From contig JAKVAZ010000008.1 of NCBI GenBank assembly GCA_022447225.1, forward strand, positions 1 to 64,000: a stretch of 64,000 bases of DNA, written 5' to 3'. The position numbers and the translations under genes are program-made. This DNA is from Fuerstiella sp. Its GTDB lineage: Bacteria; Planctomycetota; Planctomycetia; Planctomycetales; Planctomycetaceae. Below, piece after piece: positions 1-64,000 of the stretch. Numbering within the stretch: position 1 is the first letter of the stretch; every line of letters starts with the position of its first letter. The notes beneath the pieces were generated by a model, which did no database searches, was not told the origin of the DNA, and worked only from the letters and a program-made list of their open reading frames with translations.

Positions 1-357
1 GACAGCGCGTCGGGAGCAGACCCGAATCCGCCAAATCCCGATCCACCGAACCGCAAAGTCATCACGATGCAATGGCTGCGGATGGTAGCGGGGTATATCG
101 CCATCTATTGGTTCTCATACTGGATTAATATCCTGTGGCGACAAGGTGGTTCCTGGATGCCCAACCTGTTTCACTTCTTTTTTCTTGGATTCCTGTTCCC
201 CCTGTTTTTCATCGTGTGGACCAGGAGTTTTCTGAGACGTCAACATAACCTTGGTCGCCGGTATACGTGGATCTTATTGTTGGCAAGCATCATCATTTCT
301 GTCGGGTTAGGATTTTATACCGTGTTATCCTGTTTCTACATCTTCGGAAGTGTTTAG
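1..357 (+). CDS. Partial small membrane protein, 5' end outside window
   Basis: The reading frame is open from base 1, so the gene starts upstream; the ATG at 67 is only an internal candidate. The visible part is 118 residues. It begins with a Pro/Asn-rich hydrophilic stretch (residues about 1-22) and is followed by three hydrophobic segments (roughly residues 27-44, 53-72 and 90-112), with Arg-rich loops between the second and third. This looks like a small integral membrane protein with a proline-rich cytoplasmic or linker region. I recognise no family. A truncated C-terminal membrane domain of a larger protein is equally possible. The frame is convincing because of its membrane-protein composition and the open 5' end; the function is unknown. 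Confidence 0.55.
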   Translation, partial: DSASGADPNPPNPDPPNRKVITMQWLRMVAGYIAIYWFSYWINILWRQGGSWMPNLFHFFFLGFLFPLFFIVWTRSFLRRQHNLGRRYTWILLLASIIISVGLGFYTVLSCFYIFGSV

Positions 358-655
358 ACAGGCCAATTCGGGTGCACGCCTTGACATCGTTTCCGCCGTC
401 CTCGCAATGAATCGCAGAACTTGCCGAAGCGTTCAGGTTGTCTGATCTGTTGAGCATTCCGTTGCCGCAGTTGCTCAACCGTCATGTTGTTGTGTGGGTC
501 ATCGGTCGGTTGATGCAGTTGCACCACAGGCAATACCGATCTGACAGTGACGAAAGTCGAACAGCTCTTGCAAATTTTCCGCCGAAGACATCATCAAGGA
601 TGTCTTCGGTGAGGTAACGGTCATCACAATCCGGGCGACGAAAAGAGATCACCGC
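358..655. other. Intergenic region without a convincing gene
   Basis: About 300 bases separate the two membrane-protein genes. Short frames on both strands lack recognisable motifs. The only structure I see is a perfect inverted repeat at 582-609. Confidence 0.5.
582..609. repeat. Perfect 10-bp inverted repeat (hairpin)
   Basis: CCGAAGACAT (582-591) is followed by an 8-nt loop and by ATGTCTTCGG (600-609). It lies 47 bases upstream of the ATG at 656. It has no T-tract on the plus strand, so it is a weak terminator candidate; an operator or leader hairpin for the downstream gene is possible. Confidence 0.5.
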
Positions 656-1102
656 ATGGACCGATATGGGATCAAACAACCGGTTGGCTGGGCCCTGATT
701 GTATTTTCGGTGTTTATCATGATCGGCACGCTACGAAACAAATACGGGGGAGGTCCACCGCTGCAACAATTGGTCCCGTACTTTGGGATTCCATTCGTTG
801 TTGTGTATCTTATTGTTCAATCCGGACTGTGCTGCTGGTTCCGAACGAAAATAGGTTTTGTCTGGATGGCTGGTGCGCTTGTTGTTGGTCTGATCGGCGG
901 AAGCATCGGTGAATCAGCCTGGAGCGAGAGAACGACCCCGCAAGTGAATCCGGCCGTGGAGCGAGTCCTCCAGGAACAAGGTGTTGCGACTTCCAGCTAC
1001 GATTGGCCAAGCCAGTACGATTGGACGAGACACAAACTGATCTGCGGCGTTTGTCTAAGTGGAATTGCTCTCGGGTTCGGATTCATCCGGGAGAAACTGT
1101 AG
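656..1102 (+). CDS. Hypothetical four-helix membrane protein
   Basis: A 148-residue protein with about four hydrophobic segments (residues about 11-24, 40-60, 67-82 and 125-141), joined by short polar loops. The loop at residues about 86-122 is longest and rich in Ser, Glu and Trp. No catalytic motif or known domain is visible. The start is the ATG at 656, just after a hairpin-containing gap. It is separated from the preceding membrane protein by 298 bases, so cotranscription is uncertain. The function is unknown; it may be a lineage-specific planctomycete membrane protein. Confidence 0.6.
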   Translation: MDRYGIKQPVGWALIVFSVFIMIGTLRNKYGGGPPLQQLVPYFGIPFVVVYLIVQSGLCCWFRTKIGFVWMAGALVVGLIGGSIGESAWSERTTPQVNPAVERVLQEQGVATSSYDWPSQYDWTRHKLICGVCLSGIALGFGFIREKL

Positions 1103-1422
1103 TCCGAATCACCGACCGAGTATTTGACCGGGATCATCGATGCAAAGGTCTTCAGCATAAGATTCTCAGCACTTATCTTGCTGCTTTGCGCAGGGGGACC
1201 TGGTGGCGGATCAGGTAACGGCCACACCTGTGACTGGTCGTCACGCACTGCATCATCGCCCGCCTCTCGGGAATTGATTCAATTATCAAGGCGCGGCGTC
1301 AACGATGGATTTTTCCGGGTCAGCAGACAGGAAAGCTGAATACACAGACCTCTGGCTGAACAGTGTCTTCCGGTGGCTGGCGACGTTTAACTCACAAGAC
1401 GTGCCCACAGTCCAGTCTGTTA
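1103..1422. other. Gap between converging genes
   Basis: This 320-bp stretch lies between the plus-strand membrane protein and the 3' end of the minus-strand lactonase. Short open frames here resemble no protein I know, and no hairpin with a T-run was seen. Confidence 0.4.
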
Positions 1423-2550
1423 TTACGGCTCGACGTGGCCGCACACAACCCACAGAGGCATACCATCGGTCTCATAAGTGGCAGAGTGATCAAGCTTGCC
1501 GGTGGACTGGTCAATGCCGTACGCGAAGAGCGTCAAAGAACGCTGTCCGCCCGAATACACGAAACGACCAGTCAGATCGATGCAAAACGACCGTGGAAAG
1601 TAGGCGGTCGGAAAGTATCCGATCAGCTCCATCTCACCAGTGGACGGATCCAGAGAAATGCCGGCCAGGGTGTCCTGCATCGGTTCACCTTCAGCGCGTT
1701 TGGTTACGTCCCGGTTAGAGACATAAGCGAAACGACCATTTGGTGTAATCTTAATATCCGCGGCCGCACTGCGGCCTTCAAAGTTCGGCGGCACTGTTGA
1801 CAGTGTCCGCAGTTGCGTGAGTTTTCCTGTCTCCGCGTCGAACTGCCATGCGGTGATCCCGCCTCCTTTCTCATTCGACGTGTAAGCAATGTCCAGATGC
1901 GGGTGATGAGCGTAGTGCCGCGGCTGGTGGTAGTTGTGTTCGGTGTCGGGGCCCTCGAGGTACGGTGGGTCGTTGGGAACCAGCTTTCCGTTCGACTGGT
2001 CGAGCCGATACTGGAACAGCTTGTTGGGCGTGGTACACGGGACATAAACGAAACGTCCGGAGGGATCAATCTCGACACTATGTGCCGCCAGATCGGCTTT
2101 CTGACGGTCGAGCAGTTCGTCGGTACAGATCCCGTCCACAATTCGATACACCGTGGCATCACCATTGCCATAACTGCAGGCTATCAGGTATCGCCCCTGT
2201 TTGTCGGTGCACAGATAGGGAGCGCCGCTGGAAATTCGCGAGGTCGCCAGCAGGGTGAGCGAACCATTGGCAGCTCGCTTAAACGTGGCAACACCGGCAT
2301 GGTCACCTTCAAGTCCTGAAACCGCCGCATATAAAAATGCTCCGTTCGGCGAAATCCTCAAGGGACCGGGACTGACCGTCAGGTCGGTCGTGAACTTCCT
2401 GGTCAATGCGCCTGTGTCGTCATCCACAGCGTAGACGATAATCGATTTTGTAGTGGCCGAAGACAGATAAAGCACCTGGCCGCCCTGCACAAACGAGGTT
2501 GTGACAAACAGAATCGCCAGGAAAAACGCAGTCCGCAGAACATTCATCAT
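1423..2550 (-). CDS. Secreted lactonase-family beta-propeller protein (6-phosphogluconolactonase type)
   Basis: A 375-residue protein that begins with a signal peptide (MMNVLRTAFFLAILFV, then SFVQGG). It is followed by repeated blades such as YLSSATTKSIIVYAVD, LRISPNGAFLYAAVSG, VEIDPSGRFVYVPC, IKITPNGRFAYVSNRD and IDLTGRFVYSGG. This repeating P-x-G-R-F-x-Y pattern is typical of the lactonase, seven-bladed beta-propeller family (PF10282), whose characterised member hydrolyses 6-phosphogluconolactone. Because this copy is exported, the substrate is probably an extracellular sugar lactone or is unknown; many secreted relatives have no proven activity. The frame can start at a TTG at 2574, but the ATG at 2550 begins the signal peptide directly and is preferred. 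The gene is monocistronic in appearance. Confidence 0.9.
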   Translation of the reverse strand: MMNVLRTAFFLAILFVTTSFVQGGQVLYLSSATTKSIIVYAVDDDTGALTRKFTTDLTVSPGPLRISPNGAFLYAAVSGLEGDHAGVATFKRAANGSLTLLATSRISSGAPYLCTDKQGRYLIACSYGNGDATVYRIVDGICTDELLDRQKADLAAHSVEIDPSGRFVYVPCTTPNKLFQYRLDQSNGKLVPNDPPYLEGPDTEHNYHQPRHYAHHPHLDIAYTSNEKGGGITAWQFDAETGKLTQLRTLSTVPPNFEGRSAAADIKITPNGRFAYVSNRDVTKRAEGEPMQDTLAGISLDPSTGEMELIGYFPTAYFPRSFCIDLTGRFVYSGGQRSLTLFAYGIDQSTGKLDHSATYETDGMPLWVVCGHVEP

Positions 2551-2694
2551 GGTTCTGACTCGCAAAATTTCCAAAAAAATTACCCATTACCAGCTGCTGT
2601 GATACGACTCCAAGTGTATTGACAGAAGTCCCGTCAGCATACGCGATCAGCATACCCGGTGACAACGCGCGATATTAGTTTACCTCCGGTACCG

Positions 2695-4521
2695 CTATCG
2701 TGACAGCTGGTGCTGATCCCATGGAAACGTCATCGTCGGCTGATTGACGTAGCGATCCATTTTCAGAGTAAGGCGTCCACCACAGCCGGGGCCGAGTTCT
2801 ACGGAAAAGTGCGACGCATCGATCTCCACACTGCTACCGGCACTCGAAGCCGATACGAATTGATGCTCAGCGTAACCTCCGGCCTGGATGACGACCGTCC
2901 GTGAGTCAAGTTGATTAACATTGACAAGCGTAACGACGACCTCATCGTCGGTCATATTCTCGATCAGGGCGGCGACTCCCTCAGGGACTCCGGCACGCCG
3001 TTCGGACGGATCGAAGTAGCGTAGCCGACAGCGCAGAGTCAATCCGTTCTTTGAAGGATAGAGGCCGCCCAGCATCAGTTCGACCAGCGATCGAGTCGCA
3101 GCCGGATTGAATCGCATAGGGTCATCGGCAAGCCGCGTGTCCGGAGTCGTTTCGTCGGCGCGCATGCCGGCGACCGCCCTTCGGATGTGTGCAAAGTCGT
3201 CCCGCAGCACCTGCTGCGGGTAGTTGGGATTCATTCCATTGAGGTACTTGAACCACGGATGAGACGGAACACGGCTGAGATCATCGTCTTTCATGGTTAC
3301 GTAGTAGATCTCTTTCGTGCCGGCACTGTAGGGATCAGGCCGAAAGTTGTACCAGCCATCATCGCCGTACTTGTGCGGATAGAGTGTCTTTCCATCCACG
3401 ATCTTTTTGTTGGAATTGACTTTGATAATCTGCTTCCGCCACAAAGTCACCAGACTGCGATCGCCTGTCAGCAGAAGTGCATTCATGAATCCTTCAATAC
3501 CACGATTGAACGTGCTGCGGTGCGCCAGCGCGCCGGTTTGGGGAACGACAACCGTGAATCCCCAGCCATAGACCCCGCCATACCATTTGCCGTCAGCCGC
3601 GCTGCCGACTTTCCCGTCCAGTCCAATGTTCGTGGGAATTAAGAAGTCGTTCTCGATCATGCGTTTGCGCCAGGCCTCAACGTAGCCCACTATCCAGTCT
3701 TTGTATTTCGTGTCCTGCGTGATCATGTACGCGTTGAGCGCCAGTGCCGTAGCCAGCAGGTTCGACGGATGATCACCAACGATATCGTTGTAGTCTTTGA
3801 AGTGAGCGACCATCTGTTCGTAGGTGTTTTCACCATGTCGGGCGTCAAAGCGGCCTTCGACCTCGATCGGATCACCGGCCCAGTCGAGGCCTGTCGCTTT
3901 ACGCAACAACGGACCTCTGCTGCCGTTGAACATGCTGCGAATCATCTTGTGTTTAAAGTCATAATTTGGAGCTTGCGGATCTTCATTCAAATAGAAGCCG
4001 GCGTAGCGTCGCACACGCTTTTGAAACTGCTCGTCGTACGGATCGGACAGTCCCTGCAGATTGAAAACGGTCAGACCTTCACTGTTGTGCAGCCAGTCGA
4101 ACATGACCGGAAACTCTTTGTAGTACATGCCGTCGCGGGCAAACGGAACGTCAACGGTCCTGGCTTGTGTGAATTGCCGCAGGTGACCTTCCCACGCTTT
4201 CTTGTACATGTGCAGGATTGAATTCGGGGCACCTGCGGCGTGCAAAATGGGCCAACGCAGGAGACTCTCGATCGCGTCATCCGGACCATCGTTGCCGCCC
4301 CAGCGTTCAACGCACAGCAAGTACCCACGCTCATCGAAGTAGCGATCGAAATACTCCTGGCAAGCCACCGTATTGGCTCGCAACAGCTCGCGTTCCATCA
4401 ACGCCCAGTTCGGTGGTGAGATCAGCTCATCAATCGCGATGCGGTGGTCCGCCAGACCGAGAGTCGGTGACAGCGCAAAACTGCAGAGACCCCAGAACAG
4501 AATACGAGTGAACAGTCGCAT
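2695..4521 (-). CDS. Large secreted protein, probable alpha/alpha-barrel plus C-terminal beta domain
   Basis: A 608-residue protein with a clear signal peptide (MRLFTRILFWGLCSFALS, then ...GLADH). The body (residues about 25-480) is rich in aromatic residues and helices, with motifs such as RWGGNDGPDD, PVMFDWLHNSEGL and WYGGVYGWGF. These resemble alpha/alpha-toroid carbohydrate-active proteins. The last 110 residues look like a beta-sandwich (VVVTLVNVNQLDSRTVVIQ). I cannot assign it to a family with certainty; a polysaccharide lyase or glycosidase-like role is only an inference from fold impression and secretion. The ATG at 4521 was chosen over the longer frame (to 4584) because GGGAGA lies just before it and the signal peptide starts there. 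The neighbouring genes on the same strand are also secreted. Confidence 0.75.
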   Translation of the reverse strand: MRLFTRILFWGLCSFALSPTLGLADHRIAIDELISPPNWALMERELLRANTVACQEYFDRYFDERGYLLCVERWGGNDGPDDAIESLLRWPILHAAGAPNSILHMYKKAWEGHLRQFTQARTVDVPFARDGMYYKEFPVMFDWLHNSEGLTVFNLQGLSDPYDEQFQKRVRRYAGFYLNEDPQAPNYDFKHKMIRSMFNGSRGPLLRKATGLDWAGDPIEVEGRFDARHGENTYEQMVAHFKDYNDIVGDHPSNLLATALALNAYMITQDTKYKDWIVGYVEAWRKRMIENDFLIPTNIGLDGKVGSAADGKWYGGVYGWGFTVVVPQTGALAHRSTFNRGIEGFMNALLLTGDRSLVTLWRKQIIKVNSNKKIVDGKTLYPHKYGDDGWYNFRPDPYSAGTKEIYYVTMKDDDLSRVPSHPWFKYLNGMNPNYPQQVLRDDFAHIRRAVAGMRADETTPDTRLADDPMRFNPAATRSLVELMLGGLYPSKNGLTLRCRLRYFDPSERRAGVPEGVAALIENMTDDEVVVTLVNVNQLDSRTVVIQAGGYAEHQFVSASSAGSSVEIDASHFSVELGPGCGGRLTLKMDRYVNQPTMTFPWDQHQLSR

Positions 4522-4798
4522 TTTTATCTCCCATGGAATTCGTTGATATGCCGATCGCACATCATGATGGAATCGCGACCTCACTCTTCGTCATGAGATG
4601 CACACGTTTTGAGGGGGAATTCCACCATCGTACGCGAAAGTGCGGAACAAAGTATCGTGGGAGAATCCGCTGACTGTCCGGCACTCAGGTCATCTGTGAT
4701 GATCAACGGCATTCACGTGTCGTCGCTGGTCACTCCGCGCCGGGCCCCGGTCCGTGTTGTGAATATCCGATCAGACCGCGAAGCTTCGCTTCGGCACG

Positions 4799-6199
4799 TC
4801 AAACGGCATCCACCGTACCGGTGCTGTCGGCGAATCGGTCGGTCTCGACACCAAGTCGCTGCAGCATGGTCACAAACAGATTTGAAAGCGGGATGTCCTC
4901 GTGGGCCACCACTCTTTGCCACGGTTCCGGTGATTTACCGTCCCAAGGACCGCCCGCCGGCCTTTCAGGTCCATAGTTGAGATACTGTCCGTGGCGGAAG
5001 CCCATGTTCTTTCCACCGGACATAATCAGCGGGTAGTTGCGGGAAAGATGGAAGGCGCTTGATGCGGAACCGAACAGAAGCAGAGAGTTGTCCAGCATAT
5101 TACCATCCATGCCAGGCTCGGGTGTGTCCTTCAGTCTTCCGACAAATCGTCCAAATTCTTCATTGAGAAAACGACAGTAGGTACCGAATCTCTTCCAGCC
5201 GTCTGGTCCCTTGGTGTCGTGTGACAGACCGTGTGATGCACTGAACCCAACGGCGCGAGCGAGATAGTCACTGATCCCCACGCCGTTCTCGCGACCAATC
5301 TGGTACGTCGCCACTCGCGTGGAATCGGTTTTAAACGCGAGATAGATCAGTTCATACATCGTCTGAAGATATGCACGGGGCTCTTCAGGAGTGAGGTCAA
5401 GTTTCAGGTGATCGGCATCGACTTCGGGAAGCGGTATGTTGACCCAGTGTTTTGCTTTTTCGACTTTGATTTCTGTATCGCGAACCGACTGGAGATACTC
5501 ATCAAGTGTCTTCTGATCGTGGGGAGACAATGTCCTTCGCAAAGATCGTGCATCGGCCAGAAGGGTATCCAGAGCATTGTGGCTTAGCGCCAGGCGTTTT
5601 GCTGCATCGTCATCACTCTTTACAAACAGCATATCGAAGATGCGCTTTGGTCGATGTTCCGCCGGAATGGCCCGACCACTTCGATTAAAGGAGGCTGTGT
5701 GCGCACCACGCGGAGTACCAGTGCCTCCATCGGTTGACATGACCAGTGATGAGAAGCGGGTTTGATCTCCCACATGCGCAGCAAATTCCTGATCGAGGGA
5801 GATGGAGTTTCTGTAGTCTCCATTCGCGCCCGTGTGCCCCCCGGTGAGGAACTGATCTGCATTTGAATGCCCATGCGTACTCCGCACTGAAGGATGAGAA
5901 AATCCGGAGAGCACGGTCAATTCGCTGCGCAACGGTTCCAATGTTTCAAAGCATTTGGTGAACGTAAAATCCTCCCCGCTCCCATGAGGAAACCAGGCCC
6001 AGTCTTTGTGAGCCGGGTCCTCGGCCAGCGGCATCGGCACGCCGTCAGGAAAGTAGAAGCACGCCAGGCGTTTCGGCCGGGTCCGCTGTTCGGCAGCAGC
6101 GGTTGCCTGACGAGACGACTCGAACCACGGCAGGGCAAGGGCTACTCCGGCGCCACGAAGAAAGAAACGGCGGTCGAGCGAATCAATTTGGATATTCAT
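4799..6199 (-). CDS. DUF1552 domain protein
   Basis: A 466-residue protein that begins with a twin-arginine-like leader (DRRFFLRGAGVALALPW), matching the DUF1552 family (PF07586), which is abundant in planctomycetes. Typical features are the early RLACFYFPDGVP, the HPSVRSTHGHSNADQFLTGG stretch, SLVMSTDGGTG, the helical YLQSVRDTE region and the C-terminal NNSLLLFGSASSAF-like block (here DNSLLLFGSASSAF). The biochemical function is not established. The start at 6199 is supported by AGAAGGACG about 6 bases upstream; the longer frame to 6226 adds residues before the leader. It lies 89 bases downstream of the DUF1592 protein on the same strand, the usual two-gene arrangement, so the two products very probably act together outside the cytoplasm. 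Confidence 0.93.
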   Translation of the reverse strand: MNIQIDSLDRRFFLRGAGVALALPWFESSRQATAAAEQRTRPKRLACFYFPDGVPMPLAEDPAHKDWAWFPHGSGEDFTFTKCFETLEPLRSELTVLSGFSHPSVRSTHGHSNADQFLTGGHTGANGDYRNSISLDQEFAAHVGDQTRFSSLVMSTDGGTGTPRGAHTASFNRSGRAIPAEHRPKRIFDMLFVKSDDDAAKRLALSHNALDTLLADARSLRRTLSPHDQKTLDEYLQSVRDTEIKVEKAKHWVNIPLPEVDADHLKLDLTPEEPRAYLQTMYELIYLAFKTDSTRVATYQIGRENGVGISDYLARAVGFSASHGLSHDTKGPDGWKRFGTYCRFLNEEFGRFVGRLKDTPEPGMDGNMLDNSLLLFGSASSAFHLSRNYPLIMSGGKNMGFRHGQYLNYGPERPAGGPWDGKSPEPWQRVVAHEDIPLSNLFVTMLQRLGVETDRFADSTGTVDAV

Positions 6200-6288
6200 A
6201 GCAAACGTCCTTCTGTGAGTAACCAAATTCTACCGCGCCGGTGCAGCCAATGCTACAGGACATCGCCGTCTGCCGCAGGACGGTGAAA

Positions 6289-9054
6289 TCACTTCGACCG
6301 AAACAAACTGCTCGTGACAATCGACGTAACCATTGTGGCCAGTCCATCCCCCTGGCTACGAAGATCGGCGGTGATCCGGTCAACGTCTGACCGATCTGCA
6401 AACGTCAACGGTCTGCCAAGGGCGTAAGTGGTCATTTTGTGAACCATGGCGCGCACAAACTGGTCCTGACGATTTGCCAGCAGAAAACGTTTCAACCCGT
6501 TCATGCCGTCCAGTTTCTGTCTGTTAAACAGCAGACTGGTCGCATCGACGGGTTCTCCGTCGATCTGCGTGCGCCAGCTTCCCACCGCGTCGAAATTTTC
6601 GAATGCGATTCCCCATGGATCGATTTTTGCGTGACACGAGAGGCAGGCGGCATGATTTCGATGATTCTCAATCTGCTGCTTCAACGTCAGTTTTGCGATC
6701 TCAGGGTCGGCAAGGTCGATCTCAGGGACCGCCGGTGGCGGGGGTGGAGGAGGATCGTTCAACAGTCTTTCGAGCATCCAGATTCCTCGTTTGAGCGGAT
6801 GGGAGTCCGTGCCGTCTGAATTCATCGCCAGCAGACCGGCCTGTGTCAGTAATCCACCTCTTCTGTGCTGTGGCTCGTAGTTCACACGGCGAAAATGGTT
6901 GCCATACACATCATTCAAACCGTAGTGCGCGGCAAGTCGTTCATTGGCCATGGTGTAATCAGCGTGGATGAAATCGAACACACTGTTATTTTTCTGCAGT
7001 ACCTCATGGAAGAAGGCGACGGGTTCCTGCTGCATCGCTTCTTTCAAAGCCGAATCGAAGTTCGGATACGCGTTCCGGTTGATATTCATAAAATCCAGCA
7101 ACTGCATTCCCAGCCACTGCCGCACAAAATGTTTCGAAAAACGCCAGGACCGCGTGTCTGCCAGCATACGGCTGACCTGACCGGCCAGAATATCCTGTTC
7201 ACTCAGCTGTCCCTCCGCTGCCAGGTGCAGTAACTCGCTGTCAGGCGTGCTGGACCACAGAAACATGGACAGACGAGTTGCCAGTTCCGAATCAAACAGG
7301 CGGTCCTCGGATGAGCTGCCGTCGGTCTGGTTTGCCTGGTCCGACCGGACCAGATAAATAAATTTTGGTGAAGAAAGCACGGTTGCCAGAACTTCGACCA
7401 TGGCATCCTCAAAATGATCGAACTCAGGACGAATCTTTTTGAACTGAGTCAGTTTCTGATCGACTTCAGCAGGAGTCACACCACGGCGCCATGCACGCGA
7501 CATAAAACTCGTCAGTACTTCACGGGCGTAAACGTTTTCTTCGGCTCTATTGGCACTATCGATAAAAACTCGATTGTGCGAATCCGGCGGCCAATGTTCA
7601 TAAACCGGCGCTGTGATCTCCACATAGTCAATCTGAATATCATCCTGTGACACCGAACTGTTGACCAGCTTCACAAACTCAGACGGATTAGGTGTGGCAC
7701 CCATCTTTGCGGTCCTGCGCACCGAATTGCGGGGATAGATTTCACTCAGCGGAATGTCCCACTGCACAAACGTCGGGTTATCCGGAGCGGCATCAACCGC
7801 CAGGTCGTACTCAGAGATTTTTACAGATGCGGAAGAGTCGTTGCTTGCCTGCCAGCCAAATTCAAGCTGCAGACTGGGATGCCTGTCGTGCCCGACTGAT
7901 GTCCGTGAAGCTCTAACACGAACACGAAGTGTCCCCGTGTCAGGAACCTGATTACCAAGTTCAACGATCAGTTTCTGTTTCGCCGGAATAACGGCCACAT
8001 AATCGAGGACCGACGGTACCTCGGGACGTGAGTTTGTCGGTTTCCTTGCATATTTTGCACCATTGTAAGACCAGGATGCCGCCGCAGTTCGACCTGTCTT
8101 CTGATTTCTGTAGTGAGCGCGGGGCGGTCTGGCCTGATATTCAGCAGTCCGACGTTCAAGTTCCTGTTCCAGCTTTTCCGGATCGTCCTTGTGCGTTTCC
8201 CGGATCTTCTGCAGCTCCTGTTCCTGCTTCTTCCATTCACCGGCCGCTGCAGATTCGAACGACACTCCCCAATAGACAGGTCCCGGCTGTTCCCCGTGCA
8301 CGGTTGCTTTCTTTAAGGCGTTTCGATTCAGTTCGCGATAAGTGCCAAACTGAGTAGTCGACATGTGCAGCAATTCGGAGCTGTTTTGAAAGCCGTCCGG
8401 TGATGTCGATTCCGGCGGCAGATCCCGAGTGAAGTTGTAGGGCAATCCCAGCAAATCCTGCAGCACATAGTTGTACTCATAACGAGTCATCCGTCGAAAC
8501 GATGAATGTCCCTGTTGAGCACGACGAAAAGCTGAAGCCGTCTGAATCTCCGAAGACAGCCACTGAATGACTCTGTTGCGATCGTCATCCGCCAGTGGAG
8601 CTTCATCTACCGGAGGCATTTCACCATTGCTCAGCACAGCAAAAATTTCGAGCCACCAGTTTACATCGTCCCCCTGCAACAGATTCGCATCCAGCGTGTC
8701 GATGCGAATATTGCCCTCCTGAATGTCAGGACCGTGACATTGAACACAGTTTTGATTCAGGACAGGCTCGACGTCTGTTCGGAAACCGTCCAAATTCGGT
8801 TCCGGCGTTTCAGCACCGGCCGGTGGCCGCTGCTGATTGCGATAACTCGATCGGAGTGCGCCTTCTACTCTGAGTTCAGCGAGTGTCCGGGGCGCCGGAT
8901 CACTTTCGTCGACTCCACCGGACCGTGGCCCTGCCGAGGGCGCTGAGCCGGCTCCACCGTCGTCCTGGTCCGCCGCAACTTCCCCCATAGCGCCCAGCAG
9001 AGCGATAAGTAAGATCACGCATCGACAGGCCGATTCAGTACTGTTTACTATCAT
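6289..9054 (-). CDS. DUF1587/1592/1588/1585 multi-domain cytochrome-like protein
   Basis: A 921-residue exported protein. After a signal sequence comes a low-complexity Gly/Ser/Pro linker and then a heme-binding-like motif CVQCH (C103, C106, H107), the planctomycete cytochrome c domain. It continues with a DUF1587 block (FRRMTRYEYNYVLQDLLGLP), a central beta-rich region with Arg/Val repeats, and a DUF1592 segment (SELATRLSMFLWSSTPDSEL). The DUF1588 segment contains GGLLTQAGLLAMNSDGTDSH, a poly-proline hinge and a second CLSCH motif. The C-terminal DUF1585 segment (YALGRPLTFADRSDVDRI) closes the protein. Domain order and length match the family. The function is not proven experimentally; extracytoplasmic electron transfer coupled to its DUF1552 partner (4799-6199) is the common proposal. 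The ATG at 9054 directly begins the hydrophobic leader. Confidence 0.93.
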   Translation of the reverse strand: MIVNSTESACRCVILLIALLGAMGEVAADQDDGGAGSAPSAGPRSGGVDESDPAPRTLAELRVEGALRSSYRNQQRPPAGAETPEPNLDGFRTDVEPVLNQNCVQCHGPDIQEGNIRIDTLDANLLQGDDVNWWLEIFAVLSNGEMPPVDEAPLADDDRNRVIQWLSSEIQTASAFRRAQQGHSSFRRMTRYEYNYVLQDLLGLPYNFTRDLPPESTSPDGFQNSSELLHMSTTQFGTYRELNRNALKKATVHGEQPGPVYWGVSFESAAAGEWKKQEQELQKIRETHKDDPEKLEQELERRTAEYQARPPRAHYRNQKTGRTAAASWSYNGAKYARKPTNSRPEVPSVLDYVAVIPAKQKLIVELGNQVPDTGTLRVRVRASRTSVGHDRHPSLQLEFGWQASNDSSASVKISEYDLAVDAAPDNPTFVQWDIPLSEIYPRNSVRRTAKMGATPNPSEFVKLVNSSVSQDDIQIDYVEITAPVYEHWPPDSHNRVFIDSANRAEENVYAREVLTSFMSRAWRRGVTPAEVDQKLTQFKKIRPEFDHFEDAMVEVLATVLSSPKFIYLVRSDQANQTDGSSSEDRLFDSELATRLSMFLWSSTPDSELLHLAAEGQLSEQDILAGQVSRMLADTRSWRFSKHFVRQWLGMQLLDFMNINRNAYPNFDSALKEAMQQEPVAFFHEVLQKNNSVFDFIHADYTMANERLAAHYGLNDVYGNHFRRVNYEPQHRRGGLLTQAGLLAMNSDGTDSHPLKRGIWMLERLLNDPPPPPPPAVPEIDLADPEIAKLTLKQQIENHRNHAACLSCHAKIDPWGIAFENFDAVGSWRTQIDGEPVDATSLLFNRQKLDGMNGLKRFLLANRQDQFVRAMVHKMTTYALGRPLTFADRSDVDRITADLRSQGDGLATMVTSIVTSSLFRSK

Positions 9055-9280
9055 GTCGATTCTGAAGCCGTCGTTTCAAACCGTTTTGCATTCTGCTGTG
9101 ATTGTTTCCATCAGAAAATCCATTCTACCGCGCCAGCCAGGCATGAAGCAACTGGTCCTAAGTCATAACGTCAAAGCAAATTACGTCACACTGTCGTCTC
9201 GATGATGAGGGCAAATGGCACAACCGGTACCGGCCCCCATACGAATCCCCGGCGCGAAAGGCTCGGTTGTCGGAATACTG

Positions 9281-9302
9281 ACCGGTATCGTACCGGTATC
9301 GT
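9281..9302. repeat. Two tandem copies of an 11-bp unit
   Basis: ACCGGTATCGT occurs twice head to tail, followed by ACGG. It lies in the 293-bp gap upstream of the DUF1592 gene and downstream of the esterase gene, which otherwise holds nothing recognisable. The unit contains the palindrome ACCGGT, so a protein-binding site is possible. Confidence 0.5.
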
Positions 9303-9347
9303 ACGGAGACACAGTGCCCGAAACACCCTGATTCAAAACACGCCGTT

Positions 9348-10229
9348 CTATTCTCCTGCGGTGACAGCGTCCAGAAATCTGTAGACTTCCAGCGTAGCCG
9401 GGTCACCATGTTTCCCAAGATCATTGTTCAGACGGCTGTGATTGCTGTCTCGTTTGCCATACACGGCGGCCGGGATGCCGGCCTGCTTCAGTACGACTTC
9501 AAGATGCCGCGCCTGAGCTTTAGTGTCAGGATTACCGGCAAAGAACAGGATGAGGAACGGAGGGATGCCTTTGTTCTTTGCGACATGTGTCACAGCAGAA
9601 AAATCGACGTGTTTGTCCGGGTCGTTCCCAAACTTCTGGCGATGACCAAATGTGAACATCCTGCCGCCATAAAGAGTCTGCCGGTGCTCTGCCGTCATGA
9701 TGATTTTGGGAATATCGTACGTGTCACCATCGACCGGCAGGCAACCTTTAAGGACATCAAAAGAAACGCCTTCTTCCCCCAGGAAACGATTATCGATACA
9801 GATCAATGCCGCGAGTTGAGCGCCGGCGGAATGTCCACCGACAAAAATTCGCCCTGGATCACCGCCATATTCAGCGATGTTCCTGTGCACCCAGCCAAGC
9901 GATTTTGCGACGTCGCGGATCAGCACACCCATGTCGACGTCGGGCAACAGCCGGTAGTTCGTTGATACGAAGACAAATCCCCGCTCGGTCAGTACCCTGG
10001 GCTTTAGGGCAACGTCGCTCTTGTCGCCAACCTGCCATCCACCACCGTGGATCCAGAACATGACCGGAAGGCTCCCTCCGATTGTTTCTTCGGGCGTATA
10101 AATGTCGAGAACCTGTCGTTCGTGACCGTTTTCAACGTAGGGAATGTCAGGCGTTAGATTCTGTGCACTGACGACACTGCAAAAGCACAGAGATAGAAGT
10201 GCAAAAGCGATGATGAGTTTACTGTTCAT
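9348..10229 (-). CDS. Secreted alpha/beta hydrolase (esterase/lipase, BD-FAE type)
   Basis: A 293-residue protein with a signal peptide ([18 protein letters not shown], cleavage near SAQ). It has an oxyanion-hole HGGGW motif (H61-W65), a nucleophile elbow GGHSAG (Ser134) and a late His in SNHSRLN (about residue 264), giving the catalytic set of the HGGXW-containing carboxylesterases. The similarity to BD-FAE/alpha-beta hydrolase fold-3 proteins suggests removal of acetyl or feruloyl groups from plant or algal polysaccharide; the substrate is inferred. The sequence after the signal peptide ([21 protein letters not shown]) is the common N-terminus of planctomycete secreted esterases. It is on the same strand as the MFS gene upstream, with 120 bases between them. 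Confidence 0.9.
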
Positions 10230-10349
10230 GGTGAAGACTCAATGAGTATAAAAACTGATCCGGATGCTTTACCTGACGATGGCAATCCAGTTGAGCGACA
10301 CCACGGGTGTCGTCTGGCCATCACCGGTTCGCTGACAGCGTCCCCGGAT

Positions 10350-11666
10350 TCACTCTTTCGATTGTTCAGCTTCCGCGTTTTCCGGTTTCCCCAGCCCTGT
10401 GAAAAAGGCAATGATGCCGAAGGCAATGAAACCGGCTGCGGCAAAGGAAAGTGCGACACGGTAATCCCCAGTCTGATCTGCTACTCGCCCGGTCATCTTC
10501 AGCATGGCATATTTGGCCACTTCGGCAACCAGGTAGGCTGCCGCGAGAACCGTTCCGAGACTGGCCATCGAACGCGATGACAACTCACTGACCAGCGTTG
10601 GAAACTCTGCTGCAAAACAAAAACACGCCATTGTATACAGTACGGGAACATACAAAGCGCTGCCCGACCAGATCGACACGATCACAATGACTCCACCAAT
10701 CGGACCGGACAGACACAAAATGGCTCGTTGTGCGACACGCTCGGGCAGCACCGACAACAAACTACGAGTGAACAGGTACGCCAACCCGTGTCCGGCGACC
10801 GCCAAAGCAGGTTCAATCGGCAGATCATGAAAATGATTCTTCATAAACATCGGCAAAAAAATGTAGACCGTGTTGTCAGCTGACGCATGAAGACAAATCA
10901 GCACGATGACCAGTATTGATCGAGTGTTCAGCAGTCGGAACAGGCGGGTCCTTCGCGATGTCTGCTGCTGGTCCAGGTCTTGTTCTTCACTTTCAGTTGA
11001 TTCCTCTCCGGGATTTCTTTGCAGACTCATCAGTAGTCCGCCACCAACAAGCGCGCCACCGACAATCAAAAATGGAACCCCAAGCACCAGTCGGAAGGTC
11101 TCATCTCCGCCGCCTTCGGACCAGTGCAGCATTGCACCGGCGAACAGCGGCAACAGCACCGTCGGTGCGGCCACCGACACCAGTCTGATAGAAAAAATTC
11201 GCCGTTTGAATGCCGGGTACAGTGCAAACAGGAACGCCGGATGAGCGACACTGCTGACGCCGATGAACAGACCCAGCAAGGTCAATCCGGATTGGAACAT
11301 GATAATACTGCTACTCACACCGAGCAGCAGGAAGCCGACGCCAAAACCGACAAACCCCAACTCGGAGATCCGTCGCACGCCATACCAGGAAATCAATGGT
11401 CCGACCATCAGCAGCGCCAGGATGCGTCCCAGACTCTGCATGCCCATCAGAGACCCGAATTCCTCGGCTGACAGCGAAAATAATTCGGTGATCCGTGGAC
11501 CAAATACCGGAAACACAGAGGTATACGCAGTGAAACTGCTCAGAAAAATCAGCGTGGCGGCCAGATTCCGACGTTCGGCACCGGGGGCATCTGTATTGTG
11601 TTCCTGAAGTTCGTCAGTGTGAGCGTGCGGATTGGATTTCTTTGGTAAACTCACCGCGAAGGTCAT
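10350..11666 (-). CDS. MFS transporter
   Basis: A protein of about 438 residues with a hydrophilic N-terminus and twelve predicted membrane segments in two halves, separated by a charged cytoplasmic loop (Glu/Asp/Gln-rich, GEESTESEEQDLDQQ). It contains typical MFS helices (LIFLSSFTAYTSVFPVFGPRI, helix 1) and a loop with GSLMGMQSLGRILAL in helix 2. The substrate cannot be told. The frame can begin at a GTG at 11696, but a TGA sits directly upstream of it; the ATG at 11666 has AAGG immediately before it with almost no spacing, so neither start is well supported. The product is an inner-membrane carrier and may export or import a small solute for the neighbouring secreted enzymes. Confidence 0.85.
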   Translation of the reverse strand: MTFAVSLPKKSNPHAHTDELQEHNTDAPGAERRNLAATLIFLSSFTAYTSVFPVFGPRITELFSLSAEEFGSLMGMQSLGRILALLMVGPLISWYGVRRISELGFVGFGVGFLLLGVSSSIIMFQSGLTLLGLFIGVSSVAHPAFLFALYPAFKRRIFSIRLVSVAAPTVLLPLFAGAMLHWSEGGGDETFRLVLGVPFLIVGGALVGGGLLMSLQRNPGEESTESEEQDLDQQQTSRRTRLFRLLNTRSILVIVLICLHASADNTVYIFLPMFMKNHFHDLPIEPALAVAGHGLAYLFTRSLLSVLPERVAQRAILCLSGPIGGVIVIVSIWSGSALYVPVLYTMACFCFAAEFPTLVSELSSRSMASLGTVLAAAYLVAEVAKYAMLKMTGRVADQTGDYRVALSFAAAGFIAFGIIAFFTGLGKPENAEAEQSKE

Positions 11667-11858
11667 CCTTAATCTGTCGTTCTGGCCTGTCGTCACTCAC
11701 CATTCGGTGTTTGCCTGGAACGCGACTGAATTCTCCACGAGTATATCAAACGTGAGGGTTTGGTGAGGTGTCACTGATCGGTTCCCCTGGGATCAGTAAA
11801 CAGACGATGCCCCACTGAGTTCACTATCAAACGTCCCGACTTTGATCTGGAAAATGGT

Positions 11859-12875
11859 GTGATCGAGCGAATTGATCGGAAGCGACTGGCTGCGGCCAGG
11901 GCCATCATTGACTACGTGGTCCCTCGAGTGTCCGCAGAGGGGTTGTTTCACCCGGAAGACTCACTGTGGGCCGAAAGCGGTGTTTACCGATCTCAGCATG
12001 CGGGCACACTGGCTGTTGCCGGGCAGCTGCTGGATGACGATCGCTGCATTGAGGCAGCCCGGCGTATGCTGTATCGGACGATTGACGTCCGAATTCACAA
12101 ACTCTGGAGCACAGACTGGTGGTGGGATCACCCGGTGTCAGAAACCGTCGCGGCTGACTGGAAAAACTGGCAGGAACAGAACCGTGTTGTTGAGGAAGGT
12201 TATGCTTCTCCTACCAACCTGTTCAATCTGGGGCTTTACTATCGCATCACGGGTGACGACTACGTCGTTGAACCATCGCGCGAGAGCATGGCCGCCATGT
12301 TCGCTCGCTGGGACTACACTCAGGACAACTGGCATCACATGACACCTGAATTCGCCGGTCTCGCAGTCTGGGCGTGGGAAGAAACGTTTCCCCAGTTCGC
12401 CTCAAAAAAGGATCCCATCGTTCGCCGCGTCATCGACAGGTTTGTCAAAGATGCCACAAACGATTTCCCATTTGTTCTGGCGGTGCGAATGACTCTGTTG
12501 CTTGCGGTCACCGGGACCCGGTACCTCCAATCGGTGCTCAAGCCGGGTATTGACGCTCTGCTCGCGGCATCTGCCCGGCGATACGAACAACGGCCGGACG
12601 ACTTTCGGCATAGTGCTGTCACATCCGATCACATCAATATCCGCGCCAACATGGCCGTGGCCATCATGATGAAGCATTATGACCTTGCAGCAGGCGAACA
12701 GGTCTACACAGGCACTCCGCTGTATGCGTCACTCAGTGACTGGATCGACCTCATGAGAGCACCCGGTGGCAGCTATTATGAATGTCAGGACATCGTCACC
12801 GGTCGGAAGTACGGTCAGGGATCCCCGGCGCACTACATTCCGCTGTGGTGGATCCTGGCGGCGCGCCTGCCGTGA
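11859..12875 (+). CDS. Hypothetical alpha-helical (alpha/alpha-barrel-like) protein
   Basis: A 338-residue protein with no signal peptide or membrane segment. It is rich in Trp, Tyr and His, with helical repeats (RAIIDYVVPRV, QHAGTLAVAGQLL, PTNLFNLGLYYRITGD, PEFAGLAVWAWEE, DHINIRANMAVAIMMKHYDLA). The pattern suggests an alpha/alpha toroid as in glycoside hydrolases or epimerases, but no family was recognised. The start used is a GTG at 11859; the frame is open back to 11778 without ATG, GTG or TTG, and the upstream translation TEFTIKRPDFDLENG looks protein-like, so the true start may be a rarer codon. It converges on the metallo-beta-lactamase-fold gene with 27 bases between the stop codons. 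Confidence 0.7.
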   Translation: MIERIDRKRLAAARAIIDYVVPRVSAEGLFHPEDSLWAESGVYRSQHAGTLAVAGQLLDDDRCIEAARRMLYRTIDVRIHKLWSTDWWWDHPVSETVAADWKNWQEQNRVVEEGYASPTNLFNLGLYYRITGDDYVVEPSRESMAAMFARWDYTQDNWHHMTPEFAGLAVWAWEETFPQFASKKDPIVRRVIDRFVKDATNDFPFVLAVRMTLLLAVTGTRYLQSVLKPGIDALLAASARRYEQRPDDFRHSAVTSDHINIRANMAVAIMMKHYDLAAGEQVYTGTPLYASLSDWIDLMRAPGGSYYECQDIVTGRKYGQGSPAHYIPLWWILAARLP

Positions 12876-12902
12876 AATTCGTGGGCTGTCACCGACGATG
12901 CA

Positions 12903-14699
12903 CTACCACCACGCAATGGCTTCCGCCAGTTCACCAAGTGTATTCCCCTGCCAGGTCACATCAGCCAGTACAGGTAATGAGTGAGTGCTAAACACCTGCG
13001 GAAATGCGGCGGTGACCTGACACGAAGCTGTACTGCCACCGGCAACCTCAATGACTGTTGCTACGGGAGTGAGTTCCACTCCCGCCACAGAACGAAACTT
13101 AAGTTCGCAGGTCCTGGTGTCCGGCTCATGATTAGTGATCCGAACAGTAAACTCGACGGTGTCTCCCGGTCGAATTCGGACTTTGTAGGGGTAGAATTCC
13201 ACCCAGCCAGGGTCCATGCCTAAATTCGGATGAGACTGATCAATGATTTGCGTAAACAGATCCTGCCAGCGATTCATCCAGACCTGCCAGCGTTCGGTCT
13301 GCCTCCGGTCGTGATTGACGGCCCCGCCGTGGCCGGTCAGCAGCATGTCAGGGTCTGCCTCGAGAATCTGTCGCGGCATGTCTGCGTAGCTGGTCACCGG
13401 TGTCCGGTTCTTTGGAATAAACGAATGGATGTGGTCTCGCTGCTCCTGAAAACACATCCCTGAGATATTGTCACCGACTACCAGAAATCTCATGTCATCA
13501 ACGTCAAAACGAATGAGCTGATGGTACAGAGTCTGCCCCGGATGCTGTTCAATAAAAAAATCCGTGCCACGCCAGTGGAACGCATCTCCCCGGCGGACCA
13601 CCCGGTCCACATTCAGACCTCGAGGATCCAGACAGGGCATATCGTATCGCTCAGGGTGTTCGAGGATATCTTTCACCTCCGGAGACGACACAACACCGGT
13701 ACCGTATCGATGTCGCAGAGCCGGATAACCCGCCAGATGATCATCGTGATAATGAGTTGGCAGGAACCATTCGACCGTGCGGATTCCCAGTTCGGGTTCC
13801 AGTGCTGGTGTCAGGTGATCGATAAAACGTGACGGGTTGGCCGAAATGGAGTCAGTGGAAACGTATCCGCAGTCAATAAAAACGGCGTGGCCGTCGTCGT
13901 CCTGAACAATGTAGGTGAACGCACCTGAGTTCGACACTTCGATGACATGGTCTGAGATGTGTCGAAACTGTGGCTGAAACCAGTCATAAGGTCGGGCGTA
14001 GAACAGTTCGTACAGTTCTTCAAGTGGCTGCTGAAGACTGGTGAATGCATCCTCAGTCGATTCAAACGGAGTGCCGTGTCCCGGCATAATCAGGTCCGAC
14101 TGAAGCGATGCCGCCGTTTTCAGACTCTCCAGATGATGCGTATGCCCTTTGAAATCCATGTACTTCCACTGACTCGAAAAATATTCATGAAGTTTGCCCG
14201 GAGCCGACATCAAATCACCACATGCAAGCACACGTTGATTGTCGCACGTGAAGAGGTATCCGACCGAACCAAATGTATGTCCCGGCAGCGGAACCACTTC
14301 AAACTCCAGATCCCGCCACATCACTGATTCGTAATCGAACGCGTACCGTTCCGTGATGACATCACTGAGTATGCCGAAGTTCGGATAGTAGCTTTCATAG
14401 TTGTGCCAGGTGTCGTAGGACGCCTTGAGCAGATCACTCTCCTCGTAGAACCTTCGTTCTGTGAAGGGAACAACGATCTCAGCGCCCTGGTCCTGCCACG
14501 CTGCTGCCGCGGCACACTGATCACGATGAAAATGGGTCAGCAGGACGCGTTCGACCGGAGGGACTCCGGCATCCTGCAGCTGTCTCGGCGATACGTGCGT
14601 TCCGCAGTCGATCAGTAGCGCCGCATCACCCTGAGTGACGACATACACGCTGCAGGTGTCCGGAATCCAGGCAAGACTGTCAGTAATTTTCTGCAACAT
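12903..14699 (-). CDS. Double metallo-beta-lactamase-fold hydrolase with C-terminal beta domain
   Basis: A 598-residue cytoplasmic-looking protein with two metallo-beta-lactamase (MBL) folds in tandem. The first has LLIDCGTH, then THFHRDQ (H56, H58, D60, Q61 in place of the usual His), VPLPGHTFGS and IMPGHGTP. The second, from about residue 265, has VFIDCGYV, the complete THYHDDH, QHPGQTLYH and LLTGHGGAV. The last about 90 residues (PYKVRIRPGDTVEFTVRITNHEPDTR) look like an immunoglobulin-like domain. The first site has Gln instead of the last His of HxHxDH and may bind only one metal. The substrate is unknown. The ATG at 14699 (MLQKITDSLAWIPD) is preferred to 14729, as MBL proteins usually begin this way. 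Confidence 0.85.
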   Translation of the reverse strand: MLQKITDSLAWIPDTCSVYVVTQGDAALLIDCGTHVSPRQLQDAGVPPVERVLLTHFHRDQCAAAAAWQDQGAEIVVPFTERRFYEESDLLKASYDTWHNYESYYPNFGILSDVITERYAFDYESVMWRDLEFEVVPLPGHTFGSVGYLFTCDNQRVLACGDLMSAPGKLHEYFSSQWKYMDFKGHTHHLESLKTAASLQSDLIMPGHGTPFESTEDAFTSLQQPLEELYELFYARPYDWFQPQFRHISDHVIEVSNSGAFTYIVQDDDGHAVFIDCGYVSTDSISANPSRFIDHLTPALEPELGIRTVEWFLPTHYHDDHLAGYPALRHRYGTGVVSSPEVKDILEHPERYDMPCLDPRGLNVDRVVRRGDAFHWRGTDFFIEQHPGQTLYHQLIRFDVDDMRFLVVGDNISGMCFQEQRDHIHSFIPKNRTPVTSYADMPRQILEADPDMLLTGHGGAVNHDRRQTERWQVWMNRWQDLFTQIIDQSHPNLGMDPGWVEFYPYKVRIRPGDTVEFTVRITNHEPDTRTCELKFRSVAGVELTPVATVIEVAGGSTASCQVTAAFPQVFSTHSLPVLADVTWQGNTLGELAEAIAWW

Positions 14700-15219
14700 A
14701 TTTTTCGATTCCCGCGACTTCCTGAACACTGTGATACTGACTCAGATTTTAACAACGCAACGCCTCAGACCACAGGCACTGTCGTCAGCCCGGGACAGAT
14801 GACAGTTATTGCAAATAGTAAAACGAAGATGAAAGTACCGCTGGAACACCGGTGCCCACTCAACACTCTCCGACAGCACAAACAGAAAATGTCGACCATA
14901 CACAACGTGCTGCAGGCGAAAACCACTGATCACAGGTGAAATTTTTCAGCAACATGATTAACAACCCGGAAGGTCAAGACCGGAACAACGGCAGGTTGCA
15001 GGTGTTGCCGCAGAAAAACCTGGATCAAATCCGGAAGCAGGTCGGTACAGGAATGTTGCAGATAGTCACCCGGACCATCGAGGAAGCAAATCCGGAATCA
15101 GGGGCAAAGAACTGCCCTGATGGATATCGATCCATAATGATTTTGATGAAGATAATCTGCGGTCAGAGAATGAGTCGTCCGGGACCAATTCACTGTTTCA
15201 TGATGGTTGCGGGAATAAC
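14700..15219. other. Intergenic region upstream of two divergent genes
   Basis: About 520 bases hold the divergent promoters for the MBL-fold gene (minus) and the CopZ-like gene (plus). A weak frame from a GTG at 14936 is listed separately. I see no clear -10/-35 pair. Confidence 0.4.
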
Positions 15220-15223
15220 ATGA
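14936..15223 (+). CDS. Doubtful small protein, overlapping the CopZ-like gene by ATGA
   Basis: A 95-residue frame from a GTG, ending in a TGA that overlaps the next gene's ATG (ATGA at 15220-15223), as in translationally coupled genes. The translation (for example LPQKNLDQIRKQVGTGMLQI) shows no recognisable domain, and its codon use is not clearly coding. It could be a genuine small leader gene or chance. Confidence 0.2.
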   Translation: MKFFSNMINNPEGQDRNNGRLQVLPQKNLDQIRKQVGTGMLQIVTRTIEEANPESGAKNCPDGYRSIMILMKIICGQRMSRPGPIHCFMMVAGIT

Positions 15224-15672
15224 ATAAAGCATTCGTTCGTGAACCGGAAATCGACAGCCGACCGCGCTGTCCACGATGTGGATCACTCGGGGATTCGGTC
15301 GAAAAAGCCACACTCGATCATCATGTGCAGCCCGATTCGCGACGACAAATCGATAACACCGCATGGTTTTGCACCTATGCGCGCTGCGACGTGGCCTATT
15401 TTGATCTGTTTGAACGATGTGTGACCGTCGATGAACTGCAGGCTCCCGTTTACCCGAAGGATATCGACGCACCGGTCTGTGCGTGCTTCGATTTTACGAT
15501 CGAAGACATCGACTCCGACGTTCAGGCAGGAACACCAACCCGGATCAGAGAGTTGCTCAAAAAATCCGAAACTCCCGATGCTCAATGCCATATCTGCGCA
15601 GCCAACGGTCAATGCTGCACGCGTGAAATCCAGCGTCTGTACATGAAGCAGACAGCAGAATCCGATCTCTAA
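15220..15672 (+). CDS. CopZ-type zinc / [2Fe-2S]-binding protein
   Basis: A 150-residue Cys-rich protein. The N-terminal CPRCGSLG (C17, C20) with WFC (C51) and RCDVAYF (C56) matches the zinc-binding N-domain of CopZ-type proteins (zf_CopZ). The second half carries CAC (C87, C89) and CHIC (C123, C126), consistent with a BFD-like [2Fe-2S] site. The Archaeoglobus CopZ has this two-domain layout followed by a heavy-metal-associated domain; here the protein ends after the [2Fe-2S] part. A role in metal handling or electron delivery is inferred. No copper ATPase is adjacent. The ATG at 15220 is the first in frame that yields the family N-terminus. Confidence 0.8.
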   Translation: MNKAFVREPEIDSRPRCPRCGSLGDSVEKATLDHHVQPDSRRQIDNTAWFCTYARCDVAYFDLFERCVTVDELQAPVYPKDIDAPVCACFDFTIEDIDSDVQAGTPTRIRELLKKSETPDAQCHICAANGQCCTREIQRLYMKQTAESDL

Positions 15673-16115
15673 GTAATCAGACTTTTGCAGTGGCTCTCGT
15701 GCAGAATGCTGCATTGCGTTTCGGCATCAGTTTCGAATCTGGCATCAACAGGAACAGAACCCCGCTGCGGGTCAAATGAAACCAGGAATCTGTTCGCAGC
15801 GAACACCGTAGCTACCAAGAGCCCGACAACTCGTTTGGCGACGGATTTCAGTGCTGAATCGGATGACGTTCCGGAGTCGCTGCCCCGTATGTTGTAACTT
15901 GCTGAGATTTCTGTCTGCAGAACCTCGACACCCTACGCACCACCGACAGAAACCTGAGTCGAATCACTTCGCTTTAGAACACAGCGATCGGTTATTCAAC
16001 TCCTGTGATCCCGAGTCTCTTCAATCGAACATATACCATGGCTTCCGGAAATTCTGACAGGTGCCTTGTGTCGGTGAGGTGATGGAGATCAAATGGGTGC
16101 TGTGTCGTTCACGAG
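15673..16115. other. Gap before methyltransferase, no gene seen
   Basis: About 440 bases with only short frames without domain similarity. A short palindrome GTTCGC-A-GCGAAC occurs near 15792-15804. It probably holds the promoter of the downstream methyltransferase. Confidence 0.4.
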
Positions 16116-16131
16116 TTGAGGAGAAATCCGG

Positions 16132-16176
16132 ATGTTCAAATGGAAGCGGCAGAGGGATGGGTATTTTCAGCAATGA
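16132..16176 (+). CDS. 14-codon upstream ORF overlapping the methyltransferase start
   Basis: ATG at 16132 sits about 9 bases after a strong GAGGAG (16117-16122) and encodes MFKWKRQRDGYFQQ before a TGA that overlaps the ATG at 16173 (ATGA). The best ribosome-binding site of the region therefore points to this frame, not to the methyltransferase frame. It is either a coupled leader peptide or the displaced N-terminus of the methyltransferase after a one-base frameshift. Confidence 0.35.
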   Translation: MFKWKRQRDGYFQQ

Positions 16177-16907
16177 ATGAATCAAATGTTAATTCACCCA
16201 CGTTTCTTTTCGACGAATTGCCGCTTCACTGGCAGATGACCCGATGTGAGAAACTCGCGTTCGCGTCCATTCTCGACGCGGCTGCACCTGAGATCGCAAT
16301 CGAAATAGGAACTTACAAAGGCGGCAGTCTCCAGCTGATCTCTCGTAAATCAAAGCAAGTGTACTCGCTCGATATTGCGTCGCTTGACGACACACTTGCC
16401 AAACACTTCGATAACGTGGAGTTTCGGACCGGGCCATCGCAGCAGTTACTGCCGGCACTTCTGCGTCAGATCCAGGAAGAGCGTCAACCGCTTGGTTTTG
16501 TCCTTATTGATGGTGATCATTCAACAGAGGGAGTACGCCAGGACATCAATGCGGTCCTGCAGTACGAACCAATTCGACCACTCTACATCGTTTTCCACGA
16601 CAGTTTTCATCCTCCGTGCCGCGAGGGCATCCTGTCTGCATCATGGCAGGATTGTCCATGGGTTCACTACGTCGAAGTCGATTTCATTCCCGGCGTGTAC
16701 CACTACGAGGCATTTGATACCGCCGAACCGCGTTCAATGTACGGCGGTCTCGCAGTTGCAGTGATGAAACCGACACGGAGAACCGGAGCACTGACAATTC
16801 ATCAGTCGCAGTCAGGGCTTTATAACACAGTCTTTCGCGATTCGAGACATTCCCCGTCGTCCTCGCTCCTGCATCGGGCAAAACGATGGCTGACACGAAC
16901 AGAATAG
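16173..16907 (+). CDS. Class I SAM-dependent methyltransferase
   Basis: A 244-residue protein when counted from the ATG at 16173 (the frame is open to a TTG at 16116). It has a glycine-rich SAM motif EIAIEIGTYKGGS, the acidic end of strand 2 (VYSLDIAS) and the signature FVLIDGDHSTEGVRQDI typical of the Methyltransf_24 / CmcI-like group that often acts in polysaccharide or secondary-metabolite pathways. The nearby glycosyltransferases suggest methylation of a surface sugar. The start is uncertain: the only good ribosome-binding site (GAGGAG at 16117) precedes an out-of-frame ATG, so coupling or a frameshift is likely. The C-terminal 40 residues are basic and Ser-rich, probably a disordered tail. 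Confidence 0.85.
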   Translation: MNESNVNSPTFLFDELPLHWQMTRCEKLAFASILDAAAPEIAIEIGTYKGGSLQLISRKSKQVYSLDIASLDDTLAKHFDNVEFRTGPSQQLLPALLRQIQEERQPLGFVLIDGDHSTEGVRQDINAVLQYEPIRPLYIVFHDSFHPPCREGILSASWQDCPWVHYVEVDFIPGVYHYEAFDTAEPRSMYGGLAVAVMKPTRRTGALTIHQSQSGLYNTVFRDSRHSPSSSLLHRAKRWLTRTE

Positions 16908-17330
16908 AGATTCGAAACGCACGGGCCGGTATGATTACGTAACAGAAGCGAAGTGTCTCTTGCCGGCGATCGCGACCTAAACCGGGCAGCGACACTGTTT
17001 CCTCTCATTCATGCCGCGGGACCCGGATGCTCCTGCGCGGGCCACGTAATCGTCCGTAAGAGGAACTCACTCAGCCTGCGTCATGGAATACTGCACGGGT
17101 TCTGCCGCGACGAATGCCGGACCGTTACTGAAACGCTGTTGCGTTACTCCCGGATTTCTTTCACAGGTTTCATAAGAGCTTCGAACCGGTGACAGGTCAG
17201 AATTGAGCCGGAGGTCATACTGCAGCGGATTCAGCAAACCGGACAGGATTTCATGGTGCTCTTCACCGGAAATTCCGGACGCCGGAATTCATGAATTGAC
17301 TCCCCGTCATACGGTGCCGGCAAGCTACCT
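16908..17330. other. Gap between converging genes
   Basis: No gene was recognised. The palindrome AATTCATGAATT lies at 17286-17297, near the 3' end of the minus-strand sulfotransferase-like gene. It could be part of a bidirectional terminator, but it lacks a T-tract. Confidence 0.35.
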
Positions 17331-18152
17331 TCAACGATTCACAATCCTGTTATATTTTTCGTGAAATCCGGCTATATCTTCATCTGAAAAAAAGTGGTGC
17401 ATGAGTTCCTCGTGCAGCTCCATTTTGCGATTGAACAACTCACCTGGAATTCGGACCTGTTCCTTAAACTGAGCGTAGATATCGGAGTACCACTTGTCTT
17501 CCGACACATTCAGCGGGGCAAAACGAAAGTATTCCAACTCGTCAGCATACAGATGATCACGAATCGTCGCAGGCCAGCTGCTGATCCTGTCGAACCGCAG
17601 GACCAGTAAACGAACACTTTGATTCTCGTAAAAACCGTACCCACGATTTCTGTCAAACTCTTCCTTCATGATGTCAATACCGCCCATCAGAGGCAGTTCA
17701 TGATGTGTTTGATATTCCTCGAACCCGTCAAATATCTCAAGAAATCTCTCTACAAATCGCTGGACAGGCAGATCAACCAGCAATTCCTGTTTGAGTTCCA
17801 TGTGCGTTTCTATGTTTTGAAAAAACGATGAGATTGCCCGAAACACGGGCTCTCTTATTGAAGTGAGGACGAATGGAGGTCTGCCAAATTCGATCCTGCT
17901 GTTCTCGAGAACTTCCTGGATACTTAGAGTTTGAATTTTCGGATGAATTTCTTGGAAATATCCATTTGTGTGGGAGTGCATCACGTGTTTTGTGAATGAG
18001 TTCTCAAGCGTAGCACTGCCTGTCTTACCGGATGACAGCACAAAAAAACGGATATCGTCCAGCTTGTGGCGCTGAATCTCTCGACGTACTCCTCCCGACA
18101 GCCGTTTCACACGCTTCTGACTGGGACGGTTTTTCTCTGCTGAAAACCACAT
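17331..18152 (-). CDS. NKWYS-type capsular polysaccharide / sulfotransferase-like protein
   Basis: A 273-residue cytoplasmic protein. The N-terminal FFVLSSGKTGSATLENSF (residues about 36-53) resembles the PAPS 5'-phosphosulfate loop. The block LTSIREPVFRAISSFFQN (residues about 96-113) matches the 3'-phosphate motif of sulfotransferases. The motif SEDKWYSDIY (about residue 217-226) is the hallmark of the putative capsular polysaccharide synthesis family PF10364, named after NKWYS. Sulfation of a surface polysaccharide is the likely role; it has not been proven for the family. The ATG at 18152 has no strong Shine-Dalgarno sequence. The gene lies within a row of glycosyltransferases and methyltransferases. 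Confidence 0.8.
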   Translation of the reverse strand: MWFSAEKNRPSQKRVKRLSGGVRREIQRHKLDDIRFFVLSSGKTGSATLENSFTKHVMHSHTNGYFQEIHPKIQTLSIQEVLENSRIEFGRPPFVLTSIREPVFRAISSFFQNIETHMELKQELLVDLPVQRFVERFLEIFDGFEEYQTHHELPLMGGIDIMKEEFDRNRGYGFYENQSVRLLVLRFDRISSWPATIRDHLYADELEYFRFAPLNVSEDKWYSDIYAQFKEQVRIPGELFNRKMELHEELMHHFFSDEDIAGFHEKYNRIVNR

Positions 18153-18572
18153 GCGGATCTGCTTGAGAATGGCACTGCTCCAGATTTGTGTACCGTGGTT
18201 GAAGTCAGACGGACCGTTGTGAAATACGTCACATTTTCCAGTGGTAGTGGCCCGTAGTTTTCCACCTTTATGCCGGGCTCAGTCGTAACTTTCAAGTCGG
18301 ACAGGCAGAGGTGATGGTGAATGGTCCTTGGCTCGGTCTTTCAGACCCGCGCTGAGGCCATACGTACTGCGCAGTACTTTCGGTGACAGGTTGCTTTACT
18401 GATCTTCAAAATCTGAAGTACGGTTACAAAATCTTTCCCGGCATTCAACATTTGGTCTGCATCGTGATGATCTGTTGCAAACTGTTTCGAGTAGTGTCAG
18501 GCCCTGCGTGGTGTGATTCTAACTGAACCCTCCGGTGGAAATTCCAGGACTTGTGTCCGGACACGCCTTAGA
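18153..18572. other. Intergenic region, no gene seen
   Basis: 420 bases between two minus-strand genes. Only short frames were seen, with no recognisable RNA or repeat. Confidence 0.35.
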
Positions 18573-20252
18573 TTATCTGTCAGTACGATCCACAGGCAAA
18601 TCAATTTCGTCCAGCCCGTCCCGCTGAGCGTACGGTCGCACCTCTGAATACCATTGGCGCCAAACGCGGGATGCCTTGTCTTTCCAGACCTGGGCCGCGT
18701 TGAGCTTCGCAGCCTTGTCAGCATCCGCAGGCAACTGGCTCAGCGGGTTAAGCGAAAGACCGAATCCGTCTGGTCGTCGGGCGATGTATCGCAGGCTGGC
18801 CACGGCTTCGGTACTGACCTGAAAGTTGGGATCCTGAATCCCGTCGAGCATCAAAGGGATCAGATCGAAATCACGAGTACGTGAAAGCGCCCAGTAAGCG
18901 ACCTGACGATTGCCCGGATCGGGACTCCTGACCAGTACCTTCAGTTTTTCTGCTTCTCCAATCAGTTCCTTCCTGTCAGTGAATTGAACGGTCTTTACAA
19001 CATCGCCGATCTCCAAATCATCCGGCAGATCACTAATATTGAGCCGTTCAATCTGAGTCAGTAATTCATCCAGTGGCAGAATTTTTTTCCGGTTTGCTCC
19101 TCCTGGCCGGACATGCGCCAGCAGGTCCCGCCCTCCTTTCAGAACACCCTTGCCATAGTTAAAAATCTGATCCGTAGCCTTGGTGAAATACAAAATGGCA
19201 AAACAGGTCTCGACAGCAGCGCCATATCCAAGGCTCTTTCCTTCGAAATGCCCATCCGCTCGCTGAAGAGTCAACAACCCGTCACCGTAGAACGTAAACC
19301 AATCATCCCGGATATTCACGAATGCGGCAGCGCGTTCAAGCGTGTAGTAGAAATACAGTCTGTGTCCGGGTATGGGTACAGGTGCATAGCGGACCTCATT
19401 CCAGGCTACCCCCCGAGCGATACATTCATCAATTAAACGTAAGCTTACATCGGGGTTGTAATCATGATATGCAGACACCTCCATCTCAACTTCGCTCTGA
19501 TCCAGAACTCCTAACCGTTCTAATTGATTAACTCTTGCCGAATCGGCGGGGGCCTGCCCCCCCCCGGAAAATAACAGCATCCGACAGATCCCGATTGTTC
19601 CCAACCCGGCAACCGTCATATTAATCCGACTAGGATCAGATGCCCCTGTGATTGGGATTTTGTACGGCCAGCCGCCGCCTGGATTTTCATGTTCGATCAG
19701 GTAGGACGCAGCTTTGTCAAATGTACGCGGATTGACTTCGCAGCCAGCACGTTTTGCCGCCCAAAGGGCCAGAACACAATATTGCGTCAAGCTGATATCC
19801 GCTGGCCCCGAAGGACCAAGCCGGGGAGAATTATGCGGCCAGGAACCATCTGACCTCTGATAAGACTCAATCATTCTCGCGATTTTCTGAATCACCCTCC
19901 GGTATTTCCTGCCATCTATATCGGCCAGCAACATTGCGTCAACTGCCGCAAGGTACGACCCGGAATACTGGTCATACGTAGCCACGTCGGCCCGCTGCCG
20001 GGCCTGGTGAATCCCCTGGACCAGTCGTGGTTCCGAACGATCAACTCCTGCCTTCAGCAGGGCATATGCCACAAGCGAAGTCTCTCGTTCCTCAAGCCCT
20101 GGCACGGACTGAAGAAACGAGACAGCCCTGGCAAGAGCGTCATCGTATCTGGGAATGCTCGTTGTTTTCAGTTCAGCAACAGCCGATGGCCAAATTACCG
20201 CTGCAAAGGACAAAGCGATGCAGATCCTGAAAACATTCAGTCGTACATTCAC
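18573..20252 (-). CDS. Secreted prenyltransferase/terpene-cyclase-like alpha-toroid protein with HEAT-like tail
   Basis: A 559-residue protein starting at a GTG preceded by GAGGTG. A signal peptide (VFRICIALSFAAVIWPS) is followed by alpha-alpha toroid repeats (residues about 40-380) with motifs such as SYQRSDGSWPHN, ENPGGGWPYK, TLQRADGHFEGKSLGYGAAVETCFAILYF, resembling the prenyltransferase/squalene-oxidase repeat family. No DxDD or other cyclase acid motif is visible, so it is probably not an enzyme. The last 120 residues contain a HEAT-like stretch (NRQVAYWALSRTRDFDLIPLML). Planctomycetes carry many such exported proteins of unknown function. A run of nine G in the coding strand (19557-19565) encodes Gly-Gly-Gly at residues about 230-232 and could slip. 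Confidence 0.85.
   Translation of the reverse strand: MNVRLNVFRICIALSFAAVIWPSAVAELKTTSIPRYDDALARAVSFLQSVPGLEERETSLVAYALLKAGVDRSEPRLVQGIHQARQRADVATYDQYSGSYLAAVDAMLLADIDGRKYRRVIQKIARMIESYQRSDGSWPHNSPRLGPSGPADISLTQYCVLALWAAKRAGCEVNPRTFDKAASYLIEHENPGGGWPYKIPITGASDPSRINMTVAGLGTIGICRMLLFSGGGQAPADSARVNQLERLGVLDQSEVEMEVSAYHDYNPDVSLRLIDECIARGVAWNEVRYAPVPIPGHRLYFYYTLERAAAFVNIRDDWFTFYGDGLLTLQRADGHFEGKSLGYGAAVETCFAILYFTKATDQIFNYGKGVLKGGRDLLAHVRPGGANRKKILPLDELLTQIERLNISDLPDDLEIGDVVKTVQFTDRKELIGEAEKLKVLVRSPDPGNRQVAYWALSRTRDFDLIPLMLDGIQDPNFQVSTEAVASLRYIARRPDGFGLSLNPLSQLPADADKAAKLNAAQVWKDKASRVWRQWYSEVRPYAQRDGLDEIDLPVDRTDR
19557..19565 (-). repeat. G9 homopolymer inside a coding sequence
   Basis: Nine C on the plus strand, that is nine G in the coding strand, encoding three Gly codons before Gln-Ala (SGGGQA). 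Runs of this length can slip during replication and switch genes on and off. Confidence 0.8.
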
Positions 20253-20559
20253 CCGGCACCTCGAATCTTTTTCAGTGCCCGACCGCAGTCACTGATATTT
20301 GCGATGTTTGTCGCACCAACCGTGACGCAACGCTGAAAACAAAGAAGAAAGGACATTCCCCTTCAGGAACAACAACACGTTACAACGCACAAGCACGCAT
20401 AACAGCCACCGGCATACAACTGTGCATCGGCAGATTATACACAGTTTGACAGCAGACATCGACACCTCCGGAGCCAGGGTTGGGCGGAGCCCGTGACAAT
20501 CCACAAGATTCTCATATCCTCAGATATCACCAACGGTCAAAGACAGCCTCACGGTTTTG
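20253..20559. other. Intergenic gap, no gene seen
   Basis: About 300 bases with short frames only. Presumably holds the promoter for the toroid protein. Confidence 0.35.
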
Positions 20560-21420
20560 CTACAGCCGGTCAGGAGTAAACCTGGCAGGTACGCGCAGCT
20601 GGAAGCTCGGTTTATAACGTCGAACAAGCTCAACGTATCGTTCCAGATAGGGCTTCAGACCGATGTCACGTCCGTGGAGAATCTCTGCGATTGTCCAATC
20701 CGTAAAATGAACAAACATGACCGGATCCTGTCCATTGATCAAGGTTCCTCCGTCGCTGACGACTCGTTTGTTTTCGTGCCAGTTCCATTCAGCAACATTA
20801 CATCCGCGGTTTCTTAGAATTTTTGTCCCACTCCAGTACACGGGCAAAAGGTCCAGGAACTTCTGATCAACATAAGTTCCGACCGCAGGATTCTTGCTCA
20901 TGTCCCAAAGACAGGCTTCCGCCCACCAGTCCAGAAATTGGCAGGTGCCGTGGCCCACTCCCAGAAAGCCTGCCTGAAAGATCCCTTCTGTAAAGTTCTT
21001 TTGAAAATCTATTTCATTCGTGGACGGTCGGAATGCACGAAAGTGAGGAGACAGCAGAACGGTGTCTGATTCAATCATGTCAAACAGGGGTTCCGGATCC
21101 TCAAAGAACATCAAATCGGGATCACACCAAAGGACTTTCTTGGCGCTGTGCTGAATACAGTAAAGCAACAGCTGTGATTTCAATGACCAGCGTAGAGCGT
21201 CTCCACGGTCCGATTCACGGTATTGCTCAATCATTTGCCGGGCGCGCGGCAGCTCCTCACACAGTGTTTCAGGACCGACTGCCCATTCGGGGAGTGGTGT
21301 GTCGGGTACCGGATCAATGACGATTGCCAGAAACCCAATCGCAGCATTTAACTCCTCAAATGCTGCCTTCAGGGCCTTGGCGTAGTGAAGAAACGAAGCC
21401 GTCACAATAGTGACAGCCAT
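20560..21420 (-). CDS. Glycosyltransferase with nucleotide-diphospho-sugar fold
   Basis: A 286-residue protein. The N-terminus AVTIVTASFLHYAKAL, a DxD-type motif VLWCDPDLMFF (D100, D102), VDQKFLDLLP, GCNVAEWNWHE and VMFVHFTDW make it a GT-A-type retaining transferase, similar to GT8-like sugar transferases. The ATG at 21420 was preferred to the frame start at 21513 because the first strand begins there and GAGACAAC precedes it. The partner acceptor is unknown. It lies head-to-tail with the GT4 gene (21548-22753) on the same strand, with 127 bases between them; both probably add sugars to one glycan. Confidence 0.88.
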   Translation of the reverse strand: MAVTIVTASFLHYAKALKAAFEELNAAIGFLAIVIDPVPDTPLPEWAVGPETLCEELPRARQMIEQYRESDRGDALRWSLKSQLLLYCIQHSAKKVLWCDPDLMFFEDPEPLFDMIESDTVLLSPHFRAFRPSTNEIDFQKNFTEGIFQAGFLGVGHGTCQFLDWWAEACLWDMSKNPAVGTYVDQKFLDLLPVYWSGTKILRNRGCNVAEWNWHENKRVVSDGGTLINGQDPVMFVHFTDWTIAEILHGRDIGLKPYLERYVELVRRYKPSFQLRVPARFTPDRL

Positions 21421-21547
21421 GTTGTCTCGAATCGTCACGGAAATTTTCAGCCCCGTTGAATCTGTAGACTTGTCAGCAGTCGCCACACTCGTAGCGATCA
21501 ACTGAACTGACACAACCTAACACACATCGTAAAATGAGTGAACAGAA

Positions 21548-22753
21548 TCATCCCTGTCCGAAAAATGCCTTCCGGATTCTGTGGAGAAATGAACGACAGA
21601 GTCTGACTGCCGGAGAGGATTGCAGTGCGATCCGCACTCGGCCACGAGCAGTCAGGCGTTTTTTGGCCTGCTGACGGCGAGGCGGAAGACGCATCAGTCC
21701 GTCAAAGACCTGCGACAATACATCAACGTGACGATCCATAGAAAACGGAACGATAGTTTCCATGGCAGCCGCGCAGACCTTCCGGCGGAACTCGTCGTTG
21801 CACACAATACGCTGAAGATGGTCGGTTGCTTTCTGCACATCACCAATTTCGAAAAGCAGGCCGTTAACACCGTGATTGATAATTCCTTCCACACCACTAT
21901 CGGTACGTGTCACGACCGGTATACAGCCAAATCCCATCGCTTCAAGGATGCTGTTGCTTGTCCCTTCAAACTCAGAACACAGTAACACGACATCAGTGTT
22001 TTTCCATACTTCATTCATCTGTTCAGGATGAATGCGACCGCAGAACCGCACTTTTCCCTGAGCAACCTGTGTTTCAAGGCAGGCTCGAAGAAGGTGTTCT
22101 TCTTTGCCATCCCCAATGATTTGCAGTTCGTAATCAACATTCCGATCGTCAAGACGATGTGCGATCAGAGCAATATCCAGAATTCTTTTCTGGTGTTGAA
22201 TGACACGACCGGCATAGACCATGCGTAAGGGACCTGAGAACTTGAGGTCCCCCCGGTCCGGGGACACATATACACCGGTCGGAAGCATGGTAATGTCGCT
22301 GCCACGCGATGGTATCAACGACTCCAGTTTTGATGCACAGGTGGGACTCACCGCTATGAAATGCGAAATCAAATCAGCCCGTTTCTGAAGCGGATCGTAG
22401 TATTCCTTTTTACTGTCGGCGCGACAATAACCCAGAATCCGCCATTCCCGGCCTGAGGCGATTGCTTCGCACATCGGGTAAAACAGGTCCCACATGTAAT
22501 TGGGGATAATGACACCACTGCCCAGAGTCTCAAGCAATGGAATGATCTGGCGAGGTCGCTCATACGTGTGATCGAAACGGATTGTTCCGTCGCCGGGACC
22601 ATGCGTCGAGACGAGCCTCACGTCATAATTTTCGTTCCGAGCGAATGCTTCCTGAACGCGCAGTGCCCAGGAAACAACACCGGAAACGACCGGAGAAATA
22701 ACAATTAGTACAGGGAGCTTTTTCAATTTCTTAACGTTACGTTTTGTCACCAT
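21548..22753 (-). CDS. Glycosyltransferase family 4
   Basis: A 401-residue protein with a GT-B fold. An N-terminal glycine-containing loop (SPVVSGVVSWALRVQEAF), the donor-domain YAGRVIQHQKRILDIALI and the C-terminal EFEGTSNSILEAMGFGCIPV (the E-x7-E motif of GT4 enzymes) are all present. The C-terminal tail is basic and proline-rich (residues about 360-401). It is a retaining transferase using a nucleotide sugar, probably acting at the cytoplasmic face of the membrane. The start is the ATG at 22753. Its upstream flank is a long gene-poor region that contains the AlgJ-like pseudogene. Confidence 0.92.
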   Translation of the reverse strand: MVTKRNVKKLKKLPVLIVISPVVSGVVSWALRVQEAFARNENYDVRLVSTHGPGDGTIRFDHTYERPRQIIPLLETLGSGVIIPNYMWDLFYPMCEAIASGREWRILGYCRADSKKEYYDPLQKRADLISHFIAVSPTCASKLESLIPSRGSDITMLPTGVYVSPDRGDLKFSGPLRMVYAGRVIQHQKRILDIALIAHRLDDRNVDYELQIIGDGKEEHLLRACLETQVAQGKVRFCGRIHPEQMNEVWKNTDVVLLCSEFEGTSNSILEAMGFGCIPVVTRTDSGVEGIINHGVNGLLFEIGDVQKATDHLQRIVCNDEFRRKVCAAAMETIVPFSMDRHVDVLSQVFDGLMRLPPRRQQAKKRLTARGRVRIALQSSPAVRLCRSFLHRIRKAFFGQG

Positions 22754-23631
22754 TTGTGACCACAGCAGGGCTGGTATCGTTTAAATTCCGTTTCCTCGGC
22801 CACGATGGTATTCCGTATGCAAGAACACTGGACGCGGCCCCTTCATTCAGCAATCACCGGTGTTTTCAGTAATACACCGCGCAGGACACTCGCGTCCCAG
22901 CCGATCGAAAACAGCCATTCCATTGACCCGGGTGTGACTATCAACTGGGAAATCGTCGGAACCAGTAACGCCGGCTTGATCAGTAACTCAGTAAAACCGT
23001 TACCCATTGCCCTCACACGATGAGACATTTCAGGGTATCAACATGGAATTAGTCAGCTGACGCTCACAGGAACGACCCTAAAAAATCGGCCACCTTCAAT
23101 AAATTCGCAAAAAGGACCAGGGTGGTCGCCATTTCTGACCGGATGACAGCGAGGATTGTCATCGGAAAATGTTACGTTGATGCTCGGTCGTCTGTTGGAA
23201 GTACCTCAGTCAATCGTTCATGTTTATCAACCCCAGATGTACGATTTCCGCATTAAAAGATCACCTGAACGAACACATTGACTGCCCGCAAAAACCGAGT
23301 AGACCCTGGAATTGCCTGACCACGACCGGGAGTTAAAGATTGGAACGAATGAAATAAACCTGTTTTCCTGGCAGGAGTGAGTTACTTCATCCACCGATTG
23401 GCAGGACGATGACAAAAGTGAGATAACGTTTCCCGGCACACCGGGACATGGAGAGGCACTCAGAAAGACGCGCAGAGCAAACAAACATTCACTGTTTGCT
23501 GTAAACAGATCTCTATGCGAATGCGTTGTCTGTCAGGTGAACACTCCCTGTTCCTTGTGAATTCACCACGTGTTTTTTACTGAACCGATCCCGGAGAACT
23601 TCTAACTATCCGTATATTGCGGCTTCTGTGA
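22754..23631. other. Gene-poor region upstream of the AlgJ-like pseudogene
   Basis: Nearly 900 bases have no intact gene on either strand. It may contain the eroded N-terminal part of the acetyltransferase remnant at 23632-24214; a fragment reading SLFLVNSPRVFY (about 23550) could correspond to the early strand of that family, but this is weak. Confidence 0.4.
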
Positions 23632-24214
23632 CTGAATTCTGACATCGACGTACCGGATCTGACCGATTTTCTCATCAGCCATAAACAGAATGATCTGCTG
23701 TACGACAAAACGGATACACGGGAACGAGCTGGGTGCGTGTTTGGCAGCGTCTGAGATGCTCCGGAAACGTCAGAACAAGTGTCCGGCAGTCCGTTCACCC
23801 AAACCTTCACGATGAAGTCGACATCAGGTGACCCTGCAGAAATGCTGACGTGGAAAACCCGTTTTCAGGAAGCAGCGGTTCGCTGCCGTTCACGCGAAGC
23901 AAAACTAGTCCTAGGTGGAACTCCACGGAAGCGTTTCCTACAACCAACATTCTGATTCCTTCCTGGTTTCCACCAACTATCATTCGGACAATCCTAAACT
24001 TCTGATGTTTCAAGATTCGTTTGCAACACGACCGGCGCCGTTTCTCTCTACGGAGTTTTCGGAAGTTCAATATTGGCGGCAGGTCGATGAACTGGATATA
24101 GAGAGAATTGTCGCGGAACGACCCGATATTGTGATTTTGCAAATTGTTGAACGATTGCTGCTGCACAATAAACCCAGGCTGAATACCGACATTCTGTCCG
24201 GATCGAACAGATGA
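23632..24214 (+). pseudogene. Decayed AlgJ/AlgX-like SGNH acetyltransferase
   Basis: Two reading frames together give a recognisable C-terminal half of a polysaccharide O-acetyltransferase. Frame one (from 23632) reads SDIDVPDLTDF, then NDLLYDKTDTRERAG, where intact relatives have DTHW. It is interrupted by TGA at 23752-23754, continues through GDPAEML and is lost at another stop near 23947-23949. The second frame (from about 23915) reads NPKLLMFQDSFATRPAPFL, EFSEVQYW, then VAERPDIVILQIVERLL, the usual ending. So the N-terminus is missing, an in-frame stop and a frameshift are present, and the catalytic His of the D-x-H pair has become Arg. Its final TGA overlaps the ATG of the next glycosyltransferase (24211), as in an old operon. 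Loss of sugar acetylation is inferred. Confidence 0.7.
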
Positions 24215-25470
24215 GAACTCCTGTAAGCACGATCGAGAACGGCGACGACATGCTTTTTCAGAACTCCCGGCGGAAGCGAAGAGGTGATGACATCCTGTTC
24301 CTCGGACATGATGCATCCCGGACGGGTGCGCCCATCGTCCTGCTTCGAATGCTACGCTGGCTGCGGGAGAATACCGATCTTTCGTTTTCGGTCATCCTGG
24401 GTGCGGGGGGACCGCTTGAGCCGGACTACAGCGAAGTCGCAAACACGAAAGTTTGCTACCTGGCGACTCAAACCGAGTCTCACTTTCTGCGTCCTTTGCT
24501 GAAAATTCCCGGACTTCGCCGGGTCATTAGTTATTCGCACAGACGACTGTTGAGGCTCCGGCTGCGGTTTCGGAAACCGCAAATGATCTATGCAAATACT
24601 TCAGCAACGGGTGACATGCTCGAGTTCTTTGATTTAAACAATGTGCCAACGGTGACACATGTCCATGAACTGGAGGTCGTCCTGCGCACGCTGATAGGAC
24701 TCCGTCAGTTTGCTCAAACAATTCGACATACGAATCGTTTTCTGGCGGTATCGCAGGCGGTCCGTCAAAATCTCATGCAGAACCACAACATTAGTGATGA
24801 TGACATCGAAATGGTTCCGGAATTTTTGCCGATCGGTGAGCATTCCCCGGAGAACTGGAAAAACGCAAGGCTCAACTTCGTTCAACGTTTTGATATGCCG
24901 GAGGACGCGTTTATTGTCGGTGCTTCCGGAACACCCGGGTGGCGCAAAGGATCCGATCTATTCGTTCAGGTCGCGGGGCACGTGGCGAGGACTCACCCTG
25001 AGGCACCGATCTATTTTGCCTGGATTGGTGGACCTCTGTCCGCCACTGAGTCGGAATACCTTCTCCATGACTGTGACCGTCTGGGAGTGAGAGAACGGAT
25101 TCGTTTCATCGACACGCAACCGGATCCAATTGCGTTGTTCCAGGGACTCAGTGTGTTTGCCATGGTGTCACGCGAAGATCCCTATCCAATCGTTACCATC
25201 GAAACGGCTGCGGAAGCGGTACCGATCGTGTGCTTTGACCAGGCAGGGGGAACTCAGGAACTGGTGGAAGACGACGCAGGATTTGTGGTTCCTTATCTGG
25301 ACACAGCCGCAATGGCCAACCGAATTGTAGAGCTGTTTGATGCGCCAGGTCTTCGGAATCAGCTGGGGAATCGAGCCAGAGAAAAGGTTCTGGAACGCAA
25401 TAACGCGGCCGTGGTTATGCCTCTGATTGCCGATGTGATTCGTCGGAACACAGGAAACCGTGTCGATTGA
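24211..25470 (+). CDS. Glycosyltransferase family 4
   Basis: A 419-residue GT-B enzyme. After a basic N-terminus come DILFLGHDASRTGAPIVLLR (acceptor-binding first loop), the central linker VSQAVRQNLMQNHNI, the donor-domain GASGTPGWRKGSDLFVQVAG, and the ending SREDPYPIVTIETAAEAV with an E-x7-E-type placement and GGTQELVEDDAGFVVPY. It probably adds a sugar to a surface glycan at the cytoplasmic membrane. The ATG at 24211 overlaps the stop of the acetyltransferase pseudogene; an alternative is the ATG at 24250 (MLFQNSRRKRRGDD). The former coupling suggests that the acetyltransferase and this transferase once worked on the same polymer. Confidence 0.92.
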   Translation: MRTPVSTIENGDDMLFQNSRRKRRGDDILFLGHDASRTGAPIVLLRMLRWLRENTDLSFSVILGAGGPLEPDYSEVANTKVCYLATQTESHFLRPLLKIPGLRRVISYSHRRLLRLRLRFRKPQMIYANTSATGDMLEFFDLNNVPTVTHVHELEVVLRTLIGLRQFAQTIRHTNRFLAVSQAVRQNLMQNHNISDDDIEMVPEFLPIGEHSPENWKNARLNFVQRFDMPEDAFIVGASGTPGWRKGSDLFVQVAGHVARTHPEAPIYFAWIGGPLSATESEYLLHDCDRLGVRERIRFIDTQPDPIALFQGLSVFAMVSREDPYPIVTIETAAEAVPIVCFDQAGGTQELVEDDAGFVVPYLDTAAMANRIVELFDAPGLRNQLGNRAREKVLERNNAAVVMPLIADVIRRNTGNRVD

Positions 25471-25660
25471 ACCACACCCTTTCTGTATCACAGAGACAGA
25501 ATTTCACTTCCGTTTCTTCCGGAAACATTGGTGCTCATGTCATAATCTCCGCTTTGAATATACGTGTTTGAAAGTTAGCGGTAATTTTGGCGACGCGATT
25601 TTTTCAGTGCATTCAGCAGGAACCAGACATGATTCCTGCTGAATGTTTGTTGTTCTGATC

Positions 25661-25666
25661 AAGGAG
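25661..25666 (+). promoter_or_regulatory. Ribosome-binding site AAGGAG pointing to a non-AUG start
   Basis: AAGGAG is followed after 5 and 8 bases by two in-frame ATC codons (25672 and 25675), not by ATG. No in-frame ATG, GTG or TTG occurs between the upstream stop (25630) and TTG 25711. Confidence 0.45.
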
Positions 25667-25671
25667 ACCGA

Positions 25672-26484
25672 ATCATCGGAACCAAGCACGATGTCTTAAC
25701 GGAAACCGAATTGAGTCAGTATTCTGTCTCACATAATATTCTGTCCCGACTCACAACACTCCAGGCAGAACATAACAGTCCGACAAATCAGATCAATGTG
25801 CTCGACTGGGGCTGCGGACGCGGTCGTACCGTGGCAAAGCTTCGGGAAATGGGATTCAATGCGTTCGGAGTCGAGATTGACAGAACAACCATGCAAAACG
25901 GTTTCAGGCTGTTTGAGAATCGGGACATGAATCCGACAGAGATGCTGCGTCACGTGGACGATCTCGATTCATTTCCGGAATCGTTTTTCCATTTTGTCTG
26001 CTCAGAACAGGTATTCGAACACGTTGCGGATCTCAGCGTTGTTGTTGCTGAACTGGCCCGCCTGACAGCTGACCAGGGTATTGGTGTGCACAATTTTCCC
26101 AGTGCTCGCTGTGTTATGGAAGAACATTTGTTCATGCCGTTTGTGCACTGGTTACCAAAAAATCGCCTGCGAAAAGCGGCAATTCGGCTGATGCTGTCAC
26201 TGGGACAGGGACCAAAACCGGACTGGCCCGAAGTCATCGAAAAAACAGCTGCCGGCCGAACTCAGGTTTATTTTGATTACACCGTTCAGCGAACCTTCTA
26301 TCGTGATATTCGGGATATCGTTGAGTTGTTCGTATCAGCCGGATTTGACGCAAACACGACGGTTCGTGACACCACAACGTTCTGGAAACGGCTGCTGCTT
26401 CCGGACTATCTGAACCGAAATGGATTTCCCAATCAGCGAACAACGCTGGTAACGCGACGAATCCGCAGTAACGACGATACCTGA
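25672..26484 (+). CDS. Class I SAM-dependent methyltransferase, unusual start
   Basis: The frame is open from 25633 to 26484. The body has a SAM motif VLDWGCGRGRTVAKLREMGFNAFGVEID, the post-motif FPESFFHFVCSEQVFEHVADL, and a late VGVHNFP-like segment (here GVHNFPSARCVM). The C-terminal half (residues about 140-220) has helices and FYRDIRDIVELFVSAGFD. A conventional start would be the TTG at 25711 (257 residues), but AAGGAG lies 5 bases before an ATC at 25672, and the added residues IIGTKHDVLTETELSQYSVS resemble the usual N-terminus of such methyltransferases. Initiation at AUC is therefore suspected; a sequencing change of one base would also restore ATG. Likely role: methylation of a sugar or lipid precursor next to the glycosyltransferase. 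Confidence 0.8.
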   Translation: MIGTKHDVLTETELSQYSVSHNILSRLTTLQAEHNSPTNQINVLDWGCGRGRTVAKLREMGFNAFGVEIDRTTMQNGFRLFENRDMNPTEMLRHVDDLDSFPESFFHFVCSEQVFEHVADLSVVVAELARLTADQGIGVHNFPSARCVMEEHLFMPFVHWLPKNRLRKAAIRLMLSLGQGPKPDWPEVIEKTAAGRTQVYFDYTVQRTFYRDIRDIVELFVSAGFDANTTVRDTTTFWKRLLLPDYLNRNGFPNQRTTLVTRRIRSNDDT

Positions 26485-26669
26485 TCATTTCTAAAAATGA
26501 GTTACTGCAGATGACAGGTGGAATTCATCCATGAAACTAGCGGGAAATGTGATAGCTCATTTGAGGGACCCGCGCTACTAACGTCCCCGCTGCCGGCTGG
26601 CATTGCTGTCTACCTGAAAACACGTAACAGACACAGGCGTCTCAACTCAGGTCCAAAGGTGGCAACAGA

Positions 26670-27791
26670 ATGCGAATTGTGGAAAGAGGGATCATCAACA
26701 CCGGAGAGCGGGGTACCAGCCGGGCGGTTGGGACATTTCCCGCGACAACCGCGATGGCGGATGGTTCACTCCTTGCCTCCTACCGCATCGGCTCCACCAA
26801 GGATTCGGCCGATGCCACCGTGGAACTGCGACGCTCCACCGATAGCGGCCGCAGCTGGAGCGATCCGGAGCGTCCGTTCCGCACCGACTTTGACGGCATG
26901 AAAGGGTCGCTGCGCTGCGTCTACCTTACTGTCCTGGCTGAGAGGCATCTCATTGCCGCCGGGATGTGGATCGATCGCACAACCTATCCGGACCAACCGA
27001 TTTTCAACGAGAACACTGAAGGCTGCCTGCCGATCAAACTGCTGCTTTCGGAGTCAGAGAACGGTGGCCGCAGCTGGTCTCCCTGGCGGCACATCCCGAC
27101 AGGAGAGGACATCGGACCGCCCAGCCTGACAAACCCGATCCTGCTGTTGCCCGACAGGAGGCTGGCGCTAAGCATTGAAACCAACAAACAGTACCACGAT
27201 GACTCACCCTGGCTACAACGCGTGGTCTACATGTACTCGGAAGACGGCGGCTACAGCTGGGGGAAAACAACAACGATCTGCCAGGATCCAAAAGGACGGA
27301 TCTTCAACTGGGACCAGCGTGCCGGTGTCGGCCCTGACGGCCGTCTGGTCACTTTCACCTGGACGTACGACAGCCGGACGACCCGCTACCTGAACATTCA
27401 CCGTCGCATCAGTGCAACTGAGGGCAACAGCTGGACGACGGCGGAAGACCTGGGCTTTGCTGATCAGCCATCGGTCCCGGCCGTACTGCCGGACGGCCGA
27501 GTCGTCCTCGCCTGGGTCGATCGCTTCCGCAGCCGATCGATTCGTGCCCGAATGGCACCGGCCATCGACGCTCCGTTCGCACCCGAAACCGAGGTAGAAC
27601 TCTACAAGCCTCATGCAGTAACGTCGACGGTGGTCGGCGGAGAGGATACAGGCGAGTTGCTAACCGAGATGGGAACGTGGAATTACGGCCTGCCGCATGC
27701 AGAAGTAATGTCGAACGGTGACGTTCTGGTGGTGTACTATGCCGGTGAAGACGACCGCATGGACGTCTGCTGGGTGCGACTGACGCTGTAG
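26670..27791 (+). CDS. Sialidase-like (BNR/Asp-box) beta-propeller protein, no signal peptide
   Basis: A 373-residue protein with several Asp boxes (S-x-D-x-G-x-x-W): STDSGRSW (S56-W63), SESENGGRSW, SEDGGYSW and ATEGNSW. A glycine-rich start (RAVGTFPATTAMADGSLLASYR) and ending (LLTEMGTWNYGLPHAEVMSNGDVLVVYY) complete the six-bladed sialidase propeller. No signal peptide is visible in the first 30 residues, so the protein is probably cytoplasmic or uses another export route; secreted sialidases are the rule. Catalytic Tyr, Glu and Arg triad residues could not be assigned with confidence. The substrate is unknown. The GC-rich, Asp/Arg-rich codon use differs a little from neighbours. The start is the ATG at 26670. 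Confidence 0.85.
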   Translation: MRIVERGIINTGERGTSRAVGTFPATTAMADGSLLASYRIGSTKDSADATVELRRSTDSGRSWSDPERPFRTDFDGMKGSLRCVYLTVLAERHLIAAGMWIDRTTYPDQPIFNENTEGCLPIKLLLSESENGGRSWSPWRHIPTGEDIGPPSLTNPILLLPDRRLALSIETNKQYHDDSPWLQRVVYMYSEDGGYSWGKTTTICQDPKGRIFNWDQRAGVGPDGRLVTFTWTYDSRTTRYLNIHRRISATEGNSWTTAEDLGFADQPSVPAVLPDGRVVLAWVDRFRSRSIRARMAPAIDAPFAPETEVELYKPHAVTSTVVGGEDTGELLTEMGTWNYGLPHAEVMSNGDVLVVYYAGEDDRMDVCWVRLTL

Positions 27792-28230
27792 AACCGAGGT
27801 GTTGACGAGGAGAGAATCAATTTGATGTGTGCAGAACATCCACGTCAATTTCAGAAACATTCGAAGCAGGCATGTCTCCTTTCACTCACGGTCAGCTGAA
27901 ATTCCCGCGCCAACTCAGACAGTTTTGAAACAGCCTGTCAGTATCCGATGAACACTGGCTTTCCTGATTCTATGCATCGATTCCAGGTTCTCCCGCAATC
28001 GGAAGAGGCAGCACCCGGAAATCAAGTTTTTTTTATATTCATACGGAGTCACCCGGACCATCATAAATTAGGAATTGTCTGTTGGCATCCGTCCGGTTAA
28101 CCTGACTCGTCCTGCCCGCATGTCGTCTCTGCCTGTTTTATTCTGATCAACTCCGACCTGACGGATCATCCGCACAAAACATGTTTTCCTGTGATACGCA
28201 ACCAGCCGGTCCAGTCGATTACCTGAGAAA
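27792..28230. other. Intergenic gap, no gene seen
   Basis: 440 bases that include an AT-rich stretch (T8 near 28026). No gene, RNA or repeat was recognised; it probably holds the promoter of the downstream gene. Confidence 0.4.
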
Positions 28231-29931
28231 ATGATGAGAAACCTCACCCGACGCCAAGCACTCCAATATGCCGGTTCCAGCGCAGCGGGTGCTCTCGTAC
28301 CCTGGAAATCGGCATCGGCAGCCATGACAAATGATCGTCACAGGCTGCTGTTCAACTGGAACGGCTCGATGATCCATTGCTTCGGGCGAGCAGCACTGGG
28401 AGTTGAGGCGGAACAGCTGAGTCCGGATCAGTTTCGTTCATTGGTGTTTTCATCTCTGGATGAACAAGCTGTGGATACGGTGCTGTTCAGCTTCGGCAGT
28501 GGCAATGTTGCCGAATACCAGAGCAACGTGCTGGAATGGCCCGGTCAGGCCGATCAATTCACATTTCCGAAGTCAAAAACCTGGCACGGTGGTACCGAAG
28601 TTGATGCTGCTGATCAGTATCGAAACCCCAAAGCTCTGGCCGATGCCGGACATAACCCTCCTGAAGTTCTAGTCAATGAATGTCATCAACGCGGAATGGC
28701 CGCCTTTATTTCACTGCGAATGAATGACTGTCACGACGGACAGCACGGCCCCGGGACGCTGCCCAACCCGGAACTGGCCACGTTTAAACGCCAGAATCCG
28801 GACTGGCTGATTGAGGACCTGGACTGGTGGTCGGCACTGAACTTTACTCATCCACGTGTGCGTGCACTGAGACTGCGTACTATTGAAGAGTTCTTCGATC
28901 GCTGGGACTTTGACGGAATCGAACTGGACTGGCTGAAGCACACTCTCTATTTCCCGCGAGGGACAGAACGAGAGAATGCACATTATCTGACAGAATTTAT
29001 GCAGTCCGTTCGTGAAAGTCTTCAGCGTCGAGCGCAGCGTCGCGGACGACCGATTGAACTGGCGGTACGAGTACCGGAGCGACTGTCCTGGTGTGAGAAT
29101 GGTGGATTCGATGTGGCACGCTGGGTTGACGAAGATCTTGTCGATATGCTTATTGTCGGACAGTCTCTGACGGATTTGCCGACACTGGGGGAGTTTCACG
29201 AACTGTCGACAAAACGTCATGTACCCGTCTACCCGTGTATTACACCATTTGGAAACGGCTATCGGGTCAGTCCGGACGAGGTCATCCGTGGAAGCGCGTC
29301 CAATCTTTGGGCCGATGGCGCTGACGGACTGTATATGGGCAACTGGTGTTACCACGGATCATGGCGACGTCATTTGCTGGGTCAGATCTCCAGCCCGGAT
29401 ACTCTGGCCCGACTGCCCCGACGCTACATACTTTCGCACCGCGTTGCAGTCCCGCGTGGACAAACCGGTGCAGACTACATTCGCTACAACGTTCAGGGAC
29501 AGGACGCACCATTACCAGCACAGCTGAAAAAGAATATCCCTCAACGGTTTATTCTGAGTGGCGGAAAAGCTGCTGCTGCAACGCGGGTTCAGCCTGAGAA
29601 AGCAGAACTGTGGCTGGGCGTCGATTTCCTGGGCGACCAAGATGTTTTGAGCGTGACCATCAACGACCGTGTACTGAGCGTGCCGGACAGGGACGGACGC
29701 GTGGCTCTTTCAGTTCTGGGCGGGCGTATTCAGGTTCCTGCTGGTAACGGTGTGCTCGGGTTCCCGGTTCAGACGTCAATCGACGAGGAGTTTCAAGGCA
29801 TCCGTATCAACGTGCCGCCGGAAATACTCAGCCAGCATCACAATGAGCTGGAAGTTGTGCTGACAGAACGTTCGCCCGGCCTGAAGTACGATCTGCGGAT
29901 CAACCGGCTGGAACTCGATCTGGTGTTTTAA
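28231..29931 (+). CDS. Tat-exported TIM-barrel, glycosidase-like protein
   Basis: A 566-residue protein with a twin-arginine leader (NLTRRQALQYAGSSAAGAL). The barrel (residues about 35-400) contains HCFGRAALGV, AFISLRMNDCHDG, the loop RWDFDGIELDWLKH (D226, D228, E231, D233, which could be the acid pair), and PVYPCITPF. The C-terminal 120 residues form a beta-domain (AELWLGVDFLGDQDVLSVTI). The fold is reminiscent of GH-10-like and GHL-type families in planctomycetes, but I did not identify a named family. A role in periplasmic glycan breakdown is an inference from the leader and the Asp/Glu-rich loop. ATG at 28231 or the adjacent ATG at 28234 may be the start. It converges on the DUF1501 gene with 6 bases between the stop codons. 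Confidence 0.8.
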   Translation: MMRNLTRRQALQYAGSSAAGALVPWKSASAAMTNDRHRLLFNWNGSMIHCFGRAALGVEAEQLSPDQFRSLVFSSLDEQAVDTVLFSFGSGNVAEYQSNVLEWPGQADQFTFPKSKTWHGGTEVDAADQYRNPKALADAGHNPPEVLVNECHQRGMAAFISLRMNDCHDGQHGPGTLPNPELATFKRQNPDWLIEDLDWWSALNFTHPRVRALRLRTIEEFFDRWDFDGIELDWLKHTLYFPRGTERENAHYLTEFMQSVRESLQRRAQRRGRPIELAVRVPERLSWCENGGFDVARWVDEDLVDMLIVGQSLTDLPTLGEFHELSTKRHVPVYPCITPFGNGYRVSPDEVIRGSASNLWADGADGLYMGNWCYHGSWRRHLLGQISSPDTLARLPRRYILSHRVAVPRGQTGADYIRYNVQGQDAPLPAQLKKNIPQRFILSGGKAAAATRVQPEKAELWLGVDFLGDQDVLSVTINDRVLSVPDRDGRVALSVLGGRIQVPAGNGVLGFPVQTSIDEEFQGIRINVPPEILSQHHNELEVVLTERSPGLKYDLRINRLELDLVF

Positions 29932-29937
29932 GCCTGC

Positions 29938-31386
29938 TCAAGCCAGTGCTTCTGTAATGACCTGTCCGCCCAGATCGGTCAGACGTTTGAACCGTCCGGC
30001 ATGATAGAACGTCAGTTCCATGTCATCCAGACCCATCTGATGCAGGATCGTGGCGTGTAAATCATGTGTGTGGTATGTGTTATCCACTGCGTTGATGCCC
30101 AGTTCGTCTGTTCCCCCAACAACGGTACCGCCCTTGACGCCGCCACCTGCCATCCAGGCGATCATGGCCCGCTTATTGTGGTCGCGACCGGGACTGGTGC
30201 GGAAAAAGTTCATTGAGTTATCTGCAGTCCGGCCAAATTCTCCACCCCACACAACCAGAGTGTCGTCCAGCAGCCCGCGCTGGCGAAGATCGGTGAGCAG
30301 ACCGGCCATTGGTACATCGGTTCGCTCAGCACAGCGACGATGGTTGCTGGCAATATTTTCGTGAGAGTCCCAGCCGTTGCAATAGATCTGAATAAACCGG
30401 ACGCCTCGCTCCACCATCCGGCGTGCCATCAGACACTTGCGCCCCATCTCATCAGTCACCGGCGAGTCCAGTCCGTACAGTTCCTGAGTCTGTTGTGACT
30501 CCTGAGCGACGTCCAGAGCATCCGGCACAGAAGACTGCATTCGAAAAGCAAGTTCATACTGTCTCATCCGCCCAATCAGATCCTGATTCCGAGGGTTCAA
30601 ATGCAGCGTCTTTTCATTCAATGTGTTCAACATCCGAAGATTATTGTACTGCCGCTGTCGCCCGATTCCCTCGGGCTGCAAATCCACGATCGCCGGTCCG
30701 ACAGGATTGAGCAAAGTCCCCTGGCATTCCGTGGGCAGGTACGCATTTGACCAGTTCATTGCGCCACCAAAGACGCCGCCGGAAGTATCAGGCAGCACAA
30801 CAAATCCAGGCAAATTTTCGTTTTCGCTGCCAAGTCCGTATGCCACCCAGGAGCCGACTGAAGGACTGCCGGGAATCGGCATCCCCGTATTCATGAAAAA
30901 CGTCGCTGTCGTGTGTGATTCAACACTCGTATGCAGAGAGCGGATGATCGCCATGTCGTCGACACACTTCGCAAGTCTCGGGAAAATATTCGAGACTTCG
31001 ATGCCGGATTCACCGTGTTTTTGAAACGTAAACGGACAGGCAACGTACAGTCGTTTGACAAGGCTGCCGTAAATCCGTGTGACAGGCTGACCGTGAAGTC
31101 TGTTCAGCTCCGGTTTCGGATCAAACGTATCCATTTGACTCGGAGCACCGGACATGAACAGGAAAATGCAGGATTTAGCTTTGCCCGGCAGGTGTCCCGA
31201 CCGCGGAGACAGGACGCCCGTATCGTCTGCTCTGATCACACCGTCACGCTGCAGTAACGACGTCAGTGCCAGTGCGCCGACACCGTTTCCGAAATTGTAC
31301 AACATGTTGCGACGATCCGGTCTGTGGCGGTAATCGCCCGTCGCCGTCGCTGACTGAACCTGACTCTGCTGCTGGCGTTGTTTCAT
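29938..31386 (-). CDS. DUF1501 domain protein
   Basis: A 482-residue protein that matches the DUF1501 family (PF07394), one of the commonest planctomycete protein types. Markers are RRNMLYNFGNGVGALAL near the N-terminus, CIFLFMSGAPSQMDTFDPKPELNRLHGQ, DMAIIRSLHTSVESHTTATFF, PGFVVLPD, RGVRFIQIYCNGWDSH and the ending LVVWGGEFGRTADN, GRDHNKRAMIAWMAGGG. The family resembles sulfatase/alkaline phosphatase folds, but a substrate is unproven. The start is ATG 31386; an early arginine pair (DRRNML) suggests a Tat-like leader. It lies 85 bases downstream of the DUF1549/1553 gene on the same strand, the usual pairing. Confidence 0.93.
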   Translation of the reverse strand: MKQRQQQSQVQSATATGDYRHRPDRRNMLYNFGNGVGALALTSLLQRDGVIRADDTGVLSPRSGHLPGKAKSCIFLFMSGAPSQMDTFDPKPELNRLHGQPVTRIYGSLVKRLYVACPFTFQKHGESGIEVSNIFPRLAKCVDDMAIIRSLHTSVESHTTATFFMNTGMPIPGSPSVGSWVAYGLGSENENLPGFVVLPDTSGGVFGGAMNWSNAYLPTECQGTLLNPVGPAIVDLQPEGIGRQRQYNNLRMLNTLNEKTLHLNPRNQDLIGRMRQYELAFRMQSSVPDALDVAQESQQTQELYGLDSPVTDEMGRKCLMARRMVERGVRFIQIYCNGWDSHENIASNHRRCAERTDVPMAGLLTDLRQRGLLDDTLVVWGGEFGRTADNSMNFFRTSPGRDHNKRAMIAWMAGGGVKGGTVVGGTDELGINAVDNTYHTHDLHATILHQMGLDDMELTFYHAGRFKRLTDLGGQVITEALA

Positions 31387-31471
31387 CGCGGCATCGATTC
31401 TTTGTACTTTATTGTTTGAAACACTGCTCTGCTGATCCCACAGTCAGCCATTGCAGTCTGCTGCCACACTG

Positions 31472-33667
31472 TCACTGAAGGTACAGAAACTCATTGCTGT
31501 TCAGTAAGACAAGACACAAATCAGTGAGTGAACCGGATGGTGCCAATGCGTGGTTGAGTTCAGTGTTGCTCCCGGTCGTCGTAATTTTGACTGATTCAGT
31601 CCGTTCGAGGAATTCCAGGCAGCTGTCGAGCTCTTCTGAGGTTGGAGATCGTTGATACGCCAACTGGTACGCATATTCCACCTGCCGTGAAGAATCAGAA
31701 CCAGCCTCGCGTGTGATACGTCCGGCAAACTCGGCACTCTGCTGCTGCATGAACTGACTGTTGAAGAGTGCGAAAACCTGAGGCGTCACCGTTGTGACAT
31801 CACGAACCGGACAGCTTTCGTCAATATTGGCCCCGTTGAATACCTTGAGAAAAGGAAGCTGAAGAGAACGACTCTGCAACATGTAAACCGTACGTCGATG
31901 GCGCTGATCCGGTTCAGCAGGTTCCCACCAGGTTGGTGCCCGCTGCATCAGTTCGTCATCCACGGCAGGAAAGAACGGAGGACCACCCATTTCACGATTG
32001 AGCGATCCACTTACTGCCAGCACACTGTCACGAATCACTTCAGCTTCGTGCCGGACCGGATTGCGTACCCAAAGATATTTGTTCCTGTTATCAATTTTAT
32101 CGAACTCGGCTGCCCGCGGGTGAACCATAGACTGCCGATAGACGTTCGACGTCAGAATCAGGCGGTGCATTTCTTTGATGCTGTATCCGCTGCGGCGGAA
32201 CTGAACGGCAAGCCAGTCGATCAGATCACGATACACCCCGCCACTGCCGTTCACTCCAAAATCACTTGAAGTGGCAATGAGCCCCTTCCCGAAGTGATAC
32301 TGCCATATGCGGTTGACCATAACACGAGCCGTCAGAGGATTGTCAGGAGAAGCAATCCAGTCAGCCAGCAGTCTGCGACGTGTGCCCGGTAATCCCGTCA
32401 GATCCACAGGATTTGAGCTTCCGGTTACGGCACTCAGAAATCCCGGTTCAACCGCATCTTCTCTCAGCTTGTAACTTCCGCCGGACAGAACATAAGTCGC
32501 CACGTCGTCTTTGAGAGACGAATCTTTCGCGAGGTAAGCTGTCGGCTCGAAGTAGTCGCGATGGTTAGGATTTGCAAAGCGTGCTGTCTGGCGTTTAATC
32601 TTCCTGTAAGTGGCAACCTCTTCAGGGGTAAACAGAATCCCCTCATCCATTGCCATTGGAAGGTCACGGGTGCCGTCTTCAGCAACGACATCTTTAAGCT
32701 CAGCAGTTGCCGCCGGTCGATATCGTTTTCTCAGACGTTCCCGATACGATTTAAGCTTCTGATCCTGCCATTCTTTTCGTTTATCCAGCAGCGTCAGCCA
32801 TCCCTGTTTCTGCTGCTCCCACGTCTCCCGGTTACGAACCGGCTTCTCATACTGCCCAAACGGAAGTTTTTCGGGACCTACAACAAGCGGAGCAAAGAAC
32901 GCCTCCATCCGATAGTAGTCGCGCGTTGGAATCGGATCATATTTGTGATCGTGACAGCGAGCACATTCCAGAGTGACACCAAGAAATACAGATCCGGTGA
33001 CACCCACTACATCCGTCAGAAAATCTCGCCGCGATAACTGAGATTCAGATCTTTCCACCGGAACCCAGAGATGCAGAAATGCCAGACCGATGCGGCCCTC
33101 ATCTCCGTATTTAAACGCATCGCCCGCCAGTTGTTCACGAATGAACCGATCATACGGACGATCCTGGTTGAAGGCACGAATCACGTAGTCACGGTATCGC
33201 CAGATATGCGGACGCGGATAGTCGATGGCTCCCCCACGTGTGTCAGCATAGCGAACGAGGTCCAGCCAGTGCCGCCCCCAGCGTTCCCCGTAACCCTCAT
33301 CATCCAGCAGTTTCTCGATGAGTCCGGTGTATGCCTCGTCGGACGGATCAGCAACGAACGCCTGCATTTCCTGTGGACTGGGAGGGAGTCCGATCAGCCC
33401 GAACTGTAACCGACGCAACAACGCGTCCGGAGAGGCTGGCGGAGCAGGTGTCAGCCCCTTCGATGTCAGTTTGGAAAGTACAAAGGCATCAATCGGATTC
33501 CGAACCCCGTCCGTCGTCGTCACTGAAGGTACAGCAGGCTCAACCAGCGGTGTCCACGGCCACTCCAATGTATCTTTCCCCACTGCTGAGTGGTCCGTCA
33601 CCGGAACCAGCACAATCAACAGTGCAAGATGACCTGCGGAGTGGAAGATTGGCTTCGATAGCTTCAT
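31472..33667 (-). CDS. DUF1549/DUF1553 planctomycete cytochrome-associated protein
   Basis: A 731-residue exported protein, counting from ATG 33667 (GGTAATTGAGT upstream). The leader (KPIFHSAGHLALLIVLVPV) is followed by the PSCyt2/DUF1549 block with NPIDAFVLSKLTSKGLTPAP, LRRLQFGLIGLPPSP and YGERWGRHWLDLVRYADT, then the single heme-like motif CARCH (C235, C238, H239) in CARCHDHKYDPIPTRDYY. The C-terminal half has PDNPLTARVMVNRIWQYHFG, SDFGVNGSGG and the PSD1/DUF1553 ending. Compared with longer relatives, the N-terminal PSCyt1 domain (a separate CxxCH) is missing. The function is unproven; extracytoplasmic redox activity with the DUF1501 partner is a reasonable guess. Confidence 0.93.
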   Translation of the reverse strand: MKLSKPIFHSAGHLALLIVLVPVTDHSAVGKDTLEWPWTPLVEPAVPSVTTTDGVRNPIDAFVLSKLTSKGLTPAPPASPDALLRRLQFGLIGLPPSPQEMQAFVADPSDEAYTGLIEKLLDDEGYGERWGRHWLDLVRYADTRGGAIDYPRPHIWRYRDYVIRAFNQDRPYDRFIREQLAGDAFKYGDEGRIGLAFLHLWVPVERSESQLSRRDFLTDVVGVTGSVFLGVTLECARCHDHKYDPIPTRDYYRMEAFFAPLVVGPEKLPFGQYEKPVRNRETWEQQKQGWLTLLDKRKEWQDQKLKSYRERLRKRYRPAATAELKDVVAEDGTRDLPMAMDEGILFTPEEVATYRKIKRQTARFANPNHRDYFEPTAYLAKDSSLKDDVATYVLSGGSYKLREDAVEPGFLSAVTGSSNPVDLTGLPGTRRRLLADWIASPDNPLTARVMVNRIWQYHFGKGLIATSSDFGVNGSGGVYRDLIDWLAVQFRRSGYSIKEMHRLILTSNVYRQSMVHPRAAEFDKIDNRNKYLWVRNPVRHEAEVIRDSVLAVSGSLNREMGGPPFFPAVDDELMQRAPTWWEPAEPDQRHRRTVYMLQSRSLQLPFLKVFNGANIDESCPVRDVTTVTPQVFALFNSQFMQQQSAEFAGRITREAGSDSSRQVEYAYQLAYQRSPTSEELDSCLEFLERTESVKITTTGSNTELNHALAPSGSLTDLCLVLLNSNEFLYLQ

Positions 33668-33954
33668 ACTCAATTACCTGAACCTGTCCCGCACGATCGA
33701 CGTCGGATTCACTAATCCTGTCGTAAGATTAAGACGCCATTGTTCTTTAAAATACCATGTTTTGCCGGGCCAATCAAACTTTGATCGCAACCATTGGATT
33801 CAGCTGCCCGCCATCACGAAAACGATTGTGAGTTGCTGGTCACCAACATGGGTAAATTCGGCAAAAAAATGGCCTGAATCGAACTGAAACTTCATTCACC
33901 CTGCCATTGGTTAATCGTCGTTTGTCTTTAAGTTATCTTCAGAAAATCGTGAAT

Positions 33955-35127
33955 ATGCCCTTTGTTATCCACCGATTTGTTGCCACAGCCCTGTTACTGA
34001 TCACTGGATTCACCTGTTCGCATTCTGTCGCGGCTACTCCTCCAACAATCATAAGCCACATTCTGGTCCATGGTGCAGACGGAAAATTTGCGGGTTGGCC
34101 GGCAAATCACGGCATGTGGATCTGGGATAACGAGATCCTTGTCGGTTTCAGCACAGGGATTCACAAGAATCTGGGCAAAAAACACAACATCGACCGTGAC
34201 AAACCCGAACACCATGTGCTTGCACGAAGCCTTGATGGTGGTGAGACATGGACGATGGAATTTCCGAATGACCGAGGGATGCTGATCAATGAAGGCGGCC
34301 AGCGCCACGGAATTACGGATCCACTGCACTCAGAACCGTCACCCGTAACAATTTCAGAACCGATTAACTTTGCTCATCCACATTTTTGTATGACCATGCG
34401 GTTTCAGAATATCCACGGAGGCACGTCGCGTCTGTACTACTCCTATGATCGCGGTCACAACTGGAAAGGCCCGTTTGTCGTTCCATCGTTCGGTCAGTCA
34501 GGCATCATGGCCCGGACCGACTACATTGTGAACAGCCAGACTGACTGTCACGTATTTCTCACAGCCTCCAAGAGCAATCAAAAGGAAGGTCGGGTCATCT
34601 GTGGACGTACAACAGATGGCGGAATCAACTGGCATTTGATTTCATACGTTGGGCCGGAACCGAACGGGTTCTCTATCATGCCGTCGACAATTCGGCTTAA
34701 CCCCACAGAACTGCTAATGACAACCAGGCGACGGGAAGGCAAAGGTGAAGACCGTCATCGCTGGATCGATACATGGGGATCGTCGAACAACGGGGAAAGC
34801 TGGAAGTTTCTCAATCATGCCGTAGCTGACCTCGGCGAAGGCAATCCTCCATCGTTGATTCAGCTTCGTGACGGCCGCCTGGTACTCACCTACGGGGATC
34901 GCCAGACTCCTTTTGAGATCCGTGCACAACTCAGTAGCGACGGTGGACGAACATGGCAACGCTCGTTCGTGCTGAACACCGTTGGGGGTGGTCGCGACAT
35001 GGGATACACGCGTTCCGTCCAGCGACCGGACGGCAAGGTCGTAACACTGTACTACCACTACACGTCGCAGAGCGTCTACCGACGTATCAGTAACACCATC
35101 TGGGATCCGGGTACCAGGGAACTGTGA
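33955..35127 (+). CDS. Secreted sialidase-like protein
   Basis: A 390-residue protein. The signal peptide (MPFVIHRFVATALLLITG, cleavage near SVAA) is followed by propeller strands with Asp-box-like motifs SLDGGETWTMEF, SYDRGHNWKGPF, TTDGGINWHLI, SNNGESWKF and SSDGGRTWQRSF. GSTG-like and HFCMTMRF segments fit the exo-alpha-sialidase superfamily. Catalytic residues cannot be assigned from the sequence alone; sialic acid or another sugar acid could be the substrate. The frame goes back to 33907, but the ATG at 33955 begins the signal peptide. The coding region is followed by a short 165-bp gap before the PAS-GAF-receiver gene on the opposite strand. Together with the sialidase-like gene at 26670 it makes two such proteins in the window. 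Confidence 0.9.
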   Translation: MPFVIHRFVATALLLITGFTCSHSVAATPPTIISHILVHGADGKFAGWPANHGMWIWDNEILVGFSTGIHKNLGKKHNIDRDKPEHHVLARSLDGGETWTMEFPNDRGMLINEGGQRHGITDPLHSEPSPVTISEPINFAHPHFCMTMRFQNIHGGTSRLYYSYDRGHNWKGPFVVPSFGQSGIMARTDYIVNSQTDCHVFLTASKSNQKEGRVICGRTTDGGINWHLISYVGPEPNGFSIMPSTIRLNPTELLMTTRRREGKGEDRHRWIDTWGSSNNGESWKFLNHAVADLGEGNPPSLIQLRDGRLVLTYGDRQTPFEIRAQLSSDGGRTWQRSFVLNTVGGGRDMGYTRSVQRPDGKVVTLYYHYTSQSVYRRISNTIWDPGTREL

Positions 35128-35292
35128 ACCTGTTGAGCAGGACCTGTAGCCGGTACTAAGATCGGACACGTGTGGAAACGAGGCCCCCGACAGCAGGCTC
35201 ATCCTCTTACACAGTCATTTCTACCAGCCAATCCCGTGCAGCACACCTCGAACACCTGATATCAATTCACTATATCATTCAGAACCGGTTCA

Positions 35293-36981
35293 TTATTCCA
35301 GTGGTGGAGGTGTGGCGATCGCTTTTTCAATTTCTGTCAGCAGCTGTTCAACACGAAACGGCTTATACAGGACTGCTTTCAGACCGTGCTGTCGTGCCTT
35401 AACAATGGAATGCGATGCGTCATATCCAAAGCCTGTCATGAAAATGACGGGGGTATGTGTATCGATGTCTCGCATACTGATGAAACATTCAAAACCGGTC
35501 ATATCGGACAGTCGAATGTCTGCCAGCACCACATCGTAAGTCTGGGAACGCATCATCCGACAGGCCGCAGCCCCCGTTGGCACCGCCTCCACCACACATC
35601 CCTGCGGGTCCAGCAGCTTATGCGCTTCCGCACGTACGGCCGGATCAGAATCCACAACAAGGACTCGCTTTCGGATCAGGTCAGATCGCAGAGAACGGTG
35701 CAGTCGAGGCTGAGGTACGGCAGTATCCTCTGTCGGCACCTCCGTGACTTCACCAATACATGAACGAATCTGTCGAACCTTTGTCAGGATCCGCTGCAGC
35801 GTTTCCGACACGTCAGGATCGTGACCAATGTACTTTTCAAGGATCGAAGTCGCGTCAGTCAGGATATCGTCCGTTGGACCGGCAACCTGCTGCTGAAGAC
35901 GTGTGACATGCTGTTCTGCGGTTGTCGCCTTTTCTGCCATCATCAACTGCAGCTGATTGAGTGCCATTGCGACGACAGCACCAAAATGCTCCAGAAACTC
36001 CAGGTCGGCTTCGTCAAATGTGTCAGCACCAGGGCCTTCCACATTGAACGTTCCCAGAATGACATCATCCAGTCGCAACGGCACTGTCAACGAACTGCGA
36101 GCATATTCCGCTCCTCGCAGATAACGAGATTCTGACTGAGTATCCGCACACAGATAACTGCGCCCGGTTGCTGCCACATATCCGGTCAAACCGTTCCCAT
36201 CCTGCCGGGCGTACAGCATTCGGCAAGCAGCTTCATCCTGCATCCCTTCCTGCAGCAGAGGAACCAGTTGTTGTGTTGCCGGATCCAGCAGCCGAATTTC
36301 AATGGTGTCGAATCCCAGGATCTGCTGCGAGAACGTAAGGATATTCTCCTTCAGGATTTCGATACGGTCTTCATTCGACATCATAGCGACTTCATCCGGT
36401 CTCAAATCGCTCAGTCGCATTCCAGCGTCATGAATGGCGGCACTTTTTCGGCGTGCCAGTTCCTGTTGTGTGATGTCACGAAGACAAACAGAAGTAAATC
36501 TGGCCGAAATTCCCTCTGGTGTCGGCAGTTGTGCACAAGAGGCCAGAGCTTCCACGTAACGCCGACTGGACAGCTGAATCGTGACACAGCACCCGGATCG
36601 CCCCCCGTCCGGCCATTTCCGGCGAAGCAGTGCGATATTATCCTCGTCTGCGTCAACTGATTCAAAAAACGGCAACCCGGTCAGCGGCTGACCATCACGG
36701 GAGATCTCTGCGAATACCTGATTGTGCCAGACAACGCGGTGATGATCGTCCACCAGCGCCAGTCCGACGGCAACGCTGTCCAAAAATCCCTGTGCGCAAA
36801 TCTGGAGGTCTGCCGACCGCTCCGTCTGCGTTCCGGTAAACAGCACACCATCAATTGATGATGAATCCTGATCTTTTTCTGTCCGAATGATGTCGACAAA
36901 GTCACTCAGATTTCGACAAAGATCAGAAGTCACATTGTCCACGTCACCGGACACCAGCAGACGCGGTCGCGAGGTTGACAC
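35293..36981 (-). CDS. PAS-GAF-receiver signalling protein without a kinase domain
   Basis: A 562-residue cytoplasmic protein starting at a GTG preceded by AGGAA. A PAS-like domain (residues about 60-170; GLALVDDHHRVVWHNQVF) is followed by a GAF domain (residues about 205-345; FDTIEIRLLDPATQQLVPLLQ, AATGRSYLCADTQSESRY). A helical linker (residues about 355-415; DDILTDATSILEKYIGHDPDV) leads to a complete receiver domain (residues about 437-557) with phospho-acceptor Asp488 (VLADIRLSD), Thr516 and Lys540 (LYKPF). No HisKA/HATPase motifs are seen. It is probably phosphorylated by a partner kinase elsewhere; an output domain is absent. The linker HDPDVSETLQRIL is similar to the dimer-helix of planctomycete sensors, a possible HisKA relic. 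Confidence 0.88.
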   Translation of the reverse strand: MSTSRPRLLVSGDVDNVTSDLCRNLSDFVDIIRTEKDQDSSSIDGVLFTGTQTERSADLQICAQGFLDSVAVGLALVDDHHRVVWHNQVFAEISRDGQPLTGLPFFESVDADEDNIALLRRKWPDGGRSGCCVTIQLSSRRYVEALASCAQLPTPEGISARFTSVCLRDITQQELARRKSAAIHDAGMRLSDLRPDEVAMMSNEDRIEILKENILTFSQQILGFDTIEIRLLDPATQQLVPLLQEGMQDEAACRMLYARQDGNGLTGYVAATGRSYLCADTQSESRYLRGAEYARSSLTVPLRLDDVILGTFNVEGPGADTFDEADLEFLEHFGAVVAMALNQLQLMMAEKATTAEQHVTRLQQQVAGPTDDILTDATSILEKYIGHDPDVSETLQRILTKVRQIRSCIGEVTEVPTEDTAVPQPRLHRSLRSDLIRKRVLVVDSDPAVRAEAHKLLDPQGCVVEAVPTGAAACRMMRSQTYDVVLADIRLSDMTGFECFISMRDIDTHTPVIFMTGFGYDASHSIVKARQHGLKAVLYKPFRVEQLLTEIEKAIATPPPLE

Positions 36982-37107
36982 GCTTGTTTTCCTGGATGAC
37001 TGGAGTCTGAAACAGTCCGTCGATTGTCCTGCGATTAAAACTCAACAACGAACCCGCCGAAAGGTCAACTCAGCACGTTTTTCATGAATCTTAATGAAAG
37101 TCTCAAA

Positions 37108-37614
37108 TCATTCGTTTGGTCCGTCAGTACCGGCCGAACCCGGTGAAACAGAGTGCTCCTCGTTTTGCTTTTCAATTCGACCGAACATGTGACCACCAAT
37201 CGTCCCGTGCTGCCAGGTTCCGGCGTACCGATCGTCATGAAAAATCACCCGACATGAAAATCCGTCTCCCAGCCCCGGGAGTCGGGCATCTGTCAGCGTC
37301 ACCACCGGTGTGTCGCCAGCCCATTCCACGGGAACGGGAATGGGCAGTGTTGCATCGAACTTCATGTATTTGACACGGGCCGTAAACACCCAAAGATTGC
37401 CGGTCGATTTTTCAACACTGTTGATTTCGTATCGTTCTTGTTTGGGAACAGATCCCGTTTTTTGGCCATCAATCGTGAATGAACCCACCAGAACAGTTTT
37501 TGCCATACGTTCTGAAAACTCTCTGTCACGTTTCTGACGGGATTCTTCCTGAGATTGAGCCGGACTGCACAGGAACAGACTGAGCAGTATCAGTCCCCAC
37601 GGACGATTGAACAT
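37108..37614 (-). CDS. Small secreted protein of unknown function
   Basis: A 168-residue protein with a signal peptide (FNRPWGLILLSLFLCSP, cleavage near AQS). After a basic, helical stretch comes a beta-rich part (KTVLVGSFTIDGQ, NLWVFTARVKYMKFDA, RVIFHDDRYAGTWQHG) and a low-complexity, acidic C-terminus. It has the look of a lipocalin-like or calycin-type fold, but I recognise no family. The ATG at 37614 is chosen because AAGGAG lies 9 bases upstream, while the ATG at 37623 sits directly next to this site. Similar small proteins are widespread in planctomycetes. Confidence 0.7.
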   Translation of the reverse strand: MFNRPWGLILLSLFLCSPAQSQEESRQKRDREFSERMAKTVLVGSFTIDGQKTGSVPKQERYEINSVEKSTGNLWVFTARVKYMKFDATLPIPVPVEWAGDTPVVTLTDARLPGLGDGFSCRVIFHDDRYAGTWQHGTIGGHMFGRIEKQNEEHSVSPGSAGTDGPNE

Positions 37615-38215
37615 TCTGAGCATCTCCTTCCTGAGGATTCGGACAGTTTCTTACTCTTTGCTGCAACGCTGTTGACACCGGCAGCCACCAAAATATTACT
37701 CTGATCACACGGTCACGAAACCGCTGAATACTCAGATTTTCCGCGTAATTGTTTCCGGCAGTGTCCGGACGAGTACTGAAACACCACCGGAGTTCCGCGA
37801 ATCAGATCACCAACGGCTGTGGATCACCCCGGTCAACGGCCCACCCGAAAAATGCAAACATTTTCAGTAGATCAGTCTGCTGCCACCTCGTACCGGTATC
37901 CCGGTATCAATTTATCGGGTTTCCGTATCAAATTCATGCGGCAGACCGGAACACGATTCGCACCCGATGTACAGAGCCTCTGTTTGTCGAATCACCTGAA
38001 CACCAATCTGACATCCAGGTTCCCGAAATGGGTACATCCGGTACCGTCAAATTGCTAAATTCTGTTCTGTCATATCGTCGAAATGAAACATAGTTTGCAG
38101 CAGGTGTGACAGACATCTCGCTTCCACTGAGCTGCTAACGTGAGAAACCCGGATTGTCTCAATGCCGATGAATTGGAAGACGTCTGAAGAAGACAGCCGA
38201 CTGTAAGGTCTAGCG
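37615..38215. other. Intergenic region with repeated ACCGGTATC-like sequences
   Basis: About 600 bases without a gene. Around 37890-37930 the sequence contains TACCGGTATCCCGGTATC, resembling the 11-bp unit at 9281-9302. No other structure was found. Confidence 0.4.
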
Positions 38216-38944
38216 ATGAACTGGGACTATTCCGACATTTCAAAAATGATCGACCACGCGTTGCTAAAGCCAACGCTGAAGACGAATGAACTTGAGGCAG
38301 GGTGTCTCATGGCTCGCTCCTACAACGTGGCCAGTGTCTGCATCATGCCGTTTGCAGTAAAAAGATGTACAGAGCTTCTTGCCGGTTCCGACGTGGTCCC
38401 CTGTACGACCATTGGTTTTCCTCATGGTGCCTCAGCCATCCACAGTAAAGTTGAGCAGTCCCGAATCGCACTGGCTGACGGCTGTGCCGAACTTGATATG
38501 GTGATCAATATCTCTAAGGCACTGAGCGGTGACTGGGATTACGTCCGCTCGGAAATTGAGGCCGTGGTGGATCTTGCCCATCGTGCCGACGGACGGGTCA
38601 AGGTGATATTCGAAACCTGTTATCTGTCGAACCATGAAAAAATCCGGCTGTGTGAAATCTGCGGACAGCTGGGTGTCGACTGGGTCAAAACTTCGACCGG
38701 ATTCGGTTCCGGCGGTGCCACACATGACGATTTAATACTGATGCGAAGAACCGTACCGAAAACAGTGCAGGTCAAGGCTTCCGGAGGAATCCGCTCTCTG
38801 GATTCACTCCTCTCAGCACGTAAGATCGGAGTGACCCGAATCGGGACCAGCAGTACGCAGGCCATTCTGGATGAGGTACGCCTCCGTCTGCAGCTTGCAC
38901 CGATTGAGTTTGTCGGATCGACCGGCGAAACACCGGAATACTGA
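38216..38944 (+). CDS. deoC: Deoxyribose-phosphate aldolase
   Basis: A 242-residue class I aldolase that splits 2-deoxyribose 5-phosphate to glyceraldehyde 3-phosphate and acetaldehyde in deoxynucleoside breakdown. The key residues are in place: Schiff-base Lys158 in WVKTSTGF, Asp94 in CAELDMVINI, and Lys187 in VQVKASGGIR. Other family marks are IDHALLKPT at the start, TTIGFPHG and GTSST for phosphate binding. Length is normal. The ATG at 38216 is the first that gives the family N-terminus. It stands alone without deoA or deoD neighbours. Confidence 0.96.
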   Translation: MNWDYSDISKMIDHALLKPTLKTNELEAGCLMARSYNVASVCIMPFAVKRCTELLAGSDVVPCTTIGFPHGASAIHSKVEQSRIALADGCAELDMVINISKALSGDWDYVRSEIEAVVDLAHRADGRVKVIFETCYLSNHEKIRLCEICGQLGVDWVKTSTGFGSGGATHDDLILMRRTVPKTVQVKASGGIRSLDSLLSARKIGVTRIGTSSTQAILDEVRLRLQLAPIEFVGSTGETPEY

Positions 38945-39117
38945 AACAATCGGCTTAAACAAACTGACAATTTGACCGACGGTGATCTGAGGCAGGCCAA
39001 ACGCCGCCTGCAACAGCTTCCGGACTCAACCGAATTCCACGAATATTCACAGTCCTGCCCGCTGTCACACTCAACAGGCGACTCCTGCTGAGTACACCTC
39101 TGATTCTCACTTACGGA

Positions 39118-40365
39118 TCAGTGATCAGCGTGTTCCAAATCCGTTTCGACGACCGTTACAGGAAATTCAAATGGTGAAGGAAAATCGGTGTCCCGGTTGG
39201 TGACCACCTGATGAACCAGCTGGCTGCTGATTGCGGCACCCGGCAGTATCAACAATGTAATCAGCGGAATACCGCACCACCGATTGAATATGCTGGAACT
39301 TCCGACCAGCTGCAGCAGTCCCGCGGCCAGACTCACCACAAGTGCCAGACTGACGGCTGCTGCCGTGACTGTCCATGTGCGCCGAGTCTGCACTGACCGC
39401 TTCACGTGCCGAACAGCCTGGTCTTTCAAATTTTCCGGAAATTCAATCAGAGCAGCTGTTCTAAACATGCGTTTCGGACCGCTGCCGAGTGAAATCGGGA
39501 CTTCTTCAGAAAATCGATCCACGATGCTCGCTCCAACCGCGTTGTCCCCCATGGAAAAGGTGTTCTGTTCCAATAGAAATTCCGAAGCTTCTGAATCCAC
39601 CTCACTCATCGCCTCTTCCAGCAGTACTCGGGCGATTTCAGCAGCCAACTGTGCCTGGGCCTGGTCCTGAGTCTCTTCAAATTCACTTCTGACTACGATT
39701 CGGGTGTCCGTCATGTCCTCCAGCCATGAAGGTCGTTCCATTTCGGACGGTGCACCAATCGACACTCCCGATGTCTCCGGAAAGCCGACAGTCGCCGTTA
39801 CTGTGGCAGCGGGGACTGTCAGCCGGAACATCGCGGTGACCAGTGCATGGAAACCGGACAAGGCTTCACTCCGGGATCCAGGGAGGGCATCGAACCGCAG
39901 CAGCTCTAAAAGCACACCACAACTTCGGTTGTGACGGACAACGGTTCCTTCCGTCCCGAGTAAACTTTCGAGAGTTGCTGCAGATGAAGCTGACAAAATC
40001 CTATTGTTACATTCAGTCAGCTCAACAGGGAGCGTCAGGGGATCGGGCGGAATGTCTGCGGCTGCAACCAACCTTCGATCCACGCCCGCCGGTCTTTGTC
40101 CGACAGCTGCCGCCGGGCCGGGAAACAGCACTGAATCATCATTTACAGCGGCACGGTGTTTCATTGCCATTTGTGGAGGTAACATCGTTTGAGATTCACA
40201 GCGATTTGTCATCATCAAACACAGGCCGAAAACCACAACGCCCAGTACAGACATGACAGGTCCGGCGGACCACAAAGCTAAAGCAGGAACTCGACCGCGT
40301 GCGATAATCTGACGAGCAGCAACTGCGGTGACGCTGATGATCAAAATGGCGATAACCCTTGACAT
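39118..40365 (-). CDS. Planctomycete membrane protein downstream of a Ser/Thr kinase
   Basis: A 415-residue protein. The N-terminal MSRVIAILIISVTAVAA (membrane helix) and SAGPVMSVLGVVVFGLCLMM make two helices; two more lie near the C-terminus (TVTAAAVSLALVVSLAAGLLQL and GIPLITLLILPGAAISS). The middle (residues about 70-330) is a soluble region rich in Glu/Asp. I recognise no domain. It may be a substrate or partner of the kinase encoded just upstream (80-89 bases away, same strand). The ATG at 40365 is used; a GTG at 40374 in the same frame is possible. Confidence 0.6.
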   Translation of the reverse strand: MSRVIAILIISVTAVAARQIIARGRVPALALWSAGPVMSVLGVVVFGLCLMMTNRCESQTMLPPQMAMKHRAAVNDDSVLFPGPAAAVGQRPAGVDRRLVAAADIPPDPLTLPVELTECNNRILSASSAATLESLLGTEGTVVRHNRSCGVLLELLRFDALPGSRSEALSGFHALVTAMFRLTVPAATVTATVGFPETSGVSIGAPSEMERPSWLEDMTDTRIVVRSEFEETQDQAQAQLAAEIARVLLEEAMSEVDSEASEFLLEQNTFSMGDNAVGASIVDRFSEEVPISLGSGPKRMFRTAALIEFPENLKDQAVRHVKRSVQTRRTWTVTAAAVSLALVVSLAAGLLQLVGSSSIFNRWCGIPLITLLILPGAAISSQLVHQVVTNRDTDFPSPFEFPVTVVETDLEHADH

Positions 40366-40453
40366 AAGTTTCACTTCTGAATCACTGCGGCCGCATCCTA
40401 TTCGATTTCAGCGCCCGCTGGTTACGTAACCACTCCCATTTCAATTGAGGCGT

Positions 40454-42466
40454 TTACTCGGCACAGTTATTGATGGTGACGTGACTGGAGGATGTTCGCC
40501 CAAATGCACCGACCTGTGGTGTCTGGAACGCAGACGGACCGGAAGTCTTGTGAATCAGGTCTCTTTGAGACGGTGGCGTCCATGCTGCAGAAAGTTGAAT
40601 GACTGCCGAGATTGCCAGCGCCCATGTGGCACCCAGGGCACCAGGAAACTGCAGCAGTCCGGCAACGACCACACCTGCGAGCAGCGTCATCAGAGCGCTT
40701 GAGATACGAAACCGTGATTTTCGAAAACTATCGGCCTGCCACCACCATCGACGAACCGCGAACAGAATTCCAAAGAACATCATGAACGCAGAAAACGTCG
40801 GGTAGCCGCTGCCGTCTGCCAGATGAATTCGGCCGACAACCCGGGACTCACCTACCGAATCGGAAACATGAAACAGCGGATCCCCTGAAAGCATCAGATA
40901 GTTCTGTAGTCCGGCTGCCAGAAATCCAACTCCCAGACCAAGCACCCCCTGTGTCACACGCCGGACGAACACTTCTCCGGACCGGCCTTCACGAAGTTTC
41001 GACGGAATCAGCAGCGCCCACGCGGCCAACATCGTTACGCTTCCAAAAAACACAGCATGAACAGGCTCATGCAGGAGACTTGTGATCTGGTAGACCGCAA
41101 GAGTCACCAGGATAGTTGCTGCCGCAGAGATGGACAGTGAATTAGCAAGATCGGAAATTCGCTGACGTCGGGAGATGATGCGTGGAGTTGCGGGATTCAA
41201 GCCAACAAACATTCGTCTGCCGCGATAATGTCGACGGACCGTAGACGACTGACCGGAGGCCCTTTCGGAAACAGCATTAACGACTTCCGGTTGCGGTTCA
41301 GGTACGGATTCCCCCTTTGCGATTTTTGAAAGATCCTCGCTCCTGATCGATCCGGGTGATTCCGGTCTCCACGGATAACGAACGGCCAGGTATCCGGCGT
41401 AGGCGACAATGCCCAGAAATGCGCCAAACGTAACAAAGCCCAGAACTCTTGCTTCCAGTAAAATTTGCAGCAGCATGACAGCAAGGATGCCACCAACAAT
41501 CCATTTCGCCGGAGCTGGAACTTTTGTCCAGTAGCCCGCTAAGTCCGCCGTAGTCACCGGTTGTGGATCTGTCTGTACCGAATTGCCGGTAACAACAGTG
41601 GACTTTGGTTGACTCACCGGGCTTAGCGGAGGCAGCCCGGATCCCAATTCCAACACGGAGTCCGCAGGATTCTTCAAGGCGACTGCGTCACGAAATCGTC
41701 GTTCCAGTTCTTCGACGTCCTGGATCCGCAGTTCCGGATCCTTTTCCAGCGCAGCTAAAATGACCGTTTGCAGACGTTCCGGGAGGTCGGACAGTTCCGG
41801 CTCAGCCGTCATATGCTTCATCAGAATTTCAGCCGTGGTTTCCCCCTCGAACGGAACCTGCCCCGTCAGCATCTCCACCAGAATGATTCCGAGAGCATAA
41901 ACGTCGACTTCGCGTCCGTATCGACCGCGACACACTTCGGGAGCCATATAGTAAACCGTGCCGACACTCTGCGTCTGGGCACTGCGGTGTGATTCCGAAA
42001 TATACTTGGAAAGCCCGACATCTCCGATTTTAACAGTGTCCTGATCGCGGAATACATTCGCCGGTTTGAGATCCCGGTGCACGAGACCTCGATCGTGCAG
42101 AAAACTGAGTCCGGCTGTCATTCCGGACAACCATCCCAGAACCTGATCAATCGACATTCCGTCCGGATATCGCTGCAGTTCGTCGTAGAGCCCCCGACCT
42201 GCGATGTATTCCATCACAATCCAGTGGTCCCCGTCCCGATCCATACGAATGTCAAAGATCGTCACCAGGTTCTGATGCTTGAGGTTGAGACACTGAGATA
42301 CACCGCGAAGCTCCACTTCCAGATTGTTGTGCAGCAGCTTCAGAGCGACTTCTTTCCCGGAATCGCTCAACGCATAGTAAACTTCTCCAAAACCTCCGCG
42401 ATGGATCGCACGTTTAATGGTGTACCCGTCAAGCGGACTGGCTTCGGGACCAAAGGTGAATTTCAT
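40454..42466 (-). CDS. Membrane-anchored Ser/Thr protein kinase (Hanks type)
   Basis: A 670-residue protein. The N-terminal kinase domain (residues about 14-285) has the glycine loop GGFGEVY (24-30), ATP-anchoring Lys43, catalytic HRDLKPANV (Asp132) and APE (175-177); the metal-binding DFG is replaced by DVG (149-151). The C-terminal part holds two groups of membrane helices, at residues about 350-390 and 480-640 (ILVTLAVYQITSL, VFFGSVTMLAAWALLI), connected by a low-complexity linker. The ATG at 42466 starts the kinase directly; the longer frame to 42583 adds a sequence lacking any kinase resemblance. It follows the FHA gene by about 100 bases, so the two may be one operon: FHA proteins bind phospho-Thr peptides made by such kinases. 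Confidence 0.9.
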   Translation of the reverse strand: MKFTFGPEASPLDGYTIKRAIHRGGFGEVYYALSDSGKEVALKLLHNNLEVELRGVSQCLNLKHQNLVTIFDIRMDRDGDHWIVMEYIAGRGLYDELQRYPDGMSIDQVLGWLSGMTAGLSFLHDRGLVHRDLKPANVFRDQDTVKIGDVGLSKYISESHRSAQTQSVGTVYYMAPEVCRGRYGREVDVYALGIILVEMLTGQVPFEGETTAEILMKHMTAEPELSDLPERLQTVILAALEKDPELRIQDVEELERRFRDAVALKNPADSVLELGSGLPPLSPVSQPKSTVVTGNSVQTDPQPVTTADLAGYWTKVPAPAKWIVGGILAVMLLQILLEARVLGFVTFGAFLGIVAYAGYLAVRYPWRPESPGSIRSEDLSKIAKGESVPEPQPEVVNAVSERASGQSSTVRRHYRGRRMFVGLNPATPRIISRRQRISDLANSLSISAAATILVTLAVYQITSLLHEPVHAVFFGSVTMLAAWALLIPSKLREGRSGEVFVRRVTQGVLGLGVGFLAAGLQNYLMLSGDPLFHVSDSVGESRVVGRIHLADGSGYPTFSAFMMFFGILFAVRRWWWQADSFRKSRFRISSALMTLLAGVVVAGLLQFPGALGATWALAISAVIQLSAAWTPPSQRDLIHKTSGPSAFQTPQVGAFGRTSSSHVTINNCAE

Positions 42467-42566
42467 GGATTCGGATCCGCTGTACCACCAGAAGTGATTT
42501 GGGTTCCCGGAACTGGAATTATGTAAAACACAGGCTGAGCCTGACCGGTTTAACGGACAATCGGAC

Positions 42567-43142
42567 TCAGTGGATCTGTTCAATTCGAAATCTCAGGTCT
42601 TTTCCGTCAACAACGGATCCGTGCTCAAGGCGAACCGAATCCGACGGCGGTCTGCCATCGACCTTCAATGAAAGTGATGATCGACACCGCAACGATCCAT
42701 CCAGGACATAAAACACAACCACGTCCGGCCAGTCCGGACAGAAGATATGCTGCTCACGTCCGGGACCAAGCAGACAATGGTCGACCATCAGAACAATGCC
42801 GTCAACGCTGTGTACAGGTCGATGATTGCTTTCAAAATCGAGGACCGCAGTGGAACTCAACACACTGGGGAGCCGGAATCCAAGCTTAACCCGGTCGCCC
42901 AGACGCAGCTGATCACCACTCCGCAGAATGGTTGCAGAATTAACGGTTCGGCCGGACACACTGGTCCCGTGTCTGGCGATTACCTGCCAGTTTTCTTCCA
43001 CGCAGTGAAGGGTCGCATGTTGGCGGGAAATATTGGCCTGCAGAGTGATATCTGCAGATTTGCCTTCACATGTGGGAGCCCCAATCGAAAACGAATGTCC
43101 CACGTAAAGCTGCCAGGCACCGACTCCGTCGATCCAGAGCAT
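42567..43142 (-). CDS. FHA domain protein
   Basis: A 191-residue protein. The FHA fold is marked by FSIGAPTCEG, ISRQHATLHC (the conserved SxxH core) and GTSVSGRTVN (the G-x-x-x-N-G region), followed by LRSGDQLRLGDRVKLGFRLP. FHA domains bind phosphothreonine peptides. The C-terminal 90 residues look like a second beta domain. The ATG at 43142 gives MLWIDGVGAWQLYVG, the expected start of the first strand; a GTG about 9-10 codons upstream, or the frame start at 43286, is possible. It precedes the Ser/Thr kinase, a logical partner. Confidence 0.85.
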   Translation of the reverse strand: MLWIDGVGAWQLYVGHSFSIGAPTCEGKSADITLQANISRQHATLHCVEENWQVIARHGTSVSGRTVNSATILRSGDQLRLGDRVKLGFRLPSVLSSTAVLDFESNHRPVHSVDGIVLMVDHCLLGPGREQHIFCPDWPDVVVFYVLDGSLRCRSSLSLKVDGRPPSDSVRLEHGSVVDGKDLRFRIEQIH

Positions 43143-43586
43143 GTAACATTGAATGCAACCGTTCGACACAACGCATTTCCCTGAATTTACCGCTTTTGCT
43201 GACCCGATTTTTGTACCGAACCGCCATCGTCCGATTCCGACATACGGTCGAATGTTCGCTGTGCTGTTATTGATGAACTTCGACATGGTGACGTATTGGA
43301 TAACAGGTTACGACTCTGTGGATTTTTTACGATCGGATCGATCTGCAGACTCAAACCCGCTGCACAGAATTCAATAACCTGAACCGTCGAATCCTTTCCG
43401 TAATCCGGATGCCGACGTCGCACACCACAGCAGTTCAGCCCCGAAATCCGAACTCTTCCTCGCGCGTATCGAACATAAATCATCATGAGTACAAAAATGG
43501 CCCCGGACTTTCAGCTGTCGCGCTGTGTCCGGAGCGGCGTGTGTCCGGGTCGGTTTTCTGTGACGTTCGTATCATCGGCGGCTCTG
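43143..43586. other. Intergenic region, no gene seen
   Basis: About 440 bases between two minus-strand genes with only short, unconvincing frames. Confidence 0.35.
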
Positions 43587-44405
43587 TCACAGGTTGTCGA
43601 CGGATGTCAGGTTGGTAAGACATTCCAAATCAACCGACAGACCAAAGTGTCGATCGATTTCACCAATAACATCTGTCTGCGGAATCACTGGCTCTTCAAC
43701 CGGAATTCGCCCCAGAACATGCCCTTCGGTTTCCAGCAGAGCTTCCCGAACATCCATGTCATGGTTGAGTTCCCGAAGCTGTTCTTCGACCCGACTGAGG
43801 TGTGTATCGTCCACTTCAAGCGAATTGACTGTCTCTGTGGCCTGAATCTGCTTCAGTCGAGCTTCGGCCTGTGAGACCTTAACCGCCAGATCCTGTTTGC
43901 GCGACATCATTGAATCCAGGCTCGTCCGGTTGGCATTGAGCGTTTCTTTGGTTGCAGCCAGAATCTTGAGGTCGCGATCCAGTGACGCCTCCAGTAGCTG
44001 ATAGGCACTAAATCGCTCAACAAGATCTGATGCCACTTCATGTCTGGTGTACGAAACCTGACGGTAAGTGAACTGGTCCTGACCGGAATCAAGATCCGAT
44101 CGCAAAGCCAGAATCGAAGCCTTCTGGCTGTTCAGCTGATTTTGTTTTTCGGTAATGTCGGTCTGCATATTTCGGATGTCGACAACCTGTTCTGCCACAA
44201 TTTTCATGTGCTGTCGAATCTCGGGCATCAGACTATCGACCTGATCGCGGATACTGTCGAGCTTGAATTCCGATTCGATTTCTGAACGAACGGTTTCCCG
44301 TACATTCCCCCAAAATGTGCGGGCGTAGCTGCAGGCATCTGTTCCAAGAAGCACCACACTTCCAATTCCCAGTAGTACTGCAGTTGCAAGTGATTTTCTA
44401 ATCAT
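43587..44405 (-). CDS. Secreted coiled-coil protein
   Basis: A 272-residue protein with a signal peptide (IRKSLATAVLLGIGSVVLLG) followed by long heptad-rich helices: IRDQVDSLMPEIRQHMKIV, TEKQNQLNSQKASILALRSD, DRDLKILAATKETLNANR and SRKQDLAVKVSQAEARLKQIQ. The only Cys after the signal is in DACSY. The ATG at 44405 has AAGGGG about 8 bases upstream and is certain; the frame continues upstream to 44600 but without a signal peptide. The fold suggests a periplasmic scaffold or filament protein. No known family was recognised. It is conserved-looking, as its coiled coil is uninterrupted. Confidence 0.75.
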   Translation of the reverse strand: MIRKSLATAVLLGIGSVVLLGTDACSYARTFWGNVRETVRSEIESEFKLDSIRDQVDSLMPEIRQHMKIVAEQVVDIRNMQTDITEKQNQLNSQKASILALRSDLDSGQDQFTYRQVSYTRHEVASDLVERFSAYQLLEASLDRDLKILAATKETLNANRTSLDSMMSRKQDLAVKVSQAEARLKQIQATETVNSLEVDDTHLSRVEEQLRELNHDMDVREALLETEGHVLGRIPVEEPVIPQTDVIGEIDRHFGLSVDLECLTNLTSVDNL

Positions 44406-45241
44406 CTCAGTCCCCTTCCGTTTCACACGCTGAATGATTTGCTCGTTTGAGCAGACATAGAAAGTGATTCGCCGGCGGACCGATTTTCCTGGACGATTCC
44501 ACAGAAAATTGAAAAGAAATCGAGCGGCCCGAATCTCAGTAAACCGGAACCCCGAAAAGGTTTCCGAACTTCCCCGAACCGTGATTCGCTTCAACAACAC
44601 AATTCCTGGCCGAATTTTTGAACCAGGAGAAAAACTTCACGTTTTTGTAGACGTTCGTCCTGCCGCAAACGGAACCGTGAGCCGCGCGACCGCAACAATT
44701 CGGTCCCTGTCAGCTGATCAATATTCGACGGATATCAGGGCCCGCAGGAATCGGCGTCGAAGTAAATAAGGAAACGCAGTTTATGATCGCAACACTTCAA
44801 CAGCCGAACACCACTCAAAAACACAATGCTCCACCGGTCAAAGGCCGCCGAAATTAATCGTCAGCCGCAGTTGAGAACGACATCTGCCGAAGGAACAGAG
44901 GCCGTAAATCAAAAAAGAACGCTTCAACGAATCGCACCTCCGGCCAAGATTCCGCCTCCGCAGGTGAAAACGATGGATAAACGCCGTTTCACATTCGGTT
45001 TGCTGCTGAGCTCGTCCGGCGTACGTGTTTTACTTTTCATAGCCGCGAGAAGTTGTGTCACCCCGGAAATCGTGGTTGGTTGTCGCTGCCCACAGTCACA
45101 GTGACAGCGATCACGGCAGTCATCATGCCGGGTGGAGGATTCGGCATGATGACTGCTGCATCTGCGGGCCTCGACGAGGGAGAATTCGAACGGTTGATGA
45201 CCGCCGGTAATATTTCGAACGTCTGCCGGGAGCGTTCGCGA
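44406..45241. other. Gene-poor region, perhaps degraded coding sequence, with a strong hairpin
   Basis: About 835 bases with several short plus-strand frames (44464-44769, 44783-44857, 44826-45104, 45053-45271). Some translations look protein-like (EPGEKLHVFVDVRPAANGTV; PGGGFGMMTAASAGLDEGEF), but none forms a complete gene, so decayed genes are suspected. The ATG at 44783 has AAGGAA upstream but stops after 24 codons. A 15-bp inverted repeat lies at 45116-45156. Confidence 0.4.
45116..45156. repeat. Perfect 15-bp inverted repeat
   Basis: GCAGTCATCATGCCG (45116-45130), an 11-nt loop and CGGCATGATGACTGC (45142-45156). It lies 86 bases beyond the end of the minus-strand transporter gene, so it could be its terminator, but no T-run follows. 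Just upstream a GTCAC-A-GTGAC palindrome is seen (about 45094-45104). Confidence 0.6.
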
Positions 45242-46885
45242 TCATCGTCCGGCTCCACTGACACCCAGTAACGGCCCTATGTACCAGCAGGCAGCAGCGG
45301 TCAGTAATGGAATACCTACCAGATTGAGAACCACCCCGTACCGCGCCATCTGACCGGCAGTGATCCGTCCTGAACCAAAAACGATAGCGTTGGGTGCAGT
45401 GGCTATGGGCAGCATAAACGCACAGCTTGTTGCCAGCGTTGCCGGAATCAGCAGCAGCCGCGAATCCATGTCCAGCTGCTCACTGATGATTAACAACGAC
45501 GGTAACACAGTACTGATTGTCGCCACGTTACTGGTGACTTCGGTCAGGAATGTCATCATCAGACAAATCACAGCGATGACCAGCCACGTCGACTGCCCCT
45601 GCAAAGGCCCCTGAAGAGCCTGTCCGAGCCAGCTTGCGAGTCCTGACACATCGTCAGAAAAGCCACCTGCAAGAGCTAACCCTCCACCGAACAGGAGAAT
45701 GATTTCCCATGGCATCCTGACAGCCGTTTCCCAGTTCATAAGAGGCACGCGACGTCCGAATTCGTCACGAGTTCCGGAAGGGATGAAGAACATCATTACC
45801 GCCAGAGCAATCGCAACAGTGGCGTCTGATGCAAATTTTTCTGTGTGAACTGAACTAGAAAAATCGTCACTGCGTCCCAGCAGCTGAAACCACGAGTCCA
45901 GCAATGACGACCACCCCGGTACCAGTGTCCAGTTCCCAAATTCCAGCGGCTGTCTGAGTACCCACAGTACTGCAACTCCTGCGAACACAGCAAGCATGCG
46001 TACTTCTGCAGCAGTAATTGGGCCCAGCGCTTTGAGACGTCGCGTCAGTTCGCGACCCAGTTCAGCCTCACTGCTGCGTTCGCGTTTCAGAGACCACGTC
46101 AGAACCAGCCAGACAATTCCGAAATAAACCACTCCAACCGGAATCGCTGCCATCATCCACCGAGTCACTGACAGTTCCGGAGCCTCCGGCAGTCGAGTCT
46201 GATAGATGGCAACGGCCGCAGTGTTGGTCGGCGTTCCCACGATAGTCGTCATTCCGCCAAGGCTCGCGGCGTAAGCGATCCCCAGCAACATCGGCAGGGC
46301 CAGTTGCGTGGACATGGATTTTGTACGATTTGACTCTGAATCCGTACGGCTGCTGTCGACCGTTCGGAGCAGGGCCAGTGCAATCGGAACCATCATCAGT
46401 GTTGTGGCTGTGTTACTGATCCACATCGACAGCGCTGCCGTGGCGATCATCATCCCAAGAACCAGCTGCCGGGGCCTGACCCCCACGCGGTTCACGATAT
46501 GCAGGGCGATTCGACGATGGACATGCCACCGTTCCAATCCCAGGGCTATGATAAATCCACCGATAAACAGGAACTGCATGTCACTGACAAACGCCCGACT
46601 GACTTCTTTGGCCGACTGAATTCCGAGCAGGGGAAACAGTACAAGCGGCAGCAGACTGGTCGCAGCCATAGGCACAATCTGACTGACCCATAACCCTGCC
46701 ATGAGAAACGTAACAGCAACCATACGCCAGGCTTCCGGCGACATGGCCGTTGTCACGCCGTCTGGCCCGGTCAGAGCTGGAGCAGGAGCCAGCAGAATCA
46801 GCACAAAGCCGGTCAGCAGTGAAGCCAGAACCACTCCCCGAGGAATTTTCCAGGTTGTTGATGATGCAGCCGGCAAGTCATTCAC
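45242..46885 (-). CDS. DASS/SLC13-type sodium:anion symporter
   Basis: A 547-residue membrane protein with about twelve helices. The two signature motifs of the divalent anion:Na+ symporter family are present: MWISNTATTLMMVP (SNT at residues 157-159) and the second-half counterpart TEVTSNVATISTVLPSL. It also has EIILLFGGGLALAGG and YAASLGGMTTIVGTPTN. The substrates of this family are dicarboxylates, sulfate or phosphate; the exact anion cannot be told. The start is a GTG with GGAATAAACC upstream. The upstream gene (M29 aminopeptidase) ends only 6 bases before, so the two are cotranscribed and perhaps linked to peptide or amino-acid use. Confidence 0.92.
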   Translation of the reverse strand: MNDLPAASSTTWKIPRGVVLASLLTGFVLILLAPAPALTGPDGVTTAMSPEAWRMVAVTFLMAGLWVSQIVPMAATSLLPLVLFPLLGIQSAKEVSRAFVSDMQFLFIGGFIIALGLERWHVHRRIALHIVNRVGVRPRQLVLGMMIATAALSMWISNTATTLMMVPIALALLRTVDSSRTDSESNRTKSMSTQLALPMLLGIAYAASLGGMTTIVGTPTNTAAVAIYQTRLPEAPELSVTRWMMAAIPVGVVYFGIVWLVLTWSLKRERSSEAELGRELTRRLKALGPITAAEVRMLAVFAGVAVLWVLRQPLEFGNWTLVPGWSSLLDSWFQLLGRSDDFSSSVHTEKFASDATVAIALAVMMFFIPSGTRDEFGRRVPLMNWETAVRMPWEIILLFGGGLALAGGFSDDVSGLASWLGQALQGPLQGQSTWLVIAVICLMMTFLTEVTSNVATISTVLPSLLIISEQLDMDSRLLLIPATLATSCAFMLPIATAPNAIVFGSGRITAGQMARYGVVLNLVGIPLLTAAACWYIGPLLGVSGAGR

Positions 46886-46891
46886 CGTGGT

Positions 46892-48013
46892 TTATTCCGG
46901 CAGTCCGATATTCAGCGGCTGTAAATCTTCGGGAACAAAACGCCCGTCGCGCCGAATGATTTCTCCATCGAACCGAATTTCACCTCCACCGTAATCAGAC
47001 CGCTGAATCAGTACAAGGTCCCAGTGGACTCGACTTCGGTTGCCGTTATCCGCTTCGTCATAGGCATTACCAGGAGTGAAATGAAATGAACCGCCGATCT
47101 TTTCGTCGAATAGTGTGTCCAGCATCGGATGCAGAATTCGATTGTTGGTCCCGAGTGACCATTCACCGACATAGCGAGCGCCTTCGTCTGTGTCGAGAAT
47201 ACGGTTGAGTCGCTCGGAATCGTTGCTGCAGTTGGCAGTGACAATCCGCCCATCCTTCAGTTCAAACTCAATTCCATCAAAGACCACTCCCTGATATCGA
47301 GATTTCGTATTGAACCTGATCGTACCGTTGACACTGTCACGAACCGGAGCTGTGAAGCATTCACCGTCGGGAATATTGCATTCACCGGAGCAGGGCACGA
47401 CCGGAATATTCTCAATTGAGAATGTGAGATCCGTTCCAGGCGCGGTGATCCGAACTTCCCGGGCATCCTCCATTCGAACCACCAGTGGTTTCAGATCTTC
47501 TGCCATACGAGCATAATCAGCCGTGCACACCTCGAAGTAAAAGTCCTCGAACTGCTGCGTACTTTGTTGAGCCGCCTGGGCCATAGAGGATGTCGGATAG
47601 CGCAGCACCACCCATCGCGTACCGGGCACTCGGATGTCGATGTGGACCGGCTGCCACCAGTGTTTGGTATACAGTTCCATTTTTTCCGGAGAGACATCAG
47701 ACATTTCTTCGGAATTTGCTGTGCCGCGAATACCGATATAAGCGTCGGCCAGCTTCATCGCGTCGGCCTCCAGTTGCCCTGCCAACGTCATCGACTCAAC
47801 TGTCGCAGAGCGATACAGACTGCGAAGCACAGAGTTATTTTTCCAAATCACCAGCGGAATCGCACCACGTGCCGTGGCTTCCTCAATCAATCGGCAGACG
47901 AGACCGGGTTCGGGCAGGTCAAATGCTTCGATGATGACCTTCTGTCCGGCTTTCAGCCGACAACTGTGGTCGATCAGCGTTGTGGCAAGCCGACTTATCC
48001 GTGGATCCTGCAT
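46892..48013 (-). CDS. M29-family aminopeptidase
   Basis: A 373-residue metallo-exopeptidase of the thermophilic aminopeptidase (AmpS/T) family. Counting from ATG 48013, the metal-binding residues are recognisable: Glu218 (NIPDGECFTAP), Glu284 (GEWSLG), His311 (SFHFTPGNAY, with Tyr318), and His330/Asp332 (VHWDLVLI). It removes N-terminal residues from peptides in the cytoplasm. A TTG two codons upstream (48019) is possible but the ATG has GAGG in position. The ATG is followed by MQDPRISRLATTLIDHS, the family N-terminus. It is the first gene of a two-gene operon with the anion symporter. Confidence 0.93.
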   Translation of the reverse strand: MQDPRISRLATTLIDHSCRLKAGQKVIIEAFDLPEPGLVCRLIEEATARGAIPLVIWKNNSVLRSLYRSATVESMTLAGQLEADAMKLADAYIGIRGTANSEEMSDVSPEKMELYTKHWWQPVHIDIRVPGTRWVVLRYPTSSMAQAAQQSTQQFEDFYFEVCTADYARMAEDLKPLVVRMEDAREVRITAPGTDLTFSIENIPVVPCSGECNIPDGECFTAPVRDSVNGTIRFNTKSRYQGVVFDGIEFELKDGRIVTANCSNDSERLNRILDTDEGARYVGEWSLGTNNRILHPMLDTLFDEKIGGSFHFTPGNAYDEADNGNRSRVHWDLVLIQRSDYGGGEIRFDGEIIRRDGRFVPEDLQPLNIGLPE

Positions 48014-48234
48014 TTCCAACCTCTACAACGGCGGCAGACAGATCGAATCCGAATAATAATAGTAACCGCTGTGCCGCAGCGACAATCGATTCGTCCAACT
48101 GAAGCCAGGGATTGTGCGTAGAGATGATCCTGCGGCAGAAACGGAGGGTCTTGTGATGCGACCTGCTGTAGCATCCGGTATGGTTCTCCTGCATTTCCAT
48201 CCGCAGCTCCCTTTCACACTGACCAGGCACATTT

Positions 48235-49371
48235 GTGATTCGTATCGTCTACGTGATTCCCACACTGGATCAGTCCGGTGCCGAACGCCAACTGACTCTG
48301 CTGGCTACGGGCCTGCCTCGTGACGAATATGAACCCCATGTGATTGCTTTAAATCGGGGGGGACACTATGCACAGGTGATGCGGGATCACGGAATTCCGG
48401 TCCATGTACTCGGAAAACGATTCCGATTCGATCCACTGACCTGGTTCCGCCTTCACTCACGACTGAAAGCGATCCGGCCGCACATCATCCAGTCCTGTAT
48501 TTTTGCTGCCAATTCATACGTCAGACTGCCAGGTGTTCGTCCCGCAGGCTCTCAGTTGATTGTTTCTGAGCGGTGCGTGGACAGCTGGAAAAGCGACTGG
48601 CAAAAGTCTCTTGACGTAAAACTCTCCGGGCGTATGGATGTGATGACAGCCAACTCACAGAGTGTTGCGGATTTCTATCGCGACGAAATCGGTATCGCAG
48701 CGAACGTCCTGCACGTCATCCCGAACGGTGTCGCTGAACTGCCGGCAGCAGAACCAGGCAGACTGCATCGGGAAATCGGTGTCTCAGACGACTATCGACT
48801 GATTGGGTTCGCAGGGCGTCTGGCTCCACAGAAGAATCTCCGCGATCTTATATGGGCGTTTCACCTGCTCAAACAGGCGGTTACAGTTCCCCTTGGACTG
48901 GTGCTCATCGGTGACGGCCCGCAGCGTGACAGTCTGGCAAAATTTGCCACGGATCTGGGCAGACGCGACCAGGTATTTTTTACGGGCCATCGTGATGATG
49001 CTGCCAGCCTGATTCCGAACCTGGCCATGTTTTGTCTGCCCAGCGCTTTTGAAGGAATGTCGAACAGTCTGATGGAAGCAATGGCCTGTGGACTGCCCTG
49101 TGTGGTCAGTGACATCTCTCCAAATCGGGAACTCATTCAACACGAACAAAACGGTCTGGTGTTTCCGGTGGGCGACACCACGTTGCTGGCAAAGACCATG
49201 TTGCGATGTCTCGACGACCAGGATCACTGCAGTCAGCTTGGACAGACAGCCAGGGAAACGATTTCACGAGAGTACAGTGTGATGGCCCTCGTGCAGCGTC
49301 ATCAGGATCTCTACCAGCGACTTGTTGAGAACTCGCAGCGAGGTTCCGCAATCTTCTCGGAGGACCGATAG
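48235..49371 (+). CDS. Glycosyltransferase family 4
   Basis: A 378-residue GT-B enzyme starting at a GTG. It has the N-terminal RIVYVIPTLDQSGAERQLTLL (acceptor loop), the central GVAELPAAE linker, donor-domain GFAGRLAPQKNLRDLIWAFHLL and VLIGDGPQRDSL, then the signature SAFEGMSNSLMEAMACGLPC (E-x7-E) and PNRELIQHEQNGLVFPVGD. It transfers a sugar from a nucleotide donor to a lipid-linked or polymer acceptor. Its stop codon ends one base before the GTG of the asparagine synthase gene, so both are in one transcript and the AsnB product probably modifies the same glycan. Confidence 0.95.
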   Translation: MIRIVYVIPTLDQSGAERQLTLLATGLPRDEYEPHVIALNRGGHYAQVMRDHGIPVHVLGKRFRFDPLTWFRLHSRLKAIRPHIIQSCIFAANSYVRLPGVRPAGSQLIVSERCVDSWKSDWQKSLDVKLSGRMDVMTANSQSVADFYRDEIGIAANVLHVIPNGVAELPAAEPGRLHREIGVSDDYRLIGFAGRLAPQKNLRDLIWAFHLLKQAVTVPLGLVLIGDGPQRDSLAKFATDLGRRDQVFFTGHRDDAASLIPNLAMFCLPSAFEGMSNSLMEAMACGLPCVVSDISPNRELIQHEQNGLVFPVGDTTLLAKTMLRCLDDQDHCSQLGQTARETISREYSVMALVQRHQDLYQRLVENSQRGSAIFSEDR

Positions 49372-49372
49372 C

Positions 49373-51310
49373 GTGTGTGGAATTGCAGGAGCTGTCTGGT
49401 GGAACTCAGCCGCAGAAATCAAACGCCCCGTCCTGGAGCAGATGACGGATGCAATTCGCCATCGTGGTCCGGATGCCGATGGACATTTCTTTACCGGTAG
49501 CGGAACGCCGTCATCGACGGGAGTCGCACTCGGACACCGTCGACTGTCCATCATCGACGTCGGTGGCAGTGTTCAGCCCATGGGCAACGAAGATGGCAGT
49601 ATTCAAATCGTGTTCAACGGAGAGATCTACAATTATTGCGAACTTCGACAGCAACTGACCGGTTCTCATCAGTTCCGCACCGACGGCGATACCGAGGTAA
49701 TTGTCCACCTTTATGAACAGTTTGGTCTGGATTTTGTAAAGCACCTGCGCGGCATGTTTGCCCTGGCGATTTGGGACAACAACCAACAGCGTCTGGTGCT
49801 TGCACGCGACCGCGCAGGACAAAAGCCTCTCTTTTACCGCAGAGACCATGATCGATTTGTTTTCGCCAGCGAACTCAAAGCGTTGCTGCAGATTCCTGGA
49901 ATCTCTCGTGAACTGGACCGCCACAGTGTCCTTGAGTTTCTGACGTTGCAGTATGTCCCGGCACCTCGTTCGATACTGAAAGGTTATCGTCGACTTCCGC
50001 CCGCCCATATCGCCGTCGTGCAGCACGGCGAATACCGTGAATGGTCCTACTGGTCTGCTCCGTATGACCAGCCGCAATTCAGCCGCAATTCAGTCGCCGA
50101 CTGGAAGGACGAACTCCGTTCTGAACTCACTGAAGCAGTTCGGCTGAGACTTCGCAGTGACGTGCCGCTCGGAGCATTTCTGTCCGGCGGAGTTGATTCC
50201 ACAGTGATCTGTGGTTTGATGCAGTCGCAACTCGACCAGCCCGTAAAAACATTCTCGATCGGATTTCCGGTCAAGGCATTTGATGAGCGTGCTTACGCCC
50301 GGCAAACAGCGGAGATGCTCAACACGGACCATCATGAATCAGTGGTGGCACCGGATGCAATGGAGATGCTGCCACAATTGATCTGGCACTATGACGAACC
50401 ATTCGGTGACAGCAGCGCAATTCCAACGATGTATCTGTCGCGAATGACCAGAGAGCACGTCACGGTAGCACTCACTGGTGATGCCGGCGACGAACTGTTC
50501 TGCGGCTATGATCGTTATCGAGCCGTTCGGATTGCCGGACGGCTCGATATGATTCCCGGTCCGGTCCGCAATCTGCTGAGCATGGTTGCCGGACTACTCC
50601 CGTCTAACGTACGTCAAAAATCATTTCGAAGGCGGCTCAAACGATTACTGGAAACCCTGACTCAGGACCCGGAACGCCGATATCTCAACTGGATCAGTAT
50701 TTTTAATCACGACAAGCTGCTCGAACTGGTAAGCGAAGAGCTGCGCGGACTCACTGAACTCCAGGACCCGGCTCAGCACATCTTCGATTCCTATCGCCTT
50801 TGTCCCGATCGTGATTTTGTGACCCGGACCACTGCGACTGATCTGGTGTCCTACCTGCCCGGAGATCTGCTGACCAAAGTCGACATTGCCAGCATGTCCA
50901 CCAGTCTGGAATGCCGCAGCCCGATGCTGGATCACAAGGTGATTGAGCTTGCGGCCCGAATGCCTCTGGAAGTCAAGCAGTCAATGAATCAGGGAAAACG
51001 AGTTCTGATCGAAACGTTTGCGGATCTGATTCCTCAGGATATTCAGTCCCGCCCAAAAATGGGATTCGGAGTGCCAATCGATCACTGGTTCAGAAATGAG
51101 CTCAAAGAACTGCTGTATGACGTGCTGCTCAGTCAGAAGGCAACAGATCGCGGCCTTCTGCAGCGACATGTTGTCCGGCGATTAATTGACGAACACGTCA
51201 CCGGCGTGTTTGATCATGCTTATCGTTTATGGAATCTGCTGTGTCTGGAACTTTGGCAGTGCATGTATCTTGATGAAACGCCACCGATGTCCGCACCGAG
51301 TTCGCTGTAA
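49373..51310 (+). CDS. asnB: Asparagine synthase (glutamine-hydrolysing)
   Basis: A 645-residue enzyme of the AsnB family. The start is a GTG giving MCGIAGAVWW, so that Cys2 is the glutaminase nucleophile after Met removal; CGGAGG sits about 10 bases upstream. The glutaminase domain contains RHRGPDADG, GHRRLSIID and VFNGEIYNY. The synthetase domain has the PP-loop SGGVDSTVICGL, TFSIGFP, ALTGDAGDELFCGYDRY and YLPGDLLTKVDIASMSTSLECRSPMLDH, all typical. It could make asparagine or amidate a uronic acid or an amino sugar; enzymes like this are common in exopolysaccharide clusters. It is coupled to the preceding GT4 gene by one base and followed by a lipase gene. Confidence 0.95.
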   Translation: MCGIAGAVWWNSAAEIKRPVLEQMTDAIRHRGPDADGHFFTGSGTPSSTGVALGHRRLSIIDVGGSVQPMGNEDGSIQIVFNGEIYNYCELRQQLTGSHQFRTDGDTEVIVHLYEQFGLDFVKHLRGMFALAIWDNNQQRLVLARDRAGQKPLFYRRDHDRFVFASELKALLQIPGISRELDRHSVLEFLTLQYVPAPRSILKGYRRLPPAHIAVVQHGEYREWSYWSAPYDQPQFSRNSVADWKDELRSELTEAVRLRLRSDVPLGAFLSGGVDSTVICGLMQSQLDQPVKTFSIGFPVKAFDERAYARQTAEMLNTDHHESVVAPDAMEMLPQLIWHYDEPFGDSSAIPTMYLSRMTREHVTVALTGDAGDELFCGYDRYRAVRIAGRLDMIPGPVRNLLSMVAGLLPSNVRQKSFRRRLKRLLETLTQDPERRYLNWISIFNHDKLLELVSEELRGLTELQDPAQHIFDSYRLCPDRDFVTRTTATDLVSYLPGDLLTKVDIASMSTSLECRSPMLDHKVIELAARMPLEVKQSMNQGKRVLIETFADLIPQDIQSRPKMGFGVPIDHWFRNELKELLYDVLLSQKATDRGLLQRHVVRRLIDEHVTGVFDHAYRLWNLLCLELWQCMYLDETPPMSAPSSL

Positions 51311-51407
51311 CCCGCAGGCATGGATCCCTGGACCTCAAGCATCACGAACCGGACTTCCGGAAAATCTCACCAGTGATGTCTCCAGTCAGTGACCGCGAAA
51401 GTTTGCC

Positions 51408-52295
51408 GTGTCGGGAATTATCCAAACATTAAAAACCTCTTGGGCAAAGACTCTGGGCGGACGCCAGTTCTGGAGCGACGTCAGTTTCTTTCGAGGCTGG
51501 CGGATCCAGGAAAATGCATTCTCGGATCACTACCGGCTGCTGGATCCTGACAACCATCGGTACGCGTCCGGCAGTCTTGAACAATGCAGTACGATTCTGA
51601 AGACTGTCCGTGAAAAAAATCAATTGCCGCAAATGAGCGGTCACGCCGTTATTCTTGTACATGGCCTGATTCGCAGCTCGCGTTCCTTTGATTCTTTGGC
51701 CCGCAGGCTGCAGACGCATAACTTCACAATCGTGCCTTTCGACTATCCCAGTACTCGCCGGTCGATCCCCGATGCCGCCGACTGCCTGTCCCGGGTGATT
51801 AAGTCACTCGAAGGGATCAAATCAATCGATCTCGTGGTTCACAGCCTGGGCGGTCTGGTGCTGCGATATTACCTGCGGGACCGTTGTGATGACAGAATTC
51901 GTCGAGCAGTACTTCTCGGCGTTCCCAATCACGGTGCACAAATAGCGGACCGATTCCACAAAAACGTGTTTTACCGAATGCTGTACGGACCGGCCGGACA
52001 ACAGCTGACGTCTGAAGAAAGCGGCCTGATTGCCGGTCTTCCGGCCCCCAACTTCGAATTCGGAGTGATCGCCGGAGGACGAGGCCGCGTCCGGGGTTTC
52101 AATCCTCTGTTGCGAGGTGACAATGACTCGACGGTCACGGTTCGCAGTGCGCGTCTGACGGGAGCAGCCGATTTTATGCTACAGCCCGTGATTCATTCGT
52201 TTCTGATGTCCGACAGACGCTGTGTACAGGCAATCGCTTCATTTCTGGAATACGGAAAGTTTGATCCGGACCGGGAACCTCAGCCGATCATGTAG
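51408..52295 (+). CDS. Alpha/beta hydrolase (lipase-like)
   Basis: A 295-residue protein starting at a GTG. It has the oxyanion HGLIRSS (H86-S91), nucleophile VVHSLGGL (Ser146), acid in LRGDNDSTVTV (Asp238 or Asp240) and His263 in VIHSFL; this is the catalytic set of lipases and of PGAP1/triacylglycerol lipase-like hydrolases. No signal peptide is present. The N-terminal 70 residues are polar and contain a WAKTLGGRQFW stretch of unknown role. It follows the asparagine synthase gene by 97 bases in the same direction. An ester in a lipid or polysaccharide precursor is a possible substrate. Confidence 0.85.
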   Translation: MSGIIQTLKTSWAKTLGGRQFWSDVSFFRGWRIQENAFSDHYRLLDPDNHRYASGSLEQCSTILKTVREKNQLPQMSGHAVILVHGLIRSSRSFDSLARRLQTHNFTIVPFDYPSTRRSIPDAADCLSRVIKSLEGIKSIDLVVHSLGGLVLRYYLRDRCDDRIRRAVLLGVPNHGAQIADRFHKNVFYRMLYGPAGQQLTSEESGLIAGLPAPNFEFGVIAGGRGRVRGFNPLLRGDNDSTVTVRSARLTGAADFMLQPVIHSFLMSDRRCVQAIASFLEYGKFDPDREPQPIM

Positions 52296-52433
52296 TCTCT
52301 GCACGCAACTGCAGCCCTGTTCCGGACGCGATCCCCCGGCCACAACGCATCGGAATCGGAATACGTGTCCAGGGTTCCGCCTTCTGCTTTATCAGATCCA
52401 AGTCAGGTTCGCCGTTCAACTTCGCAGTGAGAT

Positions 52434-54437
52434 TCAGATCCACACAAATCGCTGAATAAACTCCCAGACATCGCCGAACAGAACATACCCCAGCGCCTGT
52501 TTCCCGCAGGCCACTTTTGCCGTCGCCTCGCCTCCGATCCGCTGAAACGGCAATTCGGATTTATCGATGTCGACCTGTATCTGAACCACCACCTCAGAAT
52601 CGTATTTTACTTCAGATCGTGATGCGATATCGGCACGGTTCAGATGCCCGCTGAACGTTCCTGACGCATCCGTTGCAAGGACATATTCTACGTCGAGCGA
52701 CTTTCCTTCGCTGGAACCGGCTGCTCTCAGGAGATGTCCCATCCGGTGTTCCGGCATTCGAAGCTCCAGGACCCAGTCTTTGGTGTCATCCATAATTTCC
52801 AAAAGATGTTCGCCACGGGTGACCGGACGATCTCGAAGCTTTTCATCCAGCTGATAGGTTGCCACAACTCCATCGATGGGAGCCGTCACACGAAGCGAAT
52901 CCTCACGCTGTCTCAGAATGGTAATTTGTTTCTTGAGTCCGTTGATTTGCAGACGAATCTCAGCCAGTTCACCTTTCAGCTGTACGGTGTCTTCATCTGT
53001 TGGTCCACGGGCTGCGTTGGTGATCTTCGACCGAAGTGTGAGCACCTGCTGCTGCTTTTCGTTCAGGTCATCTTCAGCGGCCACCAGTTCGGCATGGAGT
53101 TGATCATTGCGAATCCTGAGCACTTCGTCTCCCTGAGAAACCCGCTGACCATTGTTCACACTAACAGCCAGAACAACCCCGTCCCATGGCGCAAAAATGT
53201 GACGCTGGGTTTCCGGCATAATCCGTCCCTCAGCTTCAACCCGATATTCCCAGGGGACGACGACCAGGGCCACAGCAACGGCCATGATCAGCCCCAGTAT
53301 CAGCAGAGTTTTTGCCAGCGTCCGCCCCCGGAAGTAATTCAGGCCTTTCCCCAGCAGTCGTCGGGTGGGAAGTAAGAATATCTGCTGCTGAGATAACGAA
53401 TTCGCCAGTGCTGCACCGGCAGCGTCAGCGACGACCTGAATGCGATGTTCACGATCAGGTTCCAGCCGGCTTTGCCGAAACTGCTCAACCAGCAGACAGC
53501 CGACGACGCGCCGAATCGGCTCGCTGCGCGGGTCGTTGTCTTCTCCCGGACGTCGTGATGCGGGCGCATACAGAGGAATGGCAAGCATCAATTTTGCTGC
53601 TGAAAGCTCGACATGATGCGACAGCGTTTCAAGAAGATGAGGAGTCACCTCAGATCGGTCGGCTCGAAACTCGATAATCTCCCCAACAGACACACATTCC
53701 CTGGCAATCTGTAACAGAGACCTGACCTGCTCCGATCGTCTGTTCACCAGATCCTGACCGGCAACCGCAGCAATCGTGGTTTTCCTGCCATGCAGTACAG
53801 CGATCGACAGTCGATCACAGCGAAGCAGCTGACGACCGTCGTTGACTGCCACTTCCGCAACTTCTGAAGTCACCAGTGAACGATGAATGTTGTAGCTAAA
53901 TTCTTCGAACTCCGGCCAGAACGGGTCGTCGACTGGTGTTTGCCGTTTTCCGGATTCACCTGCATTTCTTTCGGTCTGCCGCAATCGTGATTCCAGCTCC
54001 TGTCGGCGTTCCTGCAGTGCAGAATCCGAAGTGCCGGAAGGCTGAATATATTCAAGCACCCCGTACAGCACCCCCTGATGATGTACAGGCAGGGCCAGAA
54101 TGGAACGGTCAGCCCACGGGTCACTTTCGCCGGCATCCGTATGATGCAACACGACGTCATTGGTGGCCGCCGACTGCAGCACGTGAGCAACCTGGTGTGT
54201 ATCGCGCCCGACAATTGCCTGCCGCAACTGTGCGTTTCCACACATTCCCTGCGGAACCAGTCTGTCGGAATCCGCCGGAATGACCCAGAGGACTCCCGCC
54301 TCAGCAGAAAGCGTCTCAAGCCCTGATTGCAGAAACTGTTGCCATAATCGTTGCGGCGGTAAACCCTCGTCCGGCAAAGCATCAGGAATTGCCTTGACGT
54401 CGGGATCAGCGTAGCTAGTTTCTTTAACGTCGGACAT
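52434..54437 (-). CDS. Membrane-fusion protein with two cytoplasmic GAF domains
   Basis: A 667-residue protein. The N-terminal 340 residues contain two GAF-like domains (residues about 30-150 and 175-335; SVLALPVHHQGVLYGVLE-like strand ILALPVHHQGVLYGVLEY, and VVGCLLVEQF). One hydrophobic helix (LLILGLIMAVAVALVVVPW, residues about 370-390) crosses the membrane. Then comes the HlyD-type adaptor: GRIMPETQRHIFAPWDGVV, a coiled-coil hairpin (residues about 440-520), TAPIDGVVATYQLDEKL lipoyl half, and a beta-barrel to the end. Adaptors of this type bridge inner-membrane pumps to outer-membrane channels. Putting cytoplasmic GAF sensors in the same chain is unusual. The ATG at 54437 is used; the frame reaches a TTG at 54518. 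It is divergent from the next adaptor genes. Confidence 0.88.
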   Translation of the reverse strand: MSDVKETSYADPDVKAIPDALPDEGLPPQRLWQQFLQSGLETLSAEAGVLWVIPADSDRLVPQGMCGNAQLRQAIVGRDTHQVAHVLQSAATNDVVLHHTDAGESDPWADRSILALPVHHQGVLYGVLEYIQPSGTSDSALQERRQELESRLRQTERNAGESGKRQTPVDDPFWPEFEEFSYNIHRSLVTSEVAEVAVNDGRQLLRCDRLSIAVLHGRKTTIAAVAGQDLVNRRSEQVRSLLQIARECVSVGEIIEFRADRSEVTPHLLETLSHHVELSAAKLMLAIPLYAPASRRPGEDNDPRSEPIRRVVGCLLVEQFRQSRLEPDREHRIQVVADAAGAALANSLSQQQIFLLPTRRLLGKGLNYFRGRTLAKTLLILGLIMAVAVALVVVPWEYRVEAEGRIMPETQRHIFAPWDGVVLAVSVNNGQRVSQGDEVLRIRNDQLHAELVAAEDDLNEKQQQVLTLRSKITNAARGPTDEDTVQLKGELAEIRLQINGLKKQITILRQREDSLRVTAPIDGVVATYQLDEKLRDRPVTRGEHLLEIMDDTKDWVLELRMPEHRMGHLLRAAGSSEGKSLDVEYVLATDASGTFSGHLNRADIASRSEVKYDSEVVVQIQVDIDKSELPFQRIGGEATAKVACGKQALGYVLFGDVWEFIQRFVWI

Positions 54438-54677
54438 AAACCCGGAACTACGCAGAAAAAAACGAACGAACACCAGTCGTGAAACAGCAGCAGAGACCGC
54501 TAATTCATCTTTTCCCAAACATCGACCCTGTCAAGTCTTTGATCCTGCTCTGAGGAATTTCTGTCCTAGATCTGCTGCCGATAATCGCATCTGCAGCCTG
54601 GCGCGATTGAAGTTAATACGTTTTTTACGGGTTAGAACGCGAAATTCGTCGAATTAACGAATGACGGGAGACAATCC

Positions 54678-55532
54678 TTGAGGTACTCATCCATTGCGAT
54701 TGTTTTGACGGTTGCAGGCATATTCGTACACCCTGAATCCGATACGTTTGCTGAGAACAGTCCGGCAGTCACAAGCATCCCTGAATGCCAGATTCTTTTG
54801 GTCGATCACCCCCTGCTGGCCAGCGGACAGAGTGGAATTGTTGCCCGTGTTTACGTGCGCGAAGGGGACCGGATCACGAAAGGACAGCTGCTGGCTGAAC
54901 TGGATGCGTCAGTTCCAAAGGCAACACTGGCTGTGGCGACCAAACAAACCGAAAACGATGTCAACATACGTTACGCACAGGCCGCTGCAGATGTAGCTCT
55001 TGCAGAATACGAGGCTGCGCAGGAATCGAACAGAATCCAGCCAAATACATTTCGGCGGATCGAAATGCGAAAGCTGAGACTGGAAGAAGAACGCAGCCGA
55101 CTGGAGACAGAAGTATCGATTCACGAATTCGAATTGAATGAGCTTCGTCGTGATGAAGCCGCCGCACTGGTCAGAAGCTACAGAATAGTGGCTCCGATAG
55201 ACGGAGTCGTTTCGGGTGTGTTCAAGTCCCCCGGAGAAGCAGTGCAGGTCGGCGAAGCCATGCTGCAGTGCCACAGTACTGAAAAAGTCCATATTGAGGC
55301 GTTTGTTGAAATTCCAGTACTGCGTTCCCTGAAGAAGGGACAACAGGTCAACATTATTCCGGAAATCCCCAATCCGGCGATCGATTCCGAAAAACCAAAT
55401 GTTAAGGGCACCGTGTTTTTCATTGGCGTCCTGGCAGAAGTCAATACGGTTCGGGTTTTGGTGGAAGTTGATAATCAGAATGGCCTTTTACTGGCGGGAA
55501 CGGACGCTGTTATCGAAGTTCCGGTCGACTGA
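54678..55532 (+). CDS. Periplasmic adaptor (HlyD/RND-type membrane-fusion protein)
   Basis: A 284-residue protein starting at a TTG with GGGAGACAATCC upstream. A signal sequence (SSIAIVLTVAGIFVHP) leads to a barrel-sandwich half (GQSGIVARVYVREGDRITKGQLLAELDA), a helical hairpin (residues about 85-155; KQTENDVNIRYAQAAADVAL), the second half of the lipoyl domain (RIVAPIDGVVSGVFKSPGEAVQVGE) and a beta-barrel. It is short, lacking the last membrane-proximal domain seen in many RND adaptors. Adaptors connect a transporter with an outer-membrane channel; no such partner is adjacent. The gene precedes the M50-adaptor fusion by 45 bases and is probably cotranscribed. Confidence 0.88.
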   Translation: MRYSSIAIVLTVAGIFVHPESDTFAENSPAVTSIPECQILLVDHPLLASGQSGIVARVYVREGDRITKGQLLAELDASVPKATLAVATKQTENDVNIRYAQAAADVALAEYEAAQESNRIQPNTFRRIEMRKLRLEEERSRLETEVSIHEFELNELRRDEAAALVRSYRIVAPIDGVVSGVFKSPGEAVQVGEAMLQCHSTEKVHIEAFVEIPVLRSLKKGQQVNIIPEIPNPAIDSEKPNVKGTVFFIGVLAEVNTVRVLVEVDNQNGLLLAGTDAVIEVPVD

Positions 55533-55577
55533 ACGTCCAAACGTGTCTGAAAAACACAGCGTGAATCAGGTTCCGGC

Positions 55578-57797
55578 ATGTCATTGATGACGCAAAACAT
55601 GCAGCCGACAATGCGGCGATCGATTCCGCTGTGTATGCGTAACGATCTGAAAATGTCATCGATGCAGTTTCGGGGACGTCCCTACTGGACTGTCAAAGAT
55701 CCGGTTTCACTGCGGTACCATCGACTGAGAGAGGAACAGTATCTGCTGCTGACGCTGCTTGACGGAAAACGCACACTGGAAGAACTGCAAAGGATTCTGC
55801 AGCAGAAATTCCCTTACGCACACTGGGGTCTGACGGATCTTCAAAGTCTCGTCAGTGACCTTCATGAAAAACGACTGGTTGTCAGTCAGCGCAGGGGGCA
55901 GGCCGAAGGCATCAACAGACAGCGACAGAAAACCCAACGACAAAAACTGTTTTCTGCAACAATGAGTCTGTTGTTTCTGCGTTTGCCCGGTGTCTATCCC
56001 GAACCGTTTCTGAGACGCGGTTATCCCTGGATCCGCTGGATCTTTCATCCCCTGGCAATTCTGACCGTGATCGGCATTGTCGTGTCTGCCATGGGGCTGC
56101 TGGCGATTAACTTCCATGTGGCGATGCGACAAATGCCGGAATTCCAGCAGTTCTTTGGATGGCCAAATCTTCTCTACCTGTCAATGACAATCGCGGTGGT
56201 CAAGGTCTTTCATGAACTTGGACACGGTTTTACCTGCCACCATTGCGGAGCCGAGTCACACTCAATTGGTGTGATGCTGCTCGTCTTCAGCCCGACGCTT
56301 TACTGCGACGTCACAGACAGCTGGATGCTGCCCGGCAAATGGCAGCGGATCGCAATCGCTGCTGCGGGCATCTATGTGGAAGTATTTCTGTCGGCAATCG
56401 CATTATTCTGCTGGTGGTATACCGAACCCGGATTGCTGCATCATCTGGCACTGAATGTGTTCTTCGTCACATCAGTCAGTACAGTCATCATTAATATGAA
56501 TCCACTCATGCGGTTCGATGGATATTATTTACTGAGTGATTTCCTGGAGATCCCCAATCTGCAACAGCGGTCATCACAGGCAGTCCTCAACTGGATAGGA
56601 TGGAACTGCTTTGGCATTGAACCTCGACCCGATCCGTTTGAACCGGAGCGAGGCAAAGCGTGGCTGATGTCGTTCGCAGCTGGTTCCGGGATCTATCGCG
56701 GTTTCGTGATGGTCGGGATCGGAATATTTCTTTACACGGTGCTGAAGCCGTATCGGCTGCAAAATCTGGGAGTGATGCTGAGTGTATTTTCTATCAGCAT
56801 GATGGTGGGACAGTTTCTGTATCGGGTGGTGACGATGGTACGAGTTCCACGGTCAAAACAATTAAGCCGCAAACGAATGGCAGTATCAGCTCTTGTCGTG
56901 GCAACAGTCGTCCTGGCTGTCTCTCAAATTCCGGTTCCCCTGTACATTCAGGCTGCTGTCATGATCCAGCCGCACGATGTGAAACACATATATACAAAGA
57001 CGGCAGGAACACTCCGTGAAATTCGCGTACAGTCAGGTGACCAGGTCCGTCAGGATCAGGTCCTGGCGACTCTGACCAGTCCGGAACTGGACGATCGTTT
57101 GCGGGAACTGGAAGTGGAGATTGCAGTTCAGAGACAGCGCAGACGCAACGCTGTGATTCAGCGTGACCCGGCTCAAAAGCAGCTCGCTGAGAATGCTCTT
57201 GCCAGCAGGCTCGATCAACAGCGTGAAGCTCTTCAGCAACATGAGCGATTGATCCTAAAATCCCCCGTCAGTGGAGCCATTGTTTCAGCAGAAGTCCAGC
57301 CAAAGGAGCAAAAACCCAGCGACGATCACTCTCTGGAGCAATGGTACGGAAATCCACTGGAAACCCACAATCTCGGAGCCTTACTGCTTCCGAACACTCA
57401 CCTGTGCAGCATTGCCCCGAATGACCGCCTGGAAGCGGTATTGTTCATTGACCAGTCCGATCGTAACGATCTGCAGCCGGGGCACCCGGTCCGTATCAAA
57501 TTTGATCACCTGCCGAACCAGGTCTACGAAGGCGATGTGACTGACCTGTCTGCACAGGCTGTTGCCTATGTGCCTTCCATTCTTTCCAACAAGACAGGTG
57601 GCCCACTGCCCACAGTCACAGAAGAAGGACGTGAACGTCTGACCGGCGTTGCATGGAAGGCGCGTGTTATCCTTAATCGTGATTCAGGTCTGTTTGTCAG
57701 CGGCCTCCGGGGACGCGCCCGTGTCGTGATCTCCAGTCGTTCCCTGGGCAGCTGGCTGTACCGGTGGATTCGCAAGACCGTTCATTTTCGACTGTAA
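55578..57797 (+). CDS. PqqD-like - M50 metalloprotease - HlyD fusion
   Basis: A 739-residue membrane protein with three parts. Residues about 50-110 resemble a PqqD-like winged helix (LLDGKRTLEELQRILQ). Residues about 150-420 form a site-2-type M50 protease with membrane helices: the zinc motif HELGHGF (H212, E213, H216), CDVTDSWML and the conserved NPLMRFDGYYLLSDFLEIPN. Residues about 450-739 are a HlyD-type adaptor (AGTLREIRVQSGDQVRQDQVLATL, coiled coil, SGAIVSAEV). Such fusions (COG1994-like, YydH-like) are found in peptide-maturation/export loci. The zinc site is intact, so cleavage of a membrane peptide is plausible. The ATG at 55578 was chosen; PqqD-like similarity begins only near residue 50, so a later start cannot be excluded. 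Confidence 0.9.
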   Translation: MSLMTQNMQPTMRRSIPLCMRNDLKMSSMQFRGRPYWTVKDPVSLRYHRLREEQYLLLTLLDGKRTLEELQRILQQKFPYAHWGLTDLQSLVSDLHEKRLVVSQRRGQAEGINRQRQKTQRQKLFSATMSLLFLRLPGVYPEPFLRRGYPWIRWIFHPLAILTVIGIVVSAMGLLAINFHVAMRQMPEFQQFFGWPNLLYLSMTIAVVKVFHELGHGFTCHHCGAESHSIGVMLLVFSPTLYCDVTDSWMLPGKWQRIAIAAAGIYVEVFLSAIALFCWWYTEPGLLHHLALNVFFVTSVSTVIINMNPLMRFDGYYLLSDFLEIPNLQQRSSQAVLNWIGWNCFGIEPRPDPFEPERGKAWLMSFAAGSGIYRGFVMVGIGIFLYTVLKPYRLQNLGVMLSVFSISMMVGQFLYRVVTMVRVPRSKQLSRKRMAVSALVVATVVLAVSQIPVPLYIQAAVMIQPHDVKHIYTKTAGTLREIRVQSGDQVRQDQVLATLTSPELDDRLRELEVEIAVQRQRRRNAVIQRDPAQKQLAENALASRLDQQREALQQHERLILKSPVSGAIVSAEVQPKEQKPSDDHSLEQWYGNPLETHNLGALLLPNTHLCSIAPNDRLEAVLFIDQSDRNDLQPGHPVRIKFDHLPNQVYEGDVTDLSAQAVAYVPSILSNKTGGPLPTVTEEGRERLTGVAWKARVILNRDSGLFVSGLRGRARVVISSRSLGSWLYRWIRKTVHFRL

Positions 57798-57874
57798 ACA
57801 GGACGCCGGTCTTCCGAAGACTTACGCTTCGTCCGACATGGTCACAACCAACCACACCAATGACAGTCTTTGAT

Positions 57875-58894
57875 TCATGCCGGTTTCAGCTGAGTTAACA
57901 ACAGATCATCGTCCAGAGACCGATGGGGAGCGATTCCGGAGGATTTGAGTCGGGCGTGATAGTCCCGAACAGCTTCATCCGGTGCAATAAGCCCGTCCGC
58001 CAGTGCACGCAGGACGGTGACAAATTCCAGCTGATCTTCAGCCATATTGATTTTACGTCCGAACAGTGCAGCTCGTGCGCCGTATTTTTTTGCTTCCCAA
58101 AGCATCCGAAAAGCGTCATGCGTTGTCCCCGATGGTCCCCCCAGGATGCCAGGAATCAGGCGTGGATCGTAATGGGTAAGCTGTTCCATTGCCGCCGGAC
58201 CAAAATACGGCATCTTCAGAAAAAGCGGACGGGCCGACTGCGTCACTCCGGCCAGACAACGTGCGATGCAGTCATTCACGAATCGGGGAATGTCGTCGGG
58301 AGTCCTGTTGCCTGTTGCATTTGGAGCAAACACTTCGAGAAAATGACGAAATTTCTTTTGTTCGGCTTCGATTCGAAATTCACGATATTTTTCCGCGGTT
58401 TCCAGATCGAGATCCCGATCATTATTAAAAGTCACGGAATACAGACCGAGGTCCGCACCGGTCTGAAGCTCATCGGACGGACATTCGATCCGCCCACACT
58501 GGATCTGCTCAATCGTGGCCGAACGAAAGGCACGTGACGGTTCACTGCCGTAACTACCGCTCATTCCAAGCCAGACGTCCGTGGAATCATTGGCACGCAC
58601 TGCCGGAGTGACAGAACTGTCATCGAACTGCCGTTCGATAATCGTCAGCTGTTCACTGGTGCTGGCACTCATCAGCATGATATCCACAAGACCCTGCGCG
58701 GTAATCCGGCGCATGGACTCACGGTACTGCTCCAGACTCTGAAACGGAAACTGATCCTGGTCATTGCCTGTGTTCATTCCAGGAGCTCCGATACCAAAGC
58801 CCATGTCTCCATCTTTGGCATCTGCCAGAATGAAATCGTCAACCGACGGATCTGCAGCGATTCGGGATAGTTTTTCGTCCAGTGTCTTCTTCAT
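57875..58894 (-). CDS. DhnA/LsrF-type class I aldolase
   Basis: A 339-residue TIM-barrel protein. The Schiff-base Lys227 lies in PLFLKMPYFGP, and the phosphate-binding region GGPSGTTHDA and AALFGRKIN follow. It belongs to the DhnA/LsrF group of fructose-bisphosphate-aldolase-like enzymes, which cleave or thiolyse phosphorylated sugars. The first half (residues about 60-130) has an unusual insertion with TAQGLVDIMLMSASTSEQLT and YGSEPSRAF. The PfkB-type kinase gene (59245-60216) is divergent from it, separated by 350 bases; a kinase/aldolase pair that phosphorylates and splits a sugar is an attractive but inferred pathway. The start ATG at 58894 is the only reasonable one. Confidence 0.85.
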   Translation of the reverse strand: MKKTLDEKLSRIAADPSVDDFILADAKDGDMGFGIGAPGMNTGNDQDQFPFQSLEQYRESMRRITAQGLVDIMLMSASTSEQLTIIERQFDDSSVTPAVRANDSTDVWLGMSGSYGSEPSRAFRSATIEQIQCGRIECPSDELQTGADLGLYSVTFNNDRDLDLETAEKYREFRIEAEQKKFRHFLEVFAPNATGNRTPDDIPRFVNDCIARCLAGVTQSARPLFLKMPYFGPAAMEQLTHYDPRLIPGILGGPSGTTHDAFRMLWEAKKYGARAALFGRKINMAEDQLEFVTVLRALADGLIAPDEAVRDYHARLKSSGIAPHRSLDDDLLLTQLKPA

Positions 58895-59244
58895 GTCGGG
58901 TCAGAACAGGTCGCTCAATGGATTGTGAACAAATTCATACGCGCTTAAATCATCCTACCGGCTGATTATAACCGTGTCGAACGACTACAATTGCCGGCTA
59001 TAATTGCACTGCTGATTAGGACTGATTTACTTATTCCCGGTGTCCGGAAGGACACGAGATGCCGGATAGACAACCGAAGCAGGCAGGCGAAAGAAACATT
59101 CAGACCGATTGCTCAGAAATGCGGAAAACGGTAACTCACATGCACTGGTTGCCGTACAGAATGCTGAGTATGGGATGTTGCCGAATCTGTTTTCCCCGGG
59201 TTCCGAAAGATCGTATTCAGTCAGGCTGAACAATTCCGAATCTG
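58895..59244. other. Divergent promoter region between aldolase and sugar kinase
   Basis: 350 bases with no gene. Near 58985-59010 a TTGCCG...TATAATTG-like AT-rich segment (GGCTATAATTG) may be a -10 element. A small CAATT/AATTG inverted repeat flanks it. Confidence 0.4.
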
Positions 59245-60216
59245 ATGAACGATAAAATGGCTGAAAAACCCAGGGCAATTGACTGCATTGTCTGCGGAGA
59301 AATCTGCGTTGATCTTCCTGTATCCACCGTAGATCGCTCCCGACCATTGATCGAACTCCCCATCGGGCATGTTGATCCCATTCTTCCAGGTTCAGGGGGC
59401 ATCGTGGCAAACAGCGGTATGGCCATGACCCGTCTTGGACTCAGGACCAGCGCTTTTGGCTGCGTGGGTGATGATCTGTGGGGACGTTTTCTTCGGGAAC
59501 GTCTGGCCGAAGAAGGTGTTGAGACTTCACATCTGGTCACCATGAAAGGTCGGCCATCGAGTGTTACTGTTGTTGTCGGCGGTGACGACGGAGAACACAC
59601 TTTTTTATTTCATGCAGGTGCGTCTCAACGCTTCAACCGCAGCATGATCGAGCAGAAATTAGAGGTGTTCAAAGAGTGCCAGTACGCTCTTTTCGGTTAC
59701 TACGCCCTGATGCCGGCACTGGAAAACGAACTTTCAGATGTCTTCCGACAGCTGCAGGGGACGGGCTGTCAAATCGCAATGGACACGGCGGGTGGAGGTG
59801 GCTCCATGACGCCGCTCAACCGAATTCTGCCTCATGTCAATATCTACATTCCCAGCCTGATCGAAGCACAGTCACAAACAAAACAGCGAGATCCCCGATC
59901 AATGATCGAATTTTATCGTCGCTATGCTCCAAATGCTCTCCTGGGCATTAAACTGGGTAATCAGGGCGCAATTTTAAGCCCGGCAGATGGCGAATGGATC
60001 CATATCGATCCCGTGACACCACCAGGCGTGGTCATTGATACCACCGGTGCCGGCGACTGTTTTTACGCCGGCCTGATCACGGGGCTCGTCCGTGGCAGGT
60101 CAATTGAGGAATCCGGCAGACTGGCTGCAGCTGCCGGTGCGTGTTCCGTGACCCAAACTGGTGCTGTCAACGGTCTGGGAGATTTGACATCACTGTTGCA
60201 GCTGGCACATGCCTGA
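59245..60216 (+). CDS. PfkB-family carbohydrate kinase
   Basis: A 323-residue sugar kinase. The N-terminal CIVCGEICVDLPVST and PGSGGIVANSGMAMTRLGLRTSAFG match the first PfkB signature region, and IDTTGAGDCFYAGLITG (Asp265-Gly281) is the second, with catalytic Asp271. Length and order are normal for ribokinase-like enzymes. It would phosphorylate a sugar or aldonate; the exact one is unknown. The DhnA-type aldolase encoded divergently could act on its product. ATG at 59245 or the ATG at 59257 could be the start; no strong Shine-Dalgarno supports either. Confidence 0.92.
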   Translation: MNDKMAEKPRAIDCIVCGEICVDLPVSTVDRSRPLIELPIGHVDPILPGSGGIVANSGMAMTRLGLRTSAFGCVGDDLWGRFLRERLAEEGVETSHLVTMKGRPSSVTVVVGGDDGEHTFLFHAGASQRFNRSMIEQKLEVFKECQYALFGYYALMPALENELSDVFRQLQGTGCQIAMDTAGGGGSMTPLNRILPHVNIYIPSLIEAQSQTKQRDPRSMIEFYRRYAPNALLGIKLGNQGAILSPADGEWIHIDPVTPPGVVIDTTGAGDCFYAGLITGLVRGRSIEESGRLAAAAGACSVTQTGAVNGLGDLTSLLQLAHA

Positions 60217-60229
60217 TCGCGCAGCCGAA

Positions 60230-60244
60230 ACCCGGTTTCCGGGT
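60230..60244 (+). terminator. Weak hairpin after the PfkB kinase gene
   Basis: ACCCGG and CCGGGT are separated by TTT, 13 bases after the stop codon. The stem has only 6 bp and is not followed by a clear T-run. Confidence 0.3.
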
Positions 60245-60246
60245 CC

Positions 60247-60320
60247 AATTAGTGCTTTAGAACGTCAAATCTATCGAATCAGGAACACTAATTTTACGGA
60301 TTCCCGGAATCATAAATTAG
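60247..60320. repeat. Nested inverted repeats
   Basis: AATTAGTG (60247-60254) pairs with CACTAATT (60286-60293). CTAATTTTA (60288-60296) pairs with TAAATTAG (60313-60320) with one bulge, and GATTCC/GGAATC (60299-60311) lies inside. The first and second share bases, so alternative foldings are possible. Confidence 0.5.
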
Positions 60321-60627
60321 GGCACCTGGAGTTCCTCGGATAGGACTCTGCACAACGTATATTAACATGTGCGCAGAGTAGCGTGAGTAAATGACGATGG
60401 ATTGAGCTCATATTGATACTGATCCGGAGTCGGAAGATATTTAATCAACACCTGTATTTCCTAATCTTGGTTGCGTAAACATTGGACTATTGTCCACCGT
60501 TCTGCTCGCTTAGGTTTCGAGTTGTTGACTCACCCAGGACTTTTTGCCGGTTGTCTGCCGACAACCGGAATACGTGTTTCCGATGAGCAAGTAAGTTGGT
60601 CATTGACCGCCCATACGGAAAACAAAG

Positions 60628-62238
60628 TTGTCCGAAACAAACAACACGTTCCGCACGCAATCTTCTGATCCTGACGCAACCGCCATCACGGATCCAAACC
60701 ACATTCTGTACATGAATGCGGTCTCGTCGGAAGACGCTGCCCGTGAAACACAGGCACTCCTCGATGTTCAGTCACGAAATCCGTCGGTCGCACTAGCATT
60801 TCGACTTGAAGAAGGAACTCGGCAACTCCTGCGGAAACGCTTATTGATTGTCGGCGCCTGCCTGATCGCCGTGATGACTGTTGTTGCCGTGAGCATGGCG
60901 TTAAATCTTGGGTTAATGCCAGGCAGCATCTGGTTCCGAACACTGGCAATTGCCTTTTTAATTTCCCTTATGCTGTTTCTGCGCTTCGCCGGTCATATCT
61001 CTGTGGGGTCGTTACGCAGAATCGAACTATTGATAGTGGCCGTGCCTGTTATCGAGATGGTCGTGCTGCAAACATTCAGAACTGAATTCCAGCTACGACT
61101 TGACGCACCGGATATGATTCCGGCGATACGAGCAACTGTCGCACTCGTCACCTGCCTGCTCATTGCAATCTACGGGATATTCATACCCGGTACATGGCAA
61201 CGAACGGCCATTGTCGGCTGCTGTGTTGCCCTGTTGCCGACAGTTGCAGCATTGATTCATATTCGTCTGGACCCGCAACTCCGGCTTTATGATTCATTCA
61301 ATTACGCAATCCCTACTCTCACCCTTTCGATGGCAGTCGTTGCCGCACTGGGGTCGCATCTTGTCTCTGAATTGAGACGTGACGTGGAAGCCGCCCGCCA
61401 GTATGGCCAGTACCGACTCACAGAAGAGATCGGGCGCGGGGGTATGGGCGTTGTCTACCGGGGCGAACACCGATTGCTGAAGCGGCCGGCGGCAATTAAG
61501 CTGATCCAGCCTGAATCGGCTGCCGACGAAATCGCAGTTGCGCGGTTTGAACAGGAAGTCCAGCTCTCAGCAACATTGACTCACTGGAATACCGTCCGCA
61601 TTTTTGACTACGGACGCACCGATCACGGTGACTTCTACTGTGTCATGGAGTTGCTGGAAGGTTTGACCCTGCGAAGTCTGCTGCGGACTCAAAAGAGACT
61701 GTCGGTGGAAGAAACACTGCGCATAACGGAACAGTTGTGTGATGGACTTCAGGAAGCACATCGTAAAGGAATGGTGCATCGGGACCTAAAGCCGGCAAAC
61801 GTATTTCTGGCCGAAACAGGTGGCCTGAGTCAGGTTGTCAAGATTCTTGACTTCGGCGTCGCAACGACGACAACATCCGGCAATTCACCCGACAACACAC
61901 AACTGATCGGAACCCCCTACTATATGTCTCCCGAACAGATTCGGGGAGAAGTCACAGATATGACCGGGGACATCTACTCCCTTGGCTGTCTTATTTTCGA
62001 GTGCATCACAGGAGCCCCTCCATTCACCGCACGGAATGTGAAAGAGGTTTTGTCAGACCACTTAAAAAAAGATCCGCCCATCGATCAGCTTCCGGAATCA
62101 CCTTCAGGTTTGCGTGATCTCGTCAGAAGATGTCTGGAAAAAGAACCAGCACATCGATTTGCGACGGTAGCGACACTTAGCGACGCCTGCCGAATTCTGT
62201 CTGACAGAAACCAGTATCTGCACAGGGTATTCAGCTGA
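60628..62238 (+). CDS. Membrane Ser/Thr protein kinase with N-terminal helices
   Basis: A 536-residue protein. Six membrane helices (residues about 70-245; LLIVGACLIAVMTVVAVSM, LAIAFLISLMLFLRF, ELLIVAVPVIEMVVL) form the N-terminal half. The kinase domain follows (residues about 262-520) with IGRGGMGVVYRGE (glycine loop, residues 268-280), Lys291, HRDLKPANV, ILDFGVAT and SPEQIRGE. All catalytic residues look intact, unlike the DVG in the other kinase of this window. The frame starts at a TTG (60628, GGAAAA upstream); an ATG at 60712 is a good alternative. The membrane part is N-terminal, the reverse of the kinase at 40454. Confidence 0.9.
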   Translation: MSETNNTFRTQSSDPDATAITDPNHILYMNAVSSEDAARETQALLDVQSRNPSVALAFRLEEGTRQLLRKRLLIVGACLIAVMTVVAVSMALNLGLMPGSIWFRTLAIAFLISLMLFLRFAGHISVGSLRRIELLIVAVPVIEMVVLQTFRTEFQLRLDAPDMIPAIRATVALVTCLLIAIYGIFIPGTWQRTAIVGCCVALLPTVAALIHIRLDPQLRLYDSFNYAIPTLTLSMAVVAALGSHLVSELRRDVEAARQYGQYRLTEEIGRGGMGVVYRGEHRLLKRPAAIKLIQPESAADEIAVARFEQEVQLSATLTHWNTVRIFDYGRTDHGDFYCVMELLEGLTLRSLLRTQKRLSVEETLRITEQLCDGLQEAHRKGMVHRDLKPANVFLAETGGLSQVVKILDFGVATTTTSGNSPDNTQLIGTPYYMSPEQIRGEVTDMTGDIYSLGCLIFECITGAPPFTARNVKEVLSDHLKKDPPIDQLPESPSGLRDLVRRCLEKEPAHRFATVATLSDACRILSDRNQYLHRVFS

Positions 62239-62434
62239 GGTTCAGCGCACCCGGGAACTTAAGTACATCCTACACGGCAGGTGAGAGCCTTGTTCCCCCC
62301 AGGCCGCTGCGGTGTCAGTGTTGGCCTGACCCGCGGTCAGGATCCAACGCCTCGCACAGCGTCACCCGAAAAGAGACATCTGTTGATTCGTGGCAGCCCG
62401 TAACCGGTGCACAAAGAGCAACCAACTGTCTTTT

Positions 62435-63178
62435 CTAAAGCCCCTGGAACAGTGCCCTGCCAATTCGAATCATTGTCGCACCTTCCTCAATCGCCACATC
62501 GAAGTCACCACTCATACCCATCGACAGTTCCGTCAAGACAGCAGTTGAATCTCTCTGATTCAGTTCCTGTCGCAGTCGTGTGAGCTGCTTAAAGACCGGA
62601 CGTGCGTCTTCAGACATTTCACTGATCGGTGCCATGGTCATCAGCCCGGTGAGTTTCGTGCAGGGTCCGGCTGTCCGCACAATCGCCTCCCATGAATCCA
62701 AAATGCTGTCCGGCTCGAAGCCGGATTTCGAGCTTTCACCGGAAATATTGATCTGAAGCAAAATTTTTACGGAGCAGGCTGACTGCTCAGCCAGCAGACT
62801 CAGGCGTTTCAAAAGCTGCAGGGAATCAACTGAATGGATGGTACTGGCATGCAGAACGGCGAGCCGCGCCTTGTTGCGCTGGACCTGACCAATCTGGTGC
62901 CACTGAATCTCAGGGAGCTGCGGTTGCCTGTCAGCAAGCTGCTGAGGACGACTTTCACCGAAGCTGGAATGAATTTCGGCAAGCGCCTGAACCCACTCCC
63001 ATTTGGCATATTTTGTGACCGCAATCAGCTGCACATCATCCGAAGAACGACCGCAGGCGCGACAGATGTCAGAAATTCGAGCGTTGATGGATTCCAGATT
63101 CGCTCGGAGTGTTGTCCGGATTTGTTCCAATTCCTGTTTCCTGGTGACTGTCTGACGGAAAGTCTGAATCCAGACCAC
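62435..63178 (-). CDS. yggS: YggS-type PLP-binding protein
   Basis: A 247-residue protein of the pyridoxal-phosphate homeostasis family (PLPBP). Marks are Lys56 in LIAVTKYAK (PLP lysine), IHSVDSLQLLKRL, ILLQINISGESSKSGF, LTGLMTMAP, TELSMGMSGDFDVAIEEGATMIRIGRALF. It buffers PLP in the cytoplasm. The start is a GTG (63178), because there is no ATG upstream of the conserved LRANLESINARI; the leading residues WIQTFRQTVTRK are unusual but the length is normal. The family is often next to cell-division or proline genes, which are absent here. Confidence 0.92.
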   Translation of the reverse strand: MVWIQTFRQTVTRKQELEQIRTTLRANLESINARISDICRACGRSSDDVQLIAVTKYAKWEWVQALAEIHSSFGESRPQQLADRQPQLPEIQWHQIGQVQRNKARLAVLHASTIHSVDSLQLLKRLSLLAEQSACSVKILLQINISGESSKSGFEPDSILDSWEAIVRTAGPCTKLTGLMTMAPISEMSEDARPVFKQLTRLRQELNQRDSTAVLTELSMGMSGDFDVAIEEGATMIRIGRALFQGL

Positions 63179-63365
63179 GATAACGGCCGCGGACCTCGCG
63201 GCTGTCCTCCGAAATCGGGTTTCCAGTCTGTTTTTATTAATTCCAGCAACATTCGAACGGCATGATCTGCCGGTTTATGACCATCAGTACTGTAACACCT
63301 TGACATCAGCATAGTTAAATCGCTCAGTTCGTCGCCGCCGTACAAATTCAGCGTGGCAATCGATC

Positions 63366-63394
63366 TTGACCAGTTCTGAAGATACTCATACGTT
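63366..63394 (+). promoter_or_regulatory. Sigma70-like promoter candidate
   Basis: TTGACC (63366-63371), a 17-nt spacer and TACGTT (63389-63394). The -35 matches 5 of 6 bases, the -10 only 3 of 6, so support is moderate. It points toward the hairpins at 63416-63550. Confidence 0.3.
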
Positions 63395-63400
63395 CCCTGC

Positions 63401-63553
63401 AGATGCGGTCAGGACAGTAGTTGTCTCATGCTACTTGAAAGAACCAATCGCCCCCGGAAGTAGCTTGAGTCCTCCGCCCCCCCTGGGATTCGCTGCTTCC
63501 GGGACATATTGGAAAACCTCTCGTTTTCATCACGAAAACGAGAGGTTTTCTTT
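63401..63553 (+). ncRNA. Candidate small RNA with intrinsic terminator
   Basis: The stretch after the promoter candidate contains AGTAG-N10-CTACT (63416-63435), then CCGGAAGTAG (63454-63463) pairing with CTGCTTCCGG (63493-63502), 10 bp with one G-T pair, and inner pairing AGTCC/GGATT, and finally the terminator at 63512. No protein gene uses this terminator on the plus strand. I do not recognise the RNA as 6S, SRP, tmRNA or RNase P; a sRNA or cis-regulatory leader is possible. Confidence 0.35.
63512..63553 (+). terminator. Perfect 17-bp rho-independent terminator
   Basis: GAAAACCTCTCGTTTTC (63512-63528), ATCAC loop, GAAAACGAGAGGTTTTC (63534-63550), followed by TTT. The A-rich 5' arm and T-rich 3' arm make it suitable for both strands. 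Confidence 0.85.
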
Positions 63554-63802
63554 ATGCGCCCCAATTCACCACATACCCAGAGTTGTGTGTGTGAGTGTGT
63601 CAACACCATCCAGCAAATCATGCCAAACCGAGGCCACGTCCAACTGCCCGGGAACTTCAGTTGGTTCGCGTGTTCAGCGGGATACGCCGATACAGAACGC
63701 GACCGCCACAGGCAGTCAAAATACACATCTCACAGGCTGTGATCCCCCATTGCAGGTTTTTTAAACCCAAAATAGGTTGCGAATACTGAGTCTCCGAATG
63801 CG

Positions 63803-63809
63803 AGGAGGT
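63803..63809 (+). promoter_or_regulatory. Strong Shine-Dalgarno sequence AGGAGGT
   Basis: It lies 12 bases before an ATG (63822) that encodes only MCGSP and ends in a TGA overlapping ATG 63836 (ATGA), and 14 bases before the in-frame GTG at 63824. It decides the start of the last gene: GTG 63824 or, by coupling, ATG 63836. Confidence 0.6.
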
Positions 63810-63823
63810 CGGTAAAACTCAAT

Positions 63824-64000
63824 GTGCGGATCGCCATGAAGTTAATCATCCTGTACGTCATTTCGTGTCTCACACTGGGCACATTGAACGTGCTGGCATT
63901 GGCACAGTCGGGTGACACGTATCGATCCTGGTCACTCCGGTATGTGGAAGCGTCTGAAGTTCAGCGCATGCTTGCCGACCTGACCGACGACGCCGCAAAT
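63824..64000 (+). CDS. Start of a secreted protein, possibly secretin-like (3' end outside window)
   Basis: The frame is open to the window end. From GTG 63824 the product begins MRIAMKLIILYVISCL, a signal peptide that ends near LALAQSG; the ATG at 63836 is an alternative. The mature part visible, YRSWSLRYVEASEVQRMLAD, resembles the N-domain of secretin/type II secretion proteins and related planctomycete proteins in which Y/F-x-L-R-Y-V-x-A-x-E-V repeats occur. Only about 35 mature residues are visible, so the identification is tentative. Confidence 0.6.
   Translation, partial: MRIAMKLIILYVISCLTLGTLNVLALAQSGDTYRSWSLRYVEASEVQRMLADLTDDAAN

Follow-up and report, generated by a model that had tools for sequence, protein, structure and literature searches.

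A probable pseudogene remnant of a deletion-fused MBOAT-SGNH O-acyltransferase cassette in a glycan gene region of Fuerstiella sp.

Results and discussion

A broken gene pair between two glycosyltransferase genes

The locus described here lies between two intact glycosyltransferase genes in the window, which is the whole stretch of 64,000 nucleotides analysed and is the start of contig 8 of the Fuerstiella sp. assembly (5.43 Mb in 33 contigs). Judged from its sequence, it is very probably a pseudogene remnant of a two-gene MBOAT-SGNH O-acyltransferase cassette that has been largely deleted and deletion-fused. A piece homologous to SGNH acetyltransferases is preceded, in the right order, on the same strand and in contact with it, by a short, strong MBOAT match; the MBOAT 3' half and the SGNH 5' half are missing, and the remaining frames are broken. 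A deletion-fused cassette rather than a single point-mutated acetyltransferase is the most likely reading, and apart from that the locus shows commonplace decay within a region of glycan genes. A literature search that combined planctomycetes, MBOAT and pseudogenes found no earlier description. The features are as follows.

21548 to 22753, minus strand: intact, divergent glycosyltransferase (PF13692/PF00534); 80% identical protein in G001, a genome of the same genus
22754 to 23587, no strand assigned: stretch expected to hold the 5' part of the MBOAT gene; nothing recognisable, no Rfam match
23038 to 23272, no strand assigned: stretch also conserved in G001, ahead of the same glycosyltransferase, from an extended local alignment; core 75% over 84 bases, 23137-23220
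23588 to 23639, plus strand: mid-MBOAT (AlgI/PatA-type) remnant, model positions 268-284 of 482, one frame change inside
23639 to 23641, plus strand: apparent deletion junction between mid-MBOAT and mid-SGNH, from the spacing in intact operons
23635 to 24193, plus strand: SGNH acetyltransferase (PF16822/AlgJ-like) remnant, model positions 191-383 of 385, three frame changes
23710 to 23722, plus strand: what was the catalytic DxH(W) motif, now reading T-D-T/H-G with a breaking frameshift inside it at about 23717
23915 to 24214, plus strand: best preserved part; open for 99 codons, it includes the former serine motif QDSF and, at the C-terminus, PDIVILQIVERLL
24211 to 25470, plus strand: intact downstream glycosyltransferase (PF00534/PF13692); 80% identical protein in G001

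In a Pfam scan, the other neighbours of the remnant were a weak GT8-like protein, an NKWYS-type protein, methyltransferases and a BNR protein. At 18573-20252 of the window, a protein with sub-threshold squalene-hopene-cyclase-like and HEAT matches adjoins the glycan genes.

The SGNH remnant

The preliminary description of this DNA held that a decayed AlgJ/AlgX-type gene (PF16822) lies among the glycosyltransferases, and this is borne out by two kinds of search. When a profile (A1) of eight intact ALGX-type proteins, from the same family or class as the host, was run against the host's own genome, it matched 23714-24190 of contig 8 with E=3.1e-18, and the only further match up to E=10 was at E=0.195. 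All seven of the eight profile proteins that were scanned passed the PF16822 cut-off, and it is through these intact homologues that the remnant belongs to PF16822 by sequence similarity. The Pfam model PF16822 itself did not reach the remnant in a search of the same genome, the sole place it reported being on contig C1. When the locus was aligned to 34 intact homologues with a custom aligner, which permits frame changes and stops at a cost and gives bit scores and not calibrated E-values, it scored 115.0 bits over 23635-24193, as against a mean of 16.9 and a maximum of 22.1 bits in 60 dinucleotide shuffles and 16.3 bits on the minus strand. The 34 homologues are open frames that were left after duplicates, rows of 150 bits or less and rows spanning 300 model positions or fewer had been dropped.

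The peptides NDLLYDKTDT, GDPAEML, MFQDSFATRPAPFL and VAERPDIVILQIVERLL, on which the family assignment had been based, are indeed found in two plus-strand frames at the remnant. When its four pieces were scored singly, each against 60 shuffles, three exceeded all shuffles (30.2, 29.5 and 78.4 bits against shuffle maxima of 18.4, 19.3 and 18.9, the last pair being that of the 99-codon frame). The GDPAEML piece is the weakest, at 19.1 bits against a shuffle maximum of 19.5, and was accepted because it is placed in order between stronger pieces. The 99-codon frame taken alone had no PF16822 match at E<=1 and no meaningful match in Pfam. When it was used as a query against 59 genomes, the host's own included, 29 had a match at E<=1, mostly at chance level. 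The five best matches outside the host's genome (5.5e-8 and 1.0e-6 for tandem copies in one genome, then 5.3e-6, 6.8e-6 and 2.0e-5) were all within open frames of 398-445 codons, and identity among the best was 35-42%. An AlgJ-like label on the 99-codon frame would be misleading. A related-locus search with it in the genome-contig collection found no relative, and Rfam had no match across 22700-24300 up to E=0.1.

Where a single frameshift near 23915-23950 had been described, the alignment requires three, near 23717, near 23812 and between 23904 and 23915. It crosses no in-frame stop, even when stops were almost forbidden. The first frame change falls inside the DTHW motif, and the corrected reading is DT/HGNELGACLA, in which the His is kept and the Trp position is Gly. 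Two lesions named earlier, DTHW changed to DTRE and the TGA at 23752, could be read as an active-site substitution and a nonsense mutation, but both disappear with this frame change; they arose because the reading had stayed in the old frame past about 23717. The TGA is outside the corrected frame, and 23635-23904 scores 52.3 bits with frame changes as against 31.8 without. None of the 34 intact homologues departs from D, H and W in the DTHW motif or from S in the serine motif. The letters for Asp, His and Ser are recognisable in the remnant, and frame changes must be crossed to bring the catalytic Asp and His (DxH) and the Ser together, the three never standing in one reading frame. The N-terminal half of the SGNH protein (model positions 1-190 of 385) was not found upstream, where the best score was 15.8 bits and was reached by 24 of 60 shuffles, and the PF16822 domain is thus incomplete.

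It might be argued that the organism has an intact gene and that the breaks are sequencing or assembly errors, the genome being a 33-contig assembly. This is extremely unlikely, because base errors do not take away so much sequence: besides the three frame changes about half of the SGNH gene is absent, whereas the neighbouring genes are open across hundreds of codons.

At its 3' end the remnant closes with a TGA (24212-24214) that overlaps the ATG at 24211, as had been noted before. Whether that ATG is the real start of the glycosyltransferase is doubtful, because the 80% identical G001 protein aligns to this reading from residue 18 only, and the true start may lie 3' of 24211. One might still suppose that the 99-codon frame is made as a small protein, or is kept for translational coupling to the glycosyltransferase, since it is an open frame with a good match to the family over roughly its last 75 codons and a stop that overlaps the ATG. 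We regard this as highly improbable, because the frame lacks the half of the active site that carries Asp and His, along with most of the domain, and G001 does not share the overlapped start.

The MBOAT piece

The MBOAT match at 23588-23639 means that the wreck starts before 23632, the beginning given earlier, and involves two genes. This match reads IPENF/NYPYIAASVTEF, compared to the consensus flenF/ryPyiarsvteF of an MBOAT profile of 10 and later 32 sequences, and it carries the conserved MBOAT region ENFxYPYxxxSVTEF (PF03062). It scored 29.8 bits, or 26.7 bits when frame changes were forbidden. In 600 pieces of 90 bases drawn at random from the window the score never rose above 18.4 bits, and 30 shuffles of 22754-23660 gave a maximum of 21.8.

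The possibility has to be weighed that the SGNH gene alone decayed and that the MBOAT-like motif upstream of it is a chance resemblance. The piece is short, being 17 residues with one frame change, and elsewhere in the window, which was covered by 52 chunk-strand scans, the MBOAT runner-up scored 26.6 bits. When 22754-23640 was fitted with lenient chaining, the MBOAT score was 40.5, which 9 of 100 shuffles equalled or passed and which the minus strand also reached; the additional MBOAT pieces that this collinear-looking fit suggested in 22754-23587 were rejected. No single MBOAT match in 22754-23585 exceeded 13.7 bits, which is below the shuffle mean of about 16. In view of the 26.6-bit score and the result of the chained fit, score and position together have to carry the MBOAT claim. 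Chance is nevertheless very unlikely as the explanation, given that 29.8 bits were found in the 90 bases that adjoin the SGNH remnant, with strand and order right and the two pieces in contact, and that an MBOAT partner would account for the missing SGNH 5' half. The MBOAT piece beside the SGNH remnant makes a past acylation cassette at the locus more likely.

The rest of the MBOAT protein, including its C-terminal Tyr motif, was not found, and the SGNH remnant begins directly past 23639. The upstream stretch 22754-23587 is 834 bases long, close to the 783-810 bases of the MBOAT 5' part in eight operons. It counts against the deletion-fused cassette that nothing of this 5' part can be recognised while the motif has survived well.

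The junction and the proposed history

Among the 34 intact relatives, 27 have an MBOAT open frame at most 400 bases upstream of the SGNH gene on the same strand. Two of the exceptions (L071 and L086) have an MBOAT frame upstream that overlaps the SGNH frame by more than 400 bases, an effect of taking frames from stop to stop; two are second tandem SGNH copies; one (G020) has an ABC-2 permease upstream; one (L084) begins less than 450 bases from a contig end; and one (L029) had no MBOAT match. Tandem PF16822-type pairs behind one MBOAT were seen in two other genomes of the same class (L094, 2140-3336 and 3340-4533; L105, 7277-8608 and 8536-9843). In the remnant the MBOAT match ends at 23639 and the SGNH match starts at 23635 or 23641, varying with the fit. 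The spacing of the same two points is 1196-1412 bases in seven of eight intact operons and 1 base at the remnant; in the eighth operon it is 2649 bases because the second tandem SGNH gene was hit.

Acyl transfer across the membrane by an MBOAT-SGNH pair is known from PatAB and has been proposed for alginate. In the intact pair the MBOAT protein (AlgI/PatA type) would have taken an acyl group from a cytoplasmic donor and the SGNH protein (PF16822, AlgJ/PatB type) would have placed it on a glycan outside. A probable history is that a deletion of about 1.2-1.4 kb, a size taken from the relatives, joined mid-MBOAT to mid-SGNH, whereby the MBOAT 3' half and the SGNH 5' half would both have gone, and that frameshifts broke the rest of the cassette. 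We infer a single deletion and this order of events, and likewise a past action of the cassette on the polymer of the neighbouring glycosyltransferases; that polymer as the target, and acetyl as the acyl group, are putative. A past function like that of AlgJ or PatAB would follow by homology, and the remnant as it stands cannot act in this way. The locus illustrates how such a cassette may die, as one deletion between adjacent genes would disable both partners together.

The locus in the genus and in other genomes

The preliminary description also stated that the decoration was lost in this strain. This cannot be shown: G001 keeps both flanking glycosyltransferases, each 80% identical, and has no detectable SGNH remnant before the downstream one (17.3 bits, which is null level). 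At cut-offs of E<=1e-30 and 1e-40 neither glycosyltransferase had a match in G002, the other genome of the genus, and a search there with the remnant region found none either. An intact orthologue beside the same glycosyltransferase, which had been suggested as a check, was looked for and not found in the three genomes of the genus, and that no relative with an intact cassette at this locus was found, so that the deletion is not seen directly, also counts against the best reading. Because G001 is without the SGNH remnant, the cassette may have arrived only in the host lineage. Among 150 genomes of the family the downstream glycosyltransferase was found at E<=1e-30 in the host's own genome, G001, G003 and G144; at E<=1e-5 the A1 profile had no match in G001 or G003, and its match in G144 was on a different contig.

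The stretch conserved with G001, 23038-23272, pairs with 9016-9264 of the G001 locus (L059) amid hardly alignable sequence, and its copy in the window has no Rfam match. The methyltransferase and BNR genes of the window (25648-27792) have their G001 counterparts at L059 6358-8421, in inverted orientation and on the opposite flank of the glycosyltransferase. To the eye, MBOAT-like pieces were present in G001 too (L059 8475-8549, LDNFRYAY and RDNDLVPLGKNR). No MBOAT claim is made for them: a chained score as high came from 53 of 100 shuffles, and with respect to the block common with the window they lie in the reverse order.

A broken fragment could have been imported by recombination and never have functioned at this locus, an explanation that is compatible with the deletion-fused cassette and concerns where the cassette died. 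The absence of such a remnant from both G001 and G002 and the inversion that sets G001 apart speak for import. There is, however, no positive sign of transfer, and the plasmid collection held no DNA similar to the remnant region. The G+C content in windows over 23250-24249 is 47.8-49.2%, which is within the 46-61% of the surroundings and is not decisive, and the 3' end of the remnant extends to the downstream gene, as would be possible for the end of a normal gene. On balance import is unlikely.

In the GTDB collection 93 relatives of the downstream glycosyltransferase were confirmed, and among the best 80 of these 93 loci one, in Xanthocytophaga flavus, had MBOAT and SGNH matches in its flanks; the absence is weaker at 13 of the 80, because those loci are shorter than 10 kb. 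The order in Xanthocytophaga flavus, which speaks for a cassette at the remnant, is a glycosyltransferase of the same family (33% identical), directly followed by a 162-codon MBOAT frame and then an intact 403-codon SGNH frame, whose protein is 42% identical over 57 residues to the best preserved piece of the remnant. This MBOAT (L124 8140-8625) is in frame and without its middle, model positions 6-83 being joined to 410-482, which may be a real deletion or an assembly collapse. Together with the fused wreck in the window and the lack of one in G001, the middle-less MBOAT is the basis for a further idea, namely that acylation cassettes beside this glycosyltransferase family have been gained and shed repeatedly. 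We consider this very improbable; if true, it would point to recurrent selection against the decoration.

Known systems and the O-acylation genes that remain

The AlgI-AlgJ/AlgX system (PF03062 and PF16822) has a homologous SGNH domain, AlgJ (4o8v) being the best solved match of the intact-relative profile (E=5.8e-22), and has its MBOAT gene beside the SGNH gene as in the relatives of the remnant. According to PMC4148444, AlgJ has a Ser-His-Asp triad with a DxH motif and a permuted order; the remnant's family likewise has DxH ahead of the serine motif. Unlike that system, both genes are fragments here, and no alginate-specific Pfam family was matched among 20 frames scanned, a subset of the window's genes. 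The second solved match of the same profile was PatB1 of Bacillus cereus (5v8d, E=2.1e-20), of the PatA-PatB system. According to PMC12148441, the MBOAT of PatAB transfers acetyl to a tyrosine of its own C-terminal hexapeptide, and an acetyl-tyrosine peptide of that sort is usable as donor by PatB. The MBOAT relatives end in the consensus FiYfrF, which is compatible with the Tyr-containing C-terminal hexapeptide of PatA reported there, whereas the remnant is without the MBOAT C-terminus. The intact MBOAT-SGNH operons of planctomycetes of the same family or class, from which the profiles were made (for example G025:C47, G050:C1 and G053:C1), have the same gene order and strand as the remnant; they differ from it in being intact and in lying in other gene contexts, and the three named are 29-37% identical to its best preserved piece.

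Complete loss of O-acylation should not be concluded, because two MBOAT genes persist on contig C1 of the host (L103 2977-4455 and 13129-14643), about 9 kb apart and 45% identical to each other, and the host cell may still O-acylate some glycan. One of them adjoins a GDSL/SGNH-type protein with a sub-threshold ALGX match. As cognates of the remnant they were set aside: they are 35-42% identical to eight SGNH-linked MBOATs of relatives, which are mutually about 45-58% identical, and by this comparison of identities, made without a tree, they look like another group. The frames between the two C1 MBOAT genes resemble, by eye, histidine biosynthesis genes.
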